Source of the DNA: Nocardioides piscis
GTDB lineage: Bacteria > Actinomycetota > Actinomycetes > Propionibacteriales > Nocardioidaceae
NCBI RefSeq assembly: GCF_011300215.1
Contig: NZ_CP049866.1
Coordinates: 186,001 to 250,000, forward strand
Direction of reading: 5' to 3'
DNA length: 64,000 nt
Below the pieces are notes generated by a model. It had not been told where the DNA came from and ran no database searches. It saw only the letters and a program-made list of their open reading frames with translations. The position numbers and the translations under genes were made by a program. Of the stretch, positions 1 through 64,000 are shown piece by piece. Each line of letters begins with the position of its first letter. The first letter of the stretch is position 1.

Positions 1-1065
1 CTCCAGCGCTGCGATCGCCTCGTCGAAGGCCTTGCCGGCCGCTCGCCACGGCCCCGACGGCCCGCCACCCTCGGCGAGACCGAGCAGGTGCGGGACCAGG
101 TCAGCACTGAATCCCTCGCTGGCCTCGCGCGGGAGCAGGGAGGGCAGGTTGTCGATGGCGATGACCTCCAGCGGCGCACTGCCGTGATCCGGGTCGCCGC
201 CGTGCAGTCGCCGGACCGGCTCCTGCCACGTGGTGATCTCGGTGTTCACCGGCAGCATGTTGGTGGGGCCGGTCACGTCGCAGGTCACGTCGGCAAGGAC
301 CCGCAGCCGACGCTCGTGGTCGAGGTCCGCCCGCTCCACGAACGGAGCCGTCGGGGTGTGGGTGACCACGCAGTTGACCAGCAGGTCATGGCCGAGGAGC
401 GCCTGCTTGTGCAGGTCGCGCGTCTCCTGGCGGTCCCACCGGGTGATCGGGACGCCCGAGGTCATCAGTGCCCGCTGCGCACCGCGGCCGGATCGCCCAC
501 GCGCCCCGGTGACGAGCCCCAGCAGCTGATCGGCCCCGTCCTTGCCGGCCTGCTCCAGCTCCGCGTCGAGCTCGTGCTTGCCCATGGGGGCGAGCGGCGC
601 GTCGAGCCTGCCGGCCAGGTGCAGGACGCCCAGCGCGGCACCGACATATCCGGCCCAGTAGCCGAACGCGACCACTCGCCTGCCGTCGGCGTCGGTGAGG
701 TATTCGATGTCGAGCAACCGACCCCCGCCACGGCGGAACCTCTCCAGGGTCGCCCGGGCGTCCTCCTGCCCCTTGAACGCGTGCGCGAAGTAGATGTGCC
801 GGTGGTGCAGCGACGCCGGCTCGTCGGGGAGCTCCTTGATCCCGAGGACATAGGCGTCGTGGGGCGCCTCTGTCCAGGTGCCCTCACCCACGACGAACGC
901 CCCGGCGGCAGCATACTCCTCGGTCTCGAAGATCCGTTGGGGTGAGTCCTCGACGGTCACCTCGAACCCGGCGTCGAGCAACAGCGGGACGTCGGCGGGC
1001 ACGACGGGCGCGCGCCGCTCGGTGTCGCGGGACTCGGACCTGATCCACACATGGACGGGCTGCAT
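1..1065 (-). CDS. Saccharopine dehydrogenase (L-lysine-forming type), 3' end beyond window
   Basis: The minus frame is open from an ATG at 1065 to the window edge, giving 355 residues of a family usually about 370 long, so only the last few residues are missing. It reads like fungal Lys1-type saccharopine dehydrogenase: an N-terminal MQPVHVWIRSE strand, HHRHIYFAHAFKGQ near residue 90, and RRGGGRLLDIEYLTD followed by VVAFGYWAGYVGAALG, then a Rossmann half. The family interconverts saccharopine with lysine and 2-oxoglutarate using NAD. In bacteria it may act in lysine breakdown or on another substrate; the sequence cannot settle which. An in-frame GTG lies upstream, but the ATG matches the usual family N-terminus. 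The gene is divergent from the GAF-ANTAR pair across about 220 bp. Confidence 0.85.
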   Translation of the reverse strand, partial: MQPVHVWIRSESRDTERRAPVVPADVPLLLDAGFEVTVEDSPQRIFETEEYAAAGAFVVGEGTWTEAPHDAYVLGIKELPDEPASLHHRHIYFAHAFKGQEDARATLERFRRGGGRLLDIEYLTDADGRRVVAFGYWAGYVGAALGVLHLAGRLDAPLAPMGKHELDAELEQAGKDGADQLLGLVTGARGRSGRGAQRALMTSGVPITRWDRQETRDLHKQALLGHDLLVNCVVTHTPTAPFVERADLDHERRLRVLADVTCDVTGPTNMLPVNTEITTWQEPVRRLHGGDPDHGSAPLEVIAIDNLPSLLPREASEGFSADLVPHLLGLAEGGGPSGPWRAAGKAFDEAIAALE

Positions 1066-1287
1066 GCGGCCCAGAATGCCATTGCCGGTCGCCGCCACAC
1101 CGCTCAGCACGGGTACGGCGGTCGCCCGTCCGGCCGACAGGCGGCTGCGCCGGGCTCCGGACCCAATCGGGGGGCCTGGATCCACACAGGAAGTCCCCGG
1201 GCAAGAGGGGTCCCGACCTGCTGACGGGACTACGCTTGTTGCTCCGCTGCCGCCCGGCGGCGTGACCAGCGTGTGAGGATCGACCCC

Positions 1288-2058
1288 GTGAGTGCTTCGT
1301 TGGACGTCATCAAGGCTGAGCTGACCGCCGCGATGACCAACAGCGAGCGCGGAATCGCCGCTGCCGACCAGCTGTGCTCCACCTGCGTCGGCCTGATCGG
1401 CGTTGACGGCGCAGCGCTGTCGATGGTCCATGAGGGCTCGTCCACCGGGACGTTCGGATCAAGCAGCGAGGCCAGCCGTCGCCTGGACGAATACCAGTTC
1501 ACCTTCGGCGAGGGGCCCTGCCTGGATGCCGTGGCCACGCGCGAGACGGTCCTGGTTCCCAACCTCGCCTCGCCGCAGGAACGGCGATGGCCCCTGCTGA
1601 AGGGGGCGCTGCTCGACGACGGGGTCCGTGGAGTCTTCGCCATGCCCGTCATGATCATGTCCGTGTGCGTCGGGGCACTGGACCTGTTCCGATCGACCCC
1701 TGGGCCGTTGGATCGCGACGCCCTGGCCGGTGCCAAGCTGGCCGCGGAGCTGGCCGCTGCGCCGTTGCTCGACCTGATTGCCGGGGCGGGGGAACTCAGC
1801 GCCGACGAGGACTCCATGGTCCGGAGGATGGGGAGCGAACCCGACCACCTGGCCGAGCTCGACCGGGTGGAGATCTACCAGGCGACCGGGATTCTCATCT
1901 CGGCCCTCGACGTCGACGCGACCGAGGCACTGGTGCGCCTGCGGGCTCATGCCATCGCTACGGGGCAGACCGCGATCGAGGTCGCGCGGGCCGTCGTCGA
2001 GCGCAGGCTCATGCTGGAGCGGGACACCAGCGGCGGTGCGGGAGGTGGCACGAGGTGA
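1288..2058 (+). CDS. GAF-ANTAR regulator 1
   Basis: Cytosolic GAF-ANTAR protein of about 256 residues. The GAF domain (about 20-170) has the usual FGEGPCLDAVATRETVLVPNL block and a MPVMI-GALDLF strand. The C-terminal helices (DRVEIYQATGILIS, then an alanine-rich AHAIATGQTAIEVARAVV) form an ANTAR domain. ANTAR domains bind paired hairpins in RNA and act as antiterminators; the GAF part probably senses a ligand or redox signal. I prefer the GTG at 1288 because TGAGGA lies about 8 nt upstream; the in-frame GTG at 1273 has no such site. The stop overlaps the start of the second GAF-ANTAR gene by 4 nt (GTGA), so the two are translationally coupled. The target RNA is unknown. Confidence 0.85.
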   Translation: MSASLDVIKAELTAAMTNSERGIAAADQLCSTCVGLIGVDGAALSMVHEGSSTGTFGSSSEASRRLDEYQFTFGEGPCLDAVATRETVLVPNLASPQERRWPLLKGALLDDGVRGVFAMPVMIMSVCVGALDLFRSTPGPLDRDALAGAKLAAELAAAPLLDLIAGAGELSADEDSMVRRMGSEPDHLAELDRVEIYQATGILISALDVDATEALVRLRAHAIATGQTAIEVARAVVERRLMLERDTSGGAGGGTR

Positions 2059-2807
2059 GCGAGAATCGGGAACGCGAGATCATCCGCGCCTTCGTGGAGA
2101 TGTCGAACGAGCTCGTCGATGACTATGACGTCGTCGATGTGCTCAAGCAGCTGACGGATCACTGCGCCCGTCTGCTCGACGTCGCCTCTGCAGGACTGCT
2201 CCTGGCTGACGGCCGCGGTGTGTTGCACCTCGCCGCTTCTTCCTCAGATCGAGTTCACCAGCTGGAGGTCTTCCAGCTCCAGCGCGACGAGGGACCCTGC
2301 CTGGACTGCTTCCGCGACGGGCACCAGGTGCTGGTCCCTGATCTGGCGGACGAGGAGCAGCGGTGGCCGCAGTTCTCCCGGGCCGCACAGGAGGTGGGCT
2401 ATCGCTCAGTCCATGCACTCCCCATGGTGCTCACGGGGCACGTCCTGGGGGCGATGGGTCTGTTCGGGGACATGCCAGGCACCCTCGAGGACGATGACCT
2501 CGCCCTCGCCCAGGCCCTCCTCCACGTCGCCAGCGTCGCCATCGTCAACGAGCGTTCCGCGACCGACCGCGCAACGGTCAACTCACAGCTGCAACGGGCA
2601 CTGAGCAGCCGCATCGTCGTCGAACAGGCCAAGGGGGTGATCGCTCACTCGGCGGACCTGGACATGGATCACGCGTTCGCCGTCCTGCGCCGCTACGCGC
2701 GTGACCACGGAATCAAGCTCAGCGTCCTGGCAAGCCAGGTGGTCGATCGCGAGCTCAGGAGCGAGGTGCTCGTGCAGCATGCGAGAGCCGTCGCCATACT
2801 CCACTGA
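2055..2807 (+). CDS. GAF-ANTAR regulator 2
   Basis: A 250-residue paralogue of the preceding gene, starting at a GTG inside its stop codon. The GAF domain spans about residues 20-165 (QRDEGPCLDCFRDGHQVLVPDL, then ALPMVLTGHVLGAMGLFG). A canonical ANTAR follows (about 185-240), with SRIVVEQAKGVIAHSADLDM and a three-helix tail. The EGPCLD Cys is shared with regulator 1, and this protein has a second nearby Cys (EGPCLDC). The likely role is ligand-controlled transcription antitermination, perhaps as a heterodimer with the neighbour, which is inference from the coupling. A strong inverted repeat follows at 2858-2900. Confidence 0.87.
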   Translation: MSENREREIIRAFVEMSNELVDDYDVVDVLKQLTDHCARLLDVASAGLLLADGRGVLHLAASSSDRVHQLEVFQLQRDEGPCLDCFRDGHQVLVPDLADEEQRWPQFSRAAQEVGYRSVHALPMVLTGHVLGAMGLFGDMPGTLEDDDLALAQALLHVASVAIVNERSATDRATVNSQLQRALSSRIVVEQAKGVIAHSADLDMDHAFAVLRRYARDHGIKLSVLASQVVDRELRSEVLVQHARAVAILH

Positions 2808-2857
2808 GCCGGTCCGCCGCGAGCTTGCTGGCCCGCCCACAGCCCGGCGTGCGCACT

Positions 2858-2900
2858 GACTGTGGACCTGGTGTCACGGAGCGACACCAAGTCCACAGTC
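2858..2900. terminator. Bidirectional hairpin terminator
   Basis: An 18-bp stem with one mismatch (2858-2875 with 2883-2900) around a 7-nt loop, in the gap between two convergent genes. There is no clear U-tract, as is common in actinomycetes. It probably ends both transcripts. Confidence 0.75.
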
Positions 2901-2912
2901 AAGCGTTGCCGG

Positions 2913-3470
2913 CTACTGCGCGACCCAGTCGGTGAAGCTGCGGGGCGCGCGAAGCCAGTCGACCAGCCCCTTGCTCGTGCCGTCGGAACGGGTTCCGGCG
3001 ACGCGCACGGCCACCCGGACACGCTCGGGTGATCCGAGGGTGGTGGTGGCGACCCGCATCCGGACCTGCTCGTCGGCGAAGTCGAGCGAGAGGTCATAGC
3101 TGCCCTTCACCCGTCGGCCCCAGTTGTGCGAACCGAACCCGTCGGTCTTCAGGAGCGTGTAGTCGGTTCCGACGAAGTAGCCGCCGACGAACACATATTC
3201 CGGGCCGCGGCGAGCAGGGTCGGTGTCGAGATAGACGGCGCCCGACGAGCCCGATCGGAACGACCTGCGCAGGTTGGTGTGGGTGGTGACGATCCGGATG
3301 TCGTCGGTGCCGTGATCGACCTCGACCGAGCGGAGGTCGACACCGTGGTTGATGTCGCGGGGGTCCTTGACCCCGATGGAGTCGGCGTTGGCACTCGGAG
3401 CCGTCGCGAGGGAGAAGGCTGCGGCTGGAACGGCCACGAGGGCGACGAGTGCGGCGAAGGTGGAGCGCAT
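2913..3470 (-). CDS. Secreted protein of unknown function
   Basis: A 185-residue protein with a clear N-terminal signal peptide: MRSTF, a hydrophobic stretch to about residue 22, then an A-rich cleavage region ending near SANA-DS. The mature part is rich in beta-prone segments (IRIVTTHTNLRR, GAVYLDTDP, EYVFVGGYFVGTDYTLLKT, VRVAVRVAGT) and contains no catalytic motif I recognise. The sequence suggests one small exported beta-sandwich domain. An ATG at 3470 is chosen because it opens directly on the signal peptide; the frame is open further upstream. It converges on the GAF-ANTAR pair and is divergent from the phosphoesterase. Confidence 0.8.
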   Translation of the reverse strand: MRSTFAALVALVAVPAAAFSLATAPSANADSIGVKDPRDINHGVDLRSVEVDHGTDDIRIVTTHTNLRRSFRSGSSGAVYLDTDPARRGPEYVFVGGYFVGTDYTLLKTDGFGSHNWGRRVKGSYDLSLDFADEQVRMRVATTTLGSPERVRVAVRVAGTRSDGTSKGLVDWLRAPRSFTDWVAQ

Positions 3471-3605
3471 GGGACTGTCCGTTCTGGTTTCGTGGTGTCC
3501 GCTCCCGGTTCGACAGCGGCACAGACTGAGACGTCTGGGCGCCGGCAAAGGTTCGCCTCGGCCCGAAGTTGTCCAGACAGGTGCACCGCGGCTTCACTGG
3601 ATCCC

Positions 3606-4118
3606 ATGTCGACCCGGTTGCTCATCCTCGCCGACACCCACCTGCCCAAGCATGCTCGCGACCTGCCGGCCGAGGTATGGCGACATGTCGAGACCGCTGA
3701 CGTCGTCATCCACGCCGGCGACTGGGTGGACGAGCGCCTGCTGGACGAGCTCGAGACCAGGGCCAGGAGCCTGGTCGGCGTCTGGGGCAACAACGACCAC
3801 GGCGCCCTGCGCGACCGTCTCCCCGAGGTCGCGAGCGTCGAGATCGAGGGGATCCGCCTCGGGGTCGTGCACGAGACGGGGCAGGCCAAGGGGCGCGAAG
3901 AACGCTGCAGCGTCCAGTTCCCCGAGCTCGACGTCCTCGTCTTCGGGCACAGCCACATCCCCTGGGACACCACGACCGCCACCGGTCTGCGGTTGCTCAA
4001 CCCCGGCTCCCCCACCGACCGCCGCCGCCAGCCCTTCTGCACCTACCTGACGGCGACAGCCGACTCAGGAAGGCTCGGCGACGTGGTGCTGCACCGCGTC
4101 ACGAAGGCGACGTCGTAG
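3606..4118 (+). CDS. YfcE/MJ0936-type metallophosphoesterase
   Basis: A 170-residue calcineurin-like phosphoesterase of the small YfcE family. Metal-binding motifs appear in order: ILADTHL (D-x-H, residues 8-10), HAGDW (about 37-41), GNND-H (about 61-64), VVHETG (about 88) and GHSHIPW (about 116-122). The family hydrolyses phosphodiesters with a dinuclear metal centre; the substrate is unknown here. Length matches the family. The last 20 nt overlap the 3' end of the convergent EVE-like gene. Confidence 0.88.
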   Translation: MSTRLLILADTHLPKHARDLPAEVWRHVETADVVIHAGDWVDERLLDELETRARSLVGVWGNNDHGALRDRLPEVASVEIEGIRLGVVHETGQAKGREERCSVQFPELDVLVFGHSHIPWDTTTATGLRLLNPGSPTDRRRQPFCTYLTATADSGRLGDVVLHRVTKATS

Positions 4119-4578
4119 GCCAGTCCAACAGCCCCGACAGCGCGGCCAGCTGGTCCCTGGAGACCCACGACGGGTTGGAGGCCTGCGGCTGCACCAGCAC
4201 CTCGAGGTCACCGACGCCGGCGGCCCTGATCGCCTCGACGGAGACCCCGTCGGCCAGCAGCTCGACATGGAGCGGCACCTCCAGCTTGCCGACATCCCAG
4301 CTCGCCACCTCGCCGAGGATGGCGCGGATCGGGCCGGTCACCCGCCCCAGCCCCCAGATCCCCCGCGCCAGCTGCCGGCCGTCTCCCGAGATCCAGAGGA
4401 TCGCCGGGTCGTCAGCCGCCATCATCCGGCTTCGGTAGTTGTCCGCCACGCAGAACCTGGTGATCGGCTCGAGGTCCCGGTCGAGGATCGCTGTGGTCAC
4501 CCCGGGGTTCACCTTCGGCTGGCACTTGATCACCCATGCGCCCAGCGTCTCGGGGTTGATGAGCCTCGGACCGGTCAT
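4099..4578 (-). CDS. EVE/PUA-like domain protein
   Basis: A 159-residue cytosolic protein. The LGAWVIKCQPKVNPG opening followed later by ARGIWGLGRVTGPI resembles the W-x-x-K and GIxGIGxV elements of EVE domains, a PUA-like fold that binds modified bases. This assignment is by motif shape only and is moderate. The ATG at 4578 overlaps the stop of the upstream DUF1905 gene (ATGA), so the two form a coupled operon. Its stop lies inside the end of the convergent phosphoesterase gene. Confidence 0.75.
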   Translation of the reverse strand: MTGPRLINPETLGAWVIKCQPKVNPGVTTAILDRDLEPITRFCVADNYRSRMMAADDPAILWISGDGRQLARGIWGLGRVTGPIRAILGEVASWDVGKLEVPLHVELLADGVSVEAIRAAGVGDLEVLVQPQASNPSWVSRDQLAALSGLLDWPTTSPS

Positions 4579-4868
4579 CGACCGACCTCCACGTGCAGGT
4601 CCACCACGTCGCCCAGCGCGACGCCCTCGGCACGACGCACGGCATCCTTGAGCGGGAGGAAGTAGGTCCCCTCTCGCGGGAACATCGACGTGGTGAAGGT
4701 GGTCTCCCCCAGCCGCGCGGTCACCGGGACCACCCCCCAGTAGGCCACCTCGGCCTTGACCTCGTCGACCAGGTCGGCCTCGTCCGGGGGCAGCTGGACG
4801 AAGTGGTAGGGCGCGGGCCCCCGCCACTCCACGACCTCACCGGCGAACTCGAGCTCCACGACCGCCAC
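4575..4868 (-). CDS. DUF1905 domain protein
   Basis: A 97-residue single-domain protein matching DUF1905: an N-terminal strand ELEFAGEVVEWRGPAPYHFVQLP, then VPVTARLGETTFTTSMFP, then GTYFLPLKDAVRRAEGVALGD and a terminal VDLHVEV strand. The family is a small beta-barrel, sometimes fused to a bacteriocin-protection (OmdA-type) domain; its biochemical function is unknown. I chose the GTG at 4868 because GGAGA lies about 10 nt upstream; a second GTG sits 9 nt downstream. Coupled by 4 nt to the EVE-like gene. Confidence 0.8.
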   Translation of the reverse strand: MAVVELEFAGEVVEWRGPAPYHFVQLPPDEADLVDEVKAEVAYWGVVPVTARLGETTFTTSMFPREGTYFLPLKDAVRRAEGVALGDVVDLHVEVGR

Positions 4869-4902
4869 GATAGAGCGGTCTCCCGGTGACCCGTGCGCCT
4901 TC

Positions 4903-6138
4903 CTACGTCCGCCGGTGGAACCTGAGATCCCCGTTGGGCAGACGGTCGTGCAGATAGCGGTCGTCGTGGGCCAGGTGATGGTGGTGGCTGCAGAGAAGCA
5001 CTGCATTGGACAGGTCGGTCGCGCCTCCCCGGCTCCACGCGTGCAGATGGTGTGCCTCGGCCCAGTCGGCGGGGATGTCGCACCCGACTGCCCGGCAGCG
5101 CTTGTCGCGGAACGCGAGGGCTCGGCGTTGCGCCGCGGTGAAGAGCCGCTGGGCGCGACCGAGGTCGAGGATCTGCGACTTCGCGCCCAGCACGACCGGG
5201 ACGATCTTGGCAGTGCAGGCCAGCCTGCGCGCCTGGCCAGCGGTGATCCGGCCGTCGGAGCCGGTGGTGGCGACGCCGAGGCCGCTCAGCAGCTCCTCGA
5301 GCGGGATGGTCACCAGCACCGTGGTGGCCGTGCCGCCATGAGCGGGCAGCGCCGCCGGGTCGAGCTGCTCGAGCAGCGCGCAGAAGGCGTGCCCCAGGCG
5401 CGTGGCATAGGGCACCTCGCGCATCGCGTCGGTGTGTCCCGGCGACCCGTCGGGCCGGCGCGGGTTGGTGATCGCGTGGAGATAGGTCGTGAGTCGGTCG
5501 ACGGACGCCTCGGGCATGCGGATGCGGATGGTCGCCGTGCCGTCTCCGTGGGACTGGGTGGTGAGCCGGGTGGTCTGGCGGGCACGCCGCTCCTCCTCCT
5601 CTAGCTGACGGCGCTCGTGGTCCTCACCCACCTCCGGGGCGACTACGTCGAGGATGCGGCGCCCCAGCACCCGCAGAGCTCGCGGCGCGTATGTCGATGC
5701 GTGCCCGACCAGGACCTGCTCAGCGCGCGCCAACACCTCCACCCCCACGTCGTCGGGCAGCGCGTCGAGAGCCCGCGCGATCGTGTCTGCCTGCTCGGTC
5801 GAGACCTCTCCGGCGCGATGGGCAGCGGCCACCACTGACCAGCGTTGGTCGAGCGCCTGCGCCAGGGCCATCGTGCGGCGCGCCATCCCCCGGTCGACTC
5901 GGGCGGCGTGCTGCAGCCACGTCCCGATGTCGCGGGCGCCGGACTTCTCTGCCACGTCGCCAGCCACCGCCAGCAGACGCAGCCGAGTAGCGGCGATCCT
6001 GGTCTCGAGCCTCATGAGCGCCCGCAAGGACTCGGCCTTCTCATCCGGTGATAGCCACAGGAACTCGATCCCGTCCATCCGGTCCAGCGCCGTGTCGATC
6101 TCACGCTCGCACTCGCGAACCAGTGATCGTGTCGTCAT
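4903..6138 (-). CDS. DUF222 / HNH endonuclease (13E12 repeat family)
   Basis: A 411-residue protein. Residues about 20-320 are a helical DUF222 domain; residues about 345-400 are an HNH nuclease (CRAVGCDIPADWAEAHHLHAW, then NAVLLCSHHHHLAHDD), with the Cys pairs and His residues expected for a zinc-bearing HNH fold. This family is highly amplified in actinobacteria and its role is unresolved. In mycobacteria some 13E12 copies are preceded by LexA boxes; a similar site lies 185 bp upstream here at 6323-6338. The gene is intact, and no flanking repeats or integrase were seen. Confidence 0.9.
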   Translation of the reverse strand: MTTRSLVRECEREIDTALDRMDGIEFLWLSPDEKAESLRALMRLETRIAATRLRLLAVAGDVAEKSGARDIGTWLQHAARVDRGMARRTMALAQALDQRWSVVAAAHRAGEVSTEQADTIARALDALPDDVGVEVLARAEQVLVGHASTYAPRALRVLGRRILDVVAPEVGEDHERRQLEEEERRARQTTRLTTQSHGDGTATIRIRMPEASVDRLTTYLHAITNPRRPDGSPGHTDAMREVPYATRLGHAFCALLEQLDPAALPAHGGTATTVLVTIPLEELLSGLGVATTGSDGRITAGQARRLACTAKIVPVVLGAKSQILDLGRAQRLFTAAQRRALAFRDKRCRAVGCDIPADWAEAHHLHAWSRGGATDLSNAVLLCSHHHHLAHDDRYLHDRLPNGDLRFHRRT

Positions 6139-6484
6139 CCGGCTGGCCTCCGATCGCGGTGGGGAGTGTCACCACCGGCCCGGGATCGGTTGCGGTGGGT
6201 TCCCCGAGGCTTTGTCGGGCTGCGCCAGTCCGACACGCGTGAGCCGTTCGGCGTCCGGGGCACATCCGGTTCTCTGCGTGTCTCCTGCCCCTTCTCCAGG
6301 GACGGGTGCCAGTACCCTTCAATCGTACACCTGTTCGAACGCTCTACACAAGCCCGCTTCCCCACAATCTCCCCCTCGCGCCCACCACTCCCGCCCTTGT
6401 GTGGGCGCGGCTGGTGAGGGAGGAGGCCGACGACAGGTGAGCGGACCGCTGCTCCCCGTGAAGCACTTCGCCGCCAGTGAGGGC
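6139..6484. other. 346-bp intergenic region with LexA-like box
   Basis: No gene is supported here. The central part (about 6300-6380) is less GC-rich than its surroundings and holds the LexA-like palindrome at 6323-6338. The region upstream of the subtilase stop (6400-6484) shows nothing further that I recognise. Confidence 0.6.
6323..6338. promoter_or_regulatory. LexA-like SOS box
   Basis: TCGTACACCTGTTCGA matches the actinobacterial LexA consensus TCGAAC-N4-GTTCGA at 11 of 12 defined positions. It lies upstream of the DUF222-HNH gene, 185 bp from its ATG, so a long leader would be implied. Confidence 0.5.
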
Positions 6485-7984
6485 CTAGCGCCTCTTCTTC
6501 CCCACCGTCAGCGCGTGGACGCAGGTCAGCGCCGCCTTGGTGTCCACCATCCCGACCCCGGAGTGGATGTCGAAGCCAGGAGTCATCATGTCGACGGCAG
6601 TCGACGTCAGGCACTGCTTCACCTCGACCGGGGTCGCCTGCGGGTTGGCCTCGAGCATGAGCGCAGTGACACCCGCGACGTGGGGCGACGACATCGACGT
6701 GCCGGAGATGCAGAAGTAGCCGGGCTGCTGGATCTCCGCACACTCGGTGAGCGGGGCCAGCACGGACGGGGACAGGGCGGCCATGATCGTGTCGCCCGGC
6801 GCCACCACGTCGACCTGCGGTCCGGTGCCGTCGGCCGCGCCACGGCTCGAGAAGTCGGTGATCTCCTGCCCGGGCACACATCCCGAGGAGTCGACCGACT
6901 TGCACGCCGCGCCCACGAGGACTGCCCCGTTGGCCGCGTCGTGGTAGCCGCCGATCGTCCCCGGCTCGGGGCCGTCGTTGCCGGCGGAGAAGACGACGTG
7001 CACGCCGTTGTCCACCACGGTGGCGATCATCGCCGACATCGCGTCGAAGTCGGTCGGCTCACCGCAGTCGAGGCCCAGGCAGTTGGGCTCGGTCGGGAGG
7101 AGGCCCCAGGAGTTCTGCGTGATGTCGATGCCGCTCTCCTCGCGGTGGCGGATCGTCCAGTCGAACGCCGCGAGCGCGGCCTCCTCCCAGTCGATGTCGT
7201 CGACGATGCCGAAGCCGGGAGTCGCCACCCGCATGGAGATGAAGTCGACGCCGGGCGCGACGCCGGCCAGGTCGGGACCGCCCTGCGACTCGGAGAGGCT
7301 GCCGTCGCCGCCGACGGTGCTGGCGACGTGGGTGCCGTGCCCGATCTCGTCCTGCAGCGCCAACGCCCCGGTGGACTCGGCATAGGCATCCCACTGGGCA
7401 GCCGTGAAGCCCGCCTGCTGGGCCGCCTCGGCATAGGAGAAGTTCAGTCCCTTGACCACGCGGTCGCCGAAGTCGGGATGGCCGGCGAAGATGCCGGAGT
7501 CGAGCACGGCCACGGTCACGCCATCGCCCGTCACGCCCGGGCGAGTGCCGGTGACCCGCTTCCCGCCGACCCGCGTCGTGTAGGCCGAGGGCTCCTCGAC
7601 ACCGATCGCGTTGATCTGCTCCTTGGAGGCATACAGGTGGGACACCAGCCGGCGCTGGGGCTCGACGGCGACGACACCAGGGAGCGCGCCGAGGAGGTCC
7701 ACCACGGGCAGCTCGGCAGTCACGGCCACGGCTCCGATGGTCGGCAGCTCGACCGCACGTTCGACACCGAGGTCCCGCAGCGCGCTGAGCGTGCCACCCG
7801 GGATCACCTCGCCCTCGAACGCCACGATGACCTTGCCGAGCCCGGCCTCGTCGGTCGGCCACGAGGGCACCTCGACCGCTGGCAGCTCGGGACTCGCGCC
7901 GGCGGACACCGGCACCATGGGCGCAGTGGCCGCGGTCACGAGGACGGCAACAAGAGCCGCAAGTCGTCGGGTGGATCGCAACAT
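6485..7984 (-). CDS. Secreted subtilisin-like serine protease (S8)
   Basis: A 499-residue exported peptidase. The signal peptide covers about residues 1-30 and an inhibitor_I9-like propeptide about 50-115. The catalytic domain has Asp162 (VAVLDSG), His216 (GHGTHVAS), the oxyanion Asn336 (SAGND) and nucleophile Ser430 (GTSMSSPHVAG). Four Cys in the catalytic domain may form disulphides. The ATG at 7984 is preferred because GGAGG lies 9 nt upstream; an in-frame TTG lies 9 nt earlier. There is no C-terminal anchor, so a soluble extracellular protease is expected. The gene stands alone. Confidence 0.93.
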   Translation of the reverse strand: MLRSTRRLAALVAVLVTAATAPMVPVSAGASPELPAVEVPSWPTDEAGLGKVIVAFEGEVIPGGTLSALRDLGVERAVELPTIGAVAVTAELPVVDLLGALPGVVAVEPQRRLVSHLYASKEQINAIGVEEPSAYTTRVGGKRVTGTRPGVTGDGVTVAVLDSGIFAGHPDFGDRVVKGLNFSYAEAAQQAGFTAAQWDAYAESTGALALQDEIGHGTHVASTVGGDGSLSESQGGPDLAGVAPGVDFISMRVATPGFGIVDDIDWEEAALAAFDWTIRHREESGIDITQNSWGLLPTEPNCLGLDCGEPTDFDAMSAMIATVVDNGVHVVFSAGNDGPEPGTIGGYHDAANGAVLVGAACKSVDSSGCVPGQEITDFSSRGAADGTGPQVDVVAPGDTIMAALSPSVLAPLTECAEIQQPGYFCISGTSMSSPHVAGVTALMLEANPQATPVEVKQCLTSTAVDMMTPGFDIHSGVGMVDTKAALTCVHALTVGKKRR

Positions 7985-8079
7985 CGTGGTCAACCTCCGC
8001 AGTGAGTCGTCAGAAGGTCAAACGAGTCGCGGGTCCGCGGGTTATCCCACCGGCAGGCGGCCGCCGTCGACGGGTCGGC

Positions 8080-8505
8080 TCAGTCGCCCCGCACCCGACT
8101 TCGCACGCACTCGACCAGCGCGCTGAGGTCGAGGCCGTACGTCGACCCGGAGCCCACCGCATACGACTCCAGCCGGCCCGCGGCGCGCTCGACGAGCCTC
8201 GCCGCGCCGACCGCGTTGCCGCGGGCGTGATGGGTGAGGCCGACGCACAGCTGCGCGAGTCCCTGCCACAGCGCGCGCTCCTCCTCGGGGCACGACTTCC
8301 AGCGGACCTCGAGGGCCTCATGAGCGGCGAACGGGCGTCCGTCGTCGAGCAGGCTGCGGGCATAGGCCAGCGTCGCCTCGGGTGACAGCGGCTCCTCGGA
8401 GATGGGCTCGACACCTGCGGCGCCGTAGGGCAACGGCCGCCCGAGCTTGTCGCGGGGTCGCGCCTGCTCGGCCCGGCCCTGCTCGTTGCGATCGCGGTCA
8501 GCCAT
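8080..8505 (-). CDS. DUF309 domain protein
   Basis: A 141-residue helical protein with the DUF309 core: SLLDDGRPFAAHEALEVRWK followed by LWQGLAQLCVGLTHHARGN and a C-terminal amphipathic helix. The conserved E/H residues (AHEALE, THHARGN) are those typical of the family; the function is unknown. The polar N-terminal 20 residues are low complexity. It lies 13 nt downstream of the MOSC gene in the same orientation and is probably cotranscribed. Confidence 0.85.
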   Translation of the reverse strand: MADRDRNEQGRAEQARPRDKLGRPLPYGAAGVEPISEEPLSPEATLAYARSLLDDGRPFAAHEALEVRWKSCPEEERALWQGLAQLCVGLTHHARGNAVGAARLVERAAGRLESYAVGSGSTYGLDLSALVECVRSRVRGD

Positions 8506-8518
8506 GTGGTCGGTCCTC

Positions 8519-9112
8519 CTAGACCGGCGCCAGGGGCGTGTGCGGCGTGTCGGGAAGCGTCACGACGATGCCCCGGCCCGGCACGACGTCGCCGCCGTGC
8601 TCGACGACCGCCATCACGCCGGCCTTGCGGATGACCGGCGTGCTCGCGGCCGCGGGCGAGGCCGTCGAGGGAGCGGGCTGGTCGGTGGGGGTCCCGTCGG
8701 CGCGGGCCAGCACGACCCTGAGGAGCCCTGCCCTGAACGTGTTGATCTGGGAGCACGGGTTGCGCAGACCGGTCAGTCGGACGACGGGGCCGCCGAGGTC
8801 GAGCAGCGTCCCCGCCGGCAGCCCGAGGATGTCGATCCCAGCCGTGAGGATGTTCTCCCCCAGGTCGCCCGGCCCGAGCTCGTAGCCCATCGTGCGTGCG
8901 TCCTCGAAGACCTCGGAGTGCAGGAGGTGCACCTGCCGCAGGTTGGGCTGGTTGGGGTCACGGCGCACGCGCGAGCGGTGCTGGACCAGCGTGCCGGCGT
9001 GGGCGTCGCCCAGCACCCCGAGACCGGCGACGAGCGTGATCGACTCGACCGGGACCTTGCTGAACCGGTGCGTCTCGTCCCGGCTGACGGCGACGACGTG
9101 GGGTGCGGGCAC
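8519..9112 (-). CDS. MOSC domain protein
   Basis: A 197-residue MOSC-fold protein: VPAPHVVAVSRDETHRFSK at the N-terminus, LGDAHAGTLVQHRS, then QVHLLHSEVFEDAR, GPGDLGENILTAGIDI and RLTGLRNPCSQINTF. The Cys in LRNPC is the usual sulfur-carrier Cys of MOSC domains, which bind molybdenum cofactor or move sulfur. The GTG at 9112 is the first start that keeps the family N-terminus. It is divergent from the ABC1 kinase across about 63 bp and precedes DUF309 in a two-gene operon. Confidence 0.87.
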   Translation of the reverse strand: MPAPHVVAVSRDETHRFSKVPVESITLVAGLGVLGDAHAGTLVQHRSRVRRDPNQPNLRQVHLLHSEVFEDARTMGYELGPGDLGENILTAGIDILGLPAGTLLDLGGPVVRLTGLRNPCSQINTFRAGLLRVVLARADGTPTDQPAPSTASPAAASTPVIRKAGVMAVVEHGGDVVPGRGIVVTLPDTPHTPLAPV

Positions 9113-9175
9113 CCGGCCATCCTGCCGCACGGCGCGGATACACCACGGTGCCCACCCATCGGCGACACTGGCAGC

Positions 9176-10510
9176 ATGACCGAGCTCCCCCGCAAGGCCA
9201 TCTCCCGCAGCGCCCGTCTGGCCGCGCTGCCCCTGGGGTATGCCGGGCGCACGGCCCTGGGCTTCGGCAAGCGCCTCGGCGGCGCGCCGGCCGAGGCGGT
9301 CCTGACCGAGGTCCAGCAGCGGACGGCCGAACAGCTCTTCCGCACCCTGGGCGAGCTCAAGGGCGGGGCGATGAAGTTCGGTCAGGCGCTGAGCGTGCTC
9401 GAGGCGGCGCTGCCCGAGGAGCTCGTGGCGCCATACCGCGAGAACCTCAACAAGCTGCAGGACGATGCGCCACCCATGCCCACGCAGACGGTGCGCGAGC
9501 AGCTGGCGATCGAGCTCGGACCCGACTGGCAGGAACAGCTCGTCTGGCTCGACGGCGGGCCCACCGCCGCAGCCAGCATCGGCCAGGTCCACAAGGGCCG
9601 GTGGCACGACGGGCGCGACGTGGCGGTCAAGGTGCAATATCCCGGGGCCGGCGAGGCCCTCATGAGCGACCTGCGCCAGCTCGCCCGCGTGGCGCGCGGC
9701 GTGGCCCCGGTGTTCCCCGGCATCGACATCAAGCCGCTGGTGGCCGAGCTCCAGGCCCGCGCCGCCGAGGAGCTCGACTACTCCCTCGAGGCCCAGGCCC
9801 AGCGAGCCTTCGCCAAGGCCTTCCGTGACGACCCGGACTTCGTCATCCCCGACGTGGTGGCCCACGGCGGCACGGTGCTGATCACCGAGTGGCTCGAGTC
9901 GCCACACTCCCTGGCCCACGCCATCCGCGTCGGGACCCAGGAGGAGCGCGACCACTACGGCGAGCTGCTCACGCGCTTCCTGTTCACCGGCCCCGCCCGC
10001 ACCGGCATGTTGCACGCCGACCCCCACCCGGGGAACTTCAGGCTGATCCCGGACCCCGACGGCGGGCCCGGTCGACTCGGCATCCTCGACTTCGGGGCCG
10101 TCGCCCGGCTGCCCGAACAGCACCTCCCGGAGGCGATGGGACGGCTGATCCGCATCGCCCGCGACGCCGACGTCGACGAGCTGGTCGCCGGTCTGCGCGC
10201 GGAGGGCTTCATCAAGCCCCAGATGAAGGTGGACCCGGTGCTGGTGCTCGACTACCTCGGCCCGTTCATCGAGCCGGCGAGCGTCGAGCGCTTCCAGTTC
10301 ACCCGCGAGTGGATGCGCACCCAGTTCGAGCGCGTCAACAACCCCCGCGACCCTGCCTTCACCGTGGCGACCAAGCTCAATCTCCCCGCCGGCTATCTCC
10401 TGATCCACCGCACCTGGCTCGGCGGCCTCGGCCTGCTCAGCCAGCTGGAGGCAGAAGCCCCGTTCCGCCGGCTCATGGAGGAGCACCTCCCGGGCTTCGC
10501 TGACGCCTGA
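9176..10510 (+). CDS. ABC1/AarF (UbiB-like) atypical kinase
   Basis: A 444-residue ABC1-family protein-kinase-like ATPase. In order it has the KxGQ motif (MKFGQALS, about residue 65), the Ala-rich nucleotide loop (AAASIGQVH, about 135), the invariant Lys (VAVKVQYPG), the catalytic HADPHPGNF (about 280) and the metal-binding LDFGAV (about 305). The family supports quinone or lipid metabolism in many organisms; the role in menaquinone-using actinomycetes is not established. No transmembrane tail is evident. A weak GACACT element lies 6 nt upstream of the ATG, so the mRNA may be leaderless. Confidence 0.9.
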   Translation: MTELPRKAISRSARLAALPLGYAGRTALGFGKRLGGAPAEAVLTEVQQRTAEQLFRTLGELKGGAMKFGQALSVLEAALPEELVAPYRENLNKLQDDAPPMPTQTVREQLAIELGPDWQEQLVWLDGGPTAAASIGQVHKGRWHDGRDVAVKVQYPGAGEALMSDLRQLARVARGVAPVFPGIDIKPLVAELQARAAEELDYSLEAQAQRAFAKAFRDDPDFVIPDVVAHGGTVLITEWLESPHSLAHAIRVGTQEERDHYGELLTRFLFTGPARTGMLHADPHPGNFRLIPDPDGGPGRLGILDFGAVARLPEQHLPEAMGRLIRIARDADVDELVAGLRAEGFIKPQMKVDPVLVLDYLGPFIEPASVERFQFTREWMRTQFERVNNPRDPAFTVATKLNLPAGYLLIHRTWLGGLGLLSQLEAEAPFRRLMEEHLPGFADA

Positions 10511-10566
10511 GGCTCGCGCACCGCGGTCCTGACCCTCACGGGCCCGGACGTGGCACCATCCCGGGC

Positions 10567-10965
10567 ATGGACTCAGCCGCCGCCCTTGCCCGCTGGCACG
10601 ACGTCGTCTCGCGCCGCGATGCGGGCGGACTGCCCGCCCTGCTGGCCGAGGACGCAGTCTTCCGCAGCCCGGCCGTGCACACGCCCCAGGAGGGCCGGGA
10701 GACCGTCGTGGGCTATCTCACCGCCGCCTTCGTCGTCCTCGGACCCCGCCTCACCTATGAGCGGGAGTGGCTGGGTCCGGACTCGGCCGTGCTGCAGTTC
10801 CGCACCAGCGTCGGCGGACTCGACGTGAGCGGCGTCGACATGATCACGTGGGACGCCGACGGGCAGATCGTCGACTTCACGGTGATGATCCGCCCCCTGA
10901 AGGCGCTCAACACCGTCGTCGAGCACATGGGTGCCGAGCTGATGCGGATGCTCGCCGAAGGCTGA
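10567..10965 (+). CDS. SnoaL/NTF2-like protein
   Basis: A 132-residue single domain with the NTF2-like pattern: an N-terminal helix (ALARWHDVVSRRDAGGLPALLAED), AVFRSP, then a helix and three strands ending in IVDFTVMIRPLKAL. The NTF2 fold supplies a hydrophobic pocket; substrates vary and none can be inferred. It follows the ABC1 kinase by 56 bp and ends 3 bp from the convergent VWA gene. Confidence 0.82.
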   Translation: MDSAAALARWHDVVSRRDAGGLPALLAEDAVFRSPAVHTPQEGRETVVGYLTAAFVVLGPRLTYEREWLGPDSAVLQFRTSVGGLDVSGVDMITWDADGQIVDFTVMIRPLKALNTVVEHMGAELMRMLAEG

Positions 10966-10968
10966 GGC

Positions 10969-13002
10969 TCAGCCCACCCAGAACCCGCGGCCGCCCGCCC
11001 AGCCGCCGAAGTGGTCGCGGTACGTCGACGCCGACCGGTCACCGAGATAGGACCCGACGACAGCAGCTCCCAGGTCGTCGAGCTCGGGCGAGACCATCCG
11101 TCCGTCGACCCGGCGCGCCATCGACTCGATGAACCGCGCCAGCCCCGGATCGTCCCCGAGCCGGAAGAACGTCGTCTGCGCACCGAGTCGACGCGAACTG
11201 TCCAGCTCGCGCACCGTGTTGGCGATCGTCAGCGGATGGGGCGGGTAGGAGAACCACACCTGTCCGTCCGGCTCGAGGTGGCTGGTGGGCTCGCCGTCGG
11301 TGACGATGAGCAGCACGGGCTGGGCGTTGGGGTGCTTGCGGAAGTGGCGGTTGGCCAGCAGCAGCCCGTGGTGGAGGTTGGTGCCCTTGTCCCAGCGCGC
11401 GTCGAGACCGGTGAGCTGCTCGATCTCCATCACCCGCGCCTGGCGGCCGAAGGCGATCAGCTGGAGGTGGTCGCCCCGGAAGCGCGACCGGACCAGCTGG
11501 TGCAGCGCCAGGGCTGTGCGCTTCATCGGCACCCAACGGCCGTCCATCGCCATCGAGAAGGAGGTGTCGACGAGCAGGGCGACCGCCGCCTGCGTGCGTT
11601 CCTCGGTCTCCTGCACCTCGACGTCGTCGACGCGAATGCGCACGCCGGGGTTTCGTGACGGTCGCTGCGCGACCTCCTCGACCGCCGGCGACCCCGCCGT
11701 CCGCAACACCGCGTTGGTGATCGTCCGTGTGACGTCCCAGGGCTCGGTGGCGCCGTACTCCCACGCCTTCGTCGCCCCGGACAGCTCGCCCGCCGCGCCG
11801 GCACTGCGGTTCTCGCGTTGGCCCTGGCGTCCCGACATCCGGGTGGCGACGTCGCGCAGGAGCGCCTTGCCGAGCTCGCGCATGGCCTTGGGTGAAAGCC
11901 GCAGCTCCCCGTCGGAGCCACGCTTGAGATAGCCCGAGTCACGCAGGGCCTTCTCGAGCTCGGAGAGGGTCCGGGCGTCGACGGCGGCCTGGTCGCCGAG
12001 CTGCCGGGCGAGGGCGTCGAGGTCCAGGTCGTCCATGCGGGCGCCGCCATAGGACTGCGAGAGCTGCTCGCCCAGGGAGTCGAGCTCGGCGAGGTCCTGG
12101 AAGACCCCGGTGCCGTCCCCGAGCCCCAGCCCCTCGTCACCGCCGAAGCCCTCGGACCCACCCCAGTCGAGGTCGGGCCGCAAAGCCATGAGGTTGGCGT
12201 CCATTCGAGCCAGCTGCGCCATCAGCTGTGGCGAGCCGAAGGCCTGCTGCGAGAGCTCCATCAGCTCGGCCCGCTGCTCGGGCGTCATCGAGTTGAGCAT
12301 CCGCTGGGCCGCGGCCGAGCGCTCCGCCAGGGCGTCCATCAGCTCGTCGATGTTCGAGGGGTTCTCCGGGAAGAAGTCACCGTGCTCGGACATGAAGTCG
12401 GCGAAGTCCTGGTCGGTGTCCTCGCCCCGAGCGTGCTTCTCCAGCAGGTCGTTGAGGTCGCCGAGCATCTTGTTGATGGCCTCGCGGTCCTCCTCGGTCG
12501 CGCCTGCCATCGCCTCCTTCATGCCGGCGAAGCGTTGGTCGAGCAGCTCGCGGCCGAGCAGGTCCTTGATCTCCTCATAGGCCTCGCGCGCCTCGGTCGA
12601 GGTCCAGTCATAGGCGGCCAGCTCGCTGACTGCCGCCGCCGTGGAGTCGGGCAGGCTGTCGAGCTGGAGCTCACGCAACGCCCGGTCGGTGTCATCGAGC
12701 ACGACGTCGCGCGCCAGCTGTCCGCGCTCGGCCAGCACCGCCTTGTCGAGCAGCTCTCGCACCTGCTGCATCGTGCCGTCGAGGTTGTGCCGCTGGAGCA
12801 GCTCGCGCCGCTTGGCCGCGACCTGCCGGGCCAGGTCGTCGAGCCCCTGGTGTTCCTGCCCACCGCGGCGCAGGAACTCACGCATCGCGCGCTCGGGGCT
12901 GTAGCCGGCCATCACGTCCTGGCCGATCGCGTCCAGCGCCTCGGCGAGGTCGACGGGCGGGGCCAACGGGTCGCCGCCGTCGTACTTGCGGTAGCGGCTC
13001 AC
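10969..13002 (-). CDS. VWA-domain protein (partner of AAA+ ATPase)
   Basis: A 677-residue cytosolic protein. The first 440 residues are mainly helical and acidic. A C-terminal von Willebrand A domain (about 465-660) carries the MIDAS motif DTSFSMA and the downstream TDGEPT motif. The gene starts 12 nt downstream of an AAA+ gene, the arrangement of MoxR- or chelatase-type pairs in which the ATPase and the MIDAS protein work as one machine. The client is unknown. The GTG start at 13002 opens with MSRYRKYDGGDPLAPP. Confidence 0.88.
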   Translation of the reverse strand: MSRYRKYDGGDPLAPPVDLAEALDAIGQDVMAGYSPERAMREFLRRGGQEHQGLDDLARQVAAKRRELLQRHNLDGTMQQVRELLDKAVLAERGQLARDVVLDDTDRALRELQLDSLPDSTAAAVSELAAYDWTSTEAREAYEEIKDLLGRELLDQRFAGMKEAMAGATEEDREAINKMLGDLNDLLEKHARGEDTDQDFADFMSEHGDFFPENPSNIDELMDALAERSAAAQRMLNSMTPEQRAELMELSQQAFGSPQLMAQLARMDANLMALRPDLDWGGSEGFGGDEGLGLGDGTGVFQDLAELDSLGEQLSQSYGGARMDDLDLDALARQLGDQAAVDARTLSELEKALRDSGYLKRGSDGELRLSPKAMRELGKALLRDVATRMSGRQGQRENRSAGAAGELSGATKAWEYGATEPWDVTRTITNAVLRTAGSPAVEEVAQRPSRNPGVRIRVDDVEVQETEERTQAAVALLVDTSFSMAMDGRWVPMKRTALALHQLVRSRFRGDHLQLIAFGRQARVMEIEQLTGLDARWDKGTNLHHGLLLANRHFRKHPNAQPVLLIVTDGEPTSHLEPDGQVWFSYPPHPLTIANTVRELDSSRRLGAQTTFFRLGDDPGLARFIESMARRVDGRMVSPELDDLGAAVVGSYLGDRSASTYRDHFGGWAGGRGFWVG

Positions 13003-13014
13003 GGGTGGTCGACC

Positions 13015-14415
13015 TCAGCCATAGACCGTCTCCCGGCCGTCGGACTCCTTGCCGACCCTGCGGGCGAGATAGAGCCCCTCGAGCGCCAGCTCGATGGCGC
13101 AGGCGCGCTCCCCGTCGTTCTGTGCGCCGATCCGTTCGCCGATGTCGTCATAGACCTCGGACTCTCCGAGCACCGGCAGGCCGGACAGGAAGTCGCGAGC
13201 GGTGGTCTGCGCGCCGGTCGAGATGGTCGCCCCGTCCTCGATGGCCTCCACCAGGAGCGCGAGGTCGAGGCCGCGGAAGTGCTCGCGGACGGCCTCCGCG
13301 GTCGCCGTACGGAGCAGGTGGGTGAGGACCTCGCCCTCACGTCCCTCCTCGCCGGTCTCGAACTCGATCTTGCCGCCGAGCACCTCGACGGCCGTCTCGA
13401 GGTCGACGACGCGCGCGACCGCGACGTCCTCGCCGTTGACGGTCGCGCGGTGCAGCGCAGCGGCGGCGATCGTCTCGGCCCCGGCGATCGCGAACCGGGC
13501 GCTCACCCCGGAGCGCTGGTCGACGGCGCTGGAGCCGCGCAGGTTGCGGGTGAAGCGGGCCAGGATCTCGACCAGCACGTCGGGCACCTCGGCGACCAGG
13601 TGCGCCTCCTGCCGGATCACGGCGATCTCGTCGTCGATCTCGGTCGGGTAGTGGGTGCGGATCTCGGCGCCGAAGCGGTCCTTGAGCGGGGTGATGATGC
13701 GCCCGCGGTTGGTGTAGTCCTCGGGGTTGGCAGACGCCACGACGAGCACGTCGAGGGGCAGCCGCAGGACGTAGCCGCGGATCTGGATGTCGCGCTCCTC
13801 CATCACGTTGAGCATCGCCACCTGGATGCGCTCCGCGAGGTCGGGCAGCTCGTTGATCGACACGATCCCGCGGTGGGCGCGCGGGATCAGCCCGAAGTGG
13901 ATCGTCTCCGGGTCGCCCAGCGAACGACCTTCGGCGACCTTCATCGGGTCGACGTCACCGATCAGGTCGGCCACGCTCGTGTCGGGGGTCGCCAGCTTCT
14001 CGGCATAGCGCTCGTCGCGGTGACGCCAGCTGATCGGCAGGTCGTCACCCTGGGTGGCGACGGCGCGCTTGGCGCCGTGGGTGATCGGGTCGAAGGGGTG
14101 CTCACCGAGCTCGGAGCCGGCGATCACCGGCGACCACTCGTCCAGCAGGCCCACCAACGAGCGCAGCAGCCTGGTCTTGCCCTGGCCGCGCTCGCCCAGC
14201 AGCACCACGTCGTGGCCGGCGATCAGGGCCCGCTCGAGCTGCGGGATGACGGTGTCGCTGAAGCCGTGGAGACCGGGCCAGGGGTCCTCCCCTGCCCGGA
14301 GCCGAGCGAGGAGGTTGGCGCGGATCTCGTCGCGGAGGGGCTTGAGCTCGTGTCCGGAGGCACGCAGCTCGCCGAGGGTGGCCATGGTCGGTGAGCCGGA
14401 GGTCTGGTTGGTCAC
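13015..14415 (-). CDS. AAA+ ATPase, magnesium-chelatase-like
   Basis: A 466-residue AAA+ protein of the ChlI/MoxR type. Walker A is LLGERGQGKTRLLR (about 70-83), followed by a chelatase-like insertion (ATPDTSVADLIGDVDPMKVAEG), Walker B-like HRGIVSINELPDL and sensor-1 ASANPEDY. RGRIITPLKDRFGAEIRTHYP gives the arginine-finger region. It sits directly upstream of the VWA gene, and the two should form a chaperone- or chelatase-like complex; no tetrapyrrole genes are nearby. The start is uncertain: GTG 14415 gives a 10-residue leader before MATLGELRASG, and ATG 14385 is the alternative. Neither has a clear ribosome site. Confidence 0.87.
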   Translation of the reverse strand: MTNQTSGSPTMATLGELRASGHELKPLRDEIRANLLARLRAGEDPWPGLHGFSDTVIPQLERALIAGHDVVLLGERGQGKTRLLRSLVGLLDEWSPVIAGSELGEHPFDPITHGAKRAVATQGDDLPISWRHRDERYAEKLATPDTSVADLIGDVDPMKVAEGRSLGDPETIHFGLIPRAHRGIVSINELPDLAERIQVAMLNVMEERDIQIRGYVLRLPLDVLVVASANPEDYTNRGRIITPLKDRFGAEIRTHYPTEIDDEIAVIRQEAHLVAEVPDVLVEILARFTRNLRGSSAVDQRSGVSARFAIAGAETIAAAALHRATVNGEDVAVARVVDLETAVEVLGGKIEFETGEEGREGEVLTHLLRTATAEAVREHFRGLDLALLVEAIEDGATISTGAQTTARDFLSGLPVLGESEVYDDIGERIGAQNDGERACAIELALEGLYLARRVGKESDGRETVYG

Positions 14416-14433
14416 GACGCCCACGCTAGACCC

Positions 14434-14447
14434 GGGGCCAAAGGCCG
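14434..14447 (+). promoter_or_regulatory. DevR-box-like site 1
   Basis: GGGGCCAAAGGCCG resembles the DevR/DosR box pattern GGGACY-NNN-GGCCC, with mismatches at two positions. It lies 101-114 bp upstream of the PPOX gene, 39 bp (centre to centre) from site 2. Confidence 0.4.
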
Positions 14448-14472
14448 GTCGGGAGCAATGGACCGTCGACCC

Positions 14473-14486
14473 GGGACCAAGGGCCC
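14473..14486 (+). promoter_or_regulatory. DevR-box-like site 2
   Basis: GGGACCAAGGGCCC fits the core GGGAC-N4-G(T/G)CCC of DevR/DosR boxes. It lies 62-75 bp upstream of the PPOX protein start, in front of the kinase gene of a DevS/DevR pair. Confidence 0.5.
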
Positions 14487-14547
14487 TGCCGGGCAGTCGC
14501 GCCGCGGATGACGATGGAGGTCCACCACCACTTGAAGGGCCACGACG

Positions 14548-14985
14548 ATGACTGAGCCGATGGAGCTGAGCAGGAGCGAGTGCGAGACGCTGCTGCGTCG
14601 AGGCGTGGTCGGTCGTGTCGCCATCGCGACCCCCGCCGGTCCCTACATCGTGCCCATCAACTACTCGGTGAGCGTCGGACACGTCGTCGTCTGCACGACG
14701 CCGTACAGCCTGCTGGGCAGTCAGGGCCGCGACCGTCTGGTCGCCTTCGAGGTCGACCACTTCGAGCATCCCCGGATGCGGGGCTGGAGCGTCGTCGTCC
14801 GCGGCCGCACCGAGGCCGTCGAGGACCACGAGGAGCTGCGTGCCCTCATGCGGGTCCTGCCCCGCCCGTGGGCGTCCGGCCACCGGTCCCTCTACCTCCG
14901 CATCCCCCTGGACGAGGTCACCGGTCGCCGCCTCGGCGCGGGGTGGGACCTCGAGGAGAACCTCCCGGTCCATCGCGCATTGTGA
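14548..14985 (+). CDS. Pyridoxamine 5'-phosphate oxidase-family flavoprotein
   Basis: A 145-residue split-barrel protein: CETLLRRGVVGRVAIATPAGPYIVPINYSV, then VVCTTPYSLLGSQGRDRLVAFEVDHFE and GWSVVVRGRTEAVED. This is the PPOX-like/F420-binding fold common in DosR regulons. It probably binds FMN or F420; the reaction is unknown. The DevS-like kinase gene starts 9 nt downstream, so the two are likely cotranscribed from the promoter bearing the DevR-like boxes. Confidence 0.85.
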   Translation: MTEPMELSRSECETLLRRGVVGRVAIATPAGPYIVPINYSVSVGHVVVCTTPYSLLGSQGRDRLVAFEVDHFEHPRMRGWSVVVRGRTEAVEDHEELRALMRVLPRPWASGHRSLYLRIPLDEVTGRRLGAGWDLEENLPVHRAL

Positions 14986-16602
<1,617 letters not shown>

Positions 16603-16657
16603 CCGGGTCCCCCCGGCCGTGGGCCGCCACCCCCGCGACCTGTCGGACAGACACGAG

Positions 16658-16685
16658 AGACCCGCCCGGTGGACCGGGCGGGTCT
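16658..16685. terminator. Bidirectional terminator hairpin
   Basis: A perfect 13-bp inverted repeat (16658-16670 with 16673-16685) around a 2-nt centre, between the convergent kinase and DoxX genes. Confidence 0.8.
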
Positions 16686-16708
16686 TGGTGGATGGGTGAC
16701 CGGTCAGG

Positions 16709-17296
16709 TCACTTCAGGATGGGGAACTTCTCCACGAGGGAGGTTCGTTGCCATACCCTGCCGAGGCCCCAGGTGGTGCCGGCTGCGCCGAGGGCGAGGA
16801 CGACCATCACGATGACACCGATGAGGTGGTCGTCGACGACGGGGTTGTTCTCCAGGGGGAGGACTGCGGCGTACATGAATGCATACATCAGAGCGCCGGC
16901 CGCGGTGCCGATCTTCATGCCCACCCCGAGGATGAGCGTCAGGCCGATGCCGAGGAGACCGAGCATGAACAGCCAGTCGACGACTGCATATCCGGCCAGG
17001 CCGTTGAAGAAGCCCTTGAACGGGTTGTCGGCCGGGACCCCGAAGGTCAAGAACCCTTCGGTCGGGCTGCCACCGTTGATCCAGGCGGCGTCGCCGAACC
17101 GGTCGAGGTTGCCCTCCTGGTCATAGCCGGTGTGGAACCCCAGGGCGAAGGTCTTGTCGAGGAAGGCCCACAGGAAGGTGACCCCGAAGGCGATGCGCAG
17201 GACGGCAAGAGCCTTGTCGAACGCGGTGCTGGGCTCGGACGTCACAGTCGTGACGCCCTCACTGCTGATGGTGTGGTGACGCTGGATGACGGCCAT
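16709..17296 (-). CDS. DoxX-family membrane protein
   Basis: A 195-residue membrane protein with about four transmembrane segments: a hydrophobic stretch near ALAVLRIAFGVTFLWAFLDKTFALG, two in YAVVDWLFMLGLLGIGLTLILGVGM and GTAAGALMYAFMYAAVLP, and a last in LIGVIVMVVLALGAAG. The pattern matches DoxX/DoxD-type quinone-linked proteins. AAGAAGGG lies just before the ATG at 17296. It sits between the DevS-like and DevR-like genes with GGGAC-type sites in its promoter, so induction under hypoxia is a fair inference. Confidence 0.85.
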   Translation of the reverse strand: MAVIQRHHTISSEGVTTVTSEPSTAFDKALAVLRIAFGVTFLWAFLDKTFALGFHTGYDQEGNLDRFGDAAWINGGSPTEGFLTFGVPADNPFKGFFNGLAGYAVVDWLFMLGLLGIGLTLILGVGMKIGTAAGALMYAFMYAAVLPLENNPVVDDHLIGVIVMVVLALGAAGTTWGLGRVWQRTSLVEKFPILK

Positions 17297-17374
17297 GACG
17301 AACCCTTCTTTGCGAGTAGTGGTGCTTGTTTTCCTTTGCACCACAACTCTCGCCTGCCGCCCCCTGCCCAGGCA

Positions 17375-17388
17375 GGGGACGAGGTCCC
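17375..17388 (-). promoter_or_regulatory. GGGAC inverted repeat, possible DevR half-sites
   Basis: On the minus strand GGGACCTCGTCCCC contains GGGAC and GTCCC arms separated by 3 nt, one short of the 4-nt DevR spacing. It lies about 80 bp upstream of the DoxX start. Confidence 0.3.
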
Positions 17389-17396
17389 TGCGCGAA

Positions 17397-17410
17397 CCGC
17401 CGATGGTCCC
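17397..17410 (-). promoter_or_regulatory. DevR-box-like site upstream of DoxX
   Basis: On the minus strand GGGACCATCGGCGG matches the left arm and most of the DevR-box pattern. It touches the stop codon of the DevR-like gene, about 100 bp upstream of DoxX. Confidence 0.35.
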
Positions 17411-18048
17411 TAGTTGCCGGGACCAAGCAGCTTGGAGGCGAGCACGGCGGCCTGCGTACGGCGCTCGACCCCAAGCTTGGCGAGGATGCTCGAGACGTAG
17501 TTCTTGACCGTCTTCTCGGCCAGGAACATCTGCTCGCCGATCTGACGGTTGGTCAGCCCCTCGGCGATGTAGGCCAACAGCTTCAGCTCCTGCTCGGTGA
17601 GCTCTGCCAGCTCCGGTGCGGTCGCCGGGCCGTTGCGCACCCGTTCGAGCACCTTCGCGGTCAGGGTGGGGTCGATGAGCGAGTTGCCGGCCGCCACCTG
17701 GCGGATCGCCGTGACGAGGTCGCTGCTGCGGATCTCCTTGAGGACATAGCCGGACGCGCCGGCCATGATCGCGGCGAACAGCGCCTCGTCGTCGTCGTAG
17801 GAGGTCAGGATCAGCGCCCGGATCTCCGGGTCGACCGATCGCACGGCGCGACACACCTCGATCCCGGACCCGTCGGGCAGGCGCCCGTCCAGCACGGCGA
17901 CGTGTGGCTTGAGAGCGGGAATGCGGGCGATCGCCTCCACCGCCGACGCGGAGTCGCCCACCACCTCGATGTCGTCCTGCCGTTCGAGCAGGAAGCGCAG
18001 GCCCTCGCGGACCACGTCGTGGTCGTCGAGCAGGAAGACACGGATCAT
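17410..18048 (-). CDS. devR: DevR/DosR-like response regulator
   Basis: A 212-residue NarL-family regulator very close in plan to mycobacterial DevR. The receiver has the DDHD acid pair, phospho-acceptor Asp54 (VAVLDGRLPDG), Thr82 (LILTSYDDDE) and Lys104 (GYVLKEI), all at the same numbers as in DevR. The LuxR-type HTH (about 148-205) reads LTEQELKLLAYIAEGLTNRQI, then MFLAEKTVKNYVSSILAKLGVERRTQAA. It should be phosphorylated by the kinase at 14995-16602 and bind GGGAC-type sites, of which several lie nearby. The ATG at 18048 gives the DevR-like N-terminus; a GTG 9 nt upstream is possible. Confidence 0.9.
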   Translation of the reverse strand: MIRVFLLDDHDVVREGLRFLLERQDDIEVVGDSASAVEAIARIPALKPHVAVLDGRLPDGSGIEVCRAVRSVDPEIRALILTSYDDDEALFAAIMAGASGYVLKEIRSSDLVTAIRQVAAGNSLIDPTLTAKVLERVRNGPATAPELAELTEQELKLLAYIAEGLTNRQIGEQMFLAEKTVKNYVSSILAKLGVERRTQAAVLASKLLGPGN

Positions 18049-18115
18049 CTCAGTCACAGGTCCATCGAAGCACGTCGGCCGGCCCAACGGGCCGCACGCG
18101 CGGGTCCATCGAGCC

Positions 18116-19336
18116 TCAACGCGTCAGGATCACCGAGGAGCCGTGGCCGAAGAGGCCCTGGTTGGCGGTGATTCCGACCCGGGCGCCGTCGACCTGGCGG
18201 CCGTGGGCCTGGCCGCGCAGCTGCCAGGTGAGCTCGCAGACCTGTGCGAGCGCCTGGGCCGGGACGGCCTCACCGAAGCACGCCAACCCACCACTGGGGT
18301 TGACCGGGACCCGGCCACCGATGGTGGTCTCCCCGGCACGCAGGAGCTGTTCGGCCTCGCCCTCCTTGCACAACGCGAGGTCCTCCATCCAGTCCAGCTC
18401 GAGCGCGGTGGACAGGTCATAGACCTCGGCGACGTCGACATCGTCGGGCCCGATGCCGGCCTCCTCGTAGGCCGCGTGGGCGATCGACTGCTTGAAGGTC
18501 CGGTTTCGTGACGGGCACAGAGCACTCTCCTCACCCTCCGGCGACGAGGGTGGGGGTGCATCAGTGGACAACAACGGCATGTCGATCACCGTGTTCGGGA
18601 ACGTCGGGGTCACCGTCGAGATCGCCGCGACCTGCACCGCCTCGACCAGCCCGTGGCGGCGCGCGTAGTCGGGTGAGCACAACACCACCGCGGCCGCGCC
18701 ATCACTGGTCGCGCAGATGTCGAGCAGGTGCAGCGGGTCGCACACCACAGCGCTGGACATCACCTCAGCGACACTGACCTGCTTGCGATACCGCGCGTTC
18801 GGGTTGGCCAGGCCATGGCGGGAGTTCTTGACCTTCACGGCCGCAAAATCCTCCGACGTGGCGCCATACAAGTCCATCCGACGCCGCGCATACAACGCGA
18901 AATAGGCCGGGTTGGTCATCCCCAGCAACCGGAACCGCAACCAGTCCGGGTCGTCCCACCGCTCCCCGGCATTCGGGGCCAGGAACCCCTTCGGGGTCGT
19001 GTCCGCCCCGACCACCAACGCCACCTCCGAGAGACCCGCCAGGATCCGCGCCCGGGCAGTGTCGAGGGCCTGGGCACCGGTCGCGCACGCGGCATACGAC
19101 GTCGCGACCCGCGCACCGTTCCACCCCAACGCCTGCGCGAACGTCGCCCCCGCGACATACCCGCCATAACCGTTGCGGACCGTCTCCCCACCCACGACCA
19201 GGTCCACCTCGGACCAGCCGATCTGCGCATCAGCCAACGCCGCCCGGGCCGCGACCACCCCGTACTCCACGAAGCTCTTGCCCCACTTGCCCCACGGGTG
19301 CATCCCCACCCCCGCGACCGTGACCTTCCCCGTCAT
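18116..19336 (-). CDS. Lipid-transfer-protein-type thiolase-fold enzyme (Ltp-like aldolase)
   Basis: A 406-residue thiolase-fold protein. The nucleophile-like Cys is in SYAACATGAQAL (about residue 84), but the thiolase GHP motif is replaced by GGLACFGEAVPA and the C-terminal CxG by NQGLFGHG. Those losses, plus an AEVYD Tyr motif, point to the Ltp retro-aldolases of sterol side-chain degradation rather than a true acetyltransferase. The ATG at 19336 overlaps the stop of the upstream DUF35 gene (ATGA), as in known Ltp2/ChsH2-type pairs. A KstR-like operator precedes the operon. Confidence 0.88.
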   Translation of the reverse strand: MTGKVTVAGVGMHPWGKWGKSFVEYGVVAARAALADAQIGWSEVDLVVGGETVRNGYGGYVAGATFAQALGWNGARVATSYAACATGAQALDTARARILAGLSEVALVVGADTTPKGFLAPNAGERWDDPDWLRFRLLGMTNPAYFALYARRRMDLYGATSEDFAAVKVKNSRHGLANPNARYRKQVSVAEVMSSAVVCDPLHLLDICATSDGAAAVVLCSPDYARRHGLVEAVQVAAISTVTPTFPNTVIDMPLLSTDAPPPSSPEGEESALCPSRNRTFKQSIAHAAYEEAGIGPDDVDVAEVYDLSTALELDWMEDLALCKEGEAEQLLRAGETTIGGRVPVNPSGGLACFGEAVPAQALAQVCELTWQLRGQAHGRQVDGARVGITANQGLFGHGSSVILTR

Positions 19337-19779
19337 GACGTCTCCTCGTCCCCGTCGTCCACGACCGGCTTCCAACGCCAGATCGTGCGCTCACCCGACT
19401 CGTCGGCGTACAACGTCTCCACCACCAGCTCGACCACCGCCCCCACGCTCAACTCAGCGACACCGAACCCGTCCGCGACCTGACCCAGCACCACCAACCC
19501 CTCGGGAAGCTCGACCGCAGCCAACGCGAACGGCACATGCACCTCGTGAGCCGCGATGTAGGGCGGCGGCGGCTGGTACTGCGCATCGGTGTAGGACCAC
19601 ACCCGACCCCGCCGACCCAGCTCGACCGACTCGAACCCCACCCCCTCACACACCGGACTACGACAAAACCCCCCCACCGGCGGGAAATACACGGTGCGAC
19701 ACGACGTGCACGCCGACCCCAACAGCGCCGGCCGCTCACCCGTGCTGAACCAACCCTCGATCACAGGCGTGACAGTCAT
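19333..19779 (-). CDS. DUF35 OB-fold / zinc-ribbon protein
   Basis: A 148-residue protein with an N-terminal helix, a rubredoxin-like zinc ribbon (CTSCRTVYFPP, later CRSPVC) and a C-terminal OB-fold (GRRGRVWSYTDAQYQPPPPY, VPFALAAVELPEGLVVLGQVA). DUF35 proteins bind acyl-CoA and are obligate partners of Ltp-type thiolase-fold enzymes; here the two genes overlap by 4 nt. The ATG at 19779 is used; a GTG two codons earlier is possible. The start lies 10 nt downstream of the KstR-like palindrome, so repressor binding would block transcription. Confidence 0.87.
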   Translation of the reverse strand: MTVTPVIEGWFSTGERPALLGSACTSCRTVYFPPVGGFCRSPVCEGVGFESVELGRRGRVWSYTDAQYQPPPPYIAAHEVHVPFALAAVELPEGLVVLGQVADGFGVAELSVGAVVELVVETLYADESGERTIWRWKPVVDDGDEETS

Positions 19780-19788
19780 GGCCACAGA

Positions 19789-19804
19789 CTAGAACAGGTT
19801 CTAG
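19789..19804. promoter_or_regulatory. KstR-like TetR-family operator
   Basis: CTAGAACAGGTTCTAG has perfect 7-nt arms around a 2-nt centre and contains AAC-NN-GTT with flanking T/A, the recognised KstR core. It sits immediately upstream of the DUF35/Ltp operon. Confidence 0.6.
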
Positions 19805-19835
19805 GGAAGCGGCAGCACGAGGCGTCAGACGGACA

Positions 19836-19870
19836 ACGCCGCCCGCCCCCAGGTCGGGGACGGGCGGCGT
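19836..19870 (-). terminator. Terminator of Ig-like protein gene
   Basis: A 10-bp perfect GC stem (19836-19845 with 19861-19870) with further C/G pairing inside, just past the stop of the Ig-like gene. Confidence 0.7.
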
Positions 19871-19891
19871 CGACATCGCGCAGACGGAGGA

Positions 19892-20602
19892 TCAGCGCGT
19901 GATCTTGAACGAGCCCTTCGACGCAGTGAAGTTGTCGCTGCCGAGGTAGCGCGAGACCACCTTGTAGTCGCCCCGGTTGCGGACGTTGCGGAACTTGGCC
20001 TTGGCCACGCCGGCGGTGTTGAGGGTCTCGACCGTCTTGGCGATCTTGATGCCGTTGCGACGCAGGACGAACTTCACCTTGCCGACCGGCACCTGACCGT
20101 GGTCAGAGGTCACCGTGTTCTTGGCAACGATCTTGCGCTTCATCTTGTTGTGACGTGCGGTGACCGTGGAGGTGGTCCCGTCCTTGCTCACCGTCACCGG
20201 CACGGGGGCCGACGTCGAGGAGCTGAACGCAGCGGCATCCGCGGGGGTGAACGTCGCGACCAGCGGATAGGGCGTGGTCGACGCGTCGAGCACGGGCAGG
20301 TCGAAGTCGACCTTGCCGCTGTTGGTCAGGTCGGCGAAGTAGGACTTGTCGTCGACCTTGAGCTCCACCTTGCCTGCAGGCTTGGGACCGTTGGTGACCG
20401 AGTCGACCGAGACGGTGATCCTGGTCGCCTCGCCGTGGGCGACGGTCGAGTCCTGCACGGTGACGGTCGTCGTGGTCGCGGTGGGGACGGCGGCGACGAC
20501 GGCTGACTGGGCCGGCACGACGGCTGCCGCGCCCAGGCCCAGGGCTGCTGCCAGCACGAACGCTCCGGCGCCTGCGCCCTGCTTGAGTCGAGTGGTGCTC
20601 AC
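19892..20602 (-). CDS. Secreted Ig-like repeat protein
   Basis: A 236-residue exported protein. The signal peptide (about 1-35) is MSTTRLKQGAGAGAFVLAAALG and an Ala-rich tail. Two bacterial Ig-like (Big_3_5) repeats follow: about 45-140 (TVTVQDSTVAHGEATRITVSV, ending PVPVTVSKD) and about 142-236 (STVTARHNKMKRKIVAKNTV, ending FTASKGSFKITR). There is no anchor or sortase signal, so it is probably released or bound non-covalently. GTG at 20602 follows a strong AAGGAG site. The second repeat is Lys/Arg-rich, which might aid binding to anionic wall polymers (inference). Confidence 0.85.
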   Translation of the reverse strand: MSTTRLKQGAGAGAFVLAAALGLGAAAVVPAQSAVVAAVPTATTTTVTVQDSTVAHGEATRITVSVDSVTNGPKPAGKVELKVDDKSYFADLTNSGKVDFDLPVLDASTTPYPLVATFTPADAAAFSSSTSAPVPVTVSKDGTTSTVTARHNKMKRKIVAKNTVTSDHGQVPVGKVKFVLRRNGIKIAKTVETLNTAGVAKAKFRNVRNRGDYKVVSRYLGSDNFTASKGSFKITR

Positions 20603-20674
20603 TGTGGATCTCCTTCTACTCGGGGGACGGGTGAGACGTTACGTGTCGCGGCTAAGTTGTCCAGCACCCCCACC

Positions 20675-20680
20675 TAGGGT
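20675..20680 (+). promoter_or_regulatory. -10 element TAGGGT before ychJ
   Basis: TAGGGT ends 6 nt before the GTG at 20687, a spacing that predicts a leaderless mRNA. Confidence 0.45.
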
Positions 20681-20686
20681 GCACCC

Positions 20687-21052
20687 GTGTTCGCCAACCC
20701 CTGCCCGTGCGGTTCCGGCTCGACGTACGACGCGTGCTGCGGCGTGCTCCACCGGGGTGCTGCCCACGCAGCCTCACCCGAGGAGCTGATGCGTTCGCGG
20801 TTCGCTGCCTATGCCCTGGGCGAGACCGACTACCTCTTCCGCACCTGGCACCCGCGGACCCGGCCCGACGACCTCACCTCCGACGCCGGGGTGACGTGGA
20901 CCCGGCTCGAGGTGCTGGACGCCTCGCAGGACCAGGTCGAGTTCGTGGCGCACTACGACTCCCCCGCCGGCGCCGGCACACTGCACGAGCGCAGCGTCTT
21001 CGAGCGGCGCGGCGGGCGCTGGGTCTACGTCACGGGCACGGAGACCGGTTGA
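20687..21052 (+). CDS. YchJ-family SEC-C motif protein
   Basis: A 121-residue protein of the YchJ/UPF0225 family. The N-terminal zinc-binding SEC-C-like motif CPCGSGSTYDACCG (residues 6-19) is followed by an NTF2-like domain (SPEELMRSRFAAYALGETDYLFRTWHP to the end). The function is unknown; SEC-C motifs mediate zinc-dependent protein contacts. The length fits the short actinobacterial forms, which lack the second C-terminal SEC-C motif. The GTG start has a TAGGGT element 6 nt upstream. It is divergent from the Ig-like gene. Confidence 0.88.
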   Translation: MFANPCPCGSGSTYDACCGVLHRGAAHAASPEELMRSRFAAYALGETDYLFRTWHPRTRPDDLTSDAGVTWTRLEVLDASQDQVEFVAHYDSPAGAGTLHERSVFERRGGRWVYVTGTETG

Positions 21053-21095
21053 GCCGAGCTGCTTCGGAAGCCCCCTGGCACACGCCCGCACGGTC

Positions 21096-21866
21096 CTAGA
21101 AGAGCAGGCCGGCGGCGAGCCGGATCACGAGGGCTGCGACGACGACGAGGAAGAACACCCGCACGAAGCGGGCGCCCCGCGCCACAGCGACCCGGGCGCC
21201 GAGATAGCCGCCCACGATGTTGGCCGCGGCCATCGGCAGCGCCAGCTGCCACAGCACCGCCCCCTGAGGGACGAAGACGACGAGCGCGGCGAGGTTGGTG
21301 GCCCAGTTGGCCAGCTTGGCCTTCGCCGAGGCCTCGAGGAAGTTGTAGCCGAGCAGGCCCACGAGCGCCACCACGAAGAACGACCCGGTGCCCGGACCGA
21401 TGGCGCCGTCATAGAACCCGATGCCGAGACCGGTGATCGCGACGATCGACATGTGCTGGCCACCGCTGAACCGCAGCCTGGTCAGCTCGCCGACGCTCGG
21501 CTTGAACCACACATAGGTCCCGACCACCACCAGCACGACCAGGATGATCGGGTCGAAGGCCGAGCGCGGCAGCAGCGAGGCCACCAGTGCACCACCGCTG
21601 GAGCCGATGAACGCCGCCAGCATCAGCGGCAGGAAGGTGCGCGGATCCGGTTTGATCCGACGCACGTATGTCGCTGCGCTGATCGACGTCCCGCAGAACG
21701 ATGCGAGCTTGTTGGTGGCTGCGATCTCCACCACCGGGGCTCCGGGCAAGCCGATCAGCAGGGCCGGCAGCTGGATCAGTCCCCCGCCACCCACGACCGC
21801 GTCGACGAAGCCGGCCGCCAGCGCGGCCACGACCAGGAGCGCGATCAGGGTGGTCGAGAGATCCAT
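21096..21866 (-). CDS. TSUP (TauE/SafE) membrane exporter
   Basis: A 256-residue polytopic protein with about eight hydrophobic segments and the two TSUP repeats: GFVDAVVGGGGLIQLPALL at the N-terminus and GFYDGAIGPGTGSFFVVAL in the middle. The family moves sulfite, sulfoacetate or other anions across the membrane. It lies 10 nt downstream of cystathionine beta-synthase in the same direction, so a role in sulfur-compound export is a reasonable inference. Confidence 0.9.
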   Translation of the reverse strand: MDLSTTLIALLVVAALAAGFVDAVVGGGGLIQLPALLIGLPGAPVVEIAATNKLASFCGTSISAATYVRRIKPDPRTFLPLMLAAFIGSSGGALVASLLPRSAFDPIILVVLVVVGTYVWFKPSVGELTRLRFSGGQHMSIVAITGLGIGFYDGAIGPGTGSFFVVALVGLLGYNFLEASAKAKLANWATNLAALVVFVPQGAVLWQLALPMAAANIVGGYLGARVAVARGARFVRVFFLVVVAALVIRLAAGLLF

Positions 21867-21876
21867 CCGCGGAGGA

Positions 21877-23268
21877 CTACTCGCGCGCGAGGAACGCGAG
21901 CAGGTCCTGACGGGTCAGGACACCGACCGGCTTGCCGTCCTCCTGGACGAGCACGGCGTCGGACGACTCGAGCATCTTCACGGCTTCGCGAGCCGGCGAC
22001 GTGGAGCCGATCGTCGGCAGCGGCGCCGACATGTGCTCCTCCACCGGGTCGGTGAGCTTGGCCGTGCCGGCGAAGAGCGCGTCGAGCAGGGTGCGCTCGG
22101 AGACCGAACCGGCCACCTCGGCGGCGACGATCGGCGGCTCGGCCCGCACGACCGGCATCTGCGAGACGCCGTACTCCTGCAGGATGTGCACCGCCTCGGC
22201 GACCGTCTCGCTGGGGTGCGTGTGCACCAGGTCGGGCAGCTGCCCGGACTTGCCGCGCAGCACCTCACCGACGGTGCGCGTGTGCGAGTCGCTCTCGGTG
22301 GCGAAGCCGTAGGAGCCCAGCCACTCGTCGTTGAACACCTTGGTGAGGTAGCCACGGCCCGAGTCGGGCAGCAGCACCACGATGACGGCGTCCTCGCGAC
22401 CCTCGGCGGCGAGCTCGGTGGCAAGCTGCTTGGCCGCGAACGCTGCCATCCCGGACGAGCCACCGACCAGCAGTGCCTCCTCCCGGGCCAGGCGCCGGGT
22501 GAACGCGAACGAGTCGGCGTCGGAGACCTCGATGATCCGGTCGGCGATGGACTTGTCATAGGTCTCGGGCCAGAAGTCCTCGCCCACCCCCTCGACGAGA
22601 TAGGGGCGGCCGGTGCCTCCGGAATAGACCGAGCCGGCCGGGTCTGCGCCGATCACCTGGATGTCGGGGTTGCGCTCCTTGAGGTAGCGCCCGATGCCGC
22701 TGATGGTGCCGCCCGTGCCGACGCCGGCGACGAAGTGCGTGATCCTGCCGTCGGTCTGCTCCCAGATCTCCGGCCCCGTGGTCTCGTAGTGGGAGCGCGG
22801 GTTGTGGGGGTTGGAGTACTGATCCGGCTTCCACGCTCCCGGCTGGGAGGCCAGCCGGTCGCTCACGTTGTAGTAGGAGTCGGGGTGCTCGGGAGCGACG
22901 GCCGTCGGGCAGACGACCACCTCAGCGCCATACGCCTTGAGGACGTTGCGCTTGTCCTCGCTGACCTTGTCGGGGCACACGAAGACGCACTTGTAGCCCC
23001 TGGCCTGCGCGACCATCGCCAGCCCGACGCCGGTGTTGCCCGAGGTCGGCTCGACGATCGTGCCGCCGGGCTGCAGCTCGCCGGACGCCTCGGCGGCGTC
23101 GATCATGCGCGTCGCGATGCGGTCCTTCACCGAGCCGCCGGGGTTGAGGTATTCGATCTTGGCGAGCACGAGCGGACCAGCAGCAGCCCCGAGATCGTCG
23201 AGGGAGGTGGACAGCCTCAGCAGCGGGGTGTTGCCGATGAGGTCGAGGAGCGAGTTCACATACTTCAC
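21877..23268 (-). CDS. cbs: Cystathionine beta-synthase
   Basis: A 463-residue PLP enzyme closely following mycobacterial Cbs. The catalytic domain (1-330) has PLP Lys48 in NPGGSVKDRI, the phosphate loop GTGGTISG and the substrate loop PTSGNTG. The tail (about 345-460) holds two CBS domains (VHTHPSETVAEAVHILQEYGVSQMPVV and VEEHMSAPLPTIG). It joins serine and homocysteine to cystathionine in reverse transsulfuration. The GTG at 23268 gives the family N-terminus; GTG 23286 is possible but would lie very near the divergent gene's promoter. Confidence 0.93.
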   Translation of the reverse strand: MKYVNSLLDLIGNTPLLRLSTSLDDLGAAAGPLVLAKIEYLNPGGSVKDRIATRMIDAAEASGELQPGGTIVEPTSGNTGVGLAMVAQARGYKCVFVCPDKVSEDKRNVLKAYGAEVVVCPTAVAPEHPDSYYNVSDRLASQPGAWKPDQYSNPHNPRSHYETTGPEIWEQTDGRITHFVAGVGTGGTISGIGRYLKERNPDIQVIGADPAGSVYSGGTGRPYLVEGVGEDFWPETYDKSIADRIIEVSDADSFAFTRRLAREEALLVGGSSGMAAFAAKQLATELAAEGREDAVIVVLLPDSGRGYLTKVFNDEWLGSYGFATESDSHTRTVGEVLRGKSGQLPDLVHTHPSETVAEAVHILQEYGVSQMPVVRAEPPIVAAEVAGSVSERTLLDALFAGTAKLTDPVEEHMSAPLPTIGSTSPAREAVKMLESSDAVLVQEDGKPVGVLTRQDLLAFLARE

Positions 23269-23297
23269 ACCGGCCAATGTAGTCACGTACTGGCCCG

Positions 23298-23303
23298 TAG
23301 CAT
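23298..23303 (+). promoter_or_regulatory. -10 element TAGCAT before SGNH hydrolase
   Basis: TAGCAT ends 6 nt before the GTG at 23310, consistent with a leaderless transcript. Confidence 0.4.
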
Positions 23304-23309
23304 GAAGTC

Positions 23310-24371
23310 GTGGGCACAGCCGGAGCAGCACGCAAGCTCGCCTCCGCCGCCGTGTATGGCGGCGGCGGCCTCTCAGTGCTGGGCGCAGGCCTCTATGGCG
23401 TGCTCGTGGCCGAGGCCAAGCTGGCCCGCCGGGCCATCGGCGTCATCGCCGACGCTGCACCCCCCGACGCGACCGGCTGGTATGGCCGCGGACGACCCGG
23501 CCCGGCCCTCAAGCTCGCGCTGCTCGGTGACTCCAGCGCGGCCGGCTATGGCGTCGACAAGGTCGAGGACACCCCGGGTGCCCACCTCGCCTCCGGAATC
23601 GCGGCCCGCGCCGACCGCCGCGTCCACCTCCGGGAGTTCGCCGTGGTCGGCGCCCAGTCGCGCGACCTCGCCGACCAGATCGACAAGGCCCTGCCCACCG
23701 ACCCGGACGTGGCCATCATCCTGATCGGTGGCAACGACGTCACCCACACCGTCACCCCGGCCCAGTCGGTGCAGCACCTCGCCGAGGCCGTTCGTCGGCT
23801 GCGCGACGCAGACGTGGAGGTCGTCGTCGGCACCTGCCCCGACCTGGGCACCATCAAGCCGATCGCTCCGCCGCTCAAGCAGGTCGCCCGCACCTGGTCA
23901 CGTCGGCTCGCAGCGGCCCAGACCATCGCGGTCGTCGAGGCAGGCGGGCGCACCGTGTCGCTGGGCGACGTTCTGGGCCCGGAGTTCGACGCCGCCCCGG
24001 CGCTGCTGTTCGGACCCGACCGGTTCCACCCCTCCGCCGACGGCTACCGGTCGCTCGCGGCCGTGCTCGTCCCCTCCGCGCTGGCCGCCCTCGGCGTCGC
24101 ACCGGAGGCCGAGGTCTCGCTCGAGGCCATGCGCGGCGAGGGGATCCTGCCCGTCGCCGCCGCAGCGGCCGAGGCTGCCCGTACCCCCGGCACCGAGCTC
24201 GACGGCACCGAGGTCTCCGGTGCGCAGCGCGGCCTCCGCGGCCGGTGGGTGGAGCTGCGCCACCGTCGCCGCCAGCCTGCCTCCGACGTCGAGTCGCCCG
24301 AGTCCGTGGAGTCGGACGACCCCGCCGGCTCGGACGACACCGAGGTCGACCCCGCCAGTCCCGTCGCGTAG
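23310..24371 (+). CDS. SGNH/GDSL hydrolase
   Basis: A 353-residue SGNH hydrolase. An N-terminal hydrophobic segment (about 12-34) suggests an anchor or uncleaved signal. Block I LLGDSSAAG gives nucleophile Ser75, block III GGND (141-143) the oxyanion residues, and DRFHPSADGY the Asp237/His240 pair. The last 70 residues are polar, Ser/Asp/Glu-rich and likely disordered. Such enzymes hydrolyse ester bonds in lipids or acylated sugars; the substrate is unknown. Divergent from cbs across about 40 bp. Confidence 0.88.
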   Translation: MGTAGAARKLASAAVYGGGGLSVLGAGLYGVLVAEAKLARRAIGVIADAAPPDATGWYGRGRPGPALKLALLGDSSAAGYGVDKVEDTPGAHLASGIAARADRRVHLREFAVVGAQSRDLADQIDKALPTDPDVAIILIGGNDVTHTVTPAQSVQHLAEAVRRLRDADVEVVVGTCPDLGTIKPIAPPLKQVARTWSRRLAAAQTIAVVEAGGRTVSLGDVLGPEFDAAPALLFGPDRFHPSADGYRSLAAVLVPSALAALGVAPEAEVSLEAMRGEGILPVAAAAAEAARTPGTELDGTEVSGAQRGLRGRWVELRHRRRQPASDVESPESVESDDPAGSDDTEVDPASPVA

Positions 24372-24385
24372 GTCAGCCCAGCCCC

Positions 24386-24447
24386 CCGCCGGCGGCCCTT
24401 GACCACCCGCCGGCGGCCCTTGGCCACCCGCGGCGGCCCTTGACCAC
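24386..24447. repeat. Three tandem 20-21-bp repeats
   Basis: Copies at 24386-24406, 24407-24427 and 24428-24447 share CCG(CCG)GCGGCCCTTGACCAC with one substitution and one 1-nt loss. There are no spacers, so this is not a CRISPR array. Confidence 0.8.
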
Positions 24448-24486
24448 CCGCGGGTGGTGTGGTCCTGGTGCTGCTCCCACCCGCGG
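24448..24486. repeat. Inverted repeat with 9-bp arms
   Basis: CCGCGGGTG (24448-24456) pairs with CACCCGCGG (24478-24486). Part of the loop (TGGTCCTGGTGC) also pairs imperfectly with a segment just downstream, giving nested alternatives. Confidence 0.6.
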
Positions 24487-24616
24487 ACAACACCGCACCA
24501 GGGACCACCAGACCCCACCACCCGCCTGTGACGGGGGCGTATGGCGAGCAGTCGAGAGCCCGCCGGCAGGTGGCGCGCAGGCGAGGTCGACCCTGAGGCG
24601 GACGCAGGACCTGGCT

Positions 24617-24660
24617 GCGCCGTACGCAGGCGCCGTACGCAGCGCCGTACGCAGCGCCGT
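24617..24660. repeat. Short tandem repeats GCGCCGTACGCA
   Basis: About three and a half tandem copies of a 12-13-bp unit, each holding the palindromic GTAC. Confidence 0.7.
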
Positions 24661-24686
24661 GCCGGGCGCGCCCCGAAGACGACGAA

Positions 24687-24708
24687 GGCCCCGGGAGATC
24701 CCGGGGCC
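24687..24708 (-). terminator. Terminator of Bax-inhibitor gene
   Basis: A perfect 10-bp GC-rich stem with a 2-nt centre (24687-24696 with 24699-24708), 21 bp past the stop of the Bax-inhibitor gene. Confidence 0.75.
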
Positions 24709-24729
24709 AACGCGTGTGGAACGAGGAGA

Positions 24730-25569
24730 TCAGTCCTGCTGGAAGATCGCCAGGATCCGGAGCAGGTTGGTGTAGATCCAGACCAGGCTGACGGTCAGCG
24801 CGAACGCCGCGCGCCACGACTCCCGCTCGGGGAGGCCGGCGGCCACGCCCTTCTCGACGAAGTCGAAGTCGAGGATCAGCATGAACACACCGAGCACCAG
24901 GCCGCCGACAGCGAAGAGCAGGCCGATGCCGCCGAAGCCGAAGAAGCCGATCTGGTTGCCGAAGGCGCCGAGCACCATCTCCATCAGGCCGAGGGCCACC
25001 ATGCCGAACATGGCCGCCATCACGAAGGTGCGGAACTTGTTGCCGACCTGGATGTCGAAGAACTTGTAGACAGCCAGCGTGCCGGCGAAGGCGGCGAACG
25101 TGCCGATGACCGCCTGCAGCACGATGTCGGTGCTCACCCCGGCGAAGGCAGGGATGACCTTGGACAACGCGCCGAGCGCGACGCCCTCGAGGACCGCGAA
25201 GGCGATCACCAGGGCCGGGCTGATGACCCGCTTGAAGGAGTTGACCATCGACAGGGCGAAGGCACCGAACGAGCCCACCATCAGCGCGAGGTAGAGCTTG
25301 CCGATGGCGTCCTGGTTGGCGGCACCGGACTCGGTGATCGAGTCACCGGTCCAGTACCAGGTCAGCGCAGCGGCCACGACCACGACGAACAGCGTCATGG
25401 CGGTCTTCTGCACGACCGAGTCGACGGTCATCCGGTCCTGGTCGACCTGCTGGGTCGGGGTGCCGGTCCCCCACTGGGAGGGGTCGCCGTACGTCGGCGC
25501 CTGACCGTAGCCGGCGGCCCGACCGTTGAACTGCTCGGATCGGGCGAAAATTGGGTTGTTGCTCTTCAT
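24730..25569 (-). CDS. Bax inhibitor-1/YccA-family membrane protein
   Basis: A 279-residue protein with a polar Gly/Gln-rich N-terminus of about 50 residues and seven transmembrane segments. The YccA/BI-1 pattern is visible: MTLFVVVVAAALTWYW, GAFALSMVNSFKRVISP, FAVLEGVALGALS and a terminal LILDFDFVEKG followed by WRAAFALTVSLVWIYTNLLRIL. The Asp residues of that region are those proposed to gate ion leakage in the family. AAGGAG precedes the ATG. No operon partner. Confidence 0.9.
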   Translation of the reverse strand: MKSNNPIFARSEQFNGRAAGYGQAPTYGDPSQWGTGTPTQQVDQDRMTVDSVVQKTAMTLFVVVVAAALTWYWTGDSITESGAANQDAIGKLYLALMVGSFGAFALSMVNSFKRVISPALVIAFAVLEGVALGALSKVIPAFAGVSTDIVLQAVIGTFAAFAGTLAVYKFFDIQVGNKFRTFVMAAMFGMVALGLMEMVLGAFGNQIGFFGFGGIGLLFAVGGLVLGVFMLILDFDFVEKGVAAGLPERESWRAAFALTVSLVWIYTNLLRILAIFQQD

Positions 25570-25683
25570 GGTCTCTCCTTGGAGGCCTTGCGACGGCCGT
25601 GTGTGATCCGTTGCGTCGTGTGCTGCCAGTCTACGCAGCAGCTCATGAGTTCAAACGCCTCAGCGGGGTCGGGTGTTCCCCGA

Positions 25684-25760
25684 TGGTGCCCCCGCTGGGA
25701 CTCGAACCCAGACTGAGTCGCTTTTAAGGCGATTTCCTCTGCCGATTGGGATACGGGGGC
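25684..25760 (-). tRNA. tRNA-like gene with UAA anticodon and short variable loop
   Basis: The minus strand folds as a 77-nt cloverleaf with encoded CCA. It has a 7-bp acceptor stem (GCCCCCG/CGGGGGC) with A73, a weak D-arm, an anticodon arm ATCGC-CTTAAAA-GCGAC with a 27-43 mismatch, a 5-nt variable loop and a canonical T-arm (CTGGG-TTCGAGT-CCCAG). The loop gives U33 and anticodon UAA, which reads UUA (Leu). Normal tRNA-Leu has a long variable arm, which is missing here, so the isotype is doubtful. It lies between the Bax-inhibitor and def genes. Confidence 0.75.
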
Positions 25761-25781
25761 GTGCTGCTCGCAAGGGCGCTG

Positions 25782-26336
25782 CTAGAGGTAGGTCTTGCGG
25801 GCGTGGATGGCGTGGGCGCCGGCGGCGCGGTCGAGAAACAGCAGCCCGTCGCAGTGGTCGATCTCGTGCTGCAGTGCCCTCGCCTCGAAGGCGTTGGTCT
25901 CGAACGTGACCCGCTCGCCGGTCCCCGGCAGTTCCCCCGTCACCACGAGCCGGGTCGCCCGCTTCACGTCGCCGGTGAAGTCGGGGACGCTCATGCACCC
26001 CTCGCGGGCCTTCTCGTTGCGCGACGCCTCGACGACCTCGGCGTTGCAGAGCACGAAGGTCCCGTGGTGGTCACGCGTCTTGGGGTGCGCGGAGACGTCG
26101 ACGCAGAACACCTTGACGCCGGCGCCCACCTGCGGGGCTGCCAGTCCCACGCAGCCGGGCGAGACCCGCATCGTCGCGACCAGGTCGGCGGCGAGCTGGA
26201 CCGTCTCTGGAGCAGTCGGGTCGACGCGCGCACCGTCGTGGGAGAGGACGCCGGCGGGCGCGCGCACGACGTCGAGGACGACCCCGGCCACGCCCAGCTC
26301 GTCCTCGCTCCAGGCGCGCAGGCGTTCGTCGATCAC
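25782..26336 (-). CDS. def: Peptide deformylase
   Basis: A 184-residue deformylase with all three signatures: motif 1 CVGLAAPQVG (62-71), motif 2 EGCMSVP with metal ligand Cys114, and motif 3 QHEIDH with His157, Glu158 and His161. It removes the formyl group from new N-termini. Motif 1 begins with Cys where Gly is usual, a known tolerated change. The GTG start overlaps the stop of the upstream ACT-domain gene by 4 nt. Confidence 0.93.
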   Translation of the reverse strand: MIDERLRAWSEDELGVAGVVLDVVRAPAGVLSHDGARVDPTAPETVQLAADLVATMRVSPGCVGLAAPQVGAGVKVFCVDVSAHPKTRDHHGTFVLCNAEVVEASRNEKAREGCMSVPDFTGDVKRATRLVVTGELPGTGERVTFETNAFEARALQHEIDHCDGLLFLDRAAGAHAIHARKTYL

Positions 26337-26851
26337 AGGTCGTCGGCCTCGGCCTCGCGCAGGGTGGCGCCGACCCCGAGGCGGTCGGCAGCAGCGTCCA
26401 GGGCGGCACGCAGCGCGTCCGGGTCGGCGTCGGCGGGCAGGTCGACCTCGGCGACGAGGAGGTAGAGCTCCCCACCGAGTCGCGTGGTGAGGTCGGTGAT
26501 GTTGCCACCGACGCGGGCCACCTCGGAGGCGAACGCGGACACGATGCCCGGCCGGTCTCCCCCGTGCACCGTCAGCACCCAGGTCGACCCGGTCGCCACC
26601 GGGGCCGGCTCGGCCGGCACCTCCCGGACGGTCACGGTGAGCGTCCCGTCGTCGGCGAGCGGCGAGAGCGCGGACGAGATGTCCGCGTCGGTGGCGTCGC
26701 CGGCGCAGATCAACGTCATCGCGAAGTGGCCGCGCAGCAGGGTCATCGAGGAGTCCTCGAGGTTGAGCCCGAGGTCGGCGAGGCGGTCGGTCGTCTCGGC
26801 GATGATGCCGGGCCGGTCGTGCCCGAGGACGGTGATGGCGTGGAGGGTCAC
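26333..26851 (-). CDS. Tandem ACT-domain protein (GcvR-like)
   Basis: A 172-residue protein of two ACT domains: residues 1-75 (ITVLGHDRPGIIAETTDRLADLGLNLEDSSMTLLRGHF) and about 90-168 (LTVHGGDRPGIVSAFASEVARVGGNITDLTTRLGG). Both keep the DRPGI ligand-binding turn. This is the plan of GcvR-type regulators, which sense amino acids; there is no DNA-binding domain, so it must act through a partner. It is coupled to def by a 4-nt overlap. It starts at GTG 26851. Confidence 0.87.
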   Translation of the reverse strand: MTLHAITVLGHDRPGIIAETTDRLADLGLNLEDSSMTLLRGHFAMTLICAGDATDADISSALSPLADDGTLTVTVREVPAEPAPVATGSTWVLTVHGGDRPGIVSAFASEVARVGGNITDLTTRLGGELYLLVAEVDLPADADPDALRAALDAAADRLGVGATLREAEADDL

Positions 26852-26855
26852 CGGC

Positions 26856-27668
26856 TCATTGTGTCAGCGCGCGGGCCCGCTCGAACACCTCATCCAGCAT
26901 GGTGGGGGTCAGCCGCCCGGTGAAGGTGTTGTGCTGCGAGGGGTGGTAGCACCCCAGCAGGGTGGCGTCACCCAGGGCCGCCTCGGCGCCGTGGCCGAAG
27001 CGCGGCCTGGGCTTCGGTATGCCGACGCCGGCCGCTGCGAACGACCGCAGGGCGCCGTCCCAGCCATAGGCCCCCAGGGCGACCACGACCCGCACGCTCG
27101 GCATCAGCAGCTTGATCTCGGCGGCGATCCACGGCGCGCAGGTGTCCCGTTCCTCCGGAGTCGGCTTGTTGGCCGGCGGCGCACACCTCACCGTCGCGAC
27201 CATCCGGGCGCCCAGCAGCCGTTGGCCGTCGCCCGCGTGCTCGCTGCTGGCCTGGGCAGCCCATCCGGTCCGGTGGAGCGAGGCGAAGAGCCAGTCGCCG
27301 CTGGAGTCACCGGTGAACACCCGCCCGGTCCGGTTGCCGCCGTTGGCGGCGGGGGCCAGGCCGACGATCAGCAGCTCGGGCTCCGGGTCACCCCACCCCG
27401 CGATCGGCCGGCCCCAGTAGGGCTGGTCGGAGAACGAGGCGCGCTTGGTCACCGCGACCTCCTCGCGCCACGTCACGAGTCGAGGGCACGCGGAGCAGAC
27501 GCTCACCCGGGCGTCGACCTCGGCGAGCGTGTCGACGCGCGCCAGTCGGCGTACGCCCGCGGGGGTGCGGGCCACCCGCGTGTCGGGCGCTGCCGGGTCG
27601 TCGGGCCAGCCGGTGCCCGGCGGGACGGGGCTCTCGAACGGCTGACCGGTGAGCGGGTGGGGCAGCAT
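26856..27668 (-). CDS. udgB: Family 5 uracil-DNA glycosylase (UdgB)
   Basis: A 270-residue UdgB-type enzyme. Cluster cysteines include VCSACPRLV near residue 58 and ATVRCAPPANKPTPEE near 160, fitting a [4Fe-4S] site. The active-site motif is GLAPAANGGNRTGRVFTGD (about 103-121), where Ala replaces the usual catalytic Asp as in family 5. The closing motif is GCYHPSQHNTFTGRLT. It excises uracil and some other damaged bases. The ATG at 27668 directly follows an in-frame GTG that may be the true start. Confidence 0.92.
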   Translation of the reverse strand: MLPHPLTGQPFESPVPPGTGWPDDPAAPDTRVARTPAGVRRLARVDTLAEVDARVSVCSACPRLVTWREEVAVTKRASFSDQPYWGRPIAGWGDPEPELLIVGLAPAANGGNRTGRVFTGDSSGDWLFASLHRTGWAAQASSEHAGDGQRLLGARMVATVRCAPPANKPTPEERDTCAPWIAAEIKLLMPSVRVVVALGAYGWDGALRSFAAAGVGIPKPRPRFGHGAEAALGDATLLGCYHPSQHNTFTGRLTPTMLDEVFERARALTQ

Positions 27669-27680
27669 CACGGCGCGCGC

Positions 27681-28595
27681 TCAAGCCTGGATGGCCCGGG
27701 CCATCCCGTGCAGGATGTCCGCCTCGGAGACGACGTAGGTCTCGGCACCCGACCGGACCAGGATGCGAGCCCAGATCAGGGCACCGGCGGCGATCACGTC
27801 GGCGCGGCCGGGGTGCATGTAGGGCAGGGCACGACGTTGTTCGACCGTCATCGCGACGAGGTCGTCGCAGAACTCCAGCGTGCGGTCGGTGCGCAGGGTC
27901 ACCCCGTCGAACGCCTCGCGGTCATAGCCGGGCAGCTCCAGCACCCCGCAGGCGATCGTCTTGATGGTGCCCGACGTGCCGACGACCGTGCGGGCGGCAG
28001 CCACGTCGACGCCCGACTCGGCGAGGTGCTTGTCGACGTCCGCGACGCAGGCGGCCACCTGCTCGTGGCCGGGCGGATCGTCAGGCAGGTGGCGCTCGGT
28101 CAGCCGCACCGACCCGATGTCCATGGAGGTCGACTGGCTCGGCTGCTGCTCACCCAGGACCAGCTCGGTCGAGCCACCGCCGATGTCGACGACCAGCGCC
28201 GGGGTGCTGATCGTGACCGGGGCCGCTCCCAGCGCGCCGGCGAAGACCAGGGCCGCCTCCTCGTCGCCCGAGAGGACCTCGGGGCGTACGCCGAGTCGCT
28301 GCTCGACGCCCGTGGTGAACACGGCCGCGTTGCGGGCGTCGCGCGTGGCGGAGGTCGCACAGAAGCGGATGCGGTCAGCGGGGACCCCGAAGCCCTCGAT
28401 GGTCCGGGCGAACTCCTCGACCGCGGCGAAGGTCCGCTCCAGCGCCTCGGTCGCGAGCTCGCCGGTGCGGTCGACGCCTTGTCCGAGACGGACGACGCGT
28501 GAGTCGCGCACGGCGACCAAGAACCCGTCGTCGGTGCGCTCGCCTATCAGCAGCTTGATCGAGTTGGTGCCGCAGTCGATCGCGGCTACACGCAC
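27681..28595 (-). CDS. ppx: Ppx/GppA exopolyphosphatase-family protein
   Basis: A 304-residue ASKHA-fold phosphatase, short like actinobacterial Ppx1/2. The N-terminal phosphate-1 loop is VAAIDCGTNSIKLLI, the catalytic region FCATSATRDARN, and the second phosphate loop VVDIGGGSTELVLG. It hydrolyses polyphosphate or (p)ppGpp. The GTG at 28595 gives the exact family N-terminus and overlaps the end of the DUF501 gene by 10 nt. Part of the conserved eno-ftsB-DUF501-ppx run. Confidence 0.92.
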   Translation of the reverse strand: MRVAAIDCGTNSIKLLIGERTDDGFLVAVRDSRVVRLGQGVDRTGELATEALERTFAAVEEFARTIEGFGVPADRIRFCATSATRDARNAAVFTTGVEQRLGVRPEVLSGDEEAALVFAGALGAAPVTISTPALVVDIGGGSTELVLGEQQPSQSTSMDIGSVRLTERHLPDDPPGHEQVAACVADVDKHLAESGVDVAAARTVVGTSGTIKTIACGVLELPGYDREAFDGVTLRTDRTLEFCDDLVAMTVEQRRALPYMHPGRADVIAAGALIWARILVRSGAETYVVSEADILHGMARAIQA

Positions 28596-29110
28596 GGACC
28601 CGACTCCCACCACTCGCCGAGCAGGTCGAGCACCTCGTCGCCGAACGGGTTGACCCCGCGACCCTGGGCCAGCGACTGACCTGCCAGGACGTGCAGGCAC
28701 TTGACCCGTTCAGGCATGCCGCCGGCCGAGATGCCCTCGATCTCGGGGACCTCACCGAGCTCGGCACGGGCCTCGAGATAGCGCTCGTGGGCCCGACGGT
28801 AGGCAGCGGCCAGGTCAGGGTCGTCGGCGAGCCGCTCCTCCATCTCCTTCATCACGTGCGAGCCCTCCAGCCGACCGATCCGCGAGGCTGCGCGCGGACA
28901 GGTGAGATAGAAGGTCGTGGGGAACGGGGTGCCGTTGGGCAGCCGCGGCTCGGTCGTCACGACGTCGGGGTTGCCGCAGGGGCACCGGTGGCCGATGTCG
29001 TGGATGCCGCGTGGTTCCCGTCCGAGCTGGGCGGCGATCGCGGTCACGTCGGCGGCGCGGATCCGTGGCGGGGCGTCGGCAGGCTGGTCATCGGTGGGCT
29101 GGTCGTTCAC
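28586..29110 (-). CDS. DUF501 domain protein
   Basis: A 174-residue actinobacterial protein that regularly sits between ftsB and ppx. Conserved features are the GRRCPCG-like HRCPCGNPDVV motif, LPNGTPFPTTFYLTCPRA, and SAGGMPERVKCLHVLAGQSLA near the C-terminus, with several Cys that may bind zinc. The function is unknown; context suggests division or envelope. GTG at 29110 overlaps the ftsB stop by 4 nt, and its own end overlaps ppx, so all three are coupled. Confidence 0.9.
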   Translation of the reverse strand: MNDQPTDDQPADAPPRIRAADVTAIAAQLGREPRGIHDIGHRCPCGNPDVVTTEPRLPNGTPFPTTFYLTCPRAASRIGRLEGSHVMKEMEERLADDPDLAAAYRRAHERYLEARAELGEVPEIEGISAGGMPERVKCLHVLAGQSLAQGRGVNPFGDEVLDLLGEWWESGPCV

Positions 29111-29709
29111 TGCTTCTTGACACCATCGATCTCGAGGGCCGGGCCCTCGCTGGGGGCGGGTGGGTTGCCGGCGAGCTCGACCGACGCCCAGGCCTGCGAC
29201 CACCAGGCCGTGGGCACGCTCGCCCGGTCGTCGGGGTCGCTGAGCGAGACCCGGGTCTCCAGCGGGTCGCCGTTCTCGTCGAGCACGAGGAACCCGGTCT
29301 CCCCGGGCATCAGGTAGCCGAAGCGCGCGCGGGCCTGCGCACGGACGAACGCGGGGTCCTGCCAGCGCCGCTTCTCGCGTTCGAGCGCGTTGATGCTGGC
29401 CTCCCGCTCGGCGATCGCGGTCTTGAGGTCGTCGATGTGGGAACGCTGCTGGAGGTAGGCGCGCAGCGAGGAGGCGTAGGAGACGGTCAGCACGGCCAGC
29501 ACCAGCACCAGCACGGCAGCCCGTCCGGTCAGGCGCGGTCGACGAGGCCCACCGGACCCGGCACCGGTGGGCTGCGAGCTCGCAACCGCCGGGCGTGATC
29601 CGGCCGACCGAGCGCGCGACGCTCCTCGTTCTACGCCGCTGCGGGTGCCCGGCCGCGTGCTGCCGCCGGGACCACCCCGCGGAGTGCGACGTTGGGAAGG
29701 GGGCGCCAT
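29107..29709 (-). CDS. ftsB: FtsB/DivIC-family septum formation initiator
   Basis: A 200-residue bitopic membrane protein. About 65 disordered Ser/Pro/Arg-rich residues are followed by one transmembrane helix (AAVLVLVLAVLTVSYA) and a coiled coil (SLRAYLQQRSHIDDLKTAIAEREASINALEREKRRW), then the conserved extracellular ARARFGYLMPGETGFLV. It joins FtsL/FtsQ in the divisome. The ATG at 29709 lies 19 nt downstream of the eno stop. The order eno-ftsB-DUF501-ppx is standard for actinobacteria. Confidence 0.92.
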   Translation of the reverse strand: MAPPSQRRTPRGGPGGSTRPGTRSGVERGASRARSAGSRPAVASSQPTGAGSGGPRRPRLTGRAAVLVLVLAVLTVSYASSLRAYLQQRSHIDDLKTAIAEREASINALEREKRRWQDPAFVRAQARARFGYLMPGETGFLVLDENGDPLETRVSLSDPDDRASVPTAWWSQAWASVELAGNPPAPSEGPALEIDGVKKQ

Positions 29710-29728
29710 GTGGAGCAGTCTGCCCCGC

Positions 29729-31039
<1,311 letters not shown>

Positions 31040-31077
31040 TCACCCTAGACGCAGCGGTTGGCCGCGGCGTACGGCCC

Positions 31078-31746
31078 TCAGCGAGCGGGACGCCCGCCCT
31101 CGTCGTCCGGCAGGTCGGAGCCGTCGTGCGCAGCCACGACACGACGTATGGCGTCGCGCAGCGCCTGCTCCGGGTCGATCCCGTCGGCTCGCGCCTCGCG
31201 CACGAGGTCGAGCAGGCGATCACCGATCCCCGCGGAGGGCGCCGGCGCCGCTGTCGGGTCCGGCTCTGCGTCGACGCGCTGCAGCCGGTCGAGCACCTTG
31301 TCGGCATGCAGCAGGGCGGGCAGGCCCGGAGGCAGGCCGTCGGTGATCGAAGTCCGCGTCTTCTCGGCCGCCTTCAGCTGTTGCCACTGGTCGTTGACCT
31401 CGGTCGCGCTCAGGGCGCTGTCGGCCGGTCCAAAGACGTGCGGGTTGCGGCGGCGCATCTTCTCGGTCAGGCCGCGCGCGACGTCGTCGATGGTGAACTG
31501 CCCTGCCTCGCTGGCGATCTCGGCGTGGAAGTAGACCTGCAGCAGGACGTCGCCGAGCTCCTCGCACAGGTGTCCGGGTTCGCCCGCCTCGCCCGCCTCG
31601 ATCGCCTCGATCGCCTCGTGCGTCTCCTCGAGCAGGTGGCGTGCGAGGGAGCGGTGGGTCTGCTCGGCCTTCCACGGGCACCGCTGGCGCAGCTGGTGCA
31701 TCACCTCGATGAACTCGACCAGCGGGGAGCCGTCGGCGTGGTTCAT
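31078..31746 (-). CDS. mazG: MazG nucleotide pyrophosphohydrolase
   Basis: A 222-residue MazG. The N-terminal NTP-pyrophosphatase domain has LRQRCPWKAEQTHRSL, then LLEETHEAIEAIEAGE and CEELGDVLLQVYFHA, the EExxE and ExxD magnesium ligands. The shorter C-terminal half holds ADKVLDRLQRV and a second, degenerate region. It hydrolyses non-canonical NTPs. The ATG at 31746 lies 22 nt downstream of the lipoprotein gene, in the mfd operon direction. Confidence 0.92.
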   Translation of the reverse strand: MNHADGSPLVEFIEVMHQLRQRCPWKAEQTHRSLARHLLEETHEAIEAIEAGEAGEPGHLCEELGDVLLQVYFHAEIASEAGQFTIDDVARGLTEKMRRRNPHVFGPADSALSATEVNDQWQQLKAAEKTRTSITDGLPPGLPALLHADKVLDRLQRVDAEPDPTAAPAPSAGIGDRLLDLVREARADGIDPEQALRDAIRRVVAAHDGSDLPDDEGGRPAR

Positions 31747-31768
31747 CGGCGCGCGGGCATCGGCAGGC

Positions 31769-32482
31769 TCAGCCGCAGGTCTGGTTGCTCGGCAACGAGC
31801 CGACGTAGGCCGGGTCGGGCTCGGGGACTGCACCTGGGTCGGCCGGATCGGGGTCTACGGGCAGACCCGCCCTGGCCTTGTCGCTGACGGCGAAGGAGAG
31901 GCTCGTGTCGACCTCGGTGAGGACGCCGTCGACGAGCTCGATGCCGTACTTCGGGTCGACGTCGATGCCGTTGGCATCGGGCCAGGAGGTGAACGCGTCG
32001 CGCGCCGCCTGCTGGACCTGCTCCTCGGTCGGCTCGGTGAAGCCCTCCTCGGCCAGCTCGATCCGTCCGACCTGGCTGGCGATGTCGGAGGCGAGGGCGT
32101 CGGTGCTCAGGACGGTGACGTAGTCGTCGCGGACCTCTTCGGGGAAGTCGGTCGCGGTGCGCGCGTGCTCGGCCACGGCCTGCCGATAGGCCGCGGAGGG
32201 CTCGACGCCGTACTCCTCGGCCAGCTGGTCGGCCTGTGAGCGAAGGACCAGGAACTGCAGGACGCCCTGCCGGATGACACCCAGCTGGACCAGCCGCCCT
32301 TCTTCCTTGAACCGCTCACCCAGCGCGGTGCAGAGGTGACGTGTCGTCTCGTCGACCTCTCCCGCGGTGATCGTCTCGTCCCCGACGCGTGCGGCCACAC
32401 CCGGCGAGGCGCTGCCTGCGCAGCCGGTGGTCGTCAGGACGCCGGCGAGGACAACCGGGACGAGCAGGCGGAACTTGTGCAC
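31769..32482 (-). CDS. SurA-N-like lipoprotein
   Basis: A 237-residue predicted lipoprotein: VHKFRLLVPVVLAGVLTTTGCAG gives a signal peptide with lipobox TTGC (Cys21). The mature part has ARVGDETITAGEVDETTRHLC and long helices, the SurA/PrsA N-terminal chaperone layout, but no parvulin isomerase domain. The C-terminus is Pro/Asp-rich. It is likely an extracytoplasmic folding factor. GTG at 32482 lies 17 nt downstream of the mfd stop. Confidence 0.85.
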   Translation of the reverse strand: MHKFRLLVPVVLAGVLTTTGCAGSASPGVAARVGDETITAGEVDETTRHLCTALGERFKEEGRLVQLGVIRQGVLQFLVLRSQADQLAEEYGVEPSAAYRQAVAEHARTATDFPEEVRDDYVTVLSTDALASDIASQVGRIELAEEGFTEPTEEQVQQAARDAFTSWPDANGIDVDPKYGIELVDGVLTEVDTSLSFAVSDKARAGLPVDPDPADPGAVPEPDPAYVGSLPSNQTCG

Positions 32483-32499
32483 GATTCTTCGCTCCAGGG

Positions 32500-35400
32500 T
32501 CAGGACGTGGTTGCAGGCGGATCGATGATGTCGTCGATCACGTGCCGCGCCCATTCAAGCAGGGCGATCCCGTCGATGGGCTTGCCCCCGATGACGGCAG
32601 TCTGCGGACGCGGCACCAGGATCGTACTGACCGGGGCCTTGACGATGCTCCTGGGATAGACACGGTTCAGGCGCACCACCCGCGAGTCGGGCAGGTCGAC
32701 GGGAGCGAACCGGACGTGCTTGCCCGCGATCGTGATCTCGCCGATGCCGGCCTGTCGGGCGCGTGCCCGGAACCGGGCCACGATCAGCAGCGACTCCACC
32801 TCGATCGGGGGCTCGCCGTAGCGGTCCACGAGCTCTTCGCGGAGCTGGTCGACGTCCTCGTCGGCGCGGACCTCGGAGAGTCGCTTGTACATCTCCAGCC
32901 GCAGTCGCTCCGAGGGGATGTAGGTGTGGGGCAGGTGCGCGTCGACGGGCAGCTCGATGCGCACCTCCTTGGCCTCTGCCTCGGCCTCCCCCTTGAAGTC
33001 GGCGACCGCCTCCCCGACGAGCCGGACATAGAGGTCGAAGCCGACGTCGGCGATGTGGCCCGACTGCTCCCCGCCGAGGAGGTTGCCGGCGCCGCGGATC
33101 TCCAGGTCCTTCATCGCGATCGCCATGCCGCCGCCGAGGTCGGAGTGCTGCGCCAACGTCGCCAGCCGCTCGTGGGCGGTCTCGGTCAGCGGCTTCTCGG
33201 CCGGATAGAGGAAGTAGGCGTAGGCACGCTCGCGCGAGCGACCGACGCGGCCACGGAGCTGGTGCAGCTGGGAGAGACCGAGGGTGTCGGCGCGCTCGAT
33301 GATCATCGTGTTGGCGTTGGAGACGTCGAGGCCGGACTCGACGATGGTGGTGCAGACGAGCACGTCGAAGCGCTTCTCCCAGAAGTCGAGCATCACCTGC
33401 TCGAGCTGGTGCTCGCCCATCTGGCCGTGCGCCGTCGCGACCCGCGCCTCCGGCACGAGCTCGCGGATGTGCGCGGCCGCCTTCTCGATGGAGTTCACCC
33501 GGTTGTGGATGAAGAAGACCTGTCCCTCACGGAGCAGCTCACGGCGTACGGCGGCGACCACCTGCCGGTCCTCGTAGGCACCGACATAGGTCAGCACCGG
33601 GTGCCGCTCCTCGGGCGGCGTGGTGATCGTGGACATCTCCCGGATGCCGGTGACCGCCATCTCGAGCGTGCGCGGGATCGGGGTCGCGCTCATCGCCAGC
33701 ACGTCGACGCTGGTGCGCAGCCGCTTCATCTGCTCCTTGTGCTCGACACCGAAGCGCTGCTCCTCGTCGACGATGATCAGGCCGAGGTCCTTGATCCGGG
33801 TGTCGGGGTTGAGCAGCCGGTGGGTCCCCACCACGATGTCGACGGTGCCGTCGGCGAGACCGGCCATGACCTCCTTGGCCTCCTTGTCGGTCTGGAACCT
33901 CGACAATCCCTTGAGCACGACCGGGAAGCCGCTCATCCGCTCGGTGAACGTCGACAGGTGCTGCGTCACGAGCAGCGTCGTCGGGACGAGCACGGCGACC
34001 TGCTTGCCGTCCTGGACCGCCTTGAAGGCGGCACGGACGGCGATCTCGGTCTTGCCATAGCCCACGTCGCCGCAGATCAGCCGGTCCATCGGCACCGTCC
34101 GGCGCATGTCGGCCTTGACCTCGTCGACGGTGGTCAGCTGGTCGGGCGTCTCGTGGAAGGGGAACGCGTCCTCGAGCTCGCGCTGCCAGGGGGTGTCGGG
34201 GCCGAACGCGTGCCCCTGGGTGGCCTGCCGCGCTGCATAGAGCTTGATCAGCTCGGCGGCGATCTCGCGCACTGCCTTGCGGGCGCGGTTCTTGCGCTTG
34301 GTCCAGTCGCCGCCGCCGAGCCGGTCGAGGCTGGGCTGCTCGCCACCGACGTAGCGGGTGACCTGGTCGAGCGTGTCGGCCGGCACGAACAGCTTGTCAG
34401 CGGGTGCGCCCCGCTTGGAGGAGCCGTATTCCAGGACGAGGTATTCGCGGGTGGCGCCCTGCATCACCCGCTGCTGCATCTCGACGAAGCGCCCCACCCC
34501 GTGCTGCTCGTGCACGACGTAGTCGCCGGCCTTGAGCTCGAGCGGGTCGATCTGCTTCTTGCGGCGCGCGGGCATCTTGCGCATGTCGCGCGTGGAGGCC
34601 TTCTGGCCCGAGAGGTCCTCACCGGTCAGGACCGCGGTGCGCGTCGTCGGGTCGTTGAACCCGGTGACCAGGCAGCCCGTCGTCACCGTCACCACGCTGC
34701 GATCGGCGGCTGCCTCGACGTCGGAGAGGGTGGCCGCGACGTCGTGCTCGGCCAGCACCTCGACCATCCGCTGGGCAGGGCCGTGCCCCTGGTGCACCAC
34801 CGTGACCCGATAGCCGTCGGCGAGCAGGGCACGGATGTCGGCCACGGCCCGCTCGATGTCGCCTCGATAGGCCTCGGACGGCTGGATCCCCAGCGCCCGG
34901 GACGGTACGGCGCCGACGAGCACGTCGACGTCGGACTCGGGCCCCGTCGACAGCGCGGGCTCGGGACTCTCGATGCCGAAGGGGCTGACGGTCCACCACC
35001 CGAGGTTGCGGCCGATGGCCACCCCGCGCACGTCGGCCACCTCGCGGTAGGAGGCGGCACCCAGGTCGATGGGCGACTGGCCGCCGCTCGCGGCCGCGGC
35101 CCAGCTGGCGCCGAGGAACTCCTCGCTGGTCGCCACCAGGTCGTGCGCGCGCGTGCGGACCCGCTCCGGGTCGAGCACCAGGACGGTGGTGCTGTCGGGG
35201 AAGAGATCGACCAGCAGCTCCAGCTCGTCCACCAGCACGGGTGCGAGGGACTCCATGCCCTCGACGGCGATGCCGGCGGCGATCTTGTCGGTGAGCTCGA
35301 CGAGCTGCGGGTGGGCCTGCCCGAGCTCGGCGGCGCGTCGGCGTACGTCATCGGTCAGGAGCAGCTCACGACACGGCGGCGCCCACAACCTCTCCAGGCT

Positions 35401-36096
35401 CTCGAGGGTCCGCTGGTCGGCGACGGAGAAGGAGCGGATCTCCTCGATCTCGTCACCCCAGAACTCCACTCGGACCGGGTGCTCCTCGGTGGGCGGGAAG
35501 ACGTCGACCAGCCCGCCGCGCACGGCGAACTCCCCGCGCTTCTCGACCATGTCGACCCGGGAGTAGGCGGCGTCGGCCAGCCCTCGCACGACCTCGTCCA
35601 TCGGGATCGACGAGCCGGGAGTCAGCTCGACCGGCGCCAGGTCTGCCAGCCCCGCGACCTGCGGCTGGAGGAGCGAGCGCACCGGCGCGACGACGACGCG
35701 AAGCGGGCCGTTGCTCGCGTCGGTGCCGGGGTGCTTGAGCCGACGCAGCACCGCCAGTCGACGACCGACGGTGTCGCTGCGAGGGCTCAGCCGTTCGTGC
35801 GGCAGGGTCTCCCACGACGGGAAGTGGGCGACCAACGAGGGGTCGATGAGGTCACCGAGCTCGACGACCAGGTCCTCGGCCTCGCGCGCGGTCGCGGTCA
35901 CGGCGAGCACGGTGCGTCCGACGTCGAAGAGCCCCTTGACGACCAGCGGCCGCACTGCCAGCGGTCCCGTCAGGTCCAGGGTGCGGACCTGCGCGGCCTG
36001 CGACATCGCCTCGGCCAGGACCGGTCCGGCCAGCACTGCATCGGCCGCGGCCGCCAGTGGCGTCGCCGTCGGGGGGTGTGGCACGGCGACCTCCAT
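32500..36096 (-). CDS. mfd: Transcription-repair coupling factor
   Basis: A 1198-residue Mfd that removes stalled RNA polymerase and recruits UvrA. Domains in order: UvrB-like D1/D2 (about 1-350), D3, the RNA-polymerase-interacting CarD-like domain (about 515-590, [20 protein letters not shown]), two SF2 helicase domains with Walker A Lys682 ([11 protein letters not shown]) and DEEQ at 777-780, the TRG motif, and the C-terminal D7 (about 1050-1180, [26 protein letters not shown]). Length is normal. The lipoprotein and mazG genes follow closely. Confidence 0.97.
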
Positions 36097-36187
36097 CGCT
36101 CCAGAACGCGGCTAGACCCCCAACCGGCAGCGGAGGGGGGTTCGGGTGTGAGTCTACGGGGCGACGGAGCGCCGCCCTCCGCGGTCG

Positions 36188-36193
36188 TAGGGT
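36188..36193 (+). promoter_or_regulatory. -10 element TAGGGT before transglycosylase
   Basis: TAGGGT ends 6 nt before the GTG at 36200, predicting a leaderless mRNA. Confidence 0.45.
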
Positions 36194-36199
36194 GAGGCG

Positions 36200-37141
36200 G
36201 TGAAGCGAACCGCTCTGGTCGTCCTGCTCCTGCTGGTCGGTGCCCCGGCCTGCGCGGAGGACGACCCGTCAGCCGGCGGACCCGGCTCGAGCAGCGCGCC
36301 ATCCAGTCGTACGTCGCCGCCCTCCCCCACCACCGGGGAGCCACTCCTGCGCCCCAGCCGTCCGAGCGGACCGGCGGATGCCGCCCGCAAACTCGAGGCC
36401 GCCATGTCGGTCATCACCGACCCGGACTCCACCGCCGCGCAGGTCGAGCTCGCAGGACACCAGGAGCAGCTTGCGATCCGGGAGACCAGCCTGCACGACC
36501 GGTGGCTGCCTCGAGTCCTGCGCCGGCTGCCCGCGAGGTGGCGTCGCGACGTCCGCGACAACGTGGCTTCGCGTCGCGAGTTCCGCTCGATGCACCCCAC
36601 CAGCCCCGCCGGCCTGTCGGACGAGCTCCCCGCCTGGCGGATCGTCGCCCCGCCGAGTCCGCGCACCCTGCGCAGCCACTACCGCGAGGCAGAGCGTCGA
36701 TATGACGTCGACTGGGAGTTCCTGGCGGCCATCCACCTCGTGGAGACGGCCTACGGCCGCATCCGGGGCACCTCCGTCGCCGGCGCCCAGGGTCCGATGC
36801 AGTTCATCCCCACGACCTGGGACATCTATGGCAACGGCGGCGACATCAACGACCCGCACGATGCGATCCTCGCCGCCGGTCGCCTGCTGCGGGCCAACGG
36901 CTTCAGCCGCAACAAGGCGGCCGCGCTCTACCGCTACAACAACTCATCGGCATACGTCCGCGGCGTGACGCTGCACGCGCAGGTGATGCAGCGGCGTCCC
37001 GAGGCCTTCCTGGGCTACCACGGCTGGCAGGTCTACTACCTCACGCAGCGCGGGAGCGTGCTGCTCGAGGAGGGCTATGCCTCGAAGCGGCCGATCCCGG
37101 TCGACCGCTATCTCGAGCGGCATCCGGAGGCACTGCCCTAG
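36200..37141 (+). CDS. Secreted lytic transglycosylase (SLT fold)
   Basis: A 313-residue exported protein. A signal peptide (MKRTALVVLLLLVGAPACAED) ends in a Cys that could be a weak lipobox. A Ser/Pro-rich linker (about 25-60) leads to a helical region and an SLT-type domain (about 155-270). The domain has FLAAIHLVETAYGRI with the catalytic Glu, then GAQGPMQFIPTTWDIYG and AALYRYNNSSAYVRGV. It cleaves peptidoglycan without water, probably in wall growth. Divergent from mfd across 103 bp. Confidence 0.9.
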   Translation: MKRTALVVLLLLVGAPACAEDDPSAGGPGSSSAPSSRTSPPSPTTGEPLLRPSRPSGPADAARKLEAAMSVITDPDSTAAQVELAGHQEQLAIRETSLHDRWLPRVLRRLPARWRRDVRDNVASRREFRSMHPTSPAGLSDELPAWRIVAPPSPRTLRSHYREAERRYDVDWEFLAAIHLVETAYGRIRGTSVAGAQGPMQFIPTTWDIYGNGGDINDPHDAILAAGRLLRANGFSRNKAAALYRYNNSSAYVRGVTLHAQVMQRRPEAFLGYHGWQVYYLTQRGSVLLEEGYASKRPIPVDRYLERHPEALP

Positions 37142-37159
37142 AGGAAGCCCGGCGGCCGC

Positions 37160-37951
37160 TCAGTCGGTGCCGTGGCGCTTGACGAAGTCGATGATCTGGT
37201 CGGCGAGCTCGGGGCGGCACACGATCAGGTCGGGCAGCGAGGTGTCGTCCTCGTTGTAGACCAGCGGTGAGCCGTCGACGCGCGAGCAGTGCAGGCCGGC
37301 CGCGCGAGCCACTGCCACGGGCGCGGCGTTGTCCCACTGGTATTGCCCGCCGGCGTGGACATAGGCGTCGGCGACGTCGCGCACGACGCTCATCACCTTG
37401 ACGCCGGCGCTGCCCATCGGCACGAGCTCCGCGTCGATCTCGGCGGCCAGCGCCTGGACGAACGCCGGCGGCCGGGTGCGGCTCACGGCGATCCGCGGGC
37501 GCTCGGACGTGCGGGGGGGTATGGCGCTGGGCGCACCGGTGTTGAAGGTCTCCCCCAGCGCGGGCTGGGCCACCGCGCCCGCGGTCAGCTCGCCGCCGTC
37601 TGCGGTGGCCTCCCAGAGGGCGACATGCACCGCCCAGTCGTCGCGCGGCGGCTCGGAGAACTCGCGGGTGCCGTCGAGGGGGTCGATGATCCAGACCCGT
37701 GAGGCGTCGAGGCGGGCCTTGTCGTCGGTGGCCTCCTCGCTGAGGACGGCGTCGTCGGGGCGGTGCTCGGCGAGCAGCCGCGCCAACAGCTCCTGGGCCG
37801 CGGCGTCGCCCGCGTCCTTGAGCTCCTTGCCCTCGAGGCCGCTCTCGGCGCGGACCTGCAGCAGGACCTCACCTGCCTGGTCGGCGGCCCAGGCCGCGAA
37901 GGCGTGGTCGTCGGAGAGGTCGTCCGGGGAAGGGCTGGTCGCTTCGGTCAC
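37160..37951 (-). CDS. cysQ: CysQ / inositol-monophosphatase-family phosphatase
   Basis: A 263-residue FIG-superfamily phosphatase. Metal-binding motifs appear in order: KELKDAGDAAAQ, VLSEEATDD, WIIDPLDGTREF and, near the end, YQWDNAAPVAVARAAG. The likely substrate is 3'-phosphoadenosine 5'-phosphate from sulfate assimilation, with inositol phosphates as the alternative. GTG 37951 has a TAGGCT element 7 nt upstream, suggesting a leaderless mRNA. It lies 10 nt downstream of the LuxR-type gene on the same strand. Confidence 0.9.
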   Translation of the reverse strand: MTEATSPSPDDLSDDHAFAAWAADQAGEVLLQVRAESGLEGKELKDAGDAAAQELLARLLAEHRPDDAVLSEEATDDKARLDASRVWIIDPLDGTREFSEPPRDDWAVHVALWEATADGGELTAGAVAQPALGETFNTGAPSAIPPRTSERPRIAVSRTRPPAFVQALAAEIDAELVPMGSAGVKVMSVVRDVADAYVHAGGQYQWDNAAPVAVARAAGLHCSRVDGSPLVYNEDDTSLPDLIVCRPELADQIIDFVKRHGTD

Positions 37952-37958
37952 GATCGCC

Positions 37959-37964
37959 AGCCTA
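37959..37964 (-). promoter_or_regulatory. -10 element TAGGCT before cysQ
   Basis: On the minus strand TAGGCT ends 7 nt before the GTG at 37951. It overlaps the last codon of the LuxR-type gene, so cysQ may have its own promoter. Confidence 0.4.
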
Positions 37965-38720
37965 GTGGCGCACCAGCTCGCTCTCGTCGTGCTGTCGCCC
38001 CTCGGTGCTTGCACCCGGTCGGCCCGCGACCCCCAGGAGCAGGCTGCCCAACCGATGTGCCGCTGCCACGGCGGTGAGCACGGAGCCCGCATCGAGCTTG
38101 CGCCGCAGCGACTTGATGTGGCCGCGCACGGTGGTCTCGGCGATGCCCAGGGCGGCCGCGATGTCCTTGACCGACGAGCCCGCGGACAGCCGAGCAAGGA
38201 TGTCGCGCTCCCGCGGCGACAGGGTCCCGAGCCGCCTGCGCAGGTCGTCGTTCTCGTCCTGCCAGCGGAACCACTCGCGCACCAGCCTCGACCGTCGGGT
38301 CTCGACGAGCACAGGCAGACCCTCACCGGTGCGGACCAGCGCCGCCTCGACTTCGTCGAGGGACGAGCCGGCCGGCATCATCCCGGCGGCACCCCCCGCC
38401 AGGAGGGCACCCCAGGCGGGGCCCTCGTCGCGGCTGGTCAGCACCAGGAAGCGTGCCTGCGAGTGCGAGATGAGGTCCTGGGCGGCCATGACCTCTCCGA
38501 GGTCGTTGAGGTCGTGGAGCATGAGGACGGTGTCGCGGTCGGTGAGCGTCTGCCGTGCCCGACGCACCCCCTCCACCCAGTCGGCCGGTTCGGCAGCGAC
38601 GCCACGTCCCCGGAGGGCAGCAGACACCGCCTGCGCGTTCAACAGCAGGGGTGAGACGACCAGCACCGCAGTCCCGGGGACGATTGCTCCCGAGACGTGC
38701 GCTGCCCACAACTTACGCAT
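37962..38720 (-). CDS. LuxR-family regulator with receiver-like domain
   Basis: A 252-residue regulator. Residues about 17-130 resemble a response-regulator receiver (TAVLVVSPLLLNAQAVSAAL, TVLMLHDLNDLGEVMAAQDL, RFLVLTSRDEG) but lack the usual N-terminal acidic pair, so normal phosphorylation is doubtful. Residues about 165-230 are a LuxR-type HTH (LGTLSPRERDILARLSAGSSVKDIAAALGIAETTVRGHIKSLRRKL). It is divergent from the membrane kinase gene across 330 bp and has the same HTH plan as the response regulator at 40495, suggesting paralogues in one circuit. Confidence 0.87.
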   Translation of the reverse strand: MRKLWAAHVSGAIVPGTAVLVVSPLLLNAQAVSAALRGRGVAAEPADWVEGVRRARQTLTDRDTVLMLHDLNDLGEVMAAQDLISHSQARFLVLTSRDEGPAWGALLAGGAAGMMPAGSSLDEVEAALVRTGEGLPVLVETRRSRLVREWFRWQDENDDLRRRLGTLSPRERDILARLSAGSSVKDIAAALGIAETTVRGHIKSLRRKLDAGSVLTAVAAAHRLGSLLLGVAGRPGASTEGRQHDESELVRH

Positions 38721-39050
38721 GGAACTCTCCCACCAGAGGCTCCCTCACCTCTCCCGGAAGCGTGCACGCACCGGCCTGCAGCCCCCCACAACGGTGCCGG
38801 GTCTCAACCGAATTGGGGATGCGGACCTGTCCGGCCGAGATCGTGACGGTTCGTCGGCCTTGTCTCCGTGCGGCTCGCGAGGTGGTCTAGTCCGGATCTT
38901 GCCCAGAATTGGGTATGGGTTGAATATCGAACGAGGTGCCAATACCACAGGCATATGTTTCACGGGCAGTTCTCGGGGATATCACGCAAAATTTTGCGGT
39001 CAGGGGACCGTTTGGGGAGCCGATCGGCGCGCTAGCCGACTGGCGCAAGG
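38721..39050. other. 330-bp AT-richer divergent promoter region
   Basis: No gene is supported. The right half (about 38880-39000) is clearly less GC-rich than the rest of the window. GAATTGGG occurs twice (about 38813 and 38906), and a perfect 14-bp palindrome lies at 38985-38998. This looks like the shared promoter and operator region of the LuxR-type and kinase genes. Confidence 0.6.
38985..38998. promoter_or_regulatory. Perfect palindrome CGCAAAATTTTGCG
   Basis: A 14-bp palindrome with an AT core, 53 bp upstream of the kinase start. It stands out sharply in GC-rich DNA and probably binds a dimeric regulator, perhaps one of the adjacent LuxR-type proteins. Confidence 0.5.
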
Positions 39051-40517
39051 GTGGTGACTGTGCTGGATTTCGAGGAATTCAAGAGGAGCAGCTGGCAGTC
39101 GGGGGTGTTGGCCGCGGTGTTGACCGTGGCAGCGGTGGTCGTCGTCCTGCTGACCGCCCCGGGGGGTCGGGGGCCTGCTGTCACGGCGCTGCTCGCCGGC
39201 CTGGTAGCCGGGCTGATGCTCCTGGCAGCATCGCTGACCTTCTACTTCCACTGGCTCACGACACCCAGTCGACGGCTGGGGTGGACCGTGGCAGCCATGG
39301 TGGTGATGGGCACGCAGGTCGTGGTGTCGTCCGGCTACAACCTGTCGGTGCTGTCGCAGGACCGGAACCTGTTCGCCACCTCGGGGGTGGGCTACGACAT
39401 CCTGGCCCCCGCCGTGGTGCTGGGGCTGGTAGCCCTCGGTGCCCGCGGTTTGCCGATGCCCATCCCCCTGGGTCTGGGCCTGGGGGCGGGCATCACCCTG
39501 GCCGCGCTGAACGTCACCGGCCATCTCGATCCCCTGGTGTCGGTCTCCTCGAGGCCGGCAGCCCTGGCCGCGTCACTCATGGTCCTGTGCGGCTACTTGG
39601 CCGTCGCGGGTCTCGTCCTGCGTGACATCGGCCTGGTCCAGTGGGCGCGCAGGCGCCTCGCCACAGCGATCACGCTGATCGCGTTCGGCAACGCGGTGCG
39701 GGCCTGGCCCGGACACGTCGACGCGACAGATCTCTTCACAGCCTGCATGCAGGTCGGGGCAGCCGCTCTCTGGGCCGGAGCGTCCTTCCGGCTCCTGCGT
39801 GAGGCTCTCGTCTGGCAGCACCGCCGGATGGTCGCCCTCGAGGACTCGATGCTCGAGGTCGAGTCCACCGTGCGCCACAGTCACGAGACCCTGCACGAGA
39901 TCCGCAGCACCGTCGTGGGGGCGGCGTCGGCCTCGCGACTCCTCCACGACGCGAGCCCTGGATCTTCCGCCCATGCCCGGCTCGAGCGAGCGATCAGCAC
40001 CGAGCTGGACCGCCTCGAGCGACTGGTGGTGGGCGACTCGTCCCACCCGCCCGGACCGGTGGACGTCGACGCAACGCTCGACGTGCTCCTGGAGTCGCAT
40101 CGTGCGCAGGGACGCACCATCGAGTGGGAGCCGTCAGGTGCCGTGGTCCATGCCCGGCCCGATGTCGTCGCAGAGGCGCTCAACATCCTGCTCGACAACG
40201 CGGCGGTCCACGGTGGCAGCCGCAGCAGGATCGCAGTCTCGTCGGCGGAGGACGTCGTGGAGATCGCCGTGACCGACGAAGGTCCCGGCGTCCCGCCCGA
40301 GGCTCGCGACCAGATCTTCGAGTGGGGGGTCCACCGGAGCGAGTCCCCGGGTCAGGGGATCGGCCTCAACCTCGCACGCCGGCTGGTGGCCGAGCACGGT
40401 GGATCGCTGGTCCTGGCGGACTCGGATGCCTCGAGTGGCTCGTCCTTCGTCATCCGCCTCCCGCGGGGACGGCTCCAGGAGGGGGCGAGCGTCAGTGACG
40501 CAAGGCGTTCGTCCTAG
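39051..40517 (+). CDS. Membrane sensor histidine kinase
   Basis: A 488-residue kinase. Residues about 15-250 contain roughly seven hydrophobic segments and no extracellular ligand domain. The phospho-acceptor region is RHSHETLHEIRSTVVG, with His282 the likely site. The HATPase has the N box (LNILLDNAAVHGG), G1 (DEGPGVPPEA) and G2 (GQGIGLNLARRLVAEHGG). The start is uncertain among GTGs at 39051, 39054 and 39060; AAGG just upstream favours 39060. The response-regulator gene overlaps the 3' end by 23 nt. The signal is unknown. Confidence 0.9.
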   Translation: MVTVLDFEEFKRSSWQSGVLAAVLTVAAVVVVLLTAPGGRGPAVTALLAGLVAGLMLLAASLTFYFHWLTTPSRRLGWTVAAMVVMGTQVVVSSGYNLSVLSQDRNLFATSGVGYDILAPAVVLGLVALGARGLPMPIPLGLGLGAGITLAALNVTGHLDPLVSVSSRPAALAASLMVLCGYLAVAGLVLRDIGLVQWARRRLATAITLIAFGNAVRAWPGHVDATDLFTACMQVGAAALWAGASFRLLREALVWQHRRMVALEDSMLEVESTVRHSHETLHEIRSTVVGAASASRLLHDASPGSSAHARLERAISTELDRLERLVVGDSSHPPGPVDVDATLDVLLESHRAQGRTIEWEPSGAVVHARPDVVAEALNILLDNAAVHGGSRSRIAVSSAEDVVEIAVTDEGPGVPPEARDQIFEWGVHRSESPGQGIGLNLARRLVAEHGGSLVLADSDASSGSSFVIRLPRGRLQEGASVSDARRSS

Positions 40518-41178
40518 CACCCGGGTCCTGGTGATCGAGGACCACACGCTCCTGGCGGAGTCCCTCGAGATCGCACTGTCCCGCGACGGCTACGACGTCC
40601 GCCGCCTGAGCCTTCCCGAGATTGGTGGCTCCCTCGCCACCTTGAAGTCAGCCGCGTTGCGCATCAATGCCCGCATCGTCCTGCTGGACCTCGACCTCGG
40701 TCGGTTCGGTGACGCCACTCCGCTCATCTCGCCACTGGCCCGCGCCGGCGCCAACGTCGTCGTCGTGACGGCGTCGGACGAGCGCGGCCGCTGGGGAGAG
40801 TGCGCCCGCGCCGGTGCTCGCAAGGTGATCTCCAAGAGCCGGCCGATGCAGGAGATCCTCAGCGTTGTTCGACGGCTCGCGCAAGGACTGACCGTGATGC
40901 CGCCGGAGGAGCTGGAGAGCCTCCTCGAGGCCTGGCGGAGAGAACGGATGCTGACCGAGGACATGCGACGTCGACTCGAGATGCTCACCGCTCGTGAGAA
41001 GCAGGTCCTGGGCCATCTCCTGGAGGGTCACACGGTTCGCGACATCGCCCGCTCGAGCGTGGTGTCGGAGGCGACCGTGCGCACCCAGGTCAAGTCGATC
41101 CTCAGCAAGCTCGAGGTCTCGTCACAGCTGGCCGCCGTCGGGATGGCGCGTCACGCCCGCTGGCAACCTCCCGGCTGA
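40495..41178 (+). CDS. LuxR-type response regulator
   Basis: A 227-residue regulator coupled to the kinase. The receiver (about 10-125) has VLVIEDHTLLAESLE and a likely acceptor Asp65 in IVLLDLDLGRFGD, with Ser/Thr in VVTASDE and Lys in KVISKSR. The HTH (about 155-215) reads LTAREKQVLGHLLEGHTVRDIARSSVVSEATVRTQVKSIL. GTG at 40495 follows GGAGGGGG. It resembles the LuxR-type protein across the divergent promoter; both contain a charged helix before the HTH. Confidence 0.9.
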   Translation: MTQGVRPSTRVLVIEDHTLLAESLEIALSRDGYDVRRLSLPEIGGSLATLKSAALRINARIVLLDLDLGRFGDATPLISPLARAGANVVVVTASDERGRWGECARAGARKVISKSRPMQEILSVVRRLAQGLTVMPPEELESLLEAWRRERMLTEDMRRRLEMLTAREKQVLGHLLEGHTVRDIARSSVVSEATVRTQVKSILSKLEVSSQLAAVGMARHARWQPPG

Positions 41179-41620
41179 TCGTGCATGGCTTTGCCGCATT
41201 TTCGGCATGTGCTGCACGCGTCGGCTCCCTAGGCTCCAAGCACTGTTGACGCGTGGTCGGGAAAGAGGGAACAGATGACGCAGGTCACCGTGCCCTCGGT
41301 CCAGGGCCTGGTAGGCGACCGGCCGCAGGTCCCCATCGGGCGGGCCGCCCCCCACAGCTGGGCCTTCGACGTCCCGGGGGCCACGCCGACGCAGCAACCG
41401 GTGGCTCCGCCCCTGTGCCGACGGCACCGCCAGCGTGTCGGCGCTCTTCACCACAGCAAGGGCGGAGCCACCGTCCATCCCACGACCAACGCCGCCGCGG
41501 GGGCCTGAGCCACCCCTGCAGCCGGCAACGGTCGTCTCGCACCACGCCCCGATCGTTCGGCGTCCCGCAGTGGCAAGGCGACCACTGCCCCACCGCTCGT
41601 CGCGAGGCTGCTTCTCGACG
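41179..41620. other. 442-bp region with one small candidate ORF
   Basis: Apart from the 77-codon candidate at 41275-41508, I see no gene. The stretch 41509-41620 to the glycosyltransferase stop shows nothing further. TTGACG occurs at about 41245. Confidence 0.5.
41275..41508 (+). CDS. Small ORF, hypothetical 77-residue protein
   Basis: ATG at 41275 is preceded by AAAGAGGGAAC, a good ribosome site. The product begins MTQVTVPSVQGLVGDRPQV, continues with GRAAPHSWAFDVPGATPTQQPVA and ends in a basic stretch (LCRRHRQRVGALHH) plus HPTTNAAAG. There is no membrane segment and no domain I know. It follows the two-component operon by 96 bp. Codon bias is typical of GC-rich noncoding DNA as well, so it may be chance. 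Confidence 0.3.
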   Translation: MTQVTVPSVQGLVGDRPQVPIGRAAPHSWAFDVPGATPTQQPVAPPLCRRHRQRVGALHHSKGGATVHPTTNAAAGA

Positions 41621-42424
41621 TCAACCCGTGCGGATCGCTCGTCTGGCAAGGACCCCGATGACGGCCGAGACCGCGACGAACACCGGAACCTTGACGATGA
41701 GGGGGGGGTGGTGGACGACCGCGCCGCACAGCTCGCGCCAGAAGCTCGAGCGCTGGAGCCGCGCTGTCGCACGCGTGACCCGGACGTCACCAGCGGCCGC
41801 GCGCACCCCACGACGCACCAGGTCGCCGAATCGACGGGGCGCCGCCACGCGGACCTCTGCGTCCTGCACCAGGACACGCTCCGACGGGGCGAAAGCCTCC
41901 GTCATGGCGAGGTCCTCCTCACCCATCACCTCGCAGAAGGCGTCGACTCGAGCCTGCCCCTCCTCGGACAGGGCCACGACCCCGCGGCCGGACAGCCCGT
42001 CACAAGCTCGCGGCAGGCGTTCCCACACGTCGTAGTACCAGCGGACAGCCAAGCTGCTGCGCGCCGTCACCAGGACTCGTCGAGGGGCGGCGGCGAGCAC
42101 GCCGCCGTCCTGCAAGGGCTGGATCAGTCGTCGCAGGTCGGCGCCCGACAGGACCACGTCCGCGTCGACGTGGACTCGAGGGAAGCATCCGCTCGCCTCG
42201 TTGCCCACCCTGACGGCCACGGCCTTGGAGGGATCCTCGATCTCCAGCACCCTGATGCCGGCGACCGCCTCCCGAGCCCGGCTCGCGGTCTCGTCCGTGC
42301 AGCCGTTGCAGACCACGAGGACGTCGAGCTCCAGCGGCCAGACGTCCTGGAACAGGTAGGCCAGGTTGCGCTCGATGGTGGCAGCCTCGTTGTGAGCCGG
42401 TATCACCACGCTCGCCACAGACAT
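41621..42424 (-). CDS. GT2 family glycosyltransferase
   Basis: A 267-residue GT-A enzyme. SVVIPAHNEAATIERNL is the nucleotide-sugar entry, VVCNGCTDETASRAREA follows, and HVDADVVLSG supplies the DxD metal motif; MGEEDLAMTEAF resembles the catalytic ED-x-x region. A C-terminal hydrophobic segment (IVKVPVFVAVSAVIGVLA) may anchor it to the membrane. The sugar and acceptor are unknown. GGAGAGG precedes the ATG at 42424. It lies between pth and the two-component operon, not with other glycan genes. Confidence 0.87.
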   Translation of the reverse strand: MSVASVVIPAHNEAATIERNLAYLFQDVWPLELDVLVVCNGCTDETASRAREAVAGIRVLEIEDPSKAVAVRVGNEASGCFPRVHVDADVVLSGADLRRLIQPLQDGGVLAAAPRRVLVTARSSLAVRWYYDVWERLPRACDGLSGRGVVALSEEGQARVDAFCEVMGEEDLAMTEAFAPSERVLVQDAEVRVAAPRRFGDLVRRGVRAAAGDVRVTRATARLQRSSFWRELCGAVVHHPPLIVKVPVFVAVSAVIGVLARRAIRTG

Positions 42425-42559
42425 GGGCCTCTCCCCAAGTTCCGCTTGTCACGCCCCGCACGGTGTGACCCGGCCATGGTCGGTCGGTCGATGACGACGG
42501 ATCCTGCCCCGGTTCGGTGTTCGTCAATATTGGTGACCGGCTTCCCGGGACCCCGGCAC

Positions 42560-43150
42560 TCAGGAGTTGAAGCGCTGCTGGGTCTTCTCCAGGCCGTCGT
42601 TGATCAGCGACTCGACCGCGTCGGCCGCGTCGAACACCTGGAAGGGGAGGTCCTTCTTCTCAGCGGTCGAATAGTTGGACAGCACGAAGTCGGCGACCTC
42701 CTGGCGCCCGGGCGGGCGGCCGATGCCGGCTCGCACGCGATAGAAGTCACCCGTGCCCATGGAGGAGCGCATCGAGCGCAGGCCGTTGTGACCGTTGTCG
42801 CCCCCACCGAGCTTGACCCGGAGCGTGTTGAAGGCGATGTCGAGCTCGTCGTGGATCGCGATGATCCGCTCGGGGGACACCTTGTAGAACGTCGCGAGCG
42901 CCTTCACCGGTCCACCCGACTCGTTCATGTAGCACCGCGGCCGGGCCAGCACGACCCGCGGGCCGGGGACGCCGGGGGCGGCCAGCCGGCCCTCGACCAC
43001 GTCAGCCCGACCGGACTTGTGGGCACGGAAGGACGAGCCCATCCGGTCGGCCAGCTCGTCGGTGACCAGGTAGCCGACGTTGTGGCGGTGGTTGGCATAC
43101 GTCGGTCCGGGGTTGCCGAGACCGACGACCAGCCACACGTCCTCGCTCAT
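42560..43150 (-). CDS. pth: Peptidyl-tRNA hydrolase
   Basis: A 196-residue Pth that frees tRNA from stalled peptidyl-tRNA. The N-terminus has LVVGLGNPGPTYANHRHNVGYLV with catalytic His23, then RCYMNESGGPVKAL, IIAIHDELDIAFNTLRVKLGGGDNGHNGLRSM and the C-terminal VADFVLSNYSTAEK. All catalytic residues (Asn, His, Asp) are present. The ATG at 43150 is 107 bp downstream of rplY, with a hairpin between. rplY-pth is the common actinobacterial order. Confidence 0.95.
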   Translation of the reverse strand: MSEDVWLVVGLGNPGPTYANHRHNVGYLVTDELADRMGSSFRAHKSGRADVVEGRLAAPGVPGPRVVLARPRCYMNESGGPVKALATFYKVSPERIIAIHDELDIAFNTLRVKLGGGDNGHNGLRSMRSSMGTGDFYRVRAGIGRPPGRQEVADFVLSNYSTAEKKDLPFQVFDAADAVESLINDGLEKTQQRFNS

Positions 43151-43205
43151 GGCCTCATCCTCCCAGCCGGAGGGCGCCTCCCCGCCACGAGGGCGGCGCA
43201 AATGC

Positions 43206-43242
43206 GGCTGCGCCGCACCGGGGGACCCGATGCGGCGCAGCC
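43206..43242 (-). terminator. Hairpin between rplY and pth
   Basis: A perfect 12-bp stem (43206-43217 with 43231-43242) and a 13-nt loop between the rplY stop and the pth start. It may terminate or attenuate read-through from rplY. Confidence 0.7.
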
Positions 43243-43257
43243 AGTGGAACGGGTGGA

Positions 43258-43956
43258 TCACTCCGCGGAGTCGCCCTTGGCAGCAGCGTCGTCGCCGGCG
43301 TCGATCGCGGCGGCCTCGTCCTGGGCCTCGGCGATCTCGGCGTCGGACACGTCGTGCTCGATGCCGGCCTCGGCCTCGGCCTCCTCCAGCTCCGCCTCGA
43401 GCGCCTCGGCCGAGATCTGCTGGGTCACGTTGACGATGAGCAGGTCCTCGTCGGCGAGCAGCGTGGTGCCCTTCGGGAGGTCGAGCTCCTTGGCCAGGAT
43501 CTGCGTGCCCTCCTTGGCGCCCTGCACCGACACCTCGAAGAACTCGGGGATGTGGGTGGCCTCGGCCTCGACGGAGATGACCGCGTTCTCGGTCACGACC
43601 AGCGTGTCGGGAGCGGCGTCGCCGACGACGTGGATCGGGACGTCGACAGTGACCTTCTCGCCGCGACGGACGGCCACGAAGTCGATGTGCTCGATGACAC
43701 GGCGGATCGGGTCGACCTGCACGTCCTTGGTCAGGGCGAGCTGCTCGGTGCCCTCGACGTCGAGCGCGAGCAGGGCGTTCGCGCCGCCGTGCTTGAGCGC
43801 CATCATGGTCTGGTGGCCCGGCAGGATGACGTGGACCGGGTCGTTGCCGTGGCCATAGATGACGGCGGGGATCTTGTTGTCGCGGCGGATGCGGCGGGCC
43901 GCGCCCTTGCCGAACTCGCTCCGGGTCTCGGTGGCGATCTTCTCTGCTTCAGACAT
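43258..43956 (-). CDS. rplY: 50S ribosomal protein L25/CTC form
   Basis: A 232-residue L25 of the long CTC type. Residues 1-95 are the 5S-rRNA-binding L25 domain (TETRSEFGKGAARRIRRDNKIPAVIYGHG); 96-190 the TL5/CTC beta domain (VPIHVVGDAAPDTLVV, PEFFEVSVQG). The last 40 residues are an acidic Glu/Ala/Asp tail typical of actinobacteria. The ATG at 43956 follows AGGAG. An inverted repeat lies in its leader at 44002-44034. Confidence 0.94.
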   Translation of the reverse strand: MSEAEKIATETRSEFGKGAARRIRRDNKIPAVIYGHGNDPVHVILPGHQTMMALKHGGANALLALDVEGTEQLALTKDVQVDPIRRVIEHIDFVAVRRGEKVTVDVPIHVVGDAAPDTLVVTENAVISVEAEATHIPEFFEVSVQGAKEGTQILAKELDLPKGTTLLADEDLLIVNVTQQISAEALEAELEEAEAEAGIEHDVSDAEIAEAQDEAAAIDAGDDAAAKGDSAE

Positions 43957-44001
43957 TTCAGCTCCTGTGGGTGGGGCGGTCGGTGGGCCAGCAGACGAAG
44001 A

Positions 44002-44034
44002 ACGCCGCGCATCCAGGTCGTGGGCGCGCGGCGT
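44002..44034 (-). promoter_or_regulatory. Inverted repeat in rplY leader
   Basis: ACGCCGCGC (44002-44010) pairs with GCGCGGCGT (44026-44034), 46 nt upstream of the rplY start. Ribosomal-protein autoregulation is possible but unsupported. Confidence 0.35.
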
Positions 44035-44167
44035 GAAGTCCAGCCGGCCCAGTCGATCACGGAGTGCGAAGCTCCCTCGCCGAGGCAACTGCACAAGAGT
44101 AGTCGGCAGGCCGGTGAGCGCGCCAATCGTCGCCCGGCTCGCGGTGCCGCCCGGCCCACTCCGGCGA

Positions 44168-44173
44168 TAGCGT
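44168..44173 (+). promoter_or_regulatory. -10 element TAGCGT before pepN
   Basis: TAGCGT ends 7 nt before the ATG at 44181 and overlaps an upstream in-frame GTG (44172), which argues that the ATG is the true start. Confidence 0.45.
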
Positions 44174-44180
44174 GGCCGGC

Positions 44181-46589
44181 ATGTCGCTACAGCTGTCCGA
44201 GGCACGCCAGCGCGCCGCGCTGATCACCGACGTCGAGACCACGGTCCACCTCGACCTGACCCGCACCGAGGACTTCTCCGTGGAGGCCACCATCAGGTTC
44301 GGCTGCACGTCCCCGGGGGCCAACACCTTCCTCGAGCTGGTCGGCGGCACCGACGTGAGGCTGGACGGGCAGCCGGCGCCGTACGCCGACGGGCGCATCC
44401 CGCTCCACGACCTCACCGCCGTCAACGAGGTGAGCGTCAGCGCCCGGCTCCCCTACGTCACCGACGGCGACGGGATGACGGTCACGACCGACCCCGCCGA
44501 CGGCGAGCGGTATGTGTGCGGATTCACCGCGATGGACATCGCCCAGCGCGTGATCCCCTGCTTCGACCAGCCGGACCTCAAGAGCACGTTCACGGTCTCG
44601 GTCACGGCTCCCCCGCACTGGACCGTGCTGGCCAACGGGCTCCTCGCCGGTCGTGACGGCGACACCTGGCGCTTCGAGCCCACCCCGCGCATCTCGTCCT
44701 ACCTGTTCTTCGTCGCGGGCGGCCCGTGGGTCTCGGCCACGTGGGACGAGCCGTACGGCGACGGCACGCTCCCCTTCGGCTGGCACGCCCGCGCCTCGCA
44801 GGAGCCGGAGCTGCGGCGCGACTTCGAGGAGCTGCGCCGGATCACCAGCACCTGCTTCCAGCACTACACCTCGGTCTTCGACGAGCCCTATCCGTTCGAC
44901 GACTACCAGCAGGTGTTCACCCCCGGCCTCAACTGGGGTGCGATGGAGTTCCCCGGGTGCGTCGCGTTCCGCGACGAGATCCTGACCCAGGGCACCCCGA
45001 CCGCCGTGGAGCGCCAGGACACCGCGTCGGTGATCGCCCACGAGATGGCGCACATGTGGTTCGGCGACCTGGTGACAATGCGCTGGTGGGAGGACTCATG
45101 GCTCAACGAGTCGTTCGCCGACTTCATGGGATATGACGTGGCCGGGGTCGCTGCCGGGTATGCCGACTCCTGGACCGACGCGGCGCTGGCCCGCAAGCCC
45201 ACCGGCTATCTCGCCGACCGCCGCCGCTCCACCCACCCCATCGCCGAGGACGCCGAGCGCCTCGTCGACGTCGACACCGCGTTCGCCAACTTCGACATGA
45301 TCACCTATGCCAAGGGCAACGCTGTCCTGCGCCAGCTCGGGCTGTGGCTGGGCGACGACTTCCTGGCCGGCGTCAACCTGCACCTGACCACGCACGCCTT
45401 CGGCAACGCCTCCCTGGCGGACTTCCTCGACTCGCTCGCCTCGTGCACCGACCGCGACGTCCGCGGCTGGGCCGAGGCCTGGCTCCGCACGACCGGTCAC
45501 GACACCCTCGTGACCACTCGCGACGGCACCGTGCCCGTCCTGCGCCGCGAGGGAAGCCGGCCCCACCGGATCACCGTCGCGGCGTTCGACGACGCGATGC
45601 ACCAGGTGGACGAGGTCGTGGTCGACGTGGGCGACGAGCCGATCCGTCTCGAGCAGCTCGCCGGGAGGGCCGTGGTCCCCAACGCCGGCGACGAGACCTT
45701 CGCCCGCCTGCGGCTCGACGAGCAGTCGTGGGCCGCCGTGACCGAGGGGCTCGCCGACGTCGAGTCCCCGCTGACGCGCGCACTCCTGTGGTGGTCGGTC
45801 ATCGACCTGGCGATGTCCCACGAGCTGGACCTGACCGAGCTCGCCGGGCTGGTCGACCGCCACCTGCGTCGCGAACGGCACCCCATCGTCTTCGAGGCGA
45901 CGATGTCGCTGATCCTGAGGGTCGTGCGCAGCCAGGCCGCGCCCTCGGAGCTGGCGACCCTGCTCGACCGCGTCTCCAACGTCGCTCGCGTGGTGCTGGA
46001 TGCCGAGGACCCGGCCCTCGAGGCCGCGGCCGCGCGAGCACTCGCGTCCACCACCAACGACCACGAATACCTCGTGCGTTGGCTCGACCTGCCAGACGTC
46101 GACCAGGAGGTCCGGTGGCGGATCGTGCAACGCCTGGCCTCGCTGGGCGACGGAGCCTTCATCGACCCCGAGGCGGAGCGCGACCGCTCGGTCGCCGGAC
46201 ACCACGCCGCGTTGACCGCGCGCGCCGCCATACCGACCCCGGAGGCCAAGGCCGAGGCGTGGGACCTGCTCATGGGCGGGACCCTCGGCAGTCACGAGTT
46301 CAGTGCCGTGGCCTCGGGATTCTGGGGCTGGGAGCAGGCCGCGCTCACGGAACCCTGGGTCGAGCGCTACGTCACCGACGGGCTCGACCTGGGGCGTCGC
46401 TCCGGGCAAGCCATGGGCAGGGTGATCGGGCACGCCTTCCCGTGGCTGCCGCTGCCCGACGAGGCGCGCCGGGCCTTGCGCTCCCGCCTGGCCGACGCGT
46501 TGGCCGCCACCGGCGACGACGCCGTCCCGACGGTGCTGGCCCGCACCTGGAACGACGCCCTCGACGACCTCGACCGGGTGCTCGGCTGA
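44181..46589 (+). CDS. pepN: M1-family aminopeptidase (PepN-like)
   Basis: An 802-residue zinc aminopeptidase. The catalytic domain has HEMAH at 287-291 with the third zinc ligand Glu310 (WLNES), 18 residues on, and Tyr in the ITYAKGNAVLRQLG region. The C-terminal half is ERAP1_C-like helical repeats. The substrate-binding GAMEN motif reads GAMEF (253-257), so the residue that normally binds the peptide amino group side is Phe rather than Asn. Family length is 840-870, so this is slightly short. A typical role is cytosolic peptide turnover. Confidence 0.93.
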   Translation: MSLQLSEARQRAALITDVETTVHLDLTRTEDFSVEATIRFGCTSPGANTFLELVGGTDVRLDGQPAPYADGRIPLHDLTAVNEVSVSARLPYVTDGDGMTVTTDPADGERYVCGFTAMDIAQRVIPCFDQPDLKSTFTVSVTAPPHWTVLANGLLAGRDGDTWRFEPTPRISSYLFFVAGGPWVSATWDEPYGDGTLPFGWHARASQEPELRRDFEELRRITSTCFQHYTSVFDEPYPFDDYQQVFTPGLNWGAMEFPGCVAFRDEILTQGTPTAVERQDTASVIAHEMAHMWFGDLVTMRWWEDSWLNESFADFMGYDVAGVAAGYADSWTDAALARKPTGYLADRRRSTHPIAEDAERLVDVDTAFANFDMITYAKGNAVLRQLGLWLGDDFLAGVNLHLTTHAFGNASLADFLDSLASCTDRDVRGWAEAWLRTTGHDTLVTTRDGTVPVLRREGSRPHRITVAAFDDAMHQVDEVVVDVGDEPIRLEQLAGRAVVPNAGDETFARLRLDEQSWAAVTEGLADVESPLTRALLWWSVIDLAMSHELDLTELAGLVDRHLRRERHPIVFEATMSLILRVVRSQAAPSELATLLDRVSNVARVVLDAEDPALEAAAARALASTTNDHEYLVRWLDLPDVDQEVRWRIVQRLASLGDGAFIDPEAERDRSVAGHHAALTARAAIPTPEAKAEAWDLLMGGTLGSHEFSAVASGFWGWEQAALTEPWVERYVTDGLDLGRRSGQAMGRVIGHAFPWLPLPDEARRALRSRLADALAATGDDAVPTVLARTWNDALDDLDRVLG

Positions 46590-46590
46590 G

Positions 46591-47016
46591 TCACAGGTAG
46601 GGGTCGGTGACCTCACGCAACGCCTCGAGTGCCCGGCGCAGCTCCCGGGTGCGGCGCGGACCGAGGTGCTCGGCGAACTCTGCCTCGATCCGTTGCTCCA
46701 TCTCGCGCGCGCAGGCCTGCGCAGCACGGCCCCGGGAGGCGATCCGGACCAGCCTGGCCCGACCGTCGGTGGGGTCCGGCACCCGCTCGACATAGCCGGC
46801 GCGCTCCAGCTGGTCGACCAGGAACCCCGCCGTCTGCTTGGTGACGCCGGCCGCTTCGGCGAGCGTCGTGAGACGGCTCCCGCCCTCGTCCACCCGAGCC
46901 GCCAGTCGCCCCTGCGCGGGCGTCATCTCGAAGCCGTTCTCCGCCAGGTGCGCCCAGATGCGCTGCTCGGCGTGGCGCTGCACGATGAACATCAGCAGCG
47001 GCGTGGGCAACGACAT
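46591..47016 (-). CDS. MarR-family transcriptional regulator
   Basis: A 141-residue MarR protein: an N-terminal dimer helix (MSLPTPLLMFIVQRHAEQRIWAHL), winged helix (LTTLAEAAGVTKQTAGFLVDQLERAGYVERVPDPTDGRARLVRIASRG) and a C-terminal dimer helix. The wing DPTDGRA is canonical. The ATG at 47016 has GGGAGG upstream. It is divergent from the MDMPI gene, and paired inverted repeats fill the 86 bp between them, so it probably represses both. Confidence 0.9.
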   Translation of the reverse strand: MSLPTPLLMFIVQRHAEQRIWAHLAENGFEMTPAQGRLAARVDEGGSRLTTLAEAAGVTKQTAGFLVDQLERAGYVERVPDPTDGRARLVRIASRGRAAQACAREMEQRIEAEFAEHLGPRRTRELRRALEALREVTDPYL

Positions 47017-47035
47017 CGTCCACCTCCCTCGAGGG

Positions 47036-47063
47036 TTGACACATTGGTCAGCGAGACTGACCA
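47036..47063 (+). promoter_or_regulatory. Promoter with overlapping MarR-type operator
   Basis: TTGACA (47036-47041) is a -35 candidate, with an AT-rich -10 region near 47060-47068. TGGTCA and TGACCA (47045-47063) form perfect arms over it; a second pair, CTGAC/GTCAG, overlaps to about 47073. Confidence 0.6.
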
Positions 47064-47102
47064 TATTAGTCAGGCTCTCTGATCAACTCCAGGAGGCTCG
47101 CC

Positions 47103-47732
47103 ATGGACAAGCCCACCACCTGGCGCCACATCCACGAGGAACGGCGCGCCATGGCCACGACCCTGGCCGGCCTGGCCCCGGACCAGTGGGAGGCTCCCTC
47201 GCTCTGCGCGGGATGGAGCGTCAAGGACGTCGCGGCCCACGTCATCGCCCACCCCCAGACCGGGTGGGCCCAGCTTGCGCCGATGCTGGTGCGCAACCTG
47301 GGCCGGGGCTACAACACGATCATGTTCCGCGAGGTCAAGCGACTCGGCACAGGTGCCACCCCGGCCTCCGTCCTGGCCGACTTCGCCACCTACGACACGT
47401 CGCTGCGCAAGGTGCCCACGACCACGGTCGTCGACCCCCTCATCGACGTCCTCGTCCACCACCAGGACGTGACGCGTGCGCTCGGCCTGCACCGCGAGAT
47501 GTCTCCGGTGGCCGCCGCGGTCGCGGCGGACCGCGCGCGGACCCTGGCGTTCCTCAACGGCTCACGCGAGGTCGTCCGGAGCACCCGGATGGTCGCCACC
47601 GACCTCGACTGGGTGAGGGGTCGCGGGCCGACGATCGAGGGCCCGATGCAGGAGCTGTTGATGGTGTGCATGGGGCGGGCGAGGGTCGCGCAGGACCTCG
47701 TGGGCGACGGCCTGGAGCTCGTGTCGACCTGA
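47103..47732 (+). CDS. Maleylpyruvate isomerase (MDMPI)-fold, mycothiol-dependent-type protein
   Basis: A 209-residue DinB-like four-helix protein: MATTLAGLAPDQWEAPSLCAGWSVKDVAAHVIAHPQTG carries the metal His and the W-x-V-xDVxAHV motif, and VLVHHQDVTRALG gives the further His ligands. MDMPI enzymes use mycothiol with a divalent metal; the substrate here is unknown and could be an electrophile, given MarR control. AGGAGG precedes the ATG. Confidence 0.88.
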   Translation: MDKPTTWRHIHEERRAMATTLAGLAPDQWEAPSLCAGWSVKDVAAHVIAHPQTGWAQLAPMLVRNLGRGYNTIMFREVKRLGTGATPASVLADFATYDTSLRKVPTTTVVDPLIDVLVHHQDVTRALGLHREMSPVAAAVAADRARTLAFLNGSREVVRSTRMVATDLDWVRGRGPTIEGPMQELLMVCMGRARVAQDLVGDGLELVST

Positions 47733-47739
47733 GCCGGCG

Positions 47740-48720
47740 TCAGGCGTGACCGTCGAACATCGAGGTGACCGAGCCGTCCTCGAAGACCTCGCGGATGGCA
47801 CGCGCGATGAGCGGGGCGATCGAGAGGGTCGTGAGCTTGTCGAACTGCTTGTCAGCAGGGATCGGCAGGGTGTTGGTGACGACGACCTCGGTGGCCGGCG
47901 AGTTCTTCAACCGGTCGACGGCGGGGTCGCTGAGGATCGGGTGGGTGGCTGCGATGACGACGCCTGCAGCGCCGGCGGCGACACAGGCCTCGGCAGCCTT
48001 CACGATGGTGCCGCCGGTGTCGATCATGTCGTCGGTGAGGACGCAGATCTTGCCGTCGACGTCACCGACGACCCGGTTGGCCACGACCTCGTTGGCCACG
48101 TCGGTGCGCCGCGTCTTGTGGATGAACGCCAGCGGCACCCCGCCGAGGCGGGCCGACCAGCGCTCGGCGACCTTGATCCGGCCGGCGTCGGGCGAGACGA
48201 CCGCGAGCTCCTGGTCGCCGTACTTCTGCTTGACGTAGTCGGTGAGGATCGGCAGCGCCATCAGGTGGTCGACGGGGCCGTCGAAGAAGCCCTGGATCTG
48301 GTCGGCGTGCAGGTCGACGGTGATCAACCGGTCGGCGCCGGCGGTCTTGAAGAGGTCGGCGACCAGGCGGGCCGAGATCGGCTCGCGGCCGCGGTGCTTC
48401 TTGTCCTGGCGGGCATAGCCGTAGAAGGGCATCACGACGGTGATCCGCTTGGCCGAGGCCCGCTTCAGCGCGTCGACCATGAGCAGGTGCTCCATGATCC
48501 ACTCGTTGATCGGCGAGGTGTGGCTCTGGATCACGAACGCGTCGCAGCCACGGACCGACTCCTCGTAGCGGACGTAGATCTCGCCGTTGGCGAACTCGTA
48601 GGCCGACTGCGGCACGAGCCCGCAGTCGAGCAGGTCGACGACCTCGGTGGCCAGCGTGGGGTGCGCCCGCCCACTGAAGACCATCAGGTTCTTCTCGGTC
48701 GTCTTCTTCAAACCGCTCAC
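47740..48720 (-). CDS. prs: Ribose-phosphate pyrophosphokinase
   Basis: A 326-residue class I PRPP synthase making PRPP from ribose 5-phosphate and ATP. Key parts: MVFSGRAHPTLATEV, the ATP loop FANGEIYVRYEESVRG, FYGYARQDKKHRGREPISA, LHADQIQGFFDGPVDHL with the metal His, and the PRPP loop VLTDDMIDTGGTI. GTG at 48720 gives the family N-terminus. It is 58 bp downstream of glmU, the normal actinobacterial arrangement. Confidence 0.96.
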   Translation of the reverse strand: MSGLKKTTEKNLMVFSGRAHPTLATEVVDLLDCGLVPQSAYEFANGEIYVRYEESVRGCDAFVIQSHTSPINEWIMEHLLMVDALKRASAKRITVVMPFYGYARQDKKHRGREPISARLVADLFKTAGADRLITVDLHADQIQGFFDGPVDHLMALPILTDYVKQKYGDQELAVVSPDAGRIKVAERWSARLGGVPLAFIHKTRRTDVANEVVANRVVGDVDGKICVLTDDMIDTGGTIVKAAEACVAAGAAGVVIAATHPILSDPAVDRLKNSPATEVVVTNTLPIPADKQFDKLTTLSIAPLIARAIREVFEDGSVTSMFDGHA

Positions 48721-48778
48721 GGTCTGTGACTCCTCGCTGCGGGGTGCTGCGGTCAACGACGGGGGTTCGTTGCCGACG

Positions 48779-50257
48779 TCAGGATTGTGTCCCACCGGCG
48801 TCTGCGTTCCCAACCCCGGGGTCGGTGAGGTCGGACACCTGTTGTTCACCTGCCCGTGAGGCCGCGTCCGCCTGCGCCGTGCCGGCACGCTTCGACTGCG
48901 CCCAGCCCTCGAGGTTGCGCTGCGGACCGCTGCTCACGGCCAGCGCCCCGGGGGGTACGTCGCGGCGCACCGTGGTCCCGCCGGCCGTCCCCGCTCCGTC
49001 GCCGATCGTCACGGGCGCGACGAAGGTGTTGTTGGAACCGGTGCGGGCGTGACGGCCGACGACGGTGCGGTGCTTGGCGACACCGTCGTAGTTGGCGAAG
49101 ATCGTCCCCGCCCCGATGTTGGTGCCCTCGCCGATCTCGGCGTCGCCGACATAGGAGAGGTGCGGGACCTTCGCCTCGTCGCCGATCTGCGCGTTCTTGG
49201 TCTCCACGAAGGCGCCGATCTTTCCCCTCGCGCCCAGCCGGGTGCCGGGTCGGAGGTAGGAGAAAGGGCCGACCACGGCCTGGTCGCCGATCACGGCCAG
49301 CTCGGCGTGCGTGCGGACGACCCGCGCGCCGGCGCCGACCTCACAGTCCTTGAGCGTGGTGTCGGGGCCGATGACCGCGTCGTCGGCCACGACGGTGGCG
49401 CCGAGCAGCTGGGTGCCGGGCAGGATCGTCACGTCCTGGGCGAGCTGGACGTCGGCGTCGATCCACGTCGTCGCCGGGTCCATCACCGTCACGCCCTCGC
49501 GCATCCAGTCGGTGACGATGCGCTGGTTGAGCAAGCGGCCGAGCTCGGCGAGCTGCGCTCGGTCGTTGGCCCCCTCGGTCTCGCTCACGTCGTCGATCGC
49601 GAAGGCTCCGACGGTCATTCCCGCATCCCGCGCGATCTGCACGGTGTCGGTGAGGTAGTACTCACCCTTGTTGTTGTCGTTGCTGATCCGCGGCAGCGCG
49701 TCGGCGAGGAACTCGGCGTCGAAGGCCAGGATGCCGGAGTTGATCTCGGCGATCTCGCGCTGCTCGGGCGTCGCGTCCTTCTCCTCGACGATCGCCTCGA
49801 CGTCGCCCTCGGGGTTGCGGATGACGCGGCCATAGCCGAACGGGTCGGCCACGATGCCGGACAGGATGCTCACCGCCCGCTGCGCCGCCTCGTGCTCGGC
49901 GATGAAGGCGCGCAGCGACTCCCCGCGCAGCAGCGGGGTGTCGCCTGCGGCCACGACCACGGTGCCCCTCGCCGTACCAGCCGCTTCGATCGCGACGCGG
50001 ACGGCGTGACCCGTCCCCTCCTGCGTCTCCTGGACGGCCAGCACGCAGTCCGGCACCAGCTGCTGGATGTGCGGCCCCACCTGGTCACGCTGGTGGCCGA
50101 CCACGGCGACGATCCGCTGCGGTTCGACCGCCTGGACGGCCGCCAGGACGTGGCCGATCATCGAGCGGCCGCCGATGGGGTGCAGCACCTTCATCGTCTT
50201 GGACTTCATGCGGGTGCCGCCGCCCGCGGCGAGCACGATCACGGTGAGGTTGTCCAT
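48779..50257 (-). CDS. glmU: Bifunctional UDP-GlcNAc pyrophosphorylase / GlcN-1-P acetyltransferase
   Basis: A 492-residue enzyme making UDP-GlcNAc for peptidoglycan. The uridyltransferase half has VIVLAAGGGTRMKSKTMKVLHPIGG, AAGDTPLL and IVEEKDATPEQREIAEINSG. The acetyltransferase half (about 255-455) is a left-handed beta helix of hexapeptide repeats with FVETKNAQIGDEAKVPHLSYVGD and NYDGVAKHRTVVG. The Ala/Gln/Gly-rich C-terminal extension of about 35 residues is typical of actinobacteria. prs follows. Confidence 0.96.
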   Translation of the reverse strand: MDNLTVIVLAAGGGTRMKSKTMKVLHPIGGRSMIGHVLAAVQAVEPQRIVAVVGHQRDQVGPHIQQLVPDCVLAVQETQEGTGHAVRVAIEAAGTARGTVVVAAGDTPLLRGESLRAFIAEHEAAQRAVSILSGIVADPFGYGRVIRNPEGDVEAIVEEKDATPEQREIAEINSGILAFDAEFLADALPRISNDNNKGEYYLTDTVQIARDAGMTVGAFAIDDVSETEGANDRAQLAELGRLLNQRIVTDWMREGVTVMDPATTWIDADVQLAQDVTILPGTQLLGATVVADDAVIGPDTTLKDCEVGAGARVVRTHAELAVIGDQAVVGPFSYLRPGTRLGARGKIGAFVETKNAQIGDEAKVPHLSYVGDAEIGEGTNIGAGTIFANYDGVAKHRTVVGRHARTGSNNTFVAPVTIGDGAGTAGGTTVRRDVPPGALAVSSGPQRNLEGWAQSKRAGTAQADAASRAGEQQVSDLTDPGVGNADAGGTQS

Positions 50258-50318
50258 GCGGGCAGTGTGTCAGGTCGCGGTCAGGGCCATCCCTGATGGC
50301 CGGATCGTCGACGGTCGC

Positions 50319-50324
50319 TAGCGT
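50319..50324 (+). promoter_or_regulatory. -10 element TAGCGT before ABC operon
   Basis: TAGCGT ends 7 nt before the GTG at 50332 and lies inside the longer reading frame from 50296, favouring the GTG as start. Confidence 0.45.
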
Positions 50325-50331
50325 GGCGGAC

Positions 50332-51273
50332 GTGACACGGACCAGCGGCGACGTGATCGAGACCAGGGCGTTGACCATGCGCTTCGGTCAGATCGAGGCG
50401 CTCACCTCGCTCGACATCGCGGTGGGTGACGGGGTCACCGGCCTCGTCGGAGCCAACGGCGCCGGCAAGTCGACGTTGATCAAGATCCTGCTCGGCCTGC
50501 TGGAGCCGACGAGCGGCACCGCGAGCGTCCTGGGTCACGACGTCGCCACCCAGGGCCCGGAGATCCGGCGGCTCGTCGGCTACATGCCCGAGCACGACTG
50601 CCTGCCACCCGACGTGAGCGCCAGCGACTTCGTGGTCCACCTCGGACGGATGTCGGGCCTGCCGGCGACGGTCGCCCGCGAGCGGGCAGCCGACATCCTG
50701 CGCCACGTGGGGCTCGACGAGGAGCGCTACCGCCAGATGGGCGGCTACTCGACCGGCATGAAGCAGCGGGCCAAGCTCGCCCAGGCGCTCGTGCACGACC
50801 CGCGGCTGGTCTTCCTCGACGAGCCGACCAACGGGCTCGACCCCGCTGCCCGCGTCGACATGCTCCAGCTGGTGCAGCGCATCGGACGTGACTTCGGCAT
50901 CGCCGTGCTCGTGACGTCCCACCTGCTGGGCGAGCTCGAGAAGGTCAGTGACCACGTGATCGTGCTCGACGGCGGGCACCTGCTCCGCTCCTCGGCCACT
51001 GCCGACTTCCTGCACCACACCGGCGGCCTCCTGGTCGAGGTGCTGGGAGGCGACGCGGCACGCGACCAGCTCGGCGAAGCACTCGCCCGGGCCGGGCTGG
51101 CATGCCGTCCCCGCGGCGCAGTCGTGGTCGTGGATCCCCCGTCCGACCCGCTGGCCGTCCACGACCTCGTGCGCGACACGGTCGCCGACCTCGGCCTCGG
51201 CCTGGTCCGCCTCCAGGCCGACCAGGGGCACCTCGAGGACGTCTTCCTGCCGGGAGGTGGCACGCATGGCTGA
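50332..51273 (+). CDS. ABC transporter ATP-binding protein A
   Basis: A 313-residue ATPase of the ABC-2 export type. Walker A GANGAGKST, Q-loop-region GYMPEHD, signature YSTGMKQRAKLAQAL, Walker B LVFLDEPTNGLDP and switch His in TSHLLGE are intact. About 90 C-terminal residues form an accessory domain. It is the first of four coupled genes; the permease start lies inside its last codons. The leaderless-type GTG 50332 is preferred over ATG 50296. Confidence 0.9.
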   Translation: MTRTSGDVIETRALTMRFGQIEALTSLDIAVGDGVTGLVGANGAGKSTLIKILLGLLEPTSGTASVLGHDVATQGPEIRRLVGYMPEHDCLPPDVSASDFVVHLGRMSGLPATVARERAADILRHVGLDEERYRQMGGYSTGMKQRAKLAQALVHDPRLVFLDEPTNGLDPAARVDMLQLVQRIGRDFGIAVLVTSHLLGELEKVSDHVIVLDGGHLLRSSATADFLHHTGGLLVEVLGGDAARDQLGEALARAGLACRPRGAVVVVDPPSDPLAVHDLVRDTVADLGLGLVRLQADQGHLEDVFLPGGGTHG

Positions 51274-52141
51274 GCGCACGGGCACCATCCACGACATCGG
51301 CTACCGCGGCTACGACGGCCCCCGCGAAGGCAGCGCCGCGCTCGCGACGCAGCTCTTCGTCACCGGCCTGCGTCACGCCTTCGGCCTCGGCAGGTCGGGC
51401 AAGTCCAAGATCCTGCCTTTCGTGCTCCTCGCCATGTGCACAGTGCCAGCCGCGATCCTGGTCGGAGTCGTGACCATCACCGGTCTCAGCGAGCTCCCGG
51501 TCTCCTACGCGAGCTACGTCAACCAGGTGCAGTCCCTCATCGCCCTCTTCGCGGCCGCCCAGGCCCCCGTGCTGTTCTCGCGTGACCTGCGGCACCGCTC
51601 GATCGTGCTCTATCTCGCACGTCCACTCTCGCCGAGCACCTTCGCGCTCGTGCGCTGGCTCTCTCTGACCACGGCGCTGATCGTCTTCATCGCGGGTCCG
51701 GTCCTCGTCCTGTACGCCGGAGCGTTGCTGGCCGGCCTTGAGGTGGGCACCCAGACGAGAGCGCTCGGCAAGGCGCTCGTGCTGGTCGTCGTGCTGGCTG
51801 CGACGCTCGCCGGACTGACGGGACTGATCTCGTCCTACTCGCTGCGCCGCGGCTTCGCGATCGTCGGATCGGTCGTCATGCTTGTCGTGGTCGGCACGCT
51901 GGTGACGATCGTGCAGGCTGTCGCGCAGGAAGAGGGCCTTCCCGAGGTCGGGCTTGCGGCGGGCCTGTTCTCCCCCGGTTCGCTCTACTACGGCTTGGCC
52001 GACGCGTGGGACGCGGGTGTCGAGATGTTCACCGAGCCCACCGGCGCGTGGGTCGTGGCGTACGCAGCCGTGTCGTTGCTCGTCGTCACGGGCTCCGTGC
52101 TGCTCCTGGTGAGGCGATTCACGAAGGCGGGTGCCCGATGA
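51266..52141 (+). CDS. ABC-2 permease A
   Basis: A 291-residue membrane protein with about six transmembrane segments (LPFVLLAMCTVPAAILVGVV, SLIALFAAAQAPVLF, LTTALIVFIAGPVLVLYAG, LVLVVVLAATLAGLTGLI, IVGSVVMLVVVGTLVTIV, AVSLLVVTGSVLLLV). DLRHRSIVLYLARPLSP is the usual cytosolic loop of this permease type. ATG 51266 overlaps the upstream ATPase by 8 nt; its stop overlaps the next ATG by 4 nt. Confidence 0.88.
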   Translation: MAERTGTIHDIGYRGYDGPREGSAALATQLFVTGLRHAFGLGRSGKSKILPFVLLAMCTVPAAILVGVVTITGLSELPVSYASYVNQVQSLIALFAAAQAPVLFSRDLRHRSIVLYLARPLSPSTFALVRWLSLTTALIVFIAGPVLVLYAGALLAGLEVGTQTRALGKALVLVVVLAATLAGLTGLISSYSLRRGFAIVGSVVMLVVVGTLVTIVQAVAQEEGLPEVGLAAGLFSPGSLYYGLADAWDAGVEMFTEPTGAWVVAYAAVSLLVVTGSVLLLVRRFTKAGAR

Positions 52142-53052
52142 GCACGCTGGTCCTGGACAAGGTCTCGCGGTGGTTCGGCAACGTGGTGGCCGTCAACGAC
52201 GTCACCATGACGATCGGGCCTGGCGTCACCGGCCTGCTCGGCCCCAACGGGGCGGGGAAGACCACCCTGATGGCCATGATGTCGGGGTTCCTGCCTCCCT
52301 CGTCCGGCTCGGTCACCCTCAACGGCGAGCCGGTCTGGCGGCACACGGACGCCTATCCCCTGCTCGGCCTCGTGCCCGAGCGCGAGCTGAGCTTCGGCTA
52401 TCTCACCGGCCGCCAGTTCGTCCGCGCCAACGCCGACCTGCACCGCCTGCCCGACGCAGCCGAGGCGACCGAGAGGGTCCTCGGGGTCGTGGACATGGTC
52501 GAGCCCGCCGGGCGACGGCTCGACACCTATTCCAAGGGCATGCGCCAGCGGGTCAAGATCGCCGCCGCGCTGGTGCACGACCCGACCGTGCTGCTCCTCG
52601 ACGAGCCGTTCAACGGCGTCGACCCGCGACAACGCATGCAGCTGATGGAGCTGCTGCGGCGGCTGGGCGACGAGGGGCGCACCGTGCTCTTCAGCTCGCA
52701 CATCCTCGAGGAGGTCGAACGGCTGGCACGGCACATCGAGGTCGTCGTCTCGGGCCGTCACGCAGCCTCGGGCGACTTCGGTGCGATCCGTCGCCTCATG
52801 ACCGACCGCCCCGTGCGCTACTCGATGAGCTCCAGCGACGACCGGGCGCTCGCCGCCGTACTGATGAGTCGGGCGGCCGTGACCGCGGTCGCCCTCCGGC
52901 ACCCCACGGGTCTGGAGGTCCAGGTCAGCGACCTCGGCACCTTCGCCTCCGAGCTGCCCTCGCTGGCCCGCACGCACGGCGTGACCCTGTTCGACCTCTC
53001 GCCCAGCGATGACTCGCTGGAGAGCGTCTTCTCCTACCTGGTGGACCGATGA
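52138..53052 (+). CDS. ABC transporter ATP-binding protein B
   Basis: A 304-residue ATPase, a paralogue of protein A. Walker A GPNGAGKTT, signature YSKGMRQRVKIAAAL, Walker B VLLLDEPFNGVDP and SSHILEE are intact. The C-terminal 80 residues again form an accessory domain. It starts ATGA over the permease A stop and ends ATGA into permease B. Two different ATPases and two permeases suggest a heteromeric exporter, but two separate transporters are possible. Confidence 0.9.
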   Translation: MSTLVLDKVSRWFGNVVAVNDVTMTIGPGVTGLLGPNGAGKTTLMAMMSGFLPPSSGSVTLNGEPVWRHTDAYPLLGLVPERELSFGYLTGRQFVRANADLHRLPDAAEATERVLGVVDMVEPAGRRLDTYSKGMRQRVKIAAALVHDPTVLLLDEPFNGVDPRQRMQLMELLRRLGDEGRTVLFSSHILEEVERLARHIEVVVSGRHAASGDFGAIRRLMTDRPVRYSMSSSDDRALAAVLMSRAAVTAVALRHPTGLEVQVSDLGTFASELPSLARTHGVTLFDLSPSDDSLESVFSYLVDR

Positions 53053-53750
53053 ACGCAACCATCACCAAGCTCGCGCTCCAGGCCCTGCTGGGGCGCCGTC
53101 GCTTCTGGCTGCTGCTCGCCCTGCCACTGGCGCTCGTGGGGCTGACGCTGCTCATCCGCACTCTCTCCTCCGACAGCGAGGCGGCCTGGCCGATGGTCAG
53201 CGTCCTGGGCTATCCCCTGGTCCTGCCCCTCGTCGCCATCCTCGCTGCGTCCTCCGTGCTGGGTCCGGAGGTCGACGACGGGTCGATCGTCTATCTCCTC
53301 TCCAAGCCGGTCAACCGGCACGCGGTCGCGATCTCGAAGTGGGTGGTCGCCTGGGCCGCCACCCTCGTCGTCGGCTCGCTCGGCGTGCTGGCGGCGGGGC
53401 TCGTCGCCGGTGGCGGTGAGCAGGCGACAGCCTGGTGGGTCGCCTCGTTGGTGGCCGGGACGACGTACTCCGCGCTGTTCCTCGCGCTGTCGGCGATCAC
53501 CCGGCATGCGGTGGTCGTCGGACTCGTCTTCGTCCTGGTCTGGGAGGGGCTGGCTGGCGGCTTCCTCAGCGGGGTCGCGTGGCTGAGCATCGGCCAGTGG
53601 GGGATCCGGATCGGCCACGAGGTCTCGGCGTCGCTGGACGACCCGGCCAACCTGCTGTGGTCGGTGCTGGCCAGCGTCGCAGTCACCCTCGGCGGCGTGT
53701 GGTTCGCGGGCGACCGGCTGCGGTCGTTCTCGCTGACCGGCGACGAGTGA
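53049..53750 (+). CDS. ABC-2 permease B
   Basis: A 233-residue membrane protein with about six transmembrane segments, shorter than permease A. It contains the related loop EVDDGSIVYLLSKPVNRHAVAISKW after the second helix, like the RDLRHRSIVLYLARPL loop in A, so the two permeases are diverged homologues. It ends the operon, 4 bp before the convergent EthD-type gene. The substrate is unknown. Confidence 0.87.
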   Translation: MNATITKLALQALLGRRRFWLLLALPLALVGLTLLIRTLSSDSEAAWPMVSVLGYPLVLPLVAILAASSVLGPEVDDGSIVYLLSKPVNRHAVAISKWVVAWAATLVVGSLGVLAAGLVAGGGEQATAWWVASLVAGTTYSALFLALSAITRHAVVVGLVFVLVWEGLAGGFLSGVAWLSIGQWGIRIGHEVSASLDDPANLLWSVLASVAVTLGGVWFAGDRLRSFSLTGDE

Positions 53751-53754
53751 GCCG

Positions 53755-54450
53755 TCAGGTCCGGTCCGACAGCTCGTAGAGGTGACGACTCGTCGGCACC
53801 AGGTCGAGACCCCGATCGGCCCCGATGCGGGCCACGCTCGCCATCAGCCGGGTGATCCGGTCGGTGAGCTCGACGTCGTCGCCGCCGCTGCCATAGAAGG
53901 CGTGCATGTCGGTCATGGCCTCGGCCGGGAACAGCTCCTCGACCAGCGCTGCGACCGGAGCGACGTCGTCGGGCATCGCGGTGACCGGTGCGACGACGAC
54001 GTTCTGCAGATAGCCGAACGTCGCCTGGGTCTCGATCGCCACCGGCGTGTGGTCGACGAGCCAGCGGTTTCGCCACTCCTCCACGTCGAGCTCATCGGGC
54101 CGGCGCAAGATCGCGATGTTGGCCAGGCCGTCGAGCCGGGAGCCGTCCCAGGTCTCGGGCGGTTCGATCGGGCGGCGCTCCTCGACCTCCCAGCCCGCCA
54201 GGGTGCCGGTCACGGCAGCGAGGGCGGCGGTCACGAGCGACGCCGCCTCGACCGAGGGCACCCACACGCTCACGACGGCCGCGATGGGCGCCGGGCCCGT
54301 GGGGATGCGCATGGCTGCGGCGACGTGCTCGTCGTCGGTGTTGAGCTGCAGTCGGACGACACCGGCCGCAGCGAGGACGGCGTGGAGCTCGGGAGCGTGC
54401 AGGGCGGCAGCGTCGACGTCCCACAACGCAAACATCAGCTTGGTGGTCAC
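53755..54450 (-). CDS. EthD-domain-type protein
   Basis: A 231-residue protein of ferredoxin-like alpha+beta barrels. The second half (IAILRRPDELDVEEWRNRWLVDHTPVAIETQATFGYLQNVV) has the EthD signature W-x-x-x-H-xP, and TDMHAFYGSGGDD follows. EthD proteins assist P450s or dehydrate polyketides; a P450 gene lies 31 bp upstream on the same strand, so joint function is plausible. GTG 54450 is preferred over a TTG three codons upstream. Confidence 0.8.
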   Translation of the reverse strand: MTTKLMFALWDVDAAALHAPELHAVLAAAGVVRLQLNTDDEHVAAAMRIPTGPAPIAAVVSVWVPSVEAASLVTAALAAVTGTLAGWEVEERRPIEPPETWDGSRLDGLANIAILRRPDELDVEEWRNRWLVDHTPVAIETQATFGYLQNVVVAPVTAMPDDVAPVAALVEELFPAEAMTDMHAFYGSGGDDVELTDRITRLMASVARIGADRGLDLVPTSRHLYELSDRT

Positions 54451-54481
54451 GGCCGACAACCTATGGCAGGCGTCGCGCCCG

Positions 54482-55633
54482 TCAGCGCAGCACGATCGGC
54501 ACTCGCGCCCAGCCGCCCATGGGCGGCGTCTCCCTGACCTGCGGGCGATCGGGTGCGAGCTCGATCCAGGTGGTCCGGCGCAGCAGCTCCTCGAGCATCA
54601 CCCGGAGCTCCATCAGCGTCAGGGCGCGGCCGGGGCACACGTGCGGCCCGGCCCCGAACACCAGGTTGTCGGCGGCGTTGCCGACAGGGTCGTAGCGGTC
54701 GGGATCTCCGAAGACCAGCGGATCGCGGTTGGCCGCCGTCCAGTTCAGCAGCACCCGTCCGCCCTCTGCGATGTCCTCGCCCCCGAGCTCGACGGCCCGC
54801 GTTGCGATCCGGCGGTTGGAGACGAACGGGTCGTCGATCCGCAGGATCTCCTCGACCGCCGCGTCGAGGGCGGCGCGGTCGTCGTGGGAGACCAGTGCTC
54901 GGACCTGTCGCTGGACCTCGGGCGTGGATGCCAGGAAGTGGACGAGCACGCCGACCGAGGTGGCCAGGGACCCGAGGTCGCCGGCCGTCCAGTTGCGGAG
55001 GACGGAGACGATCTCGTCGGTGGTCAGCGGCCGGCCGTCGACGGTGTCTCGCAGGAGCTCACTGGTGACGTCGGCGGCAGCCTCGTCGTCGCGACGGAGG
55101 TCGAGCAGCTCGCGGATGATGTGGTCGAACCGCTCGGCCACCTCTCTCGTCCGGTCCCGGTCTCCCGACCTCGACGCCGCGTGGTTGTCGCGGATCCACT
55201 CGACCAGCCGGTCCTCGAGGTCCGCGGGCCACCCGAGCCAGGTGCACTGTGAGCGCACGGCATACGGCGTGCCGACACTGGCGATGGTCTTCACCGTCAC
55301 CCCGCGAGGCAGGGCGTCGACGATGGCTGCTGCATGCGCTCGGCACTGCTCCTCCTCGCGCGCGACCCGCTCGTCGGTCAGATATCGGTCGACGACGGCC
55401 CGGAAGGCGGCGTGGTCGTCTCCATCCAGGCTGTTGGGGATGGCGCGGCGCGTGGTCACCCGACTCGAGAACGTCTGCGGGTCCGTCGCCGCCGCGACGA
55501 CCTCGGCGTGCCGCAGGACCATCCAGCTGCCGTCGGCCTGGTGCGCCACGGGACACCTGGAGCGCAGGGCGTCATAGGTGGATCGCGGGTCCTGCCACTC
55601 GTGGGCGTCCTCAGCGTCGACCTGGTCTCCCAC
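54482..55633 (-). CDS. Cytochrome P450
   Basis: A 383-residue soluble P450. The K-helix ExxR is in AVEEILRIDDPF, and the haem-binding loop is FGAGPHVCPGRALTLMEL with the ligand Cys. The I-helix reads WTAGDLGSLATSVGV, lacking the usual acid-Thr pair, so proton delivery may differ. The substrate is unknown. GTG 55633 follows AGGAG. It precedes the EthD-type gene and likely forms an operon with it. Confidence 0.9.
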   Translation of the reverse strand: MGDQVDAEDAHEWQDPRSTYDALRSRCPVAHQADGSWMVLRHAEVVAAATDPQTFSSRVTTRRAIPNSLDGDDHAAFRAVVDRYLTDERVAREEEQCRAHAAAIVDALPRGVTVKTIASVGTPYAVRSQCTWLGWPADLEDRLVEWIRDNHAASRSGDRDRTREVAERFDHIIRELLDLRRDDEAAADVTSELLRDTVDGRPLTTDEIVSVLRNWTAGDLGSLATSVGVLVHFLASTPEVQRQVRALVSHDDRAALDAAVEEILRIDDPFVSNRRIATRAVELGGEDIAEGGRVLLNWTAANRDPLVFGDPDRYDPVGNAADNLVFGAGPHVCPGRALTLMELRVMLEELLRRTTWIELAPDRPQVRETPPMGGWARVPIVLR

Positions 55634-55767
55634 GAAGTCTCCTCTCGAGCGCAGCGGTTGGGGAAGGGAGGTCCCCGACCGGCTGGGGACCTCCCGGTCC
55701 CCAGCCCCATGGACGGTATCGCCCGTCACTCGGGCGCGAAGATCGTGTCGCAGCCCGGTCCTGACGG

Positions 55768-56559
55768 TCAGATGCTGCGGACCAGGGTGATGCGCCAGGC
55801 CTCGGGACCCCGCTCGTTGTAGGTCACCGAGAAGGCAGCGGGCCAACGCTGTTCGAGCTGGGCCAGCAGCGGCAGCGGGTCGTGCGGGGCGACCAGCTCG
55901 AGACCGCCGCCCGGGCGGACGGACTCCAGAGCACCGAAGATCGTGGCGTGCCGGATCGCGTGCGGGATCGTCCGCACGTCCAGCTCAGGATGACCGGGAC
56001 CGTCGACCTCGCCGCAGGAGCAGGTGTGACCACCGCAGCCAGCCTCGGCGTCGCTGCCCTCTGTTCCTTCGGCATGACCGAGGAGCTCGTGCATGCCGCC
56101 CAGCAGGTCGTGGAGCGACACGTCGGGGGTGCGGGCCAGCAGCGGCACCAGCAGCTCGTTCTCCTTCGTCAGGTGGCTGTCGAAGACGGCTCGCAGCGCT
56201 GTCGCCGTCGCCGCAGCACGCACCGGGTCGGCGGCCTCGGACACCTGGCGCAGCAGCGAGGTGATCACGACGTGCTCACCGAGCATCGCCTCGACCAGCA
56301 AGCGGCCCTCGGTCGTCGCCTGTGCCACTGGATAGAGCGCCTTCTCCTCGGCCAGGGCGTGCGGCACGAGCTCACGCTCGCACCACTCCACGAGGTCCTG
56401 ACGAGCCTGCTCTGCCGCGGCCGGGTCAGGTCGCGAGGCAGCTGCCACCAGCTCTTCGGTGCGGAGCGCGAGGGCACCGGCCATCACCGCGTGGTGCTGC
56501 TCGACCGCTTCGGCTGCGTGGGCGTCGGCCTCGTTCGAGGCGATGACGAGTTCGGACAT
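55768..56559 (-). CDS. Hemerythrin / DUF2249 fusion
   Basis: A 263-residue protein. Residues about 15-150 are a hemerythrin HHE domain with His/Glu ligands spread over four helices (EQHHAVMAG, LVPHALAEEKALYP, MLGEHVVITSLL, FDSHLTKENELLVPLL). A Cys-containing linker (GCGGHTCSCG) leads to a C-terminal DUF2249 domain (about 188-263, LDVRTIPHAIRHATIFGALESVRPGGGLELV). Both domains recur in denitrification and NO-stress genes. AAGGAG precedes the ATG; it is divergent from the HTH regulator and NirK operon. Confidence 0.88.
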   Translation of the reverse strand: MSELVIASNEADAHAAEAVEQHHAVMAGALALRTEELVAAASRPDPAAAEQARQDLVEWCERELVPHALAEEKALYPVAQATTEGRLLVEAMLGEHVVITSLLRQVSEAADPVRAAATATALRAVFDSHLTKENELLVPLLARTPDVSLHDLLGGMHELLGHAEGTEGSDAEAGCGGHTCSCGEVDGPGHPELDVRTIPHAIRHATIFGALESVRPGGGLELVAPHDPLPLLAQLEQRWPAAFSVTYNERGPEAWRITLVRSI

Positions 56560-56605
56560 TTTCGTCTCCTTCGGGGGGAACTGTGCGTCGTACGAATGAT
56601 TTTAG

Positions 56606-56611
56606 TACACT
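56606..56611 (+). promoter_or_regulatory. -10 element TACACT before HTH regulator
   Basis: TACACT ends 7 nt before the GTG at 56619. GTAC repeats flank it (56590-56608) and could be an operator for the regulator itself or another NO/O2 sensor. Confidence 0.45.
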
Positions 56612-56618
56612 CTACTCC

Positions 56619-57332
56619 GTGGAAAATAATCGCCTCGCGCGCACCTCGCCACCCCCCGGTCACGGGCCCCGCCCGAGCAGCGGCCGGGTCCGGGCGCCAC
56701 TGTCCAGGTCACGCGCCTCGCTGCTCGACGCACTGCTGGCCCAGAACGAGCCGACCACCCTCGCGGCGCTCGTCGCCAGCTCCGGACTGCACGCCAACAC
56801 GGTGCGCGAGCACCTCGACGGTCTCGTCCGCGACGGCTACGCCCACCGCCGTACGGCCGCCCCCACCGGTCGGGGACGACCCGCCTGGCTCTATCAGGCG
56901 ATCGGCAGCGACGCGGCTGCGTCGCCGGAATATGCAGGCCTCGCCGCGGCCCTGGCCGCGACCATCCACCGGACGAGCAGCAACCCGGTCGAGGACGCCA
57001 CCGCCGCCGGCCGGGAGTGGGGCCAGGAGATCGCGCGCGAGCGTGGAGCCCAGCCCAGCTCGAGCGCGATCGCAGCGAGACGAGAGGTCGTCTCCCTGCT
57101 CGACGAGGTCGGGTTCGCCCCGCAGGCAGACGCCCGCAGCTCGGTGGTCCGGCTCACCCGGTGCCCGTTGCTGGAGGCGGCGAACAAATATCCCGACGTC
57201 GTCTGTGGTGTGCACCTCGGCCTCGCCCAGGGCGCACTCGAGGCGTACGGCGCCGACACCGAGGGCACCGAGCTGGTGCCGTTCGCCGAGCCCGGCGCCT
57301 GCCGCCTGCACCTGACGCGGCGTGACGCATGA
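56619..57332 (+). CDS. HTH regulator with possible Fe-S sensor cysteines
   Basis: A 237-residue regulator. The winged HTH (about 35-100) reads SRASLLDALLAQNEPTTLAALVASSGLHANTVREHLDGLVRDG. The C-terminal domain has Cys182, Cys196, His199 and Cys228, spaced like the cluster Cys of SufR-type regulators, so an Fe-S cluster sensing NO, O2 or iron is likely. It is the first gene of the NnrS-like/NirK operon (4-nt overlap), which it probably controls. GTG 56619 is chosen from the TACACT element 7 nt upstream. Confidence 0.87.
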   Translation: MENNRLARTSPPPGHGPRPSSGRVRAPLSRSRASLLDALLAQNEPTTLAALVASSGLHANTVREHLDGLVRDGYAHRRTAAPTGRGRPAWLYQAIGSDAAASPEYAGLAAALAATIHRTSSNPVEDATAAGREWGQEIARERGAQPSSSAIAARREVVSLLDEVGFAPQADARSSVVRLTRCPLLEAANKYPDVVCGVHLGLAQGALEAYGADTEGTELVPFAEPGACRLHLTRRDA

Positions 57333-58468
57333 GCACCGCGACCCGCACGCCGACAGTCACCGCGCGACCACGCGTCCCCGCCCCGCTCCTGCCTCGCCTC
57401 GCCCTGCTCGCGCCGGCCGGCTTCGCGCTGCTCGCCGGCCTGGACGCCGCCCTGCTCCTCCTCGGCCTGCCCGCGCCGGTGACGACCGACCGGTTGCCGG
57501 ACGCGCACGGGATGCTGATGGTCCTCGGCTTCGTCGGCACCCTGATCGCCCTGGAACGGGCCGTCGCGCTGCGACGCCCTCTCGGCTTCGTCGCCCCGGC
57601 ACTGCTCGGGCTCGGCGCCCTCGCTCTGCTGTCGCCGGCCCCGATGGTCCTCGGCAAGAGCCTCTTCACGGCCGGCGCCGCGGCCCTGGTCGCGTTGTAC
57701 GTGCCGCTGTGGCGTCGGCAGCGCGACGACGCGGTCCTGTGCCAGGCACTGGGGGCGGTGCTCGTCCTCGGAGCGGCGACGCTGTGGCTCGGCGGCGCGT
57801 CCGTCCCGGTCCTGGCGCCGTGGCTGGTCGGGTTCATCGTGCTGACCATCGCCGGCGAGCGGCTCGAGCTGGCCAGGTTGGCGATGGGCCCGGCAGCCGG
57901 CAGGACGCTGGTGCTGCTGGCGTCCGGGCTGGCGACCGGGGTGGTGGCCGCCCTGCTGTGGCCACGGCCCGGCACGGCGCTGCTCGGCGCGGCGCTGCTC
58001 GCGCTGACCGGGTGGCTGGCAGCCCACGACATCGCCCGGCGCACGATCCACACCACGGGCCTCCCCCGCTACATGGCGGCGTGCATGCTCGCGGGCTACT
58101 GCTGGCTCGGTGTCGCCGGCGCGATCTGGCTCCTGGACGGTCCGGCCCTCGACGGCGTGCGCTACGACGCGCTGCTGCACGCCGTGTTCCTCGGCTTCGC
58201 GTTCTCGATGATCATGGCCCACGCGCCGGTGATCCTGCCCGCGGTCGTGCGGCGCCCGCTGCCATACCACCGCGCACTCATCGGACCCGCCGTGCTGCTG
58301 CACGCCTCCCTGGTGCTGCGGTTGTGGGTGGGCGACGCCCTCGGCAGCCACGGTTCCTGGCTCACCGGCGGCGTCCTCAACATCGTGGCGGTGCTGTCCT
58401 TCCTGCTCCTCGCTGTCGGGCTGACGGTCCGCGGCGAGGCCGAGCCGGTCGGGGGTGAGCGGTCGTGA
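57329..58468 (+). CDS. NnrS-like polytopic membrane protein
   Basis: A 379-residue protein with about twelve hydrophobic segments. Conserved-looking His residues lie in DAHGMLMVLGFVG, in LLHAVFLGFAFSMIMAHAPVI and in LPYHRALIGPA, the kind of membrane His pattern seen in haem- or copper-bearing NnrS/CcoN-like proteins. NnrS relieves NO stress during denitrification. The assignment is moderate and rests on topology, His positions and coupling to the NirK fusion (GTGA overlap) and the HTH regulator (ATGA overlap). Confidence 0.75.
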   Translation: MSTATRTPTVTARPRVPAPLLPRLALLAPAGFALLAGLDAALLLLGLPAPVTTDRLPDAHGMLMVLGFVGTLIALERAVALRRPLGFVAPALLGLGALALLSPAPMVLGKSLFTAGAAALVALYVPLWRRQRDDAVLCQALGAVLVLGAATLWLGGASVPVLAPWLVGFIVLTIAGERLELARLAMGPAAGRTLVLLASGLATGVVAALLWPRPGTALLGAALLALTGWLAAHDIARRTIHTTGLPRYMAACMLAGYCWLGVAGAIWLLDGPALDGVRYDALLHAVFLGFAFSMIMAHAPVILPAVVRRPLPYHRALIGPAVLLHASLVLRLWVGDALGSHGSWLTGGVLNIVAVLSFLLLAVGLTVRGEAEPVGGERS

Positions 58469-61140
58469 CGCGGCCCGACAAGCGTGGCTTCTGGCCACTG
58501 CGCGACCTGCCGGTGCTGTTCTGGTTGGCCGCCACGGTCGTGATCACGCTGGTGCACCCGTTCGTGCCGGCGCCCCGCTGGCTGATGATCCACCTGCTGC
58601 TGCTCGGCGCAGTCAGCCACGCCATCCTGGTCTGGAGCAGATATTTCACCGACGCGCTCCTGCACTCGGCCGACGAGGACCGTCAGGGCCAGAACCGGCG
58701 ACTGCTCCTCCTCAACGGCGGCGTGGTCCTCGTCGTGGCCGGCGTCCCGTCCGACGTCTGGCTCCTGACCCTGGCCGGAGCGACCGCCGTCGCCACCGCT
58801 GTGCTGTGGCACGGCTGGACGATCCTGCGCCAGCTGCGGACAGCGCTCCCGGCCCGCTTCGGCCCGTCCGTCCGCTTCTATGTGGCGGCTGCGTGCTTCC
58901 TGCCCGTCGGGGCCGGCCTCGGCACGGCGCTCGCACGCGGGCTCGGCGACCCGCTGCACACCCGGCTGGCAGTCGCCCACGCTGCGGTCAACCTGCTCGG
59001 CTGGGTCGGCCTGACCGTCGTCGGCACCCTGGTGACCCTGTGGCCGACGATGCTCCGGACCCGGATCGCGGCTGGCTCCGAGCGGGCATCGGCCCGCGCC
59101 CTGCCGGTGCTGGTCGGCTCGATCGTCGTCGCGGCGGGGGGTGCAGGCGCCGGCCTGCGGCCCGTCGCCGCCCTGGGCATCGCGATGTATGTCGCCGGGT
59201 TGCTGGTGATGGCGCCCGCGTTCGCCGACACCCTGCGCCGCAAGCCGCCGTCATCGTTCCCCGCCTGGTCGGTGCTGGCCGGTGTCACCTGGCTGGTGGG
59301 CGCCCTGTCCACGCTCGGGCTGGGCATCGCGCTCGCCTCCTCCTGGCAGCGCGTGGACGAGGTGTTCGGCTGGCTGACGCCGTTCCTGGCCGCGGGCTTC
59401 GGCGCGCAGGTGCTGCTCGGCGCCCTGTCCTACCTCGTCCCGGTCGCCCTCGGTGGCGGCCCGACGCCCGTCCGGGCGGCCAGTGCGGTCCTGGACCGGG
59501 GCGCGCCCCTGCGGCTGGTCGCCGCCAACGCCGGCCTGCTGTTGTGCGCCCTGCCGGTGCCCAGCGTCGTGCGGGTGCTGGCGTCGGTGCTCGTCCTCCT
59601 CGCCCTCGGCGCAACGCTGCCGCTGCTCCTGCTGGCGGTTCGGGCGTCGCACCGCGCCAGGTCCGAGACACCGCCCGCGGACCGCGGCCGCACCCCGGAG
59701 ACGCACGGCCGGCCCGCCGGGCAGGTGGCCGGCCTGGCCGCGACCGGCCTCGCCCTCGCAGTCATGACGGTGGCCGTGGGCGTCGCCGTGGACCCCGCCG
59801 CCATCGGCGCCAGTGGTGGCGCCTCGGCGGCCGCGGGTGTTGCGGCCAGTGGCGGAACCACGACCGCGGAGGTGAAGGCGCAGGGCATGCGCTTCGTGCC
59901 CGACAAGATCTCGGTGCCGGCCGGCAACCGGCTCGTGATCGTGCTGACCAACACCGACGACGACGTCCACGACCTGGTGCTCGACACCGGGGCCGACAGC
60001 GGCCGCCTCACCCCCGGCGAGACCGCGCGCATCGACGTCGGCGTTGTCGGGCGCGGGCTCGAGGGCTGGTGCTCGGTGATCGGGCACAAGCAGATGGGCA
60101 TGGTGCTCGCCGTCGAGGTGACCGGCACCGCCATCCCCGCCGCTGACACGTCCGGGGACCACTCGTCCCACGAGCACGGTCCGGCCGGCAGCAGTGCCGG
60201 CCACTTCCCCGAGGTGGACGATCACGAGGACGACGCTGAGCTCGACGACACTGCGTCCACGCCGGCCACCGACCACCTCGACCTGATGGCCGACCCGGCA
60301 CCGGGCTTCGAGGCGCGCGACGCGACGCTGCCGCCGTTGCCATCAGGCCGGGTGCATCGCCGGACGTTCGTGGTCCGTGACGTCGAGCGAGAGGTCGCAC
60401 CTGGGGTGACCCAGCGGCTGTGGACCTTCAACGGGACCGCGCCCGGCCCGGTGCTGCGCGGTCAGGTGGGCGACCGGTTCGAGATCACCCTGGTCAATCG
60501 GGGCTCGATCGGTCACTCGATCGACTTCCACGCCGGAGCGCTGGCACCCGAGCGACCGATGCGGACCATCGCTCCGGGCAAGTCGCTCACCTACGAGTTC
60601 CGCGCGAACCGTGCAGGGATCTGGATGTATCACTGCTCCACGATGCCGATGTCGGCCCACATCGCCAACGGTCTGTTCGGAGCGGTGGTCATCGAGCCGC
60701 CCGACCTGCCCCGTGTGGACCGCACCTATGTGTTGGTGCAGTCCGAGCTCTTCCTCGGCGACCAGGGCGGAGAGGTCGACATGACCAAGCTCGCCGCCGA
60801 GGACCCCGACCTCGTCGTCTTCAACGGGGTCGCCAACCAGTACGACCACGAACCCCTGACCGCCCGCGTCGGCGAGCGGGTCCGGGTGTGGGTCCTCGAC
60901 GCCGGACCCAACCGTGCGACGTCGTTCCACGTCGTCGGCGGCCAGTTCGACACCACCTGGTCCGAGGGGAGCTATCTGCTCCGCCGCGGCACGGGTGGCG
61001 CCCAGAGCCTGGGACTGCAGGCGGCGCAGGGCGGGTTCGTGGAGCTGACCTTCCCCGAGGCGGGCGACTACCCGTTCGTCTCGCACGTCATGGTCGATGC
61101 CGAGCGGGGTGCCCACGGGTTGTTCCGCGTGGCGCGCTGA
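58465..61140 (+). CDS. nirK: Membrane domain-cupredoxin-NirK copper nitrite reductase fusion
   Basis: An 891-residue three-part protein. Residues 1-450 hold about twelve transmembrane segments, resembling the preceding NnrS-like protein. Residues about 470-560 are a cupredoxin with type-1 ligands His502, Cys536, His541 and Met544/546. After a His/Asp-rich linker, about 610-891 form a two-domain NirK: His684 (type 1), Asp687 and His689, then His723-Cys724 and His732, and His822 and His874. Type-2 copper and catalytic residues are complete. The axial type-1 Met is replaced by Leu737. It probably reduces nitrite to NO at the membrane's outer face. Confidence 0.88.
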   Translation: MTRPDKRGFWPLRDLPVLFWLAATVVITLVHPFVPAPRWLMIHLLLLGAVSHAILVWSRYFTDALLHSADEDRQGQNRRLLLLNGGVVLVVAGVPSDVWLLTLAGATAVATAVLWHGWTILRQLRTALPARFGPSVRFYVAAACFLPVGAGLGTALARGLGDPLHTRLAVAHAAVNLLGWVGLTVVGTLVTLWPTMLRTRIAAGSERASARALPVLVGSIVVAAGGAGAGLRPVAALGIAMYVAGLLVMAPAFADTLRRKPPSSFPAWSVLAGVTWLVGALSTLGLGIALASSWQRVDEVFGWLTPFLAAGFGAQVLLGALSYLVPVALGGGPTPVRAASAVLDRGAPLRLVAANAGLLLCALPVPSVVRVLASVLVLLALGATLPLLLLAVRASHRARSETPPADRGRTPETHGRPAGQVAGLAATGLALAVMTVAVGVAVDPAAIGASGGASAAAGVAASGGTTTAEVKAQGMRFVPDKISVPAGNRLVIVLTNTDDDVHDLVLDTGADSGRLTPGETARIDVGVVGRGLEGWCSVIGHKQMGMVLAVEVTGTAIPAADTSGDHSSHEHGPAGSSAGHFPEVDDHEDDAELDDTASTPATDHLDLMADPAPGFEARDATLPPLPSGRVHRRTFVVRDVEREVAPGVTQRLWTFNGTAPGPVLRGQVGDRFEITLVNRGSIGHSIDFHAGALAPERPMRTIAPGKSLTYEFRANRAGIWMYHCSTMPMSAHIANGLFGAVVIEPPDLPRVDRTYVLVQSELFLGDQGGEVDMTKLAAEDPDLVVFNGVANQYDHEPLTARVGERVRVWVLDAGPNRATSFHVVGGQFDTTWSEGSYLLRRGTGGAQSLGLQAAQGGFVELTFPEAGDYPFVSHVMVDAERGAHGLFRVAR

Positions 61141-61309
61141 GCGAAGCGCCCAGCGACACCGAGAACAGGAACGACCAGGGACCAGGCGCCGGAGCGCGCC
61201 CGGGCCCGGTTCTCCAGTTCACTTGATTTGGTGACGCGCATCTCCCGCTTTCCGGACACGCTGGAGCGCACTCGTCGGAGGCCGACGAGGGGTGGGGAGA
61301 GGAGCACCG

Positions 61310-62538
61310 ATGTCGACTGTGACGACCGGCGAAGCACGACTCGGCTCGTTCAGGCACCACGGACGAGAGGACTCGTACGGCGACGACGTGACGGCTTCGA
61401 GCCCGGCGTCGACCGAGAAGGTCCAGGTCGTCCCACAAGTCAGCGTCATCGTGCCGACCAGGAACGAGCGCGACAACGTGGTGCCGTTGCTGGAGCGGCT
61501 GCACGCCGCGTTGGCCGGCACCCCGGCGGAGGTCATCTTCGTCGACGACAGCGAGGACGACACGCCCCGCGTGGTCGAGGACACCGCGCGCACGTACGCC
61601 GAGACGAACACGTGCGTCGCAGTCGTCCACCGCTCCGGGGAGGAACGCACCGGTGGCCTGTCGGGAGCCGTGGTCAGCGGCTTCCGGAACGCCCGAGCGC
61701 CCTGGGTGGTCGTGATGGACGCGGATCTCCAGCACCCCCGGAGATGGTGCCGCGCCTCCTGCGCGCCGCCATCGACCGTGACGCCGACCTCGTGGTTGCG
61801 AGCCGCTACGTCGGCGACGGTGACGCCGACGGGTTGTCGTCGTGGATGCGCAGCCTCGTCTCACTGGGCTCCGGCCGATTGGCGAAGGCGTTCTTCCCCC
61901 GGCGGCTGCAGCAGATCACCGACCCCATGAGCGGGCTGTTCCTGGTCCGCCGAGCGGCACTGGATCTCGAGACGTTCAACCCGATCGGCTTCAAGATCCT
62001 GCTGGAGATCGCGGTCCGGCTGGCGCCCCTGAAGGTGCTGGAGGTGCCTTTCGTCTTCGCTGAGCGCCACGCAGGCGAGAGCAAGGCGTCGCTCCGCGAA
62101 GGAATGAGGTTCGCGCGTCACCTGCTGCGCCTCAAGACCAGCGTGTCGAGCAGCTGGTTCCGCATGGCCGGCGTCGGAACTGTCGGGGGGACCGGGATCG
62201 CGGTCAACACCGCCGCGCTCTGGCTGTTCATGGAGCACGCAGGACTCGGCCTCGCGATGGCGGCCCTGCTCGCGACCCAGCTCTCGACAGCGTGGAACTT
62301 CGTGCTGTGCGATCGGCTCGTCTACCAACGCCGACGCCAGGGCGGCTGGATGCGGAGCTTCGTGTCCTACGCCCTGCTCAACAACCTCAGCCTGCTGATC
62401 CGGCTGCCGCTGATGGGCGTCCTGATCGCCCAGCTCGCCATGGACTACCGCGTCGCCAACATCGCGACGCTCCTGCTCGTGTTCGTCGCCCGGTTCGCGG
62501 TCGTGGACCGCACCATCTATCGAGGAGTACCCGCATGA
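61310..62538 (+). pseudogene. GT2 dolichol-phosphate-sugar synthase fused to GtrA, frameshifted
   Basis: The N-terminal GT2 half starts at ATG 61310 after GGAGAGGAG: VSVIVPTRNERDNVVPLLERL, VIFVDDSEDDTPRVVED, VVMDADLQHP. The frame then breaks in a run of five C at 61735-61739. One more C would restore PEMVPRLLRAAIDRDADLVVASRY, SGLFLVRRAAL and a C-terminal GtrA-like four-helix membrane domain (SWFRMAGVGTVGGTGIAVNTAALWLF onward). Both halves are otherwise well conserved, so this is a recent indel or a sequencing error. It is coupled (ATGA) to the HprK-like gene. The product would make and flip a lipid-linked sugar. Confidence 0.8.
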
Positions 62539-63728
62539 CCATCACGTTCCCCACCAGGTCCGCCGCCAGGTCCGCTCCCAGGTCCGCTCCCGCGGCTGCG
62601 CCCACACTGCGCAAGCCGTTGTGGCTCGACTACCAGTACGACATCCCCGGCCTGGTCCGCGTCGGCTCGCAGATCCCGCTGCCGGAGCTGGAGTACTTCC
62701 GCATCCCGGCCCGGCCCGAACCCAACGGCATCGAGGTCCGCGTCGGGGAGGTCGGCGGACCCATGAGAGCGCACTCCCAAGTGACGTCGGCCGACGGCGT
62801 GACCGTCTACGAGGAGCACCTCGGTCGACACGGGTCGAGCTTCCGGGTGGAGATGGGTTCTCCGCTGCACGTGACGGTCGGGCCCTTGCTCGCGAAGTCA
62901 CCGCACGTGGCCTACACGAACATCATCGAGGCGCTGCTGCGGTTCTATGCCGTCACGAAGGGCAAGATCCTGCTGCACTCGGCCTGTCTCGACATCGGCG
63001 GCGTCGGCGTGATGCTCTCTGCCCGCACGGACACCGGCAAGACCGGGACCATCCTGCGGCTGCTGCGCGAGCAACGGGCCACCTTCCTGTCTGACGACAT
63101 GACGATCGTGGACACCGACGGCCTGGCCAGGACCTTCCCCAAGCCGCTGACGATCAGCCAGCACACCTTGCGTGCGATCGAGGCTGACGACCTGACGGCC
63201 AAGGAGTGGCGCAAGCTCCGGCTGCAGAGCCGCCTTCACAGCAAGGAGGGCCGAGGCATCGGCTTGTGGCTGGCCAAGTCGAACCTGCCGATCATGGCCA
63301 TGAACGCGGTGACCCAACGCATCGTGCCGCCCCCGAAGTACACCGCAGGCCGGCTCGTGCCGTGCCTGACCATGGACTCGGTCAGGGTGCGCGAGCTGTT
63401 CATCATCGAGCGATCTGCGCACTGCCTGGAACCGATCGAGCTCGACGACGCTGTCTCCGAGCTGCTGGAGAACACCGACGACGCCTACGGGTTCCCGCCC
63501 TTCGCGACCTTCGCGCCGACCATCGTGATGGACGGAATGGGGTGGGCCGAGCTGCGGGCCAGGGAGGAACAGATCCTGCGTGAGGCTCTGGCGTCCGGCA
63601 TCCGCGTGCGGCGCCTGGGATCTGACTGCTTCGACTGGGCCGACAGGATCCCCCAGCTGCTGCTCGAGGGCGGCCACCAGCAGGTGGCGCACGAGCGGGC
63701 GGCGGACACTGTCCCGCTCGTCAGCTGA
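62535..63728 (+). CDS. HPr-kinase-like P-loop ATPase
   Basis: A 397-residue protein. After a low-complexity SAPRSAPRSA-type leader, residues about 30-140 form a beta-rich domain. Residues about 145-230 resemble HPr kinase: KGKILLHSACLDIGG, Walker A ARTDTGKT (163-170) and FLSDDMTIVD, where HprK has its metal/catalytic Asp. HprK-like domains occur outside sugar regulation in actinobacteria, often beside glycosyltransferase or peptide-maturation genes. Here it lies between a GT2-GtrA gene and a GT39-like gene, so a role in surface glycan assembly is inferred. The substrate is unknown. Confidence 0.85.
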   Translation: MTITFPTRSAARSAPRSAPAAAPTLRKPLWLDYQYDIPGLVRVGSQIPLPELEYFRIPARPEPNGIEVRVGEVGGPMRAHSQVTSADGVTVYEEHLGRHGSSFRVEMGSPLHVTVGPLLAKSPHVAYTNIIEALLRFYAVTKGKILLHSACLDIGGVGVMLSARTDTGKTGTILRLLREQRATFLSDDMTIVDTDGLARTFPKPLTISQHTLRAIEADDLTAKEWRKLRLQSRLHSKEGRGIGLWLAKSNLPIMAMNAVTQRIVPPPKYTAGRLVPCLTMDSVRVRELFIIERSAHCLEPIELDDAVSELLENTDDAYGFPPFATFAPTIVMDGMGWAELRAREEQILREALASGIRVRRLGSDCFDWADRIPQLLLEGGHQQVAHERAADTVPLVS

Positions 63729-63767
63729 GGGTCGTCATGAGGGACCGCGCGTGGGGCGCAGGGACGC

Positions 63768-64000
63768 ATGGGGGCACAGGTGAGCTTGCTAGATGACCGG
63801 AAGGCTGCTCAGCACGCGCCGGCACACCATCCGCAGGACGTCTCGCGGGAGCCCAGGACCTCCGGTTCTGGGCTCCTAGCGGGTGTCCTGATCCTGGGCC
63901 TGGTCGTTCGACTGGCCTGGATCAACTCCGTCGGCTTCAACAGCGACGAGGCCGTCTATGCGGGTCAGGCCGCGTCCATCGCCGGGGACGAGGAGCTGTT
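63768..64000 (+). CDS. GT39/ArnT-like membrane glycosyltransferase, 5' part
   Basis: An open frame from ATG 63768 to the window edge gives 77 residues. A polar N-terminus is followed by a first transmembrane helix (LLAGVLILGLVVRLAWI) and FNSDEAVYAGQAASIAGDEEL. The DE pair after the first helix is the catalytic metal-site acidic motif of GT39/GT83 enzymes that use polyprenyl-phosphate sugars, which the upstream GT2 would supply. A GTG four codons later is the alternative start. Confidence 0.75.
   Translation, partial: MGAQVSLLDDRKAAQHAPAHHPQDVSREPRTSGSGLLAGVLILGLVVRLAWINSVGFNSDEAVYAGQAASIAGDEEL

Follow-up and report, generated by a model that had tools for sequence, protein, structure and literature searches.

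Predicted oxidase-like fold and possible electron-input role of the membrane domain in an actinobacterial copper nitrite reductase of Nocardioides piscis

The locus analysed here lies in a 64,000-nucleotide stretch of Nocardioides piscis contig NZ_CP049866.1 (the whole stretch is called the window, and all positions refer to it) and raises the question of what a polytopic membrane domain does at the N-terminus of a copper nitrite reductase (NirK). The computation gives a domain order, a fold, a topology, a pattern of ligand conservation and stand-alone versions of the membrane domain near NirK or cupredoxin genes. The exact domain plan, which an earlier, sequence-only reading of this DNA had left open, is already described. 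The study of Decleyre et al. (2016; PMC4770552) presents an actinobacterial NirK of about 900 residues in which a CX4HX4M cupredoxin is accompanied by a transmembrane domain of 400 residues, said to be “of unknown function”, and gives this plan for Propionibacterium acnes and other Actinobacteria; for Corynebacterium pseudotuberculosis, a study from 2017 (PMC5338063) gives an 882-residue NirK with 13 predicted N-terminal helices. The locus is real and, as an architecture, ordinary; it is of more interest for what it may reveal about the function of the membrane domain, for which the literature search, with most subscription journals outside its coverage, found no family assignment.

The sequence-only reading had proposed a single chain in which a NirK core follows a polytopic membrane domain and a type-1 cupredoxin, and one frame of 891 codons confirms this. 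Its parts are as follows:

58465..61140, + strand: whole gene with GTG start, 891 amino acids, in the order membrane domain, cupredoxin, NirK
58495..59664, + strand: 12-helix membrane domain, residues 11-400, with a predicted haem-copper oxidase/NOR subunit I fold (models, fold search)
59722..59790, + strand: thirteenth helix, residues 420-442, predicted to take the chain outside (model, loop charges)
59839..60123, + strand: type-1 cupredoxin domain, residues 459-553, ligands H502, C536, H541 and M546 (Pfam, alignment, model)
60136..60264, + strand: linker, residues 558-600 (model; pLDDT below 50 for residues 558-595)
60352..61134, + strand: NirK core, residues 630-890, with all type-2 and catalytic residues (TIGR02376, PDB, alignment, model)

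In the 4 bases GTGA the GTG start and the stop codon of the preceding gene overlap; a promoter and terminator scan at the locus gave nothing useful. Pfam assigns residues 459-526 to Cupredoxin_1 and residues 640-746 to Cu-oxidase_3. The AlphaFold2 model of the monomer has a mean pLDDT of 90.3, and its best PDB match over the full model is 2dv6, the N-cupredoxin NirK of Hyphomicrobium denitrificans (E 2e-28).

Of 372 candidate stretches in a contig scan of genomes, 312 proved to be relatives, of which the best 80 were retained. Each of these has one long frame with at least 831 bits to the query, and the domain order is the same in all 80; 78 of the loci are actinobacterial by name, while the other two (L008 and L049) may be mislabelled. 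The nearest relatives among the best 80 of 312 belong to Nocardioides. The window protein and the 80 loci form an 81-row alignment, from which alignment A2 takes 76 rows; alignment A3 holds 54 rows of the upstream family. In a tblastn search of plasmids, none of 833 records covered 80% of the query.

The copper sites are strictly kept. Of the cupredoxin ligands named beforehand, His502, Cys536 and His541 are borne out in 81/81 rows, and the alternative Met544 or Met546 resolves to M546 (81/81, as compared with 76/81 for M544), so that the CX4HX4M motif corresponds to C536, H541 and M546, identical in every row. The NirK type-2 ligands and the catalytic Asp687 and His822 were likewise correctly recognised: H689, H723, H874, D687 and H822 occur in all 81 rows, as do the type-1 residues H684, C724 and H732. 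We take the former five to be equivalent to the corresponding residues in Alcaligenes NirK numbering. The NirK model TIGR02376 matches residues 636-889 with 157.3 bits, under its cut-off of 296.3 bits, and the protein is filed with the actinobacterial transmembrane-cupredoxin-NirK class and not under the TIGR02376 equivalog. The best 60 of 190 PDB sequence matches all fall in the NirK part, most being named nitrite reductase. Both the PDB sequence matches and the fold identify the core as NirK, of which a trimer and nitrite reduction would be expected.

One position sets this protein apart:

60673..60675, + strand: Leu737 codon, which takes the type-1 axial position in the NirK core (68/81 rows with Met, 13/81 with Leu)

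The window protein agrees with the published actinobacterial class of about 900 residues in domain order, length, CX4HX4M cupredoxin and NirK core, but differs in this axial leucine, which it shares with 12 loci, all named Nocardioidaceae, and which replaces the usual methionine. A type-1 copper with axial leucine probably has a higher potential than one with methionine, and Leu737 would therefore favour electron flow from the Met-ligated cupredoxin. The residue went unremarked in the sequence-only reading. The axial methionine of NirK is not universal, since the type-1 centres of TsNirK are described as Gln-coordinated in the accessible part of PMC6400189.

Concerning the membrane part, the structure model had been named as the test of whether the N-terminal half is membrane-embedded, and the AlphaFold2 model indeed contains membrane helices there. 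Their number had been estimated at about twelve; the model has 13, twelve of which make up the domain, the additional one being the helix of residues 420-442. The lysine plus arginine content of the loops alternates between 2.75-5.37 and 0.11-1.47, giving an N-terminus on the inner side of the membrane and copper domains on the outer. Structural comparison aligned 383 of 395 residues with haem-copper oxidase/NOR subunit I in natural helix order, and we are highly confident that the modelled domain has this fold; common ancestry with subunit I is probable. In Pfam, no family covers the window domain, the one weak match not being PF00115, and PF05940 (NnrS) gives no match to it. Neither PF00115 (COX1) nor PF05940 is among the 25 of 31 Pfam families listed for the membrane domains of 76 members. 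A PDB sequence search with the membrane domain gave no useful match.

The genes next to nirK are as follows:

57329..58468, + strand: upstream membrane protein of 379 amino acids, weakly NnrS-like (relative in 70/80 loci)
56583..57332, + strand: HTH regulator with IclR-type HTH and a 4-base overlap into the following gene (relative in 73/80 loci)
55768..56559, - strand: divergent hemerythrin-DUF2249 protein (relative in 68/80 loci)

The counts refer to a relative anywhere in the fetched stretch, and some stretches end early. The HTH gene, the NnrS-like gene and nirK are read as one operon because successive genes overlap by 4 bases. NnrS is polytopic like the window domain, and the NnrS-like gene adjoins nirK, but no clear profile similarity connects the domain with this neighbour: the resemblance claimed in the sequence-only reading was given a probability of 5.5% by hhalign, or 19% with a deeper alignment. 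On these values the idea of the membrane domain as a copy of the NnrS-like protein was rejected. The NnrS likeness of the upstream family was itself seen in 4 of 54 members (best E 0.14), and a PF05940 search of the host genome gave no match, as was also the case for the control genomes, so that this negative does not speak for an absence of NnrS.

Outside the fused proteins the membrane domain is widespread. It was detected in 54 of 396 genomes drawn evenly across the phylum, fused to cupredoxin and NirK in eight of them (the window's own included) and unfused in 45 (49 loci), while one further genome, G003, carries a fragment; the 49 fetched loci cover 51 of 53 non-fused places, G003 and G347:C11 being set aside. 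At 7/49 loci (L101, L106, L110, L114, L115, L130, on the other strand, and L135) the stand-alone domain has, within 600 bp, a NirK whose type-1 Cys/His, type-2 and catalytic residues are all present. A cupredoxin lies within 500 bp at 8/49 loci, as a separate small gene in L114, L121, L127 and L130 and inside a larger protein in four others, namely NirK or, in L100, a multicopper oxidase. The apparent NirK neighbours of L100 and L120 were rejected, because the Cys and Asp are missing from these matches, which resemble multicopper oxidases. At 39/49 loci the search within 600 bp gave no NirK and no cupredoxin; some stretches end early. Molybdopterin oxidoreductases occur within 3 kb at 5/49 loci and NnrS-like genes within 500 bp at 3/49. 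One comparison took 19 of 20 loci, with the split gene L109 left out. In a quick tree of 78 rows (45/49 stand-alone, E <1e-25, and 33/88 fused), the 33 fused rows and one stand-alone row (L098) form one group with support 97. The tree is compatible with a single origin of the fusion, and separate genes presumably came first and the fusion later.

Comparison of fused and stand-alone rows (the latter 47 of 49, E <1e-20) singled out four histidines:

58591..58593, + strand: His43 codon, TM2, predicted haem ligand (81/81 fused; 46/47 stand-alone, 1 gap)
58978..58980, + strand: His172 codon, TM6, predicted haem ligand (81/81 fused; 47/47 stand-alone)
58555..58557, + strand: His31 codon, outer side just past TM1, fusion-specific (81/81 fused; 0/47 stand-alone)
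58810..58812, + strand: His116 codon, TM4, mostly fusion-specific (80/81 fused; 1/47 stand-alone)

Only H43 and H172 are common to the whole family, being conserved in both fused and stand-alone rows; H43 is 6 residues away from the outer end of TM2, and H172 is 8 away from that of TM6.

Profile comparison with the oxidases relates these two residues to known positions. With a mixed profile of 12 CcoN-like proteins from the phylum, starting the domain at its second repeat gave 86.7% locally (P 4e-6), with 43.5% for the natural and 12-35% for the third order; the global values were 95.1, 80.7 and 90.0% (second-repeat, natural and third order). The shifted register was chosen among three repeat orders and then six cut points, and the top local score was obtained once L159 was dropped, the value with L159 included being 53%. 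Decoys made from the reversed alignment and from the upstream family, each with six cuts, reached at most 0.2% locally. Seven of the 12 proteins in this profile have none of the six ligand histidines, and its five true members alone score 1.1%. A set of 14 true CcoN and two NorB-type proteins, with ligands complete except for one position in L189, gave local scores of 21-22% in all three orders (21.8% shifted), and the 14 CcoN alone 28.5-28.9%, P being about 1e-3 for the true CcoN/NorB sets; reversed decoys gave 0.1%, and A-type oxidases match the domain at about 3%. The shifted order yields the longest alignment with the true set (338-346 columns versus 99-198), while the score does not favour the shift.

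The histidines compared here serve as ligands in the oxidases. H172 pairs with the TM2 haem histidine in every local alignment. In the shifted order, H43 pairs with the second histidine of HxH and M41 with the first, F307 lies at the TM6 histidine and L358/L359 at the TM7 pair. No histidine stands at the positions aligned with the high-spin haem or CuB/FeB ligands (F307, L358, L359 and M41), and none is present in TM10 or TM11 of the domain. The global alignments differ in register, some being natural and placing H43 on the TM2 haem histidine with no TM10 partner, where the natural-order structural alignment would put it too; both bis-His positions are matched only in the repeat-shifted profile alignment, whose score is modest. 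Compared to CcoN/NorB subunit I, the window domain shares the 12-helix fold and may share the low-spin haem ligands, with which two of its histidines align in the repeat-shifted register, but differs by having no ligands for a high-spin haem or CuB/FeB, by an identity of about 11% and by escaping Pfam. A consistent prediction is one bis-His b-haem near the outer face, between the helices surrounding the pore that is empty in the oxidases.

The preferred reading, to which we assign a probability of roughly 0.37, is a membrane-bound, self-wired copper nitrite reductase in which a b-haem electron-input domain serves the cupredoxin and, through it, NirK. The membrane domain has no ligands for a binuclear site that reduces oxygen or NO and would keep one bis-His b-haem on H43 (TM2) and H172 (TM6). 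This haem would take electrons from the membrane pool, most likely from menaquinol, and reduce the tethered cupredoxin outside; the cupredoxin would reduce the type-1 copper of NirK, and the type-2 copper would reduce nitrite to NO. An electron path that starts in the membrane and reaches NirK by way of the cupredoxin, already suggested in the sequence-only reading, is still the best account, and the oxidase-like fold and the two conserved membrane histidines lend it some weight; the flow itself, with haem binding, quinol as donor and the cupredoxin-to-NirK path, is what we infer. The three-domain NirK of H. denitrificans (2dv6, 6tfo, 6tfd) resembles the window protein in carrying a cupredoxin ahead of the NirK core, but has no membrane domain and, according to the accessible part of PMC7201279, is a hexamer. 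The same part of that paper places its N-cupredoxin copper about 24 A from the core copper, which speaks against a simple relay, and reports pulse radiolysis indicating transfer between the two type-1 coppers. The higher activity of an N-terminal copper mutant, given in the accessible part of PMC4770552, also counts against the preferred reading, as do the modest profile scores with true CcoN/NorB and the stand-alone loci with neither NirK nor cupredoxin nearby or with molybdopterin enzymes or NnrS-like genes as neighbours.

A respiratory partner, such as the cytochrome of a bcc complex, or a small donor could instead reduce the cupredoxin, leaving the membrane domain to anchor and dock NirK with any haem vestigial. 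An Intrasporangium paper (PMC6349771) puts the Rieske protein of the bc1 complex upstream of NirK, and PMC4770552 reports actinobacterial NirK with a cupredoxin but no membrane domain, so that the domain is dispensable for some. A mere anchor would not be expected to keep H43 and H172 as strictly as the fused and stand-alone proteins do, and we regard this account as rather unlikely.

The membrane domain may also carry no electrons and handle copper or NO, through copper loading or NO protection. Such a role has been proposed for NnrS. The NnrS-like gene in the window operon, the divergent hemerythrin-DUF2249 gene, the 3/49 stand-alone loci that adjoin NnrS-like genes without NirK and the potential of the fusion-specific H31 and H116 to bind metal all fit it; the oxidase/NOR-like fold and the lack of a clear profile similarity to the upstream family weigh against it, and we consider it unlikely. 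That the domain itself acts as an NO reductase on the product of the fused NirK, as a channelled NirK-NOR, is very improbable in view of the positions aligned with binuclear-site ligands, which hold no histidine, and of just two histidines being conserved throughout.

The host genome (3.78 Mb, one contig) encodes one NirK, a second, weak TIGR02376 match (36 bits) being some other copper protein. It contains a NarG match across two abutting frames and one PF00115 match, and gave no match for NosZ; nitrite reduction may therefore go no further than NO, if no other enzyme consumes this product.

Extended to the family, the electron-input reading becomes a bolder and unlikely proposal: the actinobacterial NirK would be a single-chain menaquinol:nitrite oxidoreductase, its input domain a haem-copper oxidase relative that lost the catalytic site, with one b-haem in a pocket that is empty in oxidases, and in other actinobacterial classes the same domain, as a separate quinol-linked protein, would serve cupredoxins, NirK and possibly molybdoenzymes. 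With an oxidase/NOR-fold domain and two predicted haem ligands, the function of the domain becomes testable by two point mutations. If the electron-input reading is true, Gram-positive denitrifiers would be able to lead electrons from the quinone pool to nitrite through a single protein, and the haem-copper oxidase fold would have been reused in one more way, as an electron-transfer cytochrome b without its catalytic site.

The genes neighbouring the stand-alone membrane-domain genes, which are not fused to NirK, differ from locus to locus. At L125, L131 and L134 the membrane-domain gene is immediately adjoined by an NnrS-like gene, without NirK, and HTH or hemerythrin-DUF2249 genes are also located close to this pair. 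Molybdopterin oxidoreductases have been identified within 3 kb of the stand-alone gene, in either orientation, at L098, L105, L107, L112 and L123, and at L104 a NosZ-like gene (nos_propeller) lies 2.7 kb away, with an Rrf2 regulator in between. Two further stand-alone genes are adjoined by a NirK with a C-terminal plastocyanin-type cupredoxin:

L106, 8666-10414: NirK with C-terminal plastocyanin-type cupredoxin
L110, 8196-9653: NirK with C-terminal plastocyanin-type cupredoxin

The type-1 axial position of NirK is occupied by Gln in the proteins neighbouring the stand-alone genes of L115 and L130. In the NirK core of the fused protein (window 60673-60675) Leu replaces Met at this position, likewise at 12 other Nocardioidaceae loci.

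The fusion genes of L008 and L049 come from records titled Bacillus sp. AZ43 (unverified) and Sporosarcina beigongshangi. In a quick tree of 78 rows, L008 clusters with Blastococcus L015, so that the contig, for L008 at least, has probably been mislabelled or is a contaminant.

In the Nocardioides piscis genome narG occupies two abutting frames, reflecting either a frameshift or a sequencing error:

G000:C1:606611-610248 (-), in L148: narG, model positions 7-743 and 745-1228

The ccoN model matches proteins of L154-L158, L160 and L161, for which hhalign gives 100% with true CcoN; all six haem and CuB His are absent from them. These are ligand-free oxidase-like proteins. At G003:C4:25265-25555, in another genome of the phylum, a ccoN model match around TM10 (343-392) overlaps a membrane-domain match around TM6 (121-186).
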